From Clostridiales bacterium (lineage in GTDB: Bacteria > Bacillota_A > Clostridia > Saccharofermentanales > Saccharofermentanaceae): a stretch of DNA of 31,003 nucleotides. Below are positions 1-31,003 of this stretch, in pieces. Under the pieces are notes generated by a model. That model made no database searches, was not told the DNA's origin, and saw only the letters and a program-made list of their open reading frames with translations. Both the position numbers and the translations under genes were made by a program. Positions within the stretch are counted from its first letter, which is position 1, and each line of letters starts with the position of its first letter. The DNA is taken from contig JAILHZ010000089.1 of the NCBI GenBank assembly GCA_024695545.1, positions 1 to 31,003 of the forward strand, read 5' to 3'.

Positions 1-1809
1 GAGAAAAATGCTGAGATCGAAGATGTTGACCAGCCGCGTCTGGGTGCTGATGAGGAGCCTTATTACGAAGGCACTATTGGTGATGAAGAGCCTGAAGATG
101 GTTATCCTCTTTTTATCTGCGGATCTATCGTCACTGACGATAATAAAGATGATCTTTCTTCCATCGAAGGTGTAACAGTTGCTGATGGTGGCAGCATAAA
201 ATATGATCCTGATTCGAATACTCTTTATCTCAATAAGGTAACGATCTCGCATACAACCGCAGAAAAGTATGGTATTCCTGTTGCAATCTGGTATTATGGT
301 TCGGCTGATCTGAAGATTTGTGTAGAAGGCGATACTTCTGTTTCTTCAGACATACCTGATTCGTACATGACTGGCGGAATATTCATTGGTCAACCCTATA
401 GTTATTATTATGGTTATGGTCCTGCAAGACTTCAGGCTGCTGAGGATAATGAACCGAAATTTGCCGGTTTAACTGTTGATATTTCCAATGACGCAACACT
501 GACCATATCAACAAAAGGCGAGAGCGCATATTATTATTATGATTATGGCTCATGTTCTCTTTATACTCAGGGTAGTGCAACGATTACAGGTAAAGGTGCA
601 TTTGTCATTACATCAAATTCTACGAGCATCAGTTGTGGATATCTGACGATAGAGAATGAAGGACCTTCTTCGATAACTACTGATGAGGGGGGAGCTATTT
701 ATGTAAACAGAGATTTGATGATCTCGAATGCAAAACTTACAATTGAAGCCGGTGATGACGGTATTTATGTAAACAGAGATGTGATAATTTCGAATGCAAA
801 ACTTACAATTGAAGCCGGTGATGACGGTATTTTCGCCAGTGGAACAATAACATTTACCGGAAAGAAAACAGAAGTTGTTATTACTGCAGAAGATACAGCT
901 GTTTATGCTTATGATGATTATGCAAGAAGCCATTATGAGGGGGATAATTATACTAATCTCGCTCCGGAAGATGTAATTAAGATTGAGGCCCCGCTTTATA
1001 TCCTCACTCCGGAAAATGGCTTTGTTTGCCACGATTCTAGTGATTTCGAAACGGATAGTGATCCGGATTACTACATTTGTGACCCTTCGATTCAATCTGA
1101 GTCTGATTATCATGACTATGACGATGTTGCAACCAAGGTTGTCATTAAGGCTGATCTGGTAAAGGTCGACTTTGAGACTAACGGCGGTTCTGAGATCGAA
1201 TCCCAGGATCTGGCGGTTGGTGAGACGGTTGAAAAACCGGCGGATCCGACAAAGTCCGGTTATGAGTTTGTTGGCTGGTTTACTGACAGTGAGTGCACTA
1301 AGGAATTTGACTTCTCTACAAAAGTTGATAAGGATATGACGCTTTACGCGAAGTGGGAAGAATGCGGTAAGTATGTCGTAGTTGCCGGTCCTTCCGGTTC
1401 CCGTGCTATCGGTGATGGCGACATGACGATTATTGTTAAGCACACCAAGCATGATGAAAAGACCCACGAGAAGTTTAAGGTGGTCAAGTTCAACGGAAAG
1501 CCTGTTGATGTAAAATCGGTCAAGAAGGGTAGCGCGATCATTACGATTGACGGTTCATTACTTGACAGTCTTGAGTCAGGCGATTACACGATCACGATCG
1601 AGTTTGAAGATGGTGAAGCTTCAACATTCGTTTCGATCCTCAACGCAGCACAGTCTGCGGCAGAAGATGCGGCTCCTACCGGAACCGGAGTTCCGAAGAC
1701 AGGTGATACATCATCTTCTTCGAATCTGGGATTTGTATTCCTGGCGGTTGCGGCAATTGCCGGTGCTCTGATCATTCTCGAAAATAAGAAGATGAGAGAA
1801 CAGGATTGA
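1..1809 (+). CDS. Sortase-anchored surface protein, C-terminal part (5' end outside window)
   Basis: The reading frame is open from base 1, so the start lies upstream; 602 codons are visible. The N-terminal visible part is Asp/Glu/Tyr-rich. It is followed by a beta-helix-like stretch of short strand repeats (about visible residues 160-310), including an almost exact 22-residue duplication. An InlB/Listeria-Bacteroides repeat (about residues 389-455, motif pattern NGG...GYxFxGW...LYAKW) comes next, then an Ig/X2-like domain of the kind often found just before wall anchors. The C-terminus has a VPKTGD sorting motif (residues 564-569), a hydrophobic helix and a short charged tail, as in sortase substrates. 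Inference: exported, covalently wall-attached, possibly carbohydrate- or host-binding. The ligand is unknown, and no sortase gene is in the window. Confidence 0.85.
   Translation, partial: EKNAEIEDVDQPRLGADEEPYYEGTIGDEEPEDGYPLFICGSIVTDDNKDDLSSIEGVTVADGGSIKYDPDSNTLYLNKVTISHTTAEKYGIPVAIWYYGSADLKICVEGDTSVSSDIPDSYMTGGIFIGQPYSYYYGYGPARLQAAEDNEPKFAGLTVDISNDATLTISTKGESAYYYYDYGSCSLYTQGSATITGKGAFVITSNSTSISCGYLTIENEGPSSITTDEGGAIYVNRDLMISNAKLTIEAGDDGIYVNRDVIISNAKLTIEAGDDGIFASGTITFTGKKTEVVITAEDTAVYAYDDYARSHYEGDNYTNLAPEDVIKIEAPLYILTPENGFVCHDSSDFETDSDPDYYICDPSIQSESDYHDYDDVATKVVIKADLVKVDFETNGGSEIESQDLAVGETVEKPADPTKSGYEFVGWFTDSECTKEFDFSTKVDKDMTLYAKWEECGKYVVVAGPSGSRAIGDGDMTIIVKHTKHDEKTHEKFKVVKFNGKPVDVKSVKKGSAIITIDGSLLDSLESGDYTITIEFEDGEASTFVSILNAAQSAAEDAAPTGTGVPKTGDTSSSSNLGFVFLAVAAIAGALIILENKKMREQD
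697..828 (+). repeat. 66-bp tandem duplication inside the surface-protein gene
   Basis: Two adjacent 66-bp units (697-762 and 763-828) encode the same 22-residue unit (YVNRD...ISNAKLTIEAGDDGI) with few base differences. The period is a multiple of three, so the frame is kept. It adds one rung to the predicted beta-helix. Confidence 0.9.
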
Positions 1810-1852
1810 TCCATTAACTGGTGCCTTTTAAGGTGAATGAAAAAGATCATAG

Positions 1853-1886
1853 AAGGACCCGCATCATCTGATGCGGGTCCTTTTCC
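1853..1886 (+). terminator. Rho-independent terminator of the surface-protein gene
   Basis: A perfect 12-bp GC-rich stem, AAGGACCCGCAT (1853-1864) with ATGCGGGTCCTT (1871-1882), has a 6-nt loop and runs into a T-rich tail. It sits 44 nt after the stop codon. Confidence 0.92.
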
Positions 1887-1923
1887 TTATTCGGCCGGAT
1901 TACTTGATATTTCCCGTGAGTGC

Positions 1924-1950
1924 TTGATTTTTATTCTATATATCTATAAT
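1924..1950 (+). promoter_or_regulatory. pnp promoter
   Basis: A perfect -10 TATAAT (1945-1950) is preceded by TTGATT (1924-1929) with a rather short 15-bp spacer. It lies between the upstream terminator and pnp. It predicts a transcript start near 1957 and a leader of about 125 nt, which holds the structure described at 1988-2076. Confidence 0.65.
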
Positions 1951-1987
1951 ATAGGTATGTTGCGTACTTTTGCGCGGTAAAAAGATT

Positions 1988-2076
1988 AAGGGGTGTAGTG
2001 GGTAGATTGATATCCCGTCTTGCACGGAGTATGAATCTACAAGCTACCTCCTTATAAAACTAAATAATTGGAGGTA
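1988..2076 (+). promoter_or_regulatory. Structured pnp leader with mutually exclusive SD-masking hairpin
   Basis: Structure A is a long hairpin, 1988-2053. 1988-1998 pairs with 2044-2053 (10 pairs, U1994 bulged), 2002-2008 with 2034-2040 (7 pairs), 2010-2013 with 2029-2032 (4 pairs) and 2015-2018 with 2024-2027 (4 pairs), leaving a 5-nt loop. Structure B pairs TACCTCC (2045-2051) with GGAGGTA (2070-2076), which contains the pnp Shine-Dalgarno. The TACCTCC segment lies wholly inside the 3' arm of structure A, so only one structure can form at a time. A leaves the ribosome site open and B closes it. Pairing is read directly from the sequence; the regulatory role is inference. It resembles the RNase III-cut leader stem of E. 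coli pnp in logic, not in sequence. Confidence 0.7.
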
Positions 2077-2081
2077 CATTT

Positions 2082-4337
2082 ATGGAACGTACATTTAAGA
2101 CCGAACTGGCCGGACGTCCGCTCGTTGTTGAGACAGGTAAGCTTGCTCAGTTCACAAATGGTGCCTGCCTTATCCGTTATGGTGAGACAGCGATCCTTTC
2201 CACCGTTACAGCTTCTAAGACACCTCGTGAAGGCGTTGATTTCTTCCCGCTGTCTGTTGACTATGAAGAGAAGATGTATGCTGTCGGTAAGATCCCGGGT
2301 GGTTACATCAAGAGAGAGGGCCGTCCTTCTGAGAAGGCTATCCTGACATCCCGCGTTATTGACCGTCCGATCCGTCCGCTTTTCCCGAAGGATCTGAGAA
2401 ATGACGTAGTAGTTTCCAACATGGTTATGTCCGTAGATCAGGATTGCTCTCCTGAGATTGCTGCTATGATCGGTACATCTATCGCTATCGCTATTTCCGA
2501 TATCCCGTGGAATGGTCCGGTAGGCGGTGTTGTTCTCGGTCTGATCGGTGATGACGTTATCATCAACCCGACAGAGGAGCAGAGAAAAGAAAGCCGCATG
2601 TATGTTACTCTGGCAGGTACTGCCAAGAAGATCTGCATGGTTGAGGCAGGTGCTAACGAAGTTCCGGATGAGACAATGCTCGAGGCAATTGCTATCGGTC
2701 ATGAGACCATCAAGGAGATCGTAAGCTTCATCAATGGTATCGTTGCAGAGATCGGGAAGGAGAAGTTCACTTACGAGTCTGCGGATGTTCCGGAAGAAGT
2801 ATTCACACTGGTTAAGGACTTTGCATGGGAGAAGATGCGTCAGGCTGTTCTCGCAGTTGATAAGTCCGTACGTGATGCGAATATTGATGCTCTTACAAAG
2901 GAGATCGAGGCTTATCTTACAGAACAGAATGAAGAGTATCTGCCGTATCTGGCTGATGCAGTTTATAAGCTTGAGAAGAAGGTCGTTCGTAACTACCTCT
3001 TCAAGGAGCATGTTCGTGTTGATGGCCGTCGTCTTGATGAGATCCGTCCGCTGTCCTGCGATGTTGGAATTCTGCCGCGTGTTCATGGTTCCGGTCTCTT
3101 CCAGCGTGGACAGACTCAGGTCATGACAACATGTACTCTGGCTCCGCTTTCTTACTCTCAGACAATTGATGGTCTGGATAACGAAGTATCCAAGCGCTAC
3201 ATGCACTACTACAACATGCCGGGTTACTCCGTAGGTGAGGCGAAGGCTTCCCGTTCTCCGGGACGTCGTGAGATCGGTCACGGTGCTCTCGCTGAGAGAT
3301 CTCTTGTACCGGTACTTCCGTCTGAGGAAGAGTTCCCGTATGCAATCCGTACAGTATCTGAGATCCTGATGTCTAACGGTTCTACATCTCAGGGTTCTGT
3401 CTGCGCTTCCACACTTGCTCTCATGGACGCAGGTGTTCCGATCAAGAAGCCGGTTGCCGGTATTTCCACAGGTCTTATCGTAAACGAAGAAGATGAGAAT
3501 GACTTCCTCGTATTCATGGATATTCAGGGCATCGAGGACTTTTTCGGTGATATGGACTTTAAGGTTGCAGGTACTGAAGACGGTATCACATCCATTCAGG
3601 TCGATATCAAGGTTGACGGTCTGTCCCTCGACATCATCCGTAAGGCTTTCGAGCTCACAAATAAGGGTAGAAAGCAGATCATCAACGAAGTACTGCTTCC
3701 GAGAATCTCCGCACCGCGTGCTGAGCTTTCTAAGTATGCTCCGAGAATCATCACCATGCAGATCCCAGTTGACAAGATCCGTGAGGTTATCGGTACAGGC
3801 GGAAAGGTCATCAACAAGATCATCGCTGATACAGGTGCACAGATCGACATCAATGATGACGGAATCCTGCACATTGCTACACCGGATCAGGAAGCTGCTG
3901 CTAAGGCAATGTCCATCATTAAGGGCATCGTTGAGGATCCGGAAGTCGGCATCGAGTACGAAGGTGTTGTTACCAGACTGATGCAGTTCGGTGCTTTCGT
4001 AGAGTTCCTGCCGGGTAAGGAAGGCCTCGTACATATCTCCAAGATGGCTTGGAGCCGTGTTGAGAATGTTGAGGATGCAGTTAAGGAAGGCGATGTCGTT
4101 AAGGTTAAGCTCCTTGAAGTAGACAGCCAGGGCAGATACAACCTGTCTATGCGTGACTGCATGGAGAAGCCGGAAGGTTATGTGGAAGAGGAGAGTGCTC
4201 CGAGAAGAGGAGATCGTCCGAACCACGAACGCCGTGGCCATGGTGATCGTTTTGAGAAGCGCCAGAGAAGAGATTTTTCCGAGAATACTCAGGAAGAAAC
4301 TACTCCGCATCCGGGTTCCCGTTCCCGTGAGTTCTGA
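2082..4337 (+). CDS. pnp: Polynucleotide phosphorylase (3'-5' phosphorolytic exoribonuclease)
   Basis: The protein is 751 aa with the full family architecture: RNase PH core 1, helical domain, RNase PH core 2, KH and S1, then a short Arg/Glu-rich tail. The catalytic loop carries D486, D492 and K494, at the same numbering as in E. coli PNPase. The KH domain has the GTGGK loop (about residues 556-615), and the S1 domain follows at about 620-695. PNPase degrades RNA with phosphate, releasing nucleoside diphosphates, and takes part in mRNA turnover as a trimer. The start ATG has GGAGG 7 nt upstream. It is a single-gene unit with its own promoter and terminator. Unlike in many bacteria, rpsO is not next to it. 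Confidence 0.98.
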   Translation: MERTFKTELAGRPLVVETGKLAQFTNGACLIRYGETAILSTVTASKTPREGVDFFPLSVDYEEKMYAVGKIPGGYIKREGRPSEKAILTSRVIDRPIRPLFPKDLRNDVVVSNMVMSVDQDCSPEIAAMIGTSIAIAISDIPWNGPVGGVVLGLIGDDVIINPTEEQRKESRMYVTLAGTAKKICMVEAGANEVPDETMLEAIAIGHETIKEIVSFINGIVAEIGKEKFTYESADVPEEVFTLVKDFAWEKMRQAVLAVDKSVRDANIDALTKEIEAYLTEQNEEYLPYLADAVYKLEKKVVRNYLFKEHVRVDGRRLDEIRPLSCDVGILPRVHGSGLFQRGQTQVMTTCTLAPLSYSQTIDGLDNEVSKRYMHYYNMPGYSVGEAKASRSPGRREIGHGALAERSLVPVLPSEEEFPYAIRTVSEILMSNGSTSQGSVCASTLALMDAGVPIKKPVAGISTGLIVNEEDENDFLVFMDIQGIEDFFGDMDFKVAGTEDGITSIQVDIKVDGLSLDIIRKAFELTNKGRKQIINEVLLPRISAPRAELSKYAPRIITMQIPVDKIREVIGTGGKVINKIIADTGAQIDINDDGILHIATPDQEAAAKAMSIIKGIVEDPEVGIEYEGVVTRLMQFGAFVEFLPGKEGLVHISKMAWSRVENVEDAVKEGDVVKVKLLEVDSQGRYNLSMRDCMEKPEGYVEEESAPRRGDRPNHERRGHGDRFEKRQRRDFSENTQEETTPHPGSRSREF

Positions 4338-4366
4338 TCTATAGAATAATCAGTATAGAAATGAAG

Positions 4367-4395
4367 AGGACTGTTCCGCCGGAACAGTCCTTTTT
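4367..4395 (+). terminator. Rho-independent terminator of pnp
   Basis: An 11-bp perfect stem, AGGACTGTTCC (4367-4377) with GGAACAGTCCT (4381-4391), has a 3-nt loop followed by a T run. Confidence 0.95.
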
Positions 4396-4442
4396 CGTAT
4401 GTATCAAGATGCTTTTTCAGAATGATATTTGACCTGCCTTTA

Positions 4443-4470
4443 TTGACAGTTATCCTTGTTGTGTTAGAAT
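4443..4470 (+). promoter_or_regulatory. Promoter of tRNA-Pro (and probably the next gene)
   Basis: A consensus -35 TTGACA (4443-4448) is followed after 16 bp by TAGAAT (4465-4470) with an extended -10 TG. Transcription would start close to 4476, just before the tRNA 5' end at 4482. Confidence 0.8.
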
Positions 4471-4481
4471 TTAAAGAGCGT

Positions 4482-4558
4482 CGGGGTGTAGCTCAGTTGG
4501 CTAGAGTGCTTGCTTGGGGTGCAAGAGGTCGCCTGTTCAAGTCAGGTCACTCCGACCA
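4482..4558 (+). tRNA. tRNA-Pro (anticodon GGG)
   Basis: The gene is 77 nt including an encoded CCA. Acceptor CGGGGTG pairs with CACTCCG (one G-U pair). The D arm GCTC/GAGT, anticodon stem CTTGC/GCAAG with loop TTGGGGT (anticodon GGG), and T arm GCCTG/CAGGT with loop TTCAAGT are all present. It reads proline codons CCC and CCU. Confidence 0.96.
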
Positions 4559-4593
4559 TTTTTTATATACTGGATTGGTGGAGGGTAAAGCAT

Positions 4594-5463
4594 ATGTTCT
4601 GTTCAAGATGTGGTCAACAATTCTCTGATGATCGTACCGAATGTCCTATTTGCGGTAAAGCCGTAGATACTCTTCCGAAGCCTGCAAGTCAGGTACAGAG
4701 GTCTTTGCCGTCTGCGACTACGAATAATCAAACGAATTACAATTATTCGAGACCGCAGGCATCTCAGCCGACTTCGACATCTCATATGAAGAATGCGGGT
4801 TCTGTCGATTATGATATCGGCGGGTTCCTTACCGGATTCCTTAAGGATCCGATCAATTCCTGTACGGATCGTGCACAAAGTCAGCACTTTCTCCTTGGTT
4901 TGACATTTCCGGCATTTATCCTTGCCATCAATCTTCTGTCTTGCTGGATCTTTAAGAATAATGCTGCTTTCTTTAATCTTTTGACCGGCTTCTGGCCGCA
5001 TACGGATTCAAGATATTTTGGCGGACTCGTGACAGATGCAGGCGGATTTGGTTTTTGGAGAAGTATCATCACCGTATTTGTTGATTGCTTTGCTTTCGGG
5101 ACAATGATTTTGTTTGTCTTCTTTGCATATGGTCTCTTCAAAGTAAAAAGAGTAGATTTCCTGTCTACGGTTTCGTGGATCGGTCTGGCTCTTTTCCCGT
5201 ATTCAGTTTTGAATCTGGTTTCCTGGGTATGGACAGCGATTTATTATCATTCCCAGTCCTCGGCGCTGATCAACATTTCTCCTATTCTGAAGACTTTCGG
5301 TTTGGTGTTCTTCATAGTTTGTCTTTATGACTTTTTCTTCGACAATCTTAAGCCGAAGGGAACGCAGAAAAATGCGATGCGTTTTGTTGTAATGACCTGT
5401 GCTGTATTTACTTTCTGCGAGATTTTCTATGGATTCATTCTCGGAAAAGCATTCCTGCACTAA
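4594..5463 (+). CDS. Zinc-ribbon multi-pass membrane protein, function unknown
   Basis: The protein is 289 aa. An N-terminal zinc ribbon has four cysteines (C3, C6, C17, C20), followed by a polar Gln/Ser/Thr-rich linker (about residues 28-75). About five hydrophobic segments follow (roughly 98-117, 152-182, 190-217, 227-249 and 260-283). This layout resembles zinc-ribbon/Yip1-like membrane proteins common in Firmicutes, but I do not recognise a specific family. The ATG at 4594 is chosen because GGAGG lies 9 nt upstream and the zinc ribbon starts there; longer in-frame starts would lie inside the tRNA. It begins 35 nt after the tRNA-Pro CCA with no terminator between, so co-transcription with the tRNA is likely. 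Confidence 0.85.
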   Translation: MFCSRCGQQFSDDRTECPICGKAVDTLPKPASQVQRSLPSATTNNQTNYNYSRPQASQPTSTSHMKNAGSVDYDIGGFLTGFLKDPINSCTDRAQSQHFLLGLTFPAFILAINLLSCWIFKNNAAFFNLLTGFWPHTDSRYFGGLVTDAGGFGFWRSIITVFVDCFAFGTMILFVFFAYGLFKVKRVDFLSTVSWIGLALFPYSVLNLVSWVWTAIYYHSQSSALINISPILKTFGLVFFIVCLYDFFFDNLKPKGTQKNAMRFVVMTCAVFTFCEIFYGFILGKAFLH

Positions 5464-5480
5464 TAATTTCTGTCATATAG

Positions 5481-5516
5481 AAAAGGACTGTTGCGAATCA
5501 CGCAGCAGTCCTTTTT
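5481..5516. terminator. Bidirectional terminator between convergent genes
   Basis: The stem AAGGACTGTTGCG (5483-5495) pairs with CGCAGCAGTCCTT (5501-5513) with one G-T wobble and a 5-nt loop. A T run follows on the + strand and an A run precedes it (a T run on the - strand). It lies between the convergent zinc-ribbon gene and the FabG-like gene and can serve both. Confidence 0.93.
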
Positions 5517-5539
5517 GTTTACTAAGATATAGTCGGAAG

Positions 5540-6280
5540 TCAGGTGATGTATCCTCCATTGACGCCCAGTACCTGTCCGGTGATAAAGGATGAGGTGTCC
5601 TCGGCGAGATAAAAGATCGCATCGGCAACTTCTTCGGGAGTACCAATCCGGCAAAGAGGGGTCTCTTCGCTTAATGCGTCACGGGTCTCATCATCCAGTT
5701 CAGCGTTCATCTCTGTATCGATCACTCCCGGAGCCACGCAGTTCACACGTATATTCGAAGGACCGACTTCCTGGGCCAGTGCTTTTGTAAATCCGATAAT
5801 GGCAGCTTTTGATGTCGAGTAGCAGACTTCACAGGATGCACCGCAGACGCCCCACATCGAGGATACTGTGACTATATTGCCGCTGTGACGGGAGATCATG
5901 GAGGGGAGAATGGTGTGGGTCAGATTGTAAAGACCACCGATATTCGTGTCCATAATACGGTTCCACTCGGAAGGCGATGTGTTGGTGAATAGCTCGATCT
6001 TGGAGACTCCGGCATTGCTGACAAGAACATCAACGGGCCCGAAAGCCGCTACTGCCTCATTTACCGCTGCCTGGACGGCATCAAGATCACGGACATCGAC
6101 TTTGTAAGCGAGAACATCATAGGTGAGAGCATGGATCTTCTGACGTGTGTATTCTGCGGAATCATCGTCTGAACGGTAGAAGAAAGTCACTTTATAGCCG
6201 GCCTGTGCAAAGCGGTAAGCTGTAGCCGCACCGATCCCTCTGGATCCGCCGGTGATCAGACAGTGTTTACGGTTTTCCAT
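5540..6280 (-). CDS. FabG-like short-chain dehydrogenase/reductase
   Basis: The protein is 246 aa, the normal length for classical SDR/FabG enzymes. It has the Rossmann motif GGSRGIG (residues 11-17), NAG (89-91), N113 and the catalytic set S141, Y154, K158 in the Y-x3-K pattern, ending in GG near the C-terminus. These enzymes reduce keto groups with NADPH; FabG reduces 3-oxoacyl-ACP in fatty-acid synthesis. The start is set at 6280 because GAGAGGTGA lies just upstream and the Rossmann strand follows directly; a longer start at 6337 would add 19 untypical residues and overlap the promoter. It is the only protein gene on the - strand and is monocistronic, away from other fab genes. The substrate could be an acyl-ACP, a sugar or another carbonyl compound. 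Confidence 0.88.
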   Translation of the reverse strand: MENRKHCLITGGSRGIGAATAYRFAQAGYKVTFFYRSDDDSAEYTRQKIHALTYDVLAYKVDVRDLDAVQAAVNEAVAAFGPVDVLVSNAGVSKIELFTNTSPSEWNRIMDTNIGGLYNLTHTILPSMISRHSGNIVTVSSMWGVCGASCEVCYSTSKAAIIGFTKALAQEVGPSNIRVNCVAPGVIDTEMNAELDDETRDALSEETPLCRIGTPEEVADAIFYLAEDTSSFITGQVLGVNGGYIT

Positions 6281-6308
6281 GCGTATCACCTCTCGTATTT
6301 TTGCCTTA

Positions 6309-6337
6309 ATCGTATCGAACAAATCGGGATATGACAA
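6309..6337 (-). promoter_or_regulatory. Promoter of the FabG-like gene
   Basis: On the - strand, TTGTCA (6337-6332) and TACGAT (6314-6309) are separated by 17 bp, about 29 bp ahead of the start codon. Confidence 0.65.
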
Positions 6338-6355
6338 GAAGATTCGGCGAAAAGG

Positions 6356-6383
6356 TTGCGGATTTCCGAATTCATGTTATCAT
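6356..6383 (+). promoter_or_regulatory. Promoter of the duplicated-domain membrane protein gene
   Basis: TTGCGG (6356-6361), 16 bp, then extended -10 TGTTATCAT (core 6378-6383). The -10 and its flank match the rplS -10 region (30771-30782) almost base for base. It is divergent from the FabG-like gene promoter. Confidence 0.6.
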
Positions 6384-6414
6384 TTTTTTAGCGTTATTAT
6401 GGAAGGAAATACAT

Positions 6415-8079
6415 ATGGCTAAGTTTTTGGAAAACGATAACGAGTCCCCGGAAGTTGACCTTAAGAATCTGACGGTCAAGCTTGCGGGAATGGGACTTGA
6501 TGAAGAGATCGAGGATGTAATTCCCGGAAAGAAAGAAAAGAAAAAGAAAGCTTCTGATAAGTCTGAGGCTGAAGAAGACGATAAGAACGGACCTGAAGAG
6601 GAGAACGAAAATATCCCAGAGGATTCTTTTGAAGATCCTGAGGATGTTTCTGAATCGGAAGAAGTCAGCGAATACTATGAGAAGCGCGCGGCAGAACGTG
6701 ACCTGACCCTGGAAAAGGTCGAGGAACTTGCCGAAGAGATGGAAGCTTCTGATGAGAAAAAGCAGAAGGTGAGTACTCTCGATACGATTATCGCTAAGTC
6801 GGAGAAGAAGCCTTCTGAAGCTAAAGCTAAGGATACGAAGAAAAAGGGCAAGCTGGATCCTCTTGCGATCTGCGGTATTGTTCTTGCAATCGCGGCTCTC
6901 CTCGGTGGTGCTTTCTGGCTTTATGCTTCCTCTAAAAAAGAACCTACGCTCGGGATAACATTGAAAACCTTCAATTCCCAGTATCGTAATACTCCGATCT
7001 ATCGAAATACGATTTTTAGGATGGGCTTTAATATTCCGGAAGAGACCTATCGTGATGTGACCAAAGCTTCTGTTTCGGCAGCATCCTCTGATCCTTCCGC
7101 AGTTACCACTGCTGTGAATGAAGACTACGAATATTTTGATATGATTATGTCCGGCCGTGTTCAGGATGGAATCCAGGAGCCGGTCTATATTTCCGGCCGT
7201 CAGATGAAGGACAGCAAGATGCTTAAGTCCATGCGCTTTTATTCTCCGATCCGTAACGCCGGTGATCTTGAAGTGTATTATGTACTGTATTCCGCATTCC
7301 TGCAGTCTTTCTACACAAAGACAGACAGTACGAAATGCCTGGAAATGCTGAAGAATGCATACAATCTTTCCACGGCTTCGACGGATTCTGCGGTAATGGT
7401 CAAAGAGGGCGACTATGCATATGCAGTGACTAAGGCAGATATCGATGGCCAGCCGTGTTTTGTCATGGATATTGTGCCCGCAAAAGAAGCAGGAAAGTAT
7501 TTATTCTATAACAAGATGTATGCTGAACCGAGTCTGCGTATAACAGAACGTTCCTTCCGTGCTCTGTACTATTCATGCCCGATCTACTCCAGCGTTCTCC
7601 TGGAGATGGGAGCGTCTTTCTCTAATCCTACTTATCTCGAGACAGCAGATCCTGCTACGGCCCGTTATAAGTACTTCACTAATGTAGTCGCCGGTGCTTT
7701 TATTCAGGGCGAATATCAGATTGCTCTTACGGTTGCGATCAGCGGCTGTGAAAAGACCGATGACAATTTTATGAAGTGGATGCGTCTTTGCACACCGATA
7801 GAATCCGTTGATGACCCGTTAATCGCGGCATATAACATGTTCTTCGCGGCTTCGCTCCAGTCGGTTTGTGCAGGCACAGATTCTCAGACGGCTCTCAATA
7901 AGATAAAGACAGCTTACGCGCAGTTCTCGGAAAAGGGTTCTGTAGCAATGGTAAAAGACGGCTATTTTGCTTACGCTGTGACTGTTGCTGAAGTGGATGG
8001 CCAGCTTAGCCTTGTTCTGGATATCATTCCGGTTGAGGATGCCGACACCTTTGATTTCAATAATCCTGTAAAAGAGTAA
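6415..8079 (+). CDS. Single-pass membrane protein with duplicated extracytoplasmic domain, unknown function
   Basis: The protein is 554 aa. Residues 1-146 are very rich in Glu, Lys and Asp and look disordered and cytoplasmic. One hydrophobic helix follows (about 147-173). After it come two related domains of about 180 residues (176-368 and 371-545). Shared landmarks are EP[TS]L-x-IT, PIY-x6-MG, MR-x3-PI, a segment ending SLQS or LQSF, and a strongly matching end: MVK-x-G/D-x2-AYAVT-x-A-x-(I/V)DGQ...DI(I/V)P. I do not recognise the domain. The ATG at 6415 has an AAGGAA site 6-7 nt upstream; an upstream in-frame ATG (6331) would lie over both promoters. It is monocistronic. Topology suggests an external sensor or binding module tied to a charged cytoplasmic tail, but this is inference. 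Confidence 0.85.
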   Translation: MAKFLENDNESPEVDLKNLTVKLAGMGLDEEIEDVIPGKKEKKKKASDKSEAEEDDKNGPEEENENIPEDSFEDPEDVSESEEVSEYYEKRAAERDLTLEKVEELAEEMEASDEKKQKVSTLDTIIAKSEKKPSEAKAKDTKKKGKLDPLAICGIVLAIAALLGGAFWLYASSKKEPTLGITLKTFNSQYRNTPIYRNTIFRMGFNIPEETYRDVTKASVSAASSDPSAVTTAVNEDYEYFDMIMSGRVQDGIQEPVYISGRQMKDSKMLKSMRFYSPIRNAGDLEVYYVLYSAFLQSFYTKTDSTKCLEMLKNAYNLSTASTDSAVMVKEGDYAYAVTKADIDGQPCFVMDIVPAKEAGKYLFYNKMYAEPSLRITERSFRALYYSCPIYSSVLLEMGASFSNPTYLETADPATARYKYFTNVVAGAFIQGEYQIALTVAISGCEKTDDNFMKWMRLCTPIESVDDPLIAAYNMFFAASLQSVCAGTDSQTALNKIKTAYAQFSEKGSVAMVKDGYFAYAVTVAEVDGQLSLVLDIIPVEDADTFDFNNPVKE

Positions 8080-8104
8080 TCTGTAAGTTTTGAAAGTATT
8101 TATG

Positions 8105-8136
8105 ACTGCCATCGTTTTTGCGGTGGCAGTTTTTTA
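8105..8136 (+). terminator. Rho-independent terminator of the duplicated-domain gene
   Basis: The 10-bp stem ACTGCCATCG (8105-8114) pairs with CGGTGGCAGT (8121-8130), with a 6-nt loop followed by a T run. Confidence 0.92.
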
Positions 8137-8140
8137 TATA

Positions 8141-8172
8141 TGAGAAAAGGACTGTCATTTCTGACAGTCCTT
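8141..8172 (-). terminator. Rho-independent terminator of tRNA-Trp
   Basis: An 11-bp perfect stem, AAGGACTGTCA/TGACAGTCCTT (8147-8172), has a tetraloop reading GAAA on the - strand, then a TTTTCTC tail on that strand. It starts one base after the tRNA CCA end. Confidence 0.92.
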
Positions 8173-8173
8173 C

Positions 8174-8248
8174 TGGCAGGGGAGACACGATTCGAACATG
8201 CAACCAGCGGTTTTGGAGACCGCTGCTCTACCATTGAGCCACTCCCCT
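8174..8248 (-). tRNA. tRNA-Trp (anticodon CCA)
   Basis: The gene is 75 nt with an encoded CCA. Acceptor AGGGGAG pairs with CTCCCCT and the discriminator is G. The anticodon stem GCGGT/ACCGC has loop CTCCAAA (anticodon CCA), and the T loop is TTCGAAT. It is a single tRNA gene with its own promoter and terminator. Confidence 0.96.
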
Positions 8249-8287
8249 AGGTATATGAGTGTTTGCTTTTCACAAACAACATGCATT

Positions 8288-8316
8288 AGTTTACTCAAGT
8301 GTTTGCATGATGTCAA
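8288..8316 (-). promoter_or_regulatory. tRNA-Trp promoter
   Basis: On the - strand, a consensus -35 TTGACA (8316-8311), 17-bp spacer and TAAACT (8293-8288). It interlocks with the proC promoter on the opposite strand. Confidence 0.75.
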
Positions 8317-8331
8317 GTAGAATGTTATGAT
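8303..8331 (+). promoter_or_regulatory. Promoter of the proC gene run
   Basis: TTGCAT (8303-8308), exactly 17 bp, then extended -10 TGTTATGAT (core 8326-8331). Its -35 lies within the spacer of the oppositely directed tRNA-Trp promoter. Confidence 0.72.
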
Positions 8332-8372
8332 TTTATAGAATAGGAAAAATATTGAAAAAGAGGTGTTTTCAC

Positions 8373-9176
8373 ATGATTTTTACCGTAATCGGAACCGGAA
8401 ATATGGGCCGGGCTCTTGTTGGCGGATTTATTAAGAGCGGCATCCTTACACCGAAAGATGTTAGACTCTGTGATATTGATGAGAAAAAGGTTACTGATCT
8501 GGCAAATGAGATTGGCTGCCAGCCATATACAGACGCTTCCCTGGCTGTAGAGGAAGCAGATTATATCTTACTTGCAGTAAAGCCGCAGGTATTTGATCAG
8601 ACGGTTCGTTCCCTTGCCGGGAATATTAAAGATGGTGCTGTTGTCGTATCGATCGCGGCATCTGTTACACTTGACCGTATCGAAAAGCTTCTGCACGAAG
8701 GTTCTTCGATCGTACGTGTTATGCCGAATACTCCGGCTCTTGTCGGTGCCAGCGTTTGCGCAGTCTGCACCCGTAATGTAGAGCAGGATAAGGCTGATTT
8801 TGTTGAAAAGCTTCTCGGAACCTGCGGTATCGTTGTTCCCTGTGATGAGAAGACACTCGATGCGATCGGATGCGTATCCGGTACAGGACCTGCATATGTC
8901 ATGCTGTTTATTGAGGCTATGGCTGATGCAGCTGTTAAACTCGGTATTCCGAGAAAGACAGCCCTTGATATCGCTGCTATGACAGTTTACGGATCCGGTA
9001 AGCTTATGGTAGAGACAGGTACTCATCCTGCAATTCTTAAAGATCAGGTATGCTCTCCGGGCGGAACGACGATTGAAGGCGTTCTTGCACTTGAGAAGGG
9101 CGGTCTTCGTGCGGCAGTAGAAGATGCTGTTGTTGCTGCCGACCTTAAGACCAAGGCTCTGGCTGGAGGAAAGTGA
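8373..9176 (+). CDS. proC: Pyrroline-5-carboxylate reductase
   Basis: The protein is 267 aa, typical of the family. It catalyses the last step of proline synthesis, NAD(P)H-dependent reduction of 1-pyrroline-5-carboxylate. The N-terminal Rossmann motif GTGNMGRA is at residues 7-14. The C-terminal dimerisation region contains VSGTGPAYV and the family signature PGGTTIEG...LEKGG. The start ATG 8373 has AGAGGTG at good distance and directly precedes the first beta strand; a TTG seven codons earlier is less likely. It is first in a compact run with rnhA, the NUDIX gene and ftsK. Confidence 0.96.
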   Translation: MIFTVIGTGNMGRALVGGFIKSGILTPKDVRLCDIDEKKVTDLANEIGCQPYTDASLAVEEADYILLAVKPQVFDQTVRSLAGNIKDGAVVVSIAASVTLDRIEKLLHEGSSIVRVMPNTPALVGASVCAVCTRNVEQDKADFVEKLLGTCGIVVPCDEKTLDAIGCVSGTGPAYVMLFIEAMADAAVKLGIPRKTALDIAAMTVYGSGKLMVETGTHPAILKDQVCSPGGTTIEGVLALEKGGLRAAVEDAVVAADLKTKALAGGK

Positions 9177-9179
9177 TCT

Positions 9180-9632
9180 GTGCCTGAGAAGATTTCTGTC
9201 GATATCTATACAGACGGAGCATGTTCAGGTAATCCCGGTCCTGGCGGATGGGGAGCGATCCTTATGTGTCGCGGAGTAGAAAAAGAGATATCGGGCGGGG
9301 AAAAGCTGACGACCAATAACCGGATGGAATTGATCGCGGCGATCTCTGCTTTAAAATGCTTAAATCGTCCATGTAAAGTGAATCTGTATAGCGATAGTGC
9401 TTACTTGATCAACGGTTTTACTCAGGGCTGGCTCGTGTCTTGGAAACGTAACGGGTGGAAAAACAGTTCGAAACAAACCGTTAGTAATATGGACTTGTGG
9501 CAGGAACTGGACCGTCTGGCGGGTATTCATGAGATTTCCTGGATCAAGGTCAAGGGTCATGCCGATAATGAGTATAATAACCGCTGCGATAAGCTTGCGG
9601 TAGCGCAATCAAAGAAGTTTGGGGAGAATTGA
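9180..9632 (+). CDS. rnhA: Ribonuclease HI
   Basis: The protein is 150 aa. Catalytic residues of type 1 RNase H are all visible: D12 (YTDG), E50 (NRMEL), D72 (YSDSAYL) and D137 (NRCDKLA), with H127 in GHADN. It cuts the RNA strand of RNA-DNA hybrids, removing R-loops and lagging-strand primers. It starts with GTG at 9180, three bases after the proC stop, with GGAGG 10 nt upstream inside the proC end, which implies translational coupling. Confidence 0.96.
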   Translation: MPEKISVDIYTDGACSGNPGPGGWGAILMCRGVEKEISGGEKLTTNNRMELIAAISALKCLNRPCKVNLYSDSAYLINGFTQGWLVSWKRNGWKNSSKQTVSNMDLWQELDRLAGIHEISWIKVKGHADNEYNNRCDKLAVAQSKKFGEN

Positions 9633-9633
9633 A

Positions 9634-10206
9634 ATGGTGAAGCCGAAGGGGAATATTTCTGCTTTAGATGAGCAGCTCTATGAAAAGACGGTCAATCGGA
9701 GGATTGCCTTTGAAGGCCGTGTTTTTCAAGTAGAAGTAAAAGATGTTGAGCTGTTCGACGGATCTATTTCCAGCAGAGAAGTTGTACTTCATAACGGCGG
9801 TGCTACCATTGTTGCACTTGACGATGATATGAATGTTTATCTCGTTCGTCAGTTCAGATCTCCATATGAAAAGGTTATTCTTGAGACACCTGCAGGTAAG
9901 CTTGAGAAAGGTGAGGATCCACGCGGCTGTGCGATCCGTGAACTTAAGGAAGAGACCGGGATGGAAGCGAAGACCGTTATCGATCTCGGTAAGATGTACG
10001 CAACTCCTGGATATTGTTCGGAGATCATCCATCTTTATCTGGCACAGGGCCTTTCTTATGGCGAAGGAAACCCGGATGACGGTGAATTTCTGCAGCTTGT
10101 AAAGATTCCGCTGAAAAAAGCACTTGAAATGATCGACAGTAACGAGATTTCGGATGCGAAGACGATGGTCGCTCTTATGAAAACAGCGAGAAGGGTCGGT
10201 GTTTGA
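9634..10206 (+). CDS. NUDIX hydrolase, probable ADP-ribose pyrophosphatase
   Basis: The protein is 190 aa. A complete NUDIX box G-x5-E-x7-REL-x-EE-x-G spans residues 88-110. The N-terminal extension (about residues 15-55), including an E-V-V-HNGGA segment, matches the dimer-swap part of NudF-type ADP-ribose pyrophosphatases, which split ADP-ribose into AMP and ribose 5-phosphate. The ATG 9634 begins one base after the rnhA stop and has GGGGAG upstream; the TTG at 9619 is unnecessary. Other nucleoside diphosphate-linked substrates are possible. Confidence 0.9.
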   Translation: MVKPKGNISALDEQLYEKTVNRRIAFEGRVFQVEVKDVELFDGSISSREVVLHNGGATIVALDDDMNVYLVRQFRSPYEKVILETPAGKLEKGEDPRGCAIRELKEETGMEAKTVIDLGKMYATPGYCSEIIHLYLAQGLSYGEGNPDDGEFLQLVKIPLKKALEMIDSNEISDAKTMVALMKTARRVGV

Positions 10207-13028
10207 TGAGCACTAAGAATGCAAAACGTCATGATATCACCGGCGTATTGCTTTTTGCAGTCGCAGTTCTGCTGGGACTGTCTTATTATCTGCCGGTTTC
10301 CGTGACAGGCGCTCTCGGCCGTATCCTCAGAGGTACAGGTACCGGATTGATCGGATTTACCGCGTATCTGATTCCGGTGATCCTTCTTTATGCCTCTGTT
10401 GATTTTTTTCTGGAGAGAAGACCGAATGTCGCTCCGATCCGTGTCCGCTCGGTACTTATCCTTCTGATCTGCGTATCATCTATCCTGGCGGTATGTACAG
10501 TCAGCCCGTTTTACGTAAAGGCCGCCTGTGCTGAACCTCCGGCAGGAGACGTTAAAGCAACGAAGGTACTTGAATTCCTTTGGAAGATCGGTGTGGATTC
10601 AAATAAACTCGGTGCGCCGAGCGGGGATATCGTACTTCCGGGTGGAATTATCGGTGGTTCGATTGCTCTCGGTCTTCGTGCAGTTGCCGCGAAAGCCGGT
10701 GCACTGATCATTCTTATTGCTTTTACGCTTTCCCAGGTAGTCCTGATCTTTAATGTCAGTCTTTCCGATACTGCGGCAAAGACCGCTGAAGTGATCCGTA
10801 CTACAGGACATAAGGCGACTGAAGTGCTTCGTACCGATAAGGCTCTTCGTGAGCGTGAGCGTGCGGCAAGACTGCAGCAGCAGCGTAACCAGCAGATAAA
10901 CGGTCAGATCCAGTCATATATTAAGAATCCGGTTGTATCTCCATTTGAGGAAGTTCCGGGTCCGCAGGGTTTTATTGATCTTGAGGGAACTCCTGTAAAG
11001 ATGAATCAGGAGCCATGGTCAGAAAGAGAGAAGGTCTTTGATTTCGATCTCATGAATGATAAGGATCCGGCTCCCGAAGCGCAGAAAGTCGAAGTACCGC
11101 CGGAACCGCGTGTTGATTTCGGATTCAGTAATCCTAAGATCCCGACTCCGGTGAAAGAAGACCCGGATGAACCGCATTTTATTGATCTTCCCCCGCTTGA
11201 GAATGAAACTCCGAGACCGGGAACGATCCTGCCGGCGCCGTCTGTCAACCCGAATCAGAGTGTTGTTGAGATCCGTCATCATGAAGAAGGCGGAACGAAG
11301 ATCCGTGTCCCTGATCTGAATGAGATGGAACAGCTTCCTGAATCAGAACTCGTACAGACGCAGTATACCCGTGAGAGTTCTTTTGTACCGGATATGCCGG
11401 CAGTAACCAGGGATGTTGCTCCTTCGCCTGCAAAACCTGCTGCGCCTGTGCCCGAAGCCCCGATCCCGGCGGTTTCACAGGTTGAGAACAATCGAGAGTT
11501 TGTCGGTAATACAGACAGTCAGGCCGAAACTGCAAAGAAAGTATCTGTTCCTGCATCTTCAAGAAAAGTAAATACGAAGTATTCAAAAGCACCGACCAAT
11601 CTGCTTTCCCATGAGAAACCACAAGCAGCCAGACAGGTTGTGAATGGTCAGGATGCGGAAGGTATGAAGCTTGTCGCGGCTCTTCGCAGCTTTGGTATTG
11701 AGACAAGACTCAGTGATGTTACAAGAGGTCCTGCGATTACACGTTTTGAAGTCGTTCCTGCACCGGGTATCAAGGTAAGCCGTATTACGAATCTTTCGGA
11801 TGATATCGCGCTTGCTCTTGCAGCTCAGAGTATCCGGATCGAGGCTCCGATCCCTGGTAAGTCAGCAGTAGGTATTGAGGTTCCGAACAAGAAAGTTGCC
11901 CCGGTTCCGCTTGGAAACCTTCTGGATTCGCCGGCTTTTAAGAACAGTGAATCTCCACTTACGGTTGCACTCGGTAAAGACATTCCGGGAAGCCCGATCC
12001 TTTGTGATCTTGCTAAGATGCCGCATCTTCTGATTGCGGGTTCTACCGGTTCAGGTAAATCCGTATGTATCAACTCGATCCTCATGAGTATCCTCTGTCA
12101 TGCGACACCGGCTCAGGTAAGAATGATCATGGTCGACCCGAAGGTCGTTGAGCTTGCGGTATATAACGGTATTCCGCACCTGCTTTGCCCGGTAGTTACC
12201 GATGCGAAGAAGGCGGCAAATGCATTGAACTGGGCAGTCCGTGAGATGACGGACCGTTATGCCAAGTTCGCAGAGGCCGCAGTTCGTGACTTTAAGGGCT
12301 TTAATGAATATCAGAGACTCAATGGCGAGAAGGAGCTTCCTCTTATCCTCGTAGTTATCGATGAGCTTGCCGACCTTATGCAGGTTGCATCGAAAGAAGT
12401 CGAGGAATCGATTTCCCGACTCACTGCTATGGCCCGTGCTGCCGGTATCCATCTCCTGATTGCTACTCAGCGTCCGTCTGTTGATGTTATTACCGGTGTT
12501 ATTAAGGCGAATATTCCTTCCAGAATCGCGTTTGCGGTTTCCAGTCAGGTCGACAGCCGTACGATCCTCGATATGGTCGGTGCGGAAAAACTCCTTGGTA
12601 AGGGCGATATGCTTTACTATCCGCAGAGTGCGGCTAAGCCGGTCCGCGGTCAGGGTGCTTTTGTATCGGATCATGAAGTTGAGGAAATCATTCGTTATAT
12701 AAAAGAGAATAATGTTGTACAATATGATGAGGAGACTGCAGAGGCTATCGTAAATGCGACGAAATCCGGCGCACCTTCATCCTCCGGCGGAGTGGAAGGA
12801 GACGGGGAAGATGAGCTCTTCAATGATGCTGTTGATGTCGTGCTTCAGGCCGGTTATGCTTCGGTCTCCATCCTTCAGAGAAGACTGAATCTCGGTTATC
12901 CGCGTGCGTCACGTCTTATCGACCGTATGGCGGATAAAGGATATATCGGGCCGTTTGAAGGCAGCAAACCCAGAAAAATATTGATCGATCCGGCACAGTG
13001 GCTGGAGATCAAAGCAAAGAAAGGATAA
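10206..13028 (+). CDS. ftsK: FtsK/SpoIIIE DNA translocase
   Basis: The protein is 940 aa. It has an N-terminal multi-pass membrane region (about residues 10-185, four or more helices), a Pro/Glu-rich linker (about 210-475), and a motor with Walker A GSTGSGKS (612-619) and Walker B VVIDE (ending D719, E720). A C-terminal winged-helix gamma domain (about 869-940) reads directional DNA motifs. The enzyme pumps DNA across the closing septum during division or sporulation. The start ATG shares its A with the NUDIX stop codon (TGATG), so the genes are coupled. The motor alone does not decide between FtsK and SpoIIIE roles. Confidence 0.96.
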   Translation: MSTKNAKRHDITGVLLFAVAVLLGLSYYLPVSVTGALGRILRGTGTGLIGFTAYLIPVILLYASVDFFLERRPNVAPIRVRSVLILLICVSSILAVCTVSPFYVKAACAEPPAGDVKATKVLEFLWKIGVDSNKLGAPSGDIVLPGGIIGGSIALGLRAVAAKAGALIILIAFTLSQVVLIFNVSLSDTAAKTAEVIRTTGHKATEVLRTDKALRERERAARLQQQRNQQINGQIQSYIKNPVVSPFEEVPGPQGFIDLEGTPVKMNQEPWSEREKVFDFDLMNDKDPAPEAQKVEVPPEPRVDFGFSNPKIPTPVKEDPDEPHFIDLPPLENETPRPGTILPAPSVNPNQSVVEIRHHEEGGTKIRVPDLNEMEQLPESELVQTQYTRESSFVPDMPAVTRDVAPSPAKPAAPVPEAPIPAVSQVENNREFVGNTDSQAETAKKVSVPASSRKVNTKYSKAPTNLLSHEKPQAARQVVNGQDAEGMKLVAALRSFGIETRLSDVTRGPAITRFEVVPAPGIKVSRITNLSDDIALALAAQSIRIEAPIPGKSAVGIEVPNKKVAPVPLGNLLDSPAFKNSESPLTVALGKDIPGSPILCDLAKMPHLLIAGSTGSGKSVCINSILMSILCHATPAQVRMIMVDPKVVELAVYNGIPHLLCPVVTDAKKAANALNWAVREMTDRYAKFAEAAVRDFKGFNEYQRLNGEKELPLILVVIDELADLMQVASKEVEESISRLTAMARAAGIHLLIATQRPSVDVITGVIKANIPSRIAFAVSSQVDSRTILDMVGAEKLLGKGDMLYYPQSAAKPVRGQGAFVSDHEVEEIIRYIKENNVVQYDEETAEAIVNATKSGAPSSSGGVEGDGEDELFNDAVDVVLQAGYASVSILQRRLNLGYPRASRLIDRMADKGYIGPFEGSKPRKILIDPAQWLEIKAKKG

Positions 13029-13031
13029 TGT

Positions 13032-13895
13032 ATGAGCGCAACGATTATTTCAGGTAAAGAATTATCATCCCTGATCCGTGAAAGGATCACTAAAGAGACG
13101 GAGGAGCTTTCCGCTCAGTTCGGTAAGTGTCCGGGTCTCGCCGTGATCCAGGTAGGTGAGAACCCTGCTTCCACGATCTATGTCAACAATAAGAAGAAAG
13201 CATGCGAGCAGGTCGGATTTCAGTCGTTCGGTTATTCGCTTCCTGAGTCCGCTTCGGAAAAAGAACTTCTGGATCTTATCGATCAGCTGAATAAGGATGA
13301 CCGTGTTCATGGTATTCTCTGCCAGCTTCCGCTTCCCAAGCATATGGATGAGTTCTCAGTAATCTGCGCGATTGCACCGGAAAAAGACGTTGACGGCTTC
13401 CATCCGGTAAATAAGGGACTTTTAAGCATCGGCAGAGATTGTCTTGTATCCTGTACACCGAAGGGCTGTATCGAGCTTCTGAAATATGCGAATGTAGACA
13501 TCTCCGGTAAGAACTGTGTCGTTATCGGAAGAAGTAACATCGTCGGTAAGCCGGTTGCATCTCTGATGCTTCACGAGAACGCTACAGTTACTGTGGTCCA
13601 CTCCAGAACACAGAATATCAAGGAGATCTGCAAGCAGGCGGATATCCTTATCGTAGCTATCGGTAAGCAGGGCTTCGTTACTAAGGATTTCGTTAAAGAG
13701 GGCGCTGTCATTATCGATGTCGGAATCAACCGCTGTGAAGATGGTAAAGTTAGAGGCGACGTTGATTTTGACGATGTCGTCGATATTGCTTCTGCCATTA
13801 CTCCTGTTCCGGGCGGTGTTGGTCCGATGACCATTACGATGCTTCTCCAGAACACCCTTGAGGCTTTCACTAAGATCGAGAAAGGAAATAAATAA
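13032..13895 (+). CDS. folD: Bifunctional methylene-THF dehydrogenase / methenyl-THF cyclohydrolase
   Basis: The protein is 287 aa, normal for FolD. The active-site motif Y50-x3-K54 and D121 (in KDVDGFHP) are in place, as are the NADP-binding GRSNIVGKP segment and the C-terminal signature PVPGGVGPMT. It converts 5,10-methylene-THF to 10-formyl-THF for purine and fMet-tRNA synthesis. It starts three bases after the ftsK stop with AAAGGA upstream, and cinA follows one base after its stop. Confidence 0.97.
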   Translation: MSATIISGKELSSLIRERITKETEELSAQFGKCPGLAVIQVGENPASTIYVNNKKKACEQVGFQSFGYSLPESASEKELLDLIDQLNKDDRVHGILCQLPLPKHMDEFSVICAIAPEKDVDGFHPVNKGLLSIGRDCLVSCTPKGCIELLKYANVDISGKNCVVIGRSNIVGKPVASLMLHENATVTVVHSRTQNIKEICKQADILIVAIGKQGFVTKDFVKEGAVIIDVGINRCEDGKVRGDVDFDDVVDIASAITPVPGGVGPMTITMLLQNTLEAFTKIEKGNK

Positions 13896-13896
13896 T

Positions 13897-15162
13897 ATGA
13901 GCATTCAATCTGCAGAGATCATTTGTGTAGGTACTGAGTTACTGATGGGTCATACCCTGAATACCAATTCCTGCTTTCTTGCAAAAGAACTGGTATCTCT
14001 CGGAATTGCTTCCTACCGTCAGATTGTAGTCGGTGATAATCATGACAGACTTGCTGATCAGATCAAGGAAAGTGCTTCACGTGCCGACCTGGTTATTCTG
14101 ACAGGCGGTCTCGGACCGACAACGGATGATATCACCATGGGTGTTGCCGCTGAGGTTGCGGGAAAAGAACTTGTTTTCGACGAAGAGAGCTTCCAGAACA
14201 TGTCCGACTATTTCCGCCGTCTTTGCAGAAATATGCCGAAGAATAACAGAAAACAGGCGATGCTTCCTGAAGGCGCAACTATTCTGAAGAACAATAACGG
14301 AACTGCGCCGGGTGCGATTTTCGGATATTCCTGTCCGACAGATGAGGATCCGGATCGTGTTGTTCAGTTTGTACTGCTTCCGGGTCCACCGTCTGAAATG
14401 TCGCTGATGTTTACCAATGAAGTACGTCCGGTTCTTGAGCAGATGAGTGACTATAAGTTCGTAACTAAGTTTGTTCATCTTTTCGGTATCGGTGAATCTG
14501 CTGCAGCAGAACGCATTTCCGATCTTATCGACGCCCAGACAAATCCGACGATTGCTCCGTATGCCGCGGAAGGCGAGTGCATGTTCCGTGTTACTCAGCG
14601 TATCGGAAAAGACGAGGAAGAGAAGGATCTGATCACACCGATCCTTGATATCATGAAAGAACGCTTTGGTCAGTGCATCTACGAGATCGGTGAGCGTCAG
14701 CTCAAGCAGGTCGCTTATGATCTTCTTCTCGAAAAGGGTAAGACAGTCTGCTTTGCAGAGAGCTGCACTGCCGGCATGGTCTCTTCCGAATTCGTAGATA
14801 TCCCCGGTGCATCCCAGGTATTTATGGGATCTGTCGTTTCCTACGGTAACAAGGTTAAGAATAATCTTTTGGGTGTTTCCAATGATATTCTCGATAACCT
14901 CGGAGCGGTAAGCCGCGAATGTGCACAGGAAATGGCTGAGGGTGCAAGAAAGCTTCTCGGTACGGATATCGCGATTTCAATCACCGGTATTGCCGGACCG
15001 ACAGGTGAAAGCGTTGCAAAGCCGGTCGGCCTCGTATATCTTGCTATTTCTGATGAGAAGGGTACAGAGGTTATTGAAGTTCACTTGAGCGGTAATCGCA
15101 GCCGTGTACGTCACGTTGCTGTTCTGCATGCTTTTAACCTGATTAGAATGAGACTTTCATGA
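13897..15162 (+). CDS. cinA: CinA: MoCF-like domain fused to nicotinamide-nucleotide amidase
   Basis: The protein is 421 aa, the two-domain form. The N-terminal molybdopterin-binding-like domain has GTELLMGHTLNTNS and TGGLGPTTDD; in CinA it is linked to ADP-ribose pyrophosphatase activity. The C-terminal PncC-type domain (from about residue 265) hydrolyses NMN to NaMN and ammonia; its serine motif here is AESCTAG, where most members have AESCTGG. ATG 13897 follows the folD stop by one base with AAAGGA upstream; a start 13 codons earlier would sit inside folD. The association with recA is known in other Firmicutes; here murJ lies between them. Confidence 0.95.
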   Translation: MSIQSAEIICVGTELLMGHTLNTNSCFLAKELVSLGIASYRQIVVGDNHDRLADQIKESASRADLVILTGGLGPTTDDITMGVAAEVAGKELVFDEESFQNMSDYFRRLCRNMPKNNRKQAMLPEGATILKNNNGTAPGAIFGYSCPTDEDPDRVVQFVLLPGPPSEMSLMFTNEVRPVLEQMSDYKFVTKFVHLFGIGESAAAERISDLIDAQTNPTIAPYAAEGECMFRVTQRIGKDEEEKDLITPILDIMKERFGQCIYEIGERQLKQVAYDLLLEKGKTVCFAESCTAGMVSSEFVDIPGASQVFMGSVVSYGNKVKNNLLGVSNDILDNLGAVSRECAQEMAEGARKLLGTDIAISITGIAGPTGESVAKPVGLVYLAISDEKGTEVIEVHLSGNRSRVRHVAVLHAFNLIRMRLS

Positions 15163-16772
15163 GCACAAATGAGATGAAGCGCCGCGTGGAGAAGAAACCC
15201 GCGAAGGCAGCGAAGAGTATTACATTTTCAACGATCATCATGATCATCGGCCTGCTCCTTTCCAAGGGATCAGGCTTCTTGCGTACCGTAATTATCGGAC
15301 ACGTTTTCTCCGAGAACTACCGTGATGCCTTCATTGCCGCGTTCCTGATCCCTGATTTTGTATTTGCGCTTCTGGTCGGCGGTTCGATCCAGTCTGCGAT
15401 CACACCTACGCTTTCAAAGGCGATTGAACAGAAGAATACGAAGAAAGCCTGGAAAGGTGTAAGCATCTTTATCACGTGGATGAGCCTTTTCGTTCTGACT
15501 TTTGTCGTTGTCTGTGAAGTCCTTTCTAACGTTCTTTATAAGGTCTTTAACCAGGGCAAGAGTGAAGATGTTATCCGACTTGCCGGTAATATGGCACGAA
15601 CGCTTTATCCGCAGATCTTCTTTATGATGCTTGCGGCACTCTGTATCGGTGTTCTGAATGCTTATAAGAAGTTCGGTTCTACGGCTTTCGGTCCGCCGAT
15701 CTATAATGTCTGTGTGCTCCTGGCTATCGGACTTCTCGGTGCTTCTAATGAAGAATCTCTCTACCTTACGGGTATCGGTGTTATGGCTGCGGCCATGATA
15801 TATTTCGTTTTCCAGTTATACATGGGAAGAAGAGAGATGGTTCATTTCCGTCCGTCTCTGGACACAAAAAATCCGGAGTTCAGAAACCTCTTTAAGCTCG
15901 CGGTTCCGATTCTGATCTCGGCATCCATCGTTCAGGTCAATATGCTGCTTCTGAACTCTTTTGCTACAAGATTCGGTGACGGCCCGCTTTATGCGTTGAA
16001 CAGCGCATCCACACTCTGGCAGCTTCCTTATGGTATTTTTGCTGTCGGTATCGGAAACGTTATGCTTCCGTCTCTGGCATCCCATTACGCGAATAAGAGC
16101 TATAAGGAATCCAGCCAGCTTCTTTCTACAAGTATTAAGAATGCGCTTTTCCTGACGATCCCGTGCGCGGGTATTTTCCTGATCATGCCTCTGGATCTGG
16201 TAAAGACACTTCTTCAGTGGTCGGCAAACTTTACGGACAAGAATGCCGAAATGGCAGCACTCTTCCTGACCGGTTACTGTGCTGCGATCGTATTCCAGTC
16301 TGTCATCTTTATTCTGAATCAGGCGTTCTACGCCATCGGACAGACAAAGTTCCCGCTGTTTGCCGGTATTGTATCCATGATCGTTAACTTCGGAATGTGC
16401 TTCATTCTTGTGAATCTCGGTTGTGGGGCGATGTGTCTGACGATCTCTTATTCGACATCCTGTCTGGTTAGAATGATCCTTCTTGCTCTGGTCTACTCCA
16501 GAAACAAGAAACTGGCGCCGAGAAGAATGCGTGCTTTCCTGATCAAATCGGTGATCTGTCTGGGAAGTCTGCTGCTCGGCCTTTATCTGATCAACCTGCT
16601 TCCGTATGATCCGACAAGAAAGGTCATGCAGTTTGCATGGTTCGGCGGCAGATGCCTTATCGCTTTCGTGATCTATTTCGGTATGGCATTCGCGCTCCGT
16701 ATGGAAGAACTCCAGACAGCATATAACCGTTATCTCAGCCGTTTTTTCAGAAGAAAAAAGGCGGCAAACTGA
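15159..16772 (+). CDS. murJ: Lipid II flippase MurJ (MviN family)
   Basis: The protein is 537 aa with about 14 hydrophobic segments after a basic N-terminus. The first helix is followed by the family-typical SKGSGFLRTVIIG and a segment rich in small residues (GGSIQSAITP). MurJ moves the peptidoglycan precursor lipid II across the membrane. Its ATG overlaps the cinA stop (ATGA), so translation is coupled. The C-terminus is basic. Identity rests on overall topology and the N-terminal motif; a wider MOP-superfamily exporter is the alternative. Confidence 0.92.
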   Translation: MSTNEMKRRVEKKPAKAAKSITFSTIIMIIGLLLSKGSGFLRTVIIGHVFSENYRDAFIAAFLIPDFVFALLVGGSIQSAITPTLSKAIEQKNTKKAWKGVSIFITWMSLFVLTFVVVCEVLSNVLYKVFNQGKSEDVIRLAGNMARTLYPQIFFMMLAALCIGVLNAYKKFGSTAFGPPIYNVCVLLAIGLLGASNEESLYLTGIGVMAAAMIYFVFQLYMGRREMVHFRPSLDTKNPEFRNLFKLAVPILISASIVQVNMLLLNSFATRFGDGPLYALNSASTLWQLPYGIFAVGIGNVMLPSLASHYANKSYKESSQLLSTSIKNALFLTIPCAGIFLIMPLDLVKTLLQWSANFTDKNAEMAALFLTGYCAAIVFQSVIFILNQAFYAIGQTKFPLFAGIVSMIVNFGMCFILVNLGCGAMCLTISYSTSCLVRMILLALVYSRNKKLAPRRMRAFLIKSVICLGSLLLGLYLINLLPYDPTRKVMQFAWFGGRCLIAFVIYFGMAFALRMEELQTAYNRYLSRFFRRKKAAN

Positions 16773-16789
16773 TAAAGTAGATCAGGAAT

Positions 16790-16821
16790 GACGAAAAGAA
16801 CGACCATTGTCGGTTTTTGTC
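16790..16821 (+). terminator. Possible weak terminator after murJ
   Basis: An imperfect hairpin, GACGAAAA-x-AACGAC / GTCG-GTTTTTGTC, spans 16790-16821. The stem is broken by mismatches and the T run lies within the 3' arm. It lies between murJ and the recA promoter. Confidence 0.35.
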
Positions 16822-16843
16822 GAAAAAATGTTCTGAAATACTA

Positions 16844-16872
16844 TTGACGTTGTGATATTGTATTGTTAAGAT
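16844..16872 (+). promoter_or_regulatory. recA promoter
   Basis: TTGACG (16844-16849), exactly 17 bp, then extended -10 TGTTAAGAT (core TAAGAT 16867-16872). The transcript start is predicted near 16879. Confidence 0.85.
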
Positions 16873-16881
16873 AATGACGTA

Positions 16882-16895
16882 GGAACGAATGTTCG
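16882..16895 (+). promoter_or_regulatory. LexA (SOS) box of recA
   Basis: GGAACGAATGTTCG matches the Gram-positive SOS box CGAAC-N4-GTTCG at 9 of 10 defined positions. It lies at the predicted transcript start, just downstream of the -10, where bound LexA would block initiation. A weaker match (CGAAAAAATGTTCT, 16821-16834) lies upstream of the -35. Confidence 0.88.
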
Positions 16896-16909
16896 GTAAG
16901 GAGGAACGT

Positions 16910-18019
16910 ATGGCGAAGAAAGATTCGAATAAATCCACACAGGATGTTTCTAAGAAAGTTGACAGTGAGAGAGCAAAGGCATTAGATGCTGCTCTTATGC
17001 AGATAGAGAAACAGTTTGGCAAGGGCGCAGTTATGCGTCTTGGTGAGCAGACAGGTATGGTCGTTGATGTTGTTCCGACCGGTGCGCTGACACTCGATCT
17101 TGCTCTTGGTGTTGGAGGACTTCCGAAGGGAAGAATTATTGAGATCTACGGACCTGAGTCTTCCGGTAAGACCACCGTTGCACTTCATGTTGTTGCTGAA
17201 TCCCAGAAGCAGGGTGGTACGGCTGCATTTATCGATGCCGAGCATGCGCTTGATCCGGTATATGCTGCGAAGATCGGTGTAAATATTGATGAACTTATCG
17301 TTTCCCAGCCGGATACAGGTGAACAGGCATTAGAGATCACCGAGGCGCTCGTTCGAAGCGGTGCGGTAGATGTAGTTGTTATTGACTCTGTTGCTGCTCT
17401 CGTTCCGAAGGCGGAGATCGATGGTGAGATGGGTGATTCCCACGTTGGTCTTCAGGCCAGACTGATGTCCCAGGCTCTCCGTAAACTTGCAGGTATCATC
17501 AGTAAGTCAAGCACAGTTTGTATCTTCATTAACCAGCTTCGTGAGAAGGTCGGTGTCATGTTCGGTAATCCGGAGACAACTCCTGGCGGACGTGCTCTGA
17601 AGTTCTATTCCTCTGTACGTCTGGATGTACGTCGTGTGGAGTCCCTGCGTAATGGCGGCGAGGTGATCGGTAACCATACACGTGTTAAGGTAGTTAAGAA
17701 TAAGGTAGCTCCGCCATTCCGTGAAGCTGAATTCGATATCATGTACGGTGAAGGTATCTCCAGAGAAGGCTGCATCATTGATCTGGCTGTAGATAAGGAT
17801 ATTATGGAGAAGAGCGGTTCCTGGTTCGCTTATAACGGTCAGAAGATCGGCCAGGGTAAGGATAACGCCAAGACATATCTGAAAGAGCATCCGGAAGTCA
17901 GAGATGAGATCGAAGAGAAGATCAGAAGTCTGCTTGCGGGCAAGGAAGTCGCTGAAGAGGCTGTTTCCGCTGATGCAGCAGAGGATGATGAGGAAGAGTT
18001 CCTCGGCATTGATATCTGA
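16910..18019 (+). CDS. recA: RecA recombinase
   Basis: The protein is 369 aa. Walker A GPESSGKT is at residues 81-88, the L1/L2 DNA-binding region and [20 protein letters not shown] motif are intact, and the tail is very acidic (EDDEEEF). RecA forms filaments on single-stranded DNA for strand exchange and triggers LexA self-cleavage. The start ATG has AAGGAGG 5 nt upstream; an in-frame ATG seven codons earlier lies inside the LexA box and is unlikely to be used. recX follows 5 bases after the stop. Confidence 0.98.
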
Positions 18020-18024
18020 TTTTT

Positions 18025-18510
18025 ATGGATCACGATTTACAATACAGTGAAGCAAGAAATAAGGCGATCGCTCATATCGGCATCGCCGTTTCTTCTTCGG
18101 GGAAGATCCGTGATTTTCTCTCGGAGAAGGGCTACGATTCTGAAGTTATCGAGGAAGTCATCGATCAGCTGATTGAAGATAAGTATGTCGATGACAGAAG
18201 ATATGCTCGGAAAATTCTTCGTTCCCGTTCAGGAGCTAAGGCGGAAGGAAGGATCAAACTTCAGGCGCGTCTGGAAGAAGCCGGTATTTCAGAAGATATT
18301 ATCAGAGAAGTGCTTTCGGATGATGAATATGCCGATGAAAACACGATCCTTGATGTGATTTCCGACCGTTATCCGCCACAGAGCTTTTCAACTGATCCCA
18401 AAGAAGTGAAGAAGGAGCTGGCCAAGGCGATCCGATATCTTGAAAGTCGTGGATATCCGGCGTCGCTGGCACTGGCATCTTTCCGAAAAATCCTGGATGA
18501 TGTAGAATAA
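18025..18510 (+). CDS. recX: RecX, modulator of RecA
   Basis: The protein is 161 aa, all-helical, with three-helix repeats typical of RecX (for example KYVDDRRYARK and GRIKLQARLEEAGI). RecX limits RecA filament growth or activity. The ATG lies 5 bases after the recA stop and has no visible Shine-Dalgarno, so it probably depends on ribosomes finishing recA. That would keep RecX below RecA in amount. It shares the SOS promoter. Confidence 0.9.
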   Translation: MDHDLQYSEARNKAIAHIGIAVSSSGKIRDFLSEKGYDSEVIEEVIDQLIEDKYVDDRRYARKILRSRSGAKAEGRIKLQARLEEAGISEDIIREVLSDDEYADENTILDVISDRYPPQSFSTDPKEVKKELAKAIRYLESRGYPASLALASFRKILDDVE

Positions 18511-18538
18511 CCTGTATCAATTGTTTGGGCAGGTGTAT

Positions 18539-19900
18539 ATGAATAAGAATCATAAGATATCAATTATCACGCTCGGATGCTCCAAGAATCTTGTAGATGC
18601 CGAGTGCATGACTGCAATTCTGAAGAACGACGGCTATGAAATGGTTGAGGACATATCTCAGGCAGAAGCTGTCATTATCAACACCTGCGGTTTTATCGAG
18701 AGCGCGAAGAAAGAAGCAATCGATACGATTCTCGATGTTGCCCGCCTGAAGGGACCGAGAAAGAAACTCAAGTATATAGTTGCTACGGGCTGTCTTACCC
18801 AGCGTTACCCTGACGAGATAAAGAAGAGCCTCCCGGAAGTGGATGCGGTTCTCGGTACATCTCATTATCAGGATATTTCCGAAGTTATCGGTAAACTCTT
18901 TCAGAACGAAGCTTTCGGCTGGAAGGATTATATCGGTAAACCCGGAAGTCTTGCCCATATGCAGCGCGAACGTACGGTTGCTACGAAAGCGTATGCCTGG
19001 CTGAAGATCGCGGAAGGATGCTCGAATGGATGTGCATTTTGCGCTATTCCGGGAATTCGTGGTAAATATATATCCCGTCCGATGGAAGATATTCTTGAAG
19101 AAGCCCAAGTGCTTGCATCTTCCGGTTATAAGGAGATCATCCTGGCTGCACAGGATACTACAAGCTATGGTAAAGATCTCTATGGTAAGAAAGTTCTTCC
19201 GGAGCTTCTCCGTAAGATCTCGAAGATCAAGGGGATCGAAGCGATCCGTATTATGTACGCGTATATTGACGGAATTGACGATGCTTTGATCGATGAGATC
19301 GCGAAGAATAAGAAAGTGCTGCATTATCTCGATATTCCTGTTCAGCATGGTGATGATGAGATTCTGAAGAAGATGAGAAGGAAAGATACTGTAGCGTCTA
19401 TTACCAAGACTCTCGACAGATTAAGAAAGAAGATTCCGGATATCGTGATCCGTTCTACCGTTATGGTAGGTTTCCCGGGAGAGAAGAAGGAGCATTTCGA
19501 GAACCTTCTGAAAAACCTTTCTATCTGGCGTTTCCAGTGCCTCGGATGCTTCATCTATTCACCTGAAGAGAATACTCTGGGATATAAGATGCATCCGCGT
19601 GTCAGATCTGATGTCTCCAGGCGCCGCTATGAGAAGGTTATGGAACTTCAGCAGCTGATCTCTCTTTCTTATAACGAGGCGAGAGTAGGAAAAACCTATA
19701 AAGTCACTATTGATTCTACTTCCCAAGATGGTATATTCTACTTGGGGCGCTCGTACGGAGAAGCACCGGAAATTGATCCTCTGATCTATGTGGCTTCGAC
19801 GAACCGTCCGCTTGAGTGCGGAGATACTGTATCTGTAAAGATACTGGAGTGTACGCCTTATGATCTGACAGGAGTTACGGAAGATGAATCTGCCAAATAA
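18539..19900 (+). CDS. rimO: Ribosomal protein S12 methylthiotransferase RimO
   Basis: The protein is 453 aa. The N-terminal cluster cysteines are C14 (GCSKNLVDAE), C50 and C85. The radical-SAM motif C161-x3-C165-x2-C168 lies in EGCSNGCAFCAIP, and a C-terminal TRAM domain follows. The GCSKNLVD motif and the TRAM segment with GR..GEAPEID favour RimO over MiaB. It adds a methylthio group to an aspartate of ribosomal protein S12. The ATG 18539 has AGGTG only 3 nt upstream, so the in-frame TTG at 18521 is a possible but less likely start. It overlaps pgsA by 17 bases. Confidence 0.94.
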   Translation: MNKNHKISIITLGCSKNLVDAECMTAILKNDGYEMVEDISQAEAVIINTCGFIESAKKEAIDTILDVARLKGPRKKLKYIVATGCLTQRYPDEIKKSLPEVDAVLGTSHYQDISEVIGKLFQNEAFGWKDYIGKPGSLAHMQRERTVATKAYAWLKIAEGCSNGCAFCAIPGIRGKYISRPMEDILEEAQVLASSGYKEIILAAQDTTSYGKDLYGKKVLPELLRKISKIKGIEAIRIMYAYIDGIDDALIDEIAKNKKVLHYLDIPVQHGDDEILKKMRRKDTVASITKTLDRLRKKIPDIVIRSTVMVGFPGEKKEHFENLLKNLSIWRFQCLGCFIYSPEENTLGYKMHPRVRSDVSRRRYEKVMELQQLISLSYNEARVGKTYKVTIDSTSQDGIFYLGRSYGEAPEIDPLIYVASTNRPLECGDTVSVKILECTPYDLTGVTEDESAK

Positions 19901-20513
19901 GCTTTCATTGGCCAGAATTATACTGGTACCTTTTATTCTATTATTTATGCTCCCTATCCATATCGGTTCTTTTGCACCGGAAGGATGGAACAATTTCGTC
20001 TGTGAGAACGGTATGATCGTAGCTGCGATCCTTTTTGTAATTGCCTCTCTCACTGATCTTGCGGATGGAAAGATCGCCAGAAAGTACAATTTGATCACGA
20101 ATCTCGGTAAATTCCTGGATTCTCTGGCGGATAAGATGCTGGTCATCTCCGTGCTGATCGCTTTTGTTGATCTGAACCGTATCTCCGCAGTTTGGGTATG
20201 TATTATCGTTGTACGTGAGTTCGCAGTAACCGGTATGCGTATGCTGGCCAGCTCCAAGGGTGTCGTTCTTGCGGCGAAGATGATCGGCAAGATCAAGACT
20301 GTGACACAGATGATAGCCATCTCCTACCTGATGTTCGAGACGATCCTGATCAAGATCTTCCATGCGGCAGACAGTTCCAGAAGTATCGTGGATATCACGG
20401 ATAACGTCCAGCTCGTAGGCAATATTCTGCTGATTATCTGCGTGATTATGACCATTATCTCAGGTATGGATTACATCTTAAAAAATCTGGATTACTTCAA
20501 AGAAGATAAATAA
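19884..20513 (+). CDS. pgsA: CDP-diacylglycerol-glycerol-3-phosphate 3-phosphatidyltransferase
   Basis: The protein is 209 aa with several membrane helices. The CDP-alcohol phosphotransferase motif D58-x2-D61-G-x2-A-R-x8-G75-x3-D79-x3-D83 is complete. It makes phosphatidylglycerophosphate, the precursor of phosphatidylglycerol and cardiolipin. The start lies inside rimO in another frame, with GGAG 9 nt upstream in rimO coding sequence. Confidence 0.95.
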   Translation: MNLPNKLSLARIILVPFILLFMLPIHIGSFAPEGWNNFVCENGMIVAAILFVIASLTDLADGKIARKYNLITNLGKFLDSLADKMLVISVLIAFVDLNRISAVWVCIIVVREFAVTGMRMLASSKGVVLAAKMIGKIKTVTQMIAISYLMFETILIKIFHAADSSRSIVDITDNVQLVGNILLIICVIMTIISGMDYILKNLDYFKEDK

Positions 20514-20558
20514 TGGTTTGATTTTCAAAATATTTACGTTTTTTATCTGTTTTGCGTA

Positions 20559-20587
20559 TTGACATTTCATTATTCTTCGGATAAAAA
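20559..20587 (+). promoter_or_regulatory. acpP promoter
   Basis: Consensus TTGACA (20559-20564), 17 bp, then an A-rich TAAAAA (20582-20587) in an AT-rich gap after pgsA. The -10 is poor, so the -35 carries the call. Confidence 0.6.
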
Positions 20588-20631
20588 CATATATGAAGAT
20601 TGCGTTTGACGTTTTGACAGGAGGTTTTAAT

Positions 20632-20871
20632 ATGTCATCTGATAATGTTTTTGAAAGCGTAAAGTCTATTCTTGTAGATCAGCTCAATATATCTGAAGAT
20701 AGCGTACAGATGGATTCTCTCTTCGTAGATGATCTGAATGCAGATTCTCTCGATATGGTAGAACTCGTTATGGCTATGGAGCAGGAATTCAATATCTCCA
20801 TTCCGGATGAGGAAGCAGAGCGCATCAAGACTGTTGGTGATGCGGTTGAGTTCATCAAGAGCAAGATGTAA
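20632..20871 (+). CDS. acpP: Acyl carrier protein
   Basis: The protein is 79 aa, small and acidic. The phosphopantetheine attachment site is S39 in the NADSLDMVE motif. It carries acyl chains in fatty-acid and phospholipid synthesis. Start: GGAGG 7-8 nt before ATG 20632; an in-frame ATG 13 codons upstream would place that site inside the protein. It has its own promoter and terminator, ahead of rnc as in Bacillus, but without plsX/fab genes next to it. Confidence 0.97.
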
Positions 20872-20895
20872 TTAGTCTTTCAGCTAAAAGTAAAC

Positions 20896-20930
20896 GGGAC
20901 TGTTTCATTTCGGTGAGACAGTCCTTTCTT
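20896..20930 (+). terminator. Rho-independent terminator of acpP
   Basis: The stem GGACTGTTTCA (20897-20907) pairs with TGAGACAGTCC (20914-20924) with one G-T wobble, a 6-nt loop and a T-rich tail. Confidence 0.92.
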
Positions 20931-20943
20931 ATTTTGTTATACT
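20915..20943 (+). promoter_or_regulatory. Possible rnc promoter overlapping the acpP terminator
   Basis: The extended -10 TGTTATACT (core 20938-20943) stands 17 bp from GAGACA (20915-20920), a weak -35 formed by the terminator 3' arm. Confidence 0.45.
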
Positions 20944-20971
20944 GTTAATACTAGTTTTGTGGGAACGTGGT

Positions 20972-21679
20972 ATGGAAAGAAAGTATTTGCCTGAACATCA
21001 GAAACTTGAGGAGAAGATCTCCTATACCTTTACGGATAAGGAGTATCTGCTTCTTGCGCTTACACACTCCACCTATGCGTACGAGCATAGACGCGAAGGT
21101 GTGGTATCTAATCAGCGTCTGGAGTTCTTAGGTGATGCGATATTAGACTTTATCGTCGGTGAGGAAATGTATAAGAGCAAAGCCGACTGGGATGAAGGAA
21201 AACTTTCCAAGACCAGGGCACTTGTTGTCTGTGAAAAGACTTTGGCCAAGGAAGCCGAGAAACTTGAGGTCGGTTCGCTGCTTTTCCTGGGAAAAGGTGA
21301 AGAAGGAACCGGCGGCCGGGAGAAGATATCGACGCTTGCGGACACGATGGAGTCTCTTTTTGCGGCGATCTATCTGGATGGCGGGTTCGAATCGGCAAAG
21401 ACAGTAGTGCTTTCCACGCTGAAACCGTATATAGATCAGGCTCTGAAGGGTGAGCTGATATTTGATTATAAGAGCCGTCTTCTGGAAAAAGCACAGATCA
21501 GGCATGAGACACATCAGGTGCTTTTCAATGTGGTAAATGAAGACGGACCCGTTCATGACCGTACATTTGAGGTTGCCGTCCTGATCGACGGACAGGAGAT
21601 CGTCAGGGCGAAGGGCAGAAGCAAGAAACAGGCGGAACAGGAGGCGTCGAGACTGGCGCTGGAACTGTGGAAGAACTGA
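20972..21679 (+). CDS. rnc: Ribonuclease III
   Basis: The protein is 235 aa. The family signature NQRLEFLGDAILD carries metal ligands E51 and D55, and D124 and E127 complete the active site. A C-terminal double-stranded RNA-binding domain (about 160-233) ends in RSKKQAEQEAS. It cuts double-stranded RNA in rRNA precursors and structured leaders. ATG 20972 has only a weak GTGG-like site upstream. It precedes smc, as in many Firmicutes. Confidence 0.97.
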   Translation: MERKYLPEHQKLEEKISYTFTDKEYLLLALTHSTYAYEHRREGVVSNQRLEFLGDAILDFIVGEEMYKSKADWDEGKLSKTRALVVCEKTLAKEAEKLEVGSLLFLGKGEEGTGGREKISTLADTMESLFAAIYLDGGFESAKTVVLSTLKPYIDQALKGELIFDYKSRLLEKAQIRHETHQVLFNVVNEDGPVHDRTFEVAVLIDGQEIVRAKGRSKKQAEQEASRLALELWKN

Positions 21680-21703
21680 GTTTTACGCGGATGGCTTCTG
21701 TTA

Positions 21704-21712
21704 TGATATAAT
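21704..21712 (+). promoter_or_regulatory. smc promoter (extended -10)
   Basis: TGATATAAT (core TATAAT 21707-21712) is a perfect extended -10. No good -35 is visible at 16-18 bp; a TTTACG-like hexamer lies 19 bp upstream. It lies between rnc and smc. Confidence 0.6.
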
Positions 21713-21744
21713 ATACCTCTGATTTATAAGAAACGAGACGGTCC

Positions 21745-24700
21745 ATGCATCTTAAAAAGCTTGAAATTCAAGGTTTTAAATCGTTCCCTGAGTATACTCT
21801 TATTGAGTTTGACAAGGGAATGACGGCTATCGTCGGCCCGAACGGCAGCGGTAAGAGTAATGTTACCGATGCGATCCGCTGGGTTCTCGGTGAGCAGAGT
21901 GTCAAGACACTGCGTGGATCGAAGATGGAAGATGTTATCTTCAACGGAACGCAGAGCCGACGCGCGATGAACTTCGCCGAAGTTTCTATGACGATCGACA
22001 ACTCTGACGGTAAGCTTCCGATCGAGTATTATGAGGTCCAGATCACAAGAAGACTCTACCGCTCCGGCGAGAGTGAGTATCAGATCAACCACGTAAACTG
22101 CCGAATGAAGGATATCCTTCAGCTGTTTATGGATACGGGTCTCGGTAAGGACGGTTATTCGATCATCGGTCAGGGCCGAGTCGATGATATTCTTTCCACA
22201 AAATCGGAAGACAGACGTAAAGTCCTTGAAGAAGCTTCCGGTATCGTAAAATTTAAGACCAGAAAAGAAGAAGCGGAGAGAAAACTAAACTCTGCGGAGC
22301 AGAATCTCGTCCGTATCAATGACATCCTTGATGAGCTGAAAAATCAGATCGGTCCGCTATCCGAGCAGGCGGAAAAGGCGAAGAAATACCATCTTCTCTA
22401 TGATGAATGGAAAAAAGACGATATCGCGGTGATCCTCCATATGATCGACCGCAATAAGGTGTATCTTGACGGAAGCGCCGAGGAAAGGGCTTCTCTGAAG
22501 AAAGCCATCGAAGATCAGGAGAACCTGGTCCTGAAGATCCGTTCCGAGAATAGGGAACTGACCGAAAGATCTGCTCAGCTCGAAGAAGATATCGAGAATA
22601 CGCGTCAGGAAAGATCCGATATTACGGAAAAGATCCATGAGATCAACGGTCAGATGCTTCTTCTTAAAGAGCGTCATGACCAGCTGCTGCTTCGCATCAA
22701 GTCAGCAGAGGGATCTGATGATGAGCAGGCGGCGGAAATCGAGCGCCTGGATAAAGAAATCGCTGAGTCTAATGAACAGATCAAAAAGATGAATCTGGAC
22801 AGAGACAACCTCTCCCACGAGCTTGAGGCGGTAGAACAGTCGCACAAAGCTTTGATGGAGAAAATGGCCGGAAATCAGGCGAAACAGTCGGAGTTCCGCA
22901 GAAAGATCGATATCCTTACAGAAGAACTCTTTGATACCCGTGAGATGGTCTCCAATCTGTCCGGTGATATGATGGTCAAGGATGCTCGTATTAAGTCGCT
23001 TTCTGAAGACCGTATGATCATGGTTTCTGAACGTGATGAAGCTCAGACAAGAAGAAACCAGCTCGATGAGGACTTGAAACGAGTCCTGAAAGAGGCGGCG
23101 GAACTTGCTACGCAGGTTTCCGACAAACAGATCGAACTTGCCGAGATGCGGAAGAAAGATGACGAAATGGCTTCTGACCTTGAAGGTAAGCAGCGTCTTC
23201 TTTCAAATATTGACTTCAGCATCAAGACCCTTGAAAATCTCGAGAAGAGCCGTGAGGGTTATCAGGAGTCGGTAAGAAGACTTCTTTCGAGCACGGATAA
23301 GGATCCGGGATTAAGCAGTAAAGTCATCGGTATACTCGGTGAACTCGTAAAAGTCGATAAAGAATATGAGACAGCAATCGAGATCGCACTTGGCAATGCC
23401 GTGCATAATGTCGTTACTCAAAATGACAGAGATGCTTCGATGCTGATCGATCACCTCAAGCAGAATCACTTAGGCCGTGTTACGTTCCTGCCGATCGATT
23501 CTATCCGGCCGAGACTTCTCGAAGAGAATTTTCTCCGTGATGCGAAGCGTTCGAGAGGATATATCGGCCTGGCATCTGAACTTGTCGAGACCAGACCGGA
23601 GCTTCGTGACATTATCGATAACCTTCTAGGCAGGATCGTCGTTGTTGATGAACTGGATAACGGTATCGCGATGGCGAAGGCTGCGAAATACATGTATCGT
23701 GTAGTTTCTCTTGCAGGTGACGTTGTGAATCCGGGCGGATCCCTTACCGGTGGTAGTATCAATAAGAAAGCCGCCAATCTTCTCGGACGTGCCCGTGAAC
23801 TTGAAGAGATGCGTAAGAAGAAGGGTACGGTAAACCGCGAGATTGCCAAGATCGAGGCGCAGCGTCAGGAGTTCGCGCAGGAGATCAAGGATGTAGCACG
23901 TGAGCAGATGGCGATGGAGGAGAAACTTCAGGCAGCATCGCTTGACCAGATCCGTTGTGAAAGTGCTTTTAAAACGGCAGATGACGATTATAAAAAAGCA
24001 CTCGAACGTATTTCTTCCGTTGAAAAAGAACTCGAGACGATCTCTGCAGCGAAACTGACTTCGTCGAAAGATCTCGAGGAAGCCAAGCTTGTTATTACTG
24101 AAAGAGAAGATGAAATCGCAGATCTTAAGGAAAAGGTCAGCAGTTCCTCTGAGAAGGTCGAGCAGGAGCAGATCGATCTGGAGAAGATGAGAGGACAGAT
24201 CAGTGATCTCCGTGTCCGTATCGAGGGCGTGAACGGCTCGATCTCTGCAACGACCGAAAAGATCGCCATGTTCGAGAATGATAAGACAAAGAAGAAAGAA
24301 GACAGCGAGCGTCTTAAGCAGGAATGCGAGCAGGCAAAGTCCGATGTCGAGAAGATAAAGAAAGATTTTGAGGAACAGGCGGCATTTAAAGAAGGCCTGA
24401 AAGAGGAAGACGAGAAGTTTGAACAGAAGATCCGTGCGATCCTCAGGGAAAAAGAAGAACTTGAAGGCCGTCTTACCGGATTTATCGATAATGTTACTGC
24501 GGCGACGCAGAAACTGAGTACTCTCCAGACCGAACAGACAAAGCTCGAATCCAAGCTGGAGCGTTATGAACTTGAGGTCGATGACTGCAAGAACCGGCTC
24601 TGGGAGAATCACGAGCTTACTTACGATAATGCTACTGAATTCAGAATGGAGATCGAGAATCTCAGTGCGATGCAGAAACGCATAAATGAACTTCGCGGAC

Positions 24701-25311
24701 AGATCAAGGAAATCGGTGCCGTAAATGTAAATGCGGTCGAAGAATACCAGAAGATCAATGAGCGCTATGAGTTTATGTGTGCTCAGAGAGACGATATTGA
24801 GAAAGCCAAGGCTGATCTGACTAAAGTTATCGAAGACCTGATCCGTGAGATGAAACAGCAGTTCATGGATCACTTCACACAGATTAATGAGAACTTTAAG
24901 ACTGTATTTGCCGATCTTTTCAACGGCGGTACAGCGGAGATCCTTCTCGAAAACGAGGAAGATGTCCTGAACTGCGGTATCGATATCAAGGCCCAGCCAC
25001 CGGGAAAGAAACTGCAGAGCCTGTCTCTTCTGTCCGGTGGTGAGCGATGCCTGACGGCAATCGCGCTTCTGTTTGCTATCCTGCAGCTCCGTCCGTCTCC
25101 GTTCTGCGTGCTGGACGAGGTCGAGGCTGCACTTGATGATGCGAACGTAAACCGCTTTACCGACTTCGTACGCCGTTACTGTGTGAAGTCCCAGTTTATC
25201 CTGGTTACACACAGAAAGGGTACTATGGAAGCCTGTGACCGAATGTATGGTGTAACGATGCAGGAGAGAGGTATATCCAAGATCCTGTCGATGCGTCTGA
25301 GCGAAACATAA
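21745..25311 (+). CDS. smc: Chromosome segregation ATPase SMC
   Basis: The protein is 1188 aa, the usual SMC length. The N-terminal head has Walker A GPNGSGKS (residues 31-38). Two long coiled coils (about 165-510 and 670-1010) flank a hinge (about 520-650). The C-terminal head has the ABC signature SGGE (1097-1100) and Walker B VLDEVEAALDD. SMC with ScpA and ScpB forms the condensin ring that organises and separates chromosomes. scpA and scpB are not in the window. The Shine-Dalgarno before ATG 21745 is weak. Confidence 0.98.
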   Translation: MHLKKLEIQGFKSFPEYTLIEFDKGMTAIVGPNGSGKSNVTDAIRWVLGEQSVKTLRGSKMEDVIFNGTQSRRAMNFAEVSMTIDNSDGKLPIEYYEVQITRRLYRSGESEYQINHVNCRMKDILQLFMDTGLGKDGYSIIGQGRVDDILSTKSEDRRKVLEEASGIVKFKTRKEEAERKLNSAEQNLVRINDILDELKNQIGPLSEQAEKAKKYHLLYDEWKKDDIAVILHMIDRNKVYLDGSAEERASLKKAIEDQENLVLKIRSENRELTERSAQLEEDIENTRQERSDITEKIHEINGQMLLLKERHDQLLLRIKSAEGSDDEQAAEIERLDKEIAESNEQIKKMNLDRDNLSHELEAVEQSHKALMEKMAGNQAKQSEFRRKIDILTEELFDTREMVSNLSGDMMVKDARIKSLSEDRMIMVSERDEAQTRRNQLDEDLKRVLKEAAELATQVSDKQIELAEMRKKDDEMASDLEGKQRLLSNIDFSIKTLENLEKSREGYQESVRRLLSSTDKDPGLSSKVIGILGELVKVDKEYETAIEIALGNAVHNVVTQNDRDASMLIDHLKQNHLGRVTFLPIDSIRPRLLEENFLRDAKRSRGYIGLASELVETRPELRDIIDNLLGRIVVVDELDNGIAMAKAAKYMYRVVSLAGDVVNPGGSLTGGSINKKAANLLGRARELEEMRKKKGTVNREIAKIEAQRQEFAQEIKDVAREQMAMEEKLQAASLDQIRCESAFKTADDDYKKALERISSVEKELETISAAKLTSSKDLEEAKLVITEREDEIADLKEKVSSSSEKVEQEQIDLEKMRGQISDLRVRIEGVNGSISATTEKIAMFENDKTKKKEDSERLKQECEQAKSDVEKIKKDFEEQAAFKEGLKEEDEKFEQKIRAILREKEELEGRLTGFIDNVTAATQKLSTLQTEQTKLESKLERYELEVDDCKNRLWENHELTYDNATEFRMEIENLSAMQKRINELRGQIKEIGAVNVNAVEEYQKINERYEFMCAQRDDIEKAKADLTKVIEDLIREMKQQFMDHFTQINENFKTVFADLFNGGTAEILLENEEDVLNCGIDIKAQPPGKKLQSLSLLSGGERCLTAIALLFAILQLRPSPFCVLDEVEAALDDANVNRFTDFVRRYCVKSQFILVTHRKGTMEACDRMYGVTMQERGISKILSMRLSET

Positions 25312-25320
25312 AGTAATTCT

Positions 25321-25349
25321 CTGATTTCAGAAGTATCAAATGGTATAAT
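25321..25349 (+). promoter_or_regulatory. ftsY promoter
   Basis: Extended -10 TGGTATAAT (core 25344-25349) with a weak CTGATT (25321-25326) 17 bp upstream, in the gap between smc and ftsY. Confidence 0.65.
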
Positions 25350-25382
25350 GAAATCTGTTAACGATAGAACAAGGAGAACCAT

Positions 25383-26294
25383 ATGGGACTGTTTGATATA
25401 TTTAAAAAAGGACTGCAGAAGACCAGAAACTTCGTATCTGAGGGAATTACCAAGATTTCTGCTTCCATGGGACGTTTTGATGAAGACATGATCGATGATC
25501 TCGAGGCTCTTCTTGTACAGGCGGACTGTGGTGTCGGCGCAAGTCTTGAGATCATGGACGAAGTCAGAGATTCGATCAAGAAGACCGGCGATGACAGTAA
25601 GGATGCCGTCGTACGTGTAGTCCGCACGAAGATGCTTGATATCCTCGGCGAGAAGAAGACTCTCAATATTGAAGATAACAATCTGAATATTATCCTGATG
25701 GTCGGCGTAAATGGTACAGGTAAGACGACTACTGCCGGAAAACTCTGCCTGCGATATAAGAATCTGGGCAAGAAGGTCATGCTCGCCGCTGCTGATACTT
25801 TCCGTGCGGCAGCAATCGAACAGCTTACGGCCTGGGGTGATATGACAGATACACATGTTATTTCCCATGAGGAAGGTTCCGATCCGGCTGCTGTATGCTA
25901 TGATGCGGTCCACTCTGCGATCGCCAAGCGTGCGGATGTCCTTATTATTGATACGGCCGGAAGACTTCACAATAAGCAGAACCTGATGGATGAGCTCAGC
26001 AAGATCTGCCGTGTTATCGAGAGAGAAGCCCCGTCAGCCAATACCCAGGCGCTTCTGATCATCGATGCGACGACCGGCCAGAATGCCGTTATCCAGGCGG
26101 AAGTATTCAGTAAAGCTGTTAAGATTTCCGGTATTGGTATTACGAAACTTGACGGAAGTGCCAAGGGTGGTGTCGCTATCGCGGTTGCCCATTCTACAAA
26201 AGCACCGATCTTCCTTGCCGGCCTCGGTGAAAGCGTGGAGGATCTCGTCGATTTTGACCCTGAGATCTTTGTTGATTCGCTTCTGCCGCAATAA
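25383..26294 (+). CDS. ftsY: Signal recognition particle receptor FtsY
   Basis: The protein is 303 aa, the short form without the acidic A domain, starting with an amphipathic [11 protein letters not shown] helix that can bind membrane. It contains the NG domain with P-loop GVNGTGKT (from residue 108), DTFRAAA, DTAGR and [10 protein letters not shown]. It receives SRP-ribosome complexes at the membrane through a GTPase heterodimer with Ffh. AAGGAG stands 7 nt before the ATG. It is separated from ylxM by a new promoter. Confidence 0.97.
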
Positions 26295-26318
26295 TTTCAA
26301 ACTGACAAGTAAAAAGAC

Positions 26319-26358
26319 TTGACACCGCCATCCATGTCTGTTAACATTAGCAGACGTG
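26319..26358 (+). promoter_or_regulatory. ylxM-ffh promoter with inverted repeat around the -10
   Basis: TTGACA (26319-26324), exactly 17 bp, then extended -10 TGTTAACAT (core 26342-26347). Arms CATGTCTG (26333-26340) and CAGACGTG (26351-26358) form an inverted repeat that brackets the -10 and the predicted start (about 26353). It could be an operator or an RNA 5' element; no regulator is identified. Confidence 0.78.
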
Positions 26359-26375
26359 TGAAGGAGGGTACCTCT

Positions 26376-26696
26376 ATGGACAGCTTGGATGTATGCATGT
26401 TGCTTGATTTTTACGGGCAGTTGCTGACTGAGCGCACCAGAGAGATCCTTGAACTTCGTTTCCAGGAGGATATGTCGCTGGCGGAGATCGCTGAAGATCT
26501 AGGGATTTCCAGACAGGCGGCGCATGATGCGATCCATCGCGGAACGGATTCCCTGAAGGAATACGAAGAGAAGTTAAGACTCGTAGAGCGTTTCACACAG
26601 CAGAAAAAGACGATCAACAGTGCTTTTAACGCATTGGAGGAACATAATGAGGAGCTGGCGAAGGAATTGCTTGCGACTCTGGTTGAAGAGTTATAA
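26376..26696 (+). CDS. ylxM: YlxM-family SRP-associated DNA-binding-like protein
   Basis: The protein is 106 aa. It has a sigma-70 region-4-like helix-turn-helix (LTERTREILELRF, then SLAEIAEDLGISRQAAHDAIHRG), followed by a helical tail. The family (UPF0122) is encoded next to ffh in many Firmicutes and affects SRP GTPase function in some species. ATG 26376 has AAGGAGG 8 nt upstream; the Shine-Dalgarno lies in a tiny GAGG-GTA-CCTC inverted repeat. The longer in-frame start at 26319 would lie in the promoter. It ends 11 bases before ffh. Confidence 0.93.
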   Translation: MDSLDVCMLLDFYGQLLTERTREILELRFQEDMSLAEIAEDLGISRQAAHDAIHRGTDSLKEYEEKLRLVERFTQQKKTINSAFNALEEHNEELAKELLATLVEEL

Positions 26697-26707
26697 AGGA
26701 AAGAAAC

Positions 26708-28093
26708 ATGTTTGAAAGTTTATCTTCAAAACTTCAGAATATCACCGCGAAGATGCGCGGAAGTGCCCGCGTAACCGAAGCGGATATTAAGGCGATGATG
26801 AAGGAGATCCGTATGGCTCTCCTCGAGGCGGACGTTAACTATTCGGTAGTTAAGGAGTTTGTCGCAGATATGTCTGAGAAGTGTAAGGGCGCGGATGTTA
26901 TGAAGAGCCTGACACCGGGACAGCAGATCGTTAAGATCGTTCATGAGTCACTGATCGAACTTCTCGGTGAGACTTCCAGCAAGCTTGCGGTTTCTCCTTC
27001 CGGCTTTACGGTGATCATGCTCTATGGTCTTCAGGGTGCCGGTAAAACAACGACCGCTGCAAAACTTGCGAATATCCTTAAGAAGAACAATAAGCGTCCG
27101 TTGCTTCTTTCTCTTGACGTACACAGACCGGCTGCTGCCAAGCAGTTGGAAGTGCTCGCCCAGAAGGTAGATGTTCCTTCGTTCATTATGCCTGAAGAGA
27201 AAGATCCGATCGTGATTGCCAAAGAAGGTATCGCACGTGCGAAGTACCTGCTCTGCGACACACTGATCGTCGATACCGCCGGCCGTATGACCGTAGATGA
27301 AGAACTCATGGACGAGCTCATCAAGATCGGTGATTATGTAAAACCTCACGAGAAGCTTCTCGTTGTCGATGCCATGATCGGTCAGGAAGCTGTTGCCGTA
27401 GCTCAGAGCTTCGAAGACCGTATCGGTCTTGACGGTTTCATTATGACCAAGCTCGATGGTGACGCCAGAGGTGGTGCTGCCCTGTCTATCCGTAAGATGA
27501 CAGGAAAGCCGATCAAGTACATCTGCGTCGGTGAAAAGATCGAGAATATCGAAGAATTCTATCCGAACCGTATGGCAGACCGTATCCTCGGCATGGGTGA
27601 CGTACTTTCCCTTATTGAGAAGGCGCAGCAGTCCATCGATGAGGAAGAAGCTGCGAAATCTGTTGAGCGTATGCTCAGCAACACTTTCAGCATGGAAGAT
27701 CTTCTTTCTCAGTTTGAACAGATCAAGAAGCTCGGTTCGATGAAAGATGTTCTTAAGATGATCCCCGGTGCAGCCGGTAAGGTCAAGGAAGAAGATATCG
27801 ATGATAAGGTCATTGATACGAACATGGCGATCATCCGCTCGATGACGAAGAAAGAGCGCCGTGTACCGAATATCCTGAACGCCAGCAGAAGAAAGAGAAT
27901 CGCTGCGGGTTCGGGCACTACGGTACAGCAGGTCAATCAGCTGATCCGTCAGTATGAGCAGACAGCTGAGATGATGAAGAAGTTCAGTAAGATGACCAAA
28001 GGCAAGAAGGGTCTCGGCAAGATGCCGGGCATGGGAAAAGGCTTCCCGGGAATGGGCGGCAATCCTTTCGGGAAAGGTAAATTTCCGTTCTAA
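26708..28093 (+). CDS. ffh: Signal recognition particle GTPase Ffh
   Basis: The protein is 461 aa. N and G domains carry P-loop GLQGAGKT (from residue 107), DVHRPAAAKQL, DTAGR and TKLDGDARGG. A methionine-rich M domain (about 300-435) binds signal peptides and 4.5S RNA, and a Gly/Met/Lys tail ends it. Ffh binds signal sequences on ribosomes and hands them to FtsY. It follows ylxM and is probably co-transcribed with it. The 4.5S RNA gene is not in the window. Confidence 0.98.
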   Translation: MFESLSSKLQNITAKMRGSARVTEADIKAMMKEIRMALLEADVNYSVVKEFVADMSEKCKGADVMKSLTPGQQIVKIVHESLIELLGETSSKLAVSPSGFTVIMLYGLQGAGKTTTAAKLANILKKNNKRPLLLSLDVHRPAAAKQLEVLAQKVDVPSFIMPEEKDPIVIAKEGIARAKYLLCDTLIVDTAGRMTVDEELMDELIKIGDYVKPHEKLLVVDAMIGQEAVAVAQSFEDRIGLDGFIMTKLDGDARGGAALSIRKMTGKPIKYICVGEKIENIEEFYPNRMADRILGMGDVLSLIEKAQQSIDEEEAAKSVERMLSNTFSMEDLLSQFEQIKKLGSMKDVLKMIPGAAGKVKEEDIDDKVIDTNMAIIRSMTKKERRVPNILNASRRKRIAAGSGTTVQQVNQLIRQYEQTAEMMKKFSKMTKGKKGLGKMPGMGKGFPGMGGNPFGKGKFPF

Positions 28094-28102
28094 ACATTGA
28101 TG

Positions 28103-28179
28103 TTCACGCGAAACTTCGAAAGCCCTGAGTGCTTTTCCCAAAGGAAAGCCCTGGGGAAAGCGGGGGCTTAACGCGAGAA
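28103..28179 (+). ncRNA. Candidate structured RNA element between ffh and rpsP
   Basis: Three nested helices are visible. TTCACGCG (28103-28110) pairs with CGCGAGAA (28172-28179) with one A-A mismatch. AAGCCC (28120-28125) pairs with GGGCTT (28164-28169). GCTTTTCCC (28131-28139) pairs with GGGGAAAGC (28153-28161) with one G-U pair. A GAAAGCCCTG unit occurs twice (28118-28127 and 28144-28153), once in the terminal loop. No T run follows, so it is not a terminator. The role (processing site or ribosomal-protein leader for S16) is unknown. Confidence 0.55.
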
Positions 28180-28225
28180 TATAAAACAAAAAACATAAAA
28201 GAACTATTGCTAGGAGGAAAAGAAA

Positions 28226-28474
28226 ATGGCAGTTAAAATTCGTCTGAGAAGAATGGGTGCAAAGAAGGCTCCTTTTTATCGTGTAGTTGTAGCGGATGGA
28301 CGCTATCCGAGAGACGGTCGTTTCATCGAGGAGATCGGTACATACAATCCTCTGACTGATCCGGCTGAGATCAAGATCGACAACGAAGCAGCTAAGAAGT
28401 GGATCGCTAACGGTGCACAGCCGACAGATACAGTTCGTGCTCTTCTGAAGAAGTCCGGCGCTATCGAGAAGTAA
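28226..28474 (+). CDS. rpsP: Ribosomal protein S16
   Basis: The protein is 82 aa and starts [14 protein letters not shown], as S16 proteins do, with [21 protein letters not shown] and YNPL following. S16 is a 30S assembly protein. GGAGG (28213-28217) stands 8 nt before the ATG. The 132-bp gap after ffh holds the structured element above; no convincing promoter is seen there. Confidence 0.98.
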
Positions 28475-28545
28475 TTTAAACAACCGAATACTATAAGGAG
28501 GAGAGCAGCAAACCTACCACTATATTCATGCTGCAAGTTGTAGAT

Positions 28546-28773
28546 ATGGAATTATTAACTACAATGGCCAAGTCCTTGGTCAACCATCCTGAGGATGTAT
28601 CCGTAAAGAAGTCCGAGAGAGGAAACACAGTTGTTCTGGAACTTACCGTTAACCCTGAAGATATGGGTAAAGTCATCGGTAAGGGCGGTCGCCGTGCTCA
28701 AGCGATCCGTTCGATCATGAAGGCGAAATACCTTCGTGACGGAAGACGTGTTATCGTAGATATCGTCGGATGA
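28546..28773 (+). CDS. khpA: KhpA, KH-domain RNA-binding protein
   Basis: The protein is 75 aa and consists of one KH domain with the GKGG loop (GKVIGKGGRRAQAIR). In Firmicutes KhpA pairs with KhpB and binds RNA, with effects on cell division and elongation. I prefer ATG 28546 because family members start just before the (E/Q)LL...AK(S/A)LV helix and have this length. An in-frame ATG at 28528 (81 aa) is closer to the strong AAGGAGG at 28495-28501, but still 26 nt away. A 6-bp hairpin (28505-28510 with 28529-28534) covers the 28528 ATG. Its stop overlaps the rimM start. Confidence 0.9.
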   Translation: MELLTTMAKSLVNHPEDVSVKKSERGNTVVLELTVNPEDMGKVIGKGGRRAQAIRSIMKAKYLRDGRRVIVDIVG

Positions 28774-29294
28774 AAGATTACCTTGTAATAGGGAAGATTG
28801 GCGGTGCACACGGTGTGCGGGGAGAGGTGAAGATCATCCCTCTCACCGATGATGTGCGCCGTTTTTCTTCGCTTAAAGAATGCTTGATCCTCGATGACAG
28901 AGAACGTGTGAAGGAGACGAAAGAAGTCGAGAAGGCCCGCGTGGACGACACACGTACACTTGTTAAGTTCAAGGGGATCGATGATAGAGATGAAGTCGGT
29001 AAACTTACCGGGTTCTATATCGCTGTGTCCAGAGAAGATGCGGTCAAGCTTCCGGAAGGAAGATACTTTATCGCGGATCTTATCGGCCTTAAGGTCTTTG
29101 ACGACGAGCGGGGTGAGCTCGGTACGATCAAGGACATCATCAATTCCGGTGCCAGCGATATCATTATCGTAAAGAGAAAAGGGAAGAATGAGCTTCTGAT
29201 CCCTTATCTCAATGCAATCGTATATGAAGTTGACATTGCCGGCGGCACCATGAAGGTCAAACTTCCTGAAGGCCTCTATGAGATCTATGAGTGA
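28770..29294 (+). CDS. rimM: Ribosome maturation factor RimM
   Basis: The protein is 174 aa. It has the N-terminal RimM domain (VIGKIGGAHGVRGEVKI, typical opening) and a C-terminal PRC-barrel (about 95-170, with LIGLKVFD and IPYLNAIVYEVD). It helps mature the 30S head and binds S19. The ATG overlaps the khpA stop (ATGA), and trmD follows directly. Confidence 0.97.
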   Translation: MKDYLVIGKIGGAHGVRGEVKIIPLTDDVRRFSSLKECLILDDRERVKETKEVEKARVDDTRTLVKFKGIDDRDEVGKLTGFYIAVSREDAVKLPEGRYFIADLIGLKVFDDERGELGTIKDIINSGASDIIIVKRKGKNELLIPYLNAIVYEVDIAGGTMKVKLPEGLYEIYE

Positions 29295-29302
29295 GTCCTG
29301 CT

Positions 29303-30070
29303 ATGAAGTTTTCGGTTCTTACGCTATTTCCTAAACAGGTCAAGGAGTTCCTGAGCGAGAGCATTATCGGCCGCGCAGAGGAGAAGGGTATCCTTTCTAT
29401 TGAGACGGTCGATATCCGGGATTTCTCAGGTAACCGCTACGGTAAGGTCGATGATACGCTTTTCGGCGGCGGAACGGGTATGCTCATGCAGTGCGAGCCT
29501 GTTTATCAGGCATTTTCTTCGCTTTATGATGCGGAAAAAGAACCGAAGCCGCACTGTGTCTTCATGAGCCCCAAAGGCTCTGTCCTGACGCAGGCAAAAG
29601 CACTTGAACTTTCTAAATACGATCACCTCGTGATCCTTTGCGGGCATTATGAGGGTATCGACCAGCGCGTGCTCGATGAGATCGTTGACGAGGATCTGTC
29701 GATCGGTGATTATGTTTTGACCGGCGGTGAAGTAGCGGCTTGTGTCGTAATTGACTGTGTATCCAGAATGATCGATGGCGTTCTTCCCAACTCTGAAGCA
29801 TATGAGGAAGAATCCCATATGAGTGGATATCTGGAAGCACCGCAGTACACGAAACCGAATATCTGGCACGATAAAAAGGTTCCGGAAGTCATGCTTTCGG
29901 GAAATCACGCCAAAATCAAAGAATGGAAGCGTATCCATGGTCTTTATGATACATGGAAACGCCGTCCGGACATGCTTACAAAACTTGACATATCGTCTGA
30001 TGACTGGAAAAAGATCCTGGAGATCGAACAGCAGCAGGGAAGACAACCGGGGGAATCAAATGAGGATTGA
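29303..30070 (+). CDS. trmD: tRNA (guanine-37-N1)-methyltransferase TrmD
   Basis: The protein is 255 aa. The SPOUT trefoil-knot motifs LCGHYEGIDQRV and SIGDYVLTGGE are intact, with the N-terminal MKFSVLTLFP opening. It makes m1G37 next to anticodons that start with G and so prevents +1 frameshifts. tRNA-Pro(GGG), a known class of TrmD substrate, is encoded earlier in the window. ATG 29303 fits the family start; a GTG at 29291 overlapping the rimM stop is possible. It overlaps the next gene by 11 bases. Confidence 0.97.
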   Translation: MKFSVLTLFPKQVKEFLSESIIGRAEEKGILSIETVDIRDFSGNRYGKVDDTLFGGGTGMLMQCEPVYQAFSSLYDAEKEPKPHCVFMSPKGSVLTQAKALELSKYDHLVILCGHYEGIDQRVLDEIVDEDLSIGDYVLTGGEVAACVVIDCVSRMIDGVLPNSEAYEEESHMSGYLEAPQYTKPNIWHDKKVPEVMLSGNHAKIKEWKRIHGLYDTWKRRPDMLTKLDISSDDWKKILEIEQQQGRQPGESNED

Positions 30071-30713
30071 AGTTGAAAATGAAAAGATCGTAGCCCGCAA
30101 AAAGCAGGAATACGAAGATCTTGTAAAAGAAATGGATGAGAAAGGCTATGAAGCCCGGCTTGAAAAGATCAGCATCATCGCGGCAAATGTGTTCGGTGTT
30201 CTGGTCATGGCCATCGTTGGTGCTGTTTCATTTGGCGCATTTGCCCTGATCTATGGGAAGTCGGCACTCGATTACGATAAACTTTTCGGGTTTAAGCTTC
30301 CGTACGGGTTCCTTTTCTTCATGGCCATGTACATTATCTCGATCTTTGTGCATGAGTTTATTCACGGCTTCTTCTGGCACTTTCCGTGTGAAAAGAAATG
30401 GGGAAGCATCGATTTCGGATTGAACGTTAAGATGATCACTCCATACTGTCATTGCCGGGAAGCACTGAGTGTTTCCCAGTATTTCTGGGGAAGCATCGCT
30501 CCGACTCTTTTTCTGGGTATTGTTCCGATCATCATCGGACTGATCATCCCGAATCTGTTCCTGATTACATTCGGTGTGATCGGAGTTGTTGGTGGATGCG
30601 GAGATATCATGGTCATCTGGACTCTGAGAAAACATAAGGATTGTAAGCTTTTCGACCACCCGTATGAGGTCGGATACGCCTATTTTGTAGAGAAAAAAGG
30701 CGGAAAAAACTGA
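30060..30713 (+). CDS. DUF3267-type membrane protein with HExxH motif (putative metalloprotease)
   Basis: The protein is 217 aa. After a charged N-terminus (1-35) come about four or five hydrophobic segments. The second ends in VHEFIHG with H98, E99 and H102, a zincin-like HExxH placed at a membrane edge, as in DUF3267 proteins. A later GGCGDIM segment may supply a further ligand. Whether it cleaves proteins is unknown. Its start lies inside the end of trmD (11-base overlap) with GGGGGAA upstream, so it is translated with the trmD operon. This is not the usual gene between trmD and rplS. Confidence 0.8.
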   Translation: MRIEVENEKIVARKKQEYEDLVKEMDEKGYEARLEKISIIAANVFGVLVMAIVGAVSFGAFALIYGKSALDYDKLFGFKLPYGFLFFMAMYIISIFVHEFIHGFFWHFPCEKKWGSIDFGLNVKMITPYCHCREALSVSQYFWGSIAPTLFLGIVPIIIGLIIPNLFLITFGVIGVVGGCGDIMVIWTLRKHKDCKLFDHPYEVGYAYFVEKKGGKN

Positions 30714-30751
30714 AAAAGTAAGAAATATGAGTGCTTTTCGAAAGAAAACAC

Positions 30752-30780
30752 TTGCATATGAAAATTCGTTATGTTATCAT
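30752..30780 (+). promoter_or_regulatory. rplS promoter
   Basis: TTGCAT (30752-30757), exactly 17 bp, then extended -10 TGTTATCAT (core 30775-30780). A small hairpin with a GAAA loop (30730-30752) ends at the -35; it lacks a T run and is not called a terminator. Confidence 0.72.
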
Positions 30781-30786
30781 TTAACG

Positions 30787-30850
30787 GCTAAAAGGGATGG
30801 TCCGCTGCGTGATCCCGCATGAACATCTATCGGAAGAGGAGGAAACTGAC
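30787..30850 (+). promoter_or_regulatory. rplS leader, possible autoregulatory hairpin
   Basis: The predicted leader is about 64 nt. GGGAT (30794-30798) can pair with ATCCC (30812-30816), or TGCG (30806-30809) with CGCA (30816-30819). TCCG (30801-30804) can also pair with CGGA (30831-30834) next to the Shine-Dalgarno GGAGG (30838-30842). L19 leaders are known in some Firmicutes; I cannot assign this one to that family by eye. Confidence 0.35.
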
Positions 30851-31003
30851 ATGGATTTAGTAAAAGCAGTCGAGCAGGATAATCTGCGTAATAGCTATTC
30901 CGAGGTCGAGATCGGTGATCTTGTAAAAGCACACCTGAAGATCAAGGAAGGTTCCCGTGAGCGTATCCAGGTATTTGAAGGCTATGTGATTGCACGTAAG
31001 GGC
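30851..31003 (+). CDS. rplS: Ribosomal protein L19 (3' end outside window)
   Basis: 51 codons are visible before the window ends. The opening residues and the segments [19 protein letters not shown] and [10 protein letters not shown] are those of L19, a 50S protein at the subunit interface. GGAGG stands 8 nt before the ATG. It follows trmD as in most bacteria, but has its own promoter after the DUF3267 gene. Confidence 0.97.

Follow-up and report, generated by a model that had tools for sequence, protein, structure and literature searches.

PNPase is an enzyme central to RNA decay, and self-regulation of its level in a large group of gut bacteria is a question raised by the pnp leader on contig JAILHZ010000089.1 of a Clostridiales bacterium (assembly GCA_024695545.1), analysed here over its positions 1 to 31,003 (the window, 31,003 nucleotides). 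The first-pass annotation read this leader as a switch, in which a long hairpin carries a complement of the pnp Shine–Dalgarno (SD) region; cleavage of the stem by RNase III and degradation of its 5′ strand by PNPase would release this anti-SD and shut off translation. If this is true, the leader would show how PNPase controls its own synthesis in these bacteria and would supply an explicit translational step, namely masking of the SD by the freed strand.

The pnp locus and its leader hairpin

A long double-stranded stem in the leader and a gene for RNase III, as expected for an E. coli-type pnp leader, are both present in the window (Table 1). The rnc gene lies approximately 17 kb downstream of pnp, and an RNase III gene was also found in 10 of 10 genomes checked besides the window itself. 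Directly downstream of pnp is a tRNA gene (4482–4555, + strand), while on the upstream side an inverted repeat of terminator form, uncalled by the terminator scan, can be recognised by eye near 1854–1886.

Table 1. Features of the pnp locus and leader (positions in the window).
Feature	Position	Strand	Basis
Surface-type protein gene upstream of pnp, with TIGR02543 repeat; not rpsO	367–1809	+	
Promoter-like pair TTGATT (1924–1929) / TATAAT (1945–1950), 15-nt spacer	1924–1950	+	by eye, prediction only
Long leader hairpin, 27 pairs	1987–2054	+	folding and covariation
5′ strand segment holding the anti-SD in the intact hairpin	1990–1997	+	predicted fold
1×1 G.G mismatch (bases 2009 and 2033)	2009–2033	+	recurrent among pnp leader hairpins
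Anti-SD TACCTCC within the hairpin 3′ arm	2045–2051	+	
pnp SD region GGAGGTA, complement of 2045–2051	2070–2076	+	
pnp, polyribonucleotide nucleotidyltransferase (PNPase), 751 aa	2082–4337	+	TIGR03591, 924.5 bits (cut-off 525)
rnc, ribonuclease III (RNase III), presumed hairpin cutter	20957–21679	+	TIGR02191, 220 bits (cut-off 166)

The promoter-like pair implies a predicted transcript start near 1957, upstream of the hairpin. By eye, the identical pair with the same spacing recurs in four related leaders (L001, L003, L004, and L006), with variants in three others (L005, L007, and L008); a consensus promoter scan, which needs a spacer of 16–18 nt, called no promoter. A centroid fold also contains a short hairpin at 1961–1976, near the predicted start, and GCG...CGC sequences resembling it were seen by eye at the same place in L001 and L003–L008. 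This small hairpin may serve as 5′-end protection.

Folding of positions 1985–2056 yielded a single hairpin with a predicted energy of −35.0 kcal/mol, corresponding to a z score of −6.72 against 200 dinucleotide shuffles (mean −15.99), none of which folded as well. Its extent agrees to within one basal pair with the stem of about 25 pairs at 1988–2053 that had been annotated. The helix is interrupted by a single-base bulge at 1994, a 2×2 internal loop (2000–2001/2041–2042), the G.G mismatch, and, 4 bp further in than the latter, a C.A mismatch (2014/2028). An intrinsic terminator or attenuator was ruled out, with no terminator-like site in 1750–2200 and no U run but TAAAACTAAA after 2054. Direct sequestration of the SD by the intact hairpin was likewise ruled out, the SD being located outside it.

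Two mutually exclusive helices and a proposed switch

The exact complementarity between anti-SD and SD extends over 7 nt, as first annotated. In the hairpin the same anti-SD bases are paired with bases of the 5′ strand, so that the two helices are mutually exclusive and the earlier remark that the arm cannot pair with both partners holds. When the outer 5′ strand is omitted (2000–2082 or 2030–2082), the minimum-energy fold contains the arm:SD helix, and the predicted probability that the SD is unpaired falls from 0.35 to below 0.001. With the hairpin intact, the SD is predicted to be as free as it would be without the arm, and to be hidden once one strand has been removed. The leader thus has the two-helix architecture of an SD/anti-SD translational switch, i.e., two mutually exclusive helices with one over the SD. 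Taken alone, the arm:SD pairing of the window is only moderately above chance (z −2.2 against 100 dinucleotide shuffles of its own arm), and it is the comparative evidence described below that makes this helix convincing.

A cis-acting negative feedback switch on pnp is the preferred reading, with a probability of roughly one half. Briefly, the freshly made leader would fold into the long hairpin, with the anti-SD tied up, the SD as free as its surroundings allow, and pnp translated. By analogy with E. coli, RNase III would then cut the stem, and the short 5′ strand would remain annealed to the 3′ strand, keeping the anti-SD occupied. Plentiful PNPase, again as in E. coli, would digest this 5′ strand from its new 3′ end, whereupon the freed 3′ arm would pair with the SD, which begins 19 nt downstream of the anti-SD, so that the ribosome would be blocked and pnp turned off. 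The computed energies place the duplex of cut 5′ strand and 3′ strand at −17 to −26 kcal/mol and the arm:SD helix at −11.9 kcal/mol; because the 5′ fragment binds more tightly than the SD, a nick alone should not suffice for switching, and the fragment should have to be removed.

Covariation of both helices in related leaders

Relatives were collected by scanning genome contigs for pnp, of which the best 80 loci of 573 confirmed relatives were used, many of them from rumen and gut Clostridia; the closest among these 80 was L001, from Mageeibacillus sp. UBA1193. An identity filter, passed by 60 of 80 leaders, gave an alignment of 60 family-type leaders, the window included. In this alignment 91.1% of the cells of the hairpin are paired and 13 of its 27 pairs have changed on both sides, with a covariation score of 0.288 compared to 0.138 for shuffled alignments (0 of 500 as high); in slid registers pairing fell to 36–42%.

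For the anti-SD helix, examined in an 11-pair register (alignment columns 93–103 with 136–147), the signal is above that of shuffled alignments on three of five measures. The fraction of paired cells was 71.0% versus 67.2%, the number of doubly changed cells 34 versus a mean of 21.3, and the covariation 0.133 versus 0.086 (0 of 500 shuffles in each case), while all slid registers scored lower (at most 57.2% paired and 0.085 covariation). The number of pairs with a double change (147 of 500 shuffles) and that of further pair types (236 of 500) were not above the shuffles in this 60-leader alignment. Since the core CUCC/GGAG hardly varies, the support for the anti-SD helix comes from its flanks, where, for example, U-A pairs are exchanged for G-C or C-G between arm bases 2052–2054 and SD-flank bases 2067–2069. 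In one further leader (L221) the arm and the SD have both diverged from the main clade, yet they remain complementary (residual −5.0; see below). Covariation in relatives, proposed at the outset as a check on the two helices, is therefore strong for the hairpin and moderate for the anti-SD helix, with two measures null, and the excess of doubly changed cells represents the compensatory change characteristic of an SD/anti-SD switch.

Distribution of the hairpin and its confinement to pnp

These loci were supplemented with sequences upstream of pnp from a draw on the class (148 genomes, of which 140 had PNPase), from further loci of the same class (31 genomes, 28 with PNPase), from the family of L005 (78 genomes, 73 with PNPase), and from the phylum (61 of 61). 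The resulting 333 records yielded 324 leaders, 297 of them distinct. A strong hairpin, defined as one below −22 kcal/mol with at least 20 pairs and within 70 nt of the start codon, occurs in 180 of the 297 distinct leaders, leaving 117 without one by that threshold. Counted by draw, all 46 distinct leaders of the family have it, compared with 60 of 124 in the class and 5 of 48 in the phylum. The hairpin is thus a feature of some members of the class Clostridia, and most leaders of the phylum draw lack it.

Two further hairpin subtypes were recognised in other Clostridia, both often with a G.G mismatch. The second, GUAGCUUGU...AGAGGUUAC, is found in L053, L056, L057, L068, and L147, and the third, UUAGCAGUUA...UAAGUGCUAA, in L114, L140, L154, L170, and others.

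For the GUAG-type hairpin, a covariance model (R1) was built from 36 sequences and searched against 391 Clostridia genomes (E ≤ 0.01, strict filters, best 12 candidates per genome scored). Matches were obtained in 45 of the 391, each at pnp; at 38 loci pnp was located at the expected place by tblastn, and the other seven adjoin known pnp coordinates. No match away from pnp appeared among the best 12 candidates scored per genome at this threshold, so the element looks like a pnp-specific cis element, and a mobile inverted repeat can be ruled out on the same count.

A known Rfam element, such as a riboswitch or a ribosomal-protein leader of the S15 kind, was rejected as well, no match reaching the gathering score. 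The Rfam search of the window returned two tRNAs only, and that of 20 leader loci gave 11 weak matches, all below the gathering score. Unmatched in Rfam at these scores, the leader element can nonetheless be annotated from sequence.

Pairing of each arm with its own SD

The 180 hairpin leaders were clustered by shared 6-mers into 71 clusters, and the duplex energies of each arm with its own SD were compared with those for permuted SDs. Own pairs averaged −8.85 kcal/mol and permuted pairs −7.11 kcal/mol (z −7.2 to −7.3), with a permutation p value of 5 × 10⁻⁵, the least possible with 20,000 permutations; an earlier version with 68 clusters gave a Wilcoxon p value of 0.002 when the arm was kept constant and one of 0.09 when the SD was. 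Controls from the same leaders were all null (|z| < 0.5 in all five), comprising the upstream flank (z 0.47), the 5′ arm (−0.34), the 3′ arm against coding sequence (−0.23), the apical loop (−0.11, n = 70), and a far upstream segment (−0.13, n = 69). For hairpins before other genes a z score of −3.3 was obtained with loosely defined starts (n = 128), whereas stricter starts and removal of overlapping frames reduced it to −0.88 for 85 distinct hairpins and −0.65 for the 48 strong ones.

The effect is concentrated in a subset of the clusters. A two-way residual of −3 or less was found in 20 of the 71, compared with 7.5% off the diagonal, and in all 20 of these, half or more of the arm bases engaged with the SD are paired in the hairpin. 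Examples are L062, from Ruminococcus bromii ATCC 27255 (GUAAAAUCC/GGAUUUUAC), and the leaders L073 (UUUUACCUCUU/AAGAGGUAAAA), L152, and L149. The clade of the window shows almost no variation in CUACCUCC and has a near-consensus SD, so that the pairing there could be generic. The own-SD effect seems to be pnp-specific, but the 71-leader cluster of the window enters the test as a single unit and its residual is modest (−1.3).

Own-SD pairing is absent in clusters L034, L042, L120, and L126 despite the same hairpin subtype, and many other hairpin-bearing clusters had no clear anti-SD in the 68-cluster test. Likewise, the representative of the second subtype (L045) has no own-SD pairing, and the third subtype is mixed, with strong pairing in L117, L149, and L170 and none in L114 and L140. 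Masking is thus not needed for the role of the hairpin in all species; we infer that, of the two elements, the hairpin is more general, the masking helix being frequent but intermittent among clades.

Predicted accessibility was compared in the same set. Upon removal of the 5′ strand, the unpaired probability of the SD drops from 0.55 to 0.03 in the 71-leader cluster of the window. Among the representatives of 69 clusters the mean change is from 0.54 to 0.35, with a decrease of at least 0.3 in 24 and a rise in one. The advantage of own over foreign arms was not significant here (0.347 versus 0.383, p = 0.11), because a CCUCC arm masks any GGAGG.

It is here that control by decay only, as in E. 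coli, has to be weighed. According to this explanation the stem is cut, the 5′ strand is removed, and the single-stranded 5′ end that results leads to destruction of the mRNA, in Clostridia presumably through RNase J or Y; the anti-SD of the window would arise incidentally, from a 3′ arm rich in pyrimidines opposite a 5′ arm rich in purines. Such a view is in keeping with the hairpin-bearing Clostridia that have no own-SD pairing, with the near-equal masking by foreign arms, and with the E. coli leader, in which a comparable hairpin is accompanied by a weak arm:SD pairing of −5.0 kcal/mol. It is opposed by the own-SD specificity over 71 clusters with its null controls and by the double-sided changes at 2052–2054/2067–2069, which involve SD-flank bases that the hairpin leaves unpaired, and we consider it rather unlikely.

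A recurrent G.G mismatch in the stem

Counting 1×1 mismatches with at least 3 flanking pairs on each side, a G.G mismatch was detected in 34 of the 71 cluster representatives (110 of 180 leaders), compared with 72 of the 819 hairpins taken from these loci as controls (Fisher p = 1.6 × 10⁻¹⁵). The pairs flanking it vary among 91 rows, which were preselected for the mismatch and the stem, so that the pairing itself is selected. The pnp leader hairpin of E. coli K-12 (L213) carries a G.G mismatch too, the 5′-strand G of which, at −118, converts to genome coordinate 3311286. The same coordinate is the location given for the E. coli pnp RNase III site in a listing in PMC5371410; that listing consists of read-ratio peaks, and the coincidence is accordingly a hint and not a mapped cut. 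No paper was found on such mismatches in the substrates of bacterial RNase III, the sole literature match concerning human DICER. The mismatch provides a testable mark common to the pnp leaders of Clostridia and E. coli.

The enrichment of G.G while its flanking pairs vary suggests recognition, and a protein operator could account for it: a protein, either PNPase by way of its KH/S1 domains or a different RNA binder, would attach at the mismatch and repress or expose the SD of the uncut leader. A precedent may be the RNase III-independent translational repression by PNPase in E. coli that is reported in the title of a paper cited in PMC10362022. The 37 of 71 clusters without the mismatch do not fit this proposal, nor does it alone explain the anti-SD, and we judge an operator of this type unlikely.

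Interpretation

Taken together, the original observation is confirmed, and is stronger than could be known from one sequence. Both helices, their mutual exclusion, their conservation, the own-SD specificity, the confinement of model matches to pnp, and the order of the duplex energies are computed results, and these, along with rnc in the window, favour the switch first proposed. The masking helix is not universal. Cutting, trimming, and masking would be the best fit to this pattern, the enzymatic steps being drawn by analogy with E. coli and the translational block being inferred.

In the remaining explanation the hairpin mainly stabilises the 5′ end, or is processed by RNase III, so as to raise expression, with the anti-SD helix as a minor folding alternative. 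This has a parallel in the S. aureus cspA leader but the opposite polarity to that predicted here, where the intact hairpin leaves the SD as free as in the absence of the arm and strand removal hides it, and is quite improbable.

A wider, tentative extension of the switch, less likely than not, is that the pnp leader of Clostridia acts as an enzyme-product riboregulator whose ‘ligand’ is its own removable antisense strand, left on the anti-SD by RNase III cutting. PNPase activity would be read as loss of this strand, upon which the arm flips onto the SD, and the G.G mismatch, shared with E. coli, would be an old mark of the class, serving pnp leaders for recognition or for positioning of the cut.

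Comparison with known systems

RNase III control of pnp is known, whereas for the masking step and the present element no account was found. The literature consulted was open-licence, with most subscription papers outside it, and it yielded neither a description of SD masking by a freed strand nor one of a family of clostridial pnp leaders; term searches of PMC8040213 and PMC7247131 gave no mention of pnp, and that of PMC11780869 nothing on a pnp leader. The first-pass statement that no Firmicute pnp leader of this form had been described needs qualification. In the Firmicute Streptococcus pyogenes a stem-loop in the pnp 5′ UTR is cut by RNase III and feedback resembling that of E. coli has been proposed (Le Rhun 2017, as cited in PMC6431027); compared by description, it differs in that no masking step is mentioned in PMC6431027.

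Repression of PNPase by RNase III is described as conserved in B. burgdorferi, S. coelicolor, S. pyogenes, and C. jejuni besides E. coli (PMC8708148), and R. sphaeroides is reported to show no RNase III effect on pnp mRNA (PMC7866481). The rpsO–pnp intergenic hairpin of Streptomyces is an RNase III processing site (PMC5872136), similar to the present hairpin in its location just upstream of pnp and different in being actinobacterial and located between rpsO and pnp. For S. aureus cspA, a review (PMC4419217) describes RNase III cutting of a long 5′ UTR hairpin that frees the SD and stabilises the mRNA; there too cutting of a 5′ UTR hairpin alters access to the SD, with the polarity reversed.

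A further close parallel is the E. coli rpsO–pnp system, where RNase III cuts the leader and PNPase then digests the short RNA that protects pnp mRNA, further pathways including probable translational repression having also been reported (PMC10362022, PMC7866481). In both cases pnp is preceded by a long stem-loop whose stem contains a G.G mismatch, RNase III is encoded in the genome, and negative feedback is expected. The two leaders differ in the strength of the arm:SD pairing, which is weak in E. coli, and in the gene upstream, which is rpsO in E. coli and the surface-type protein gene in the window.
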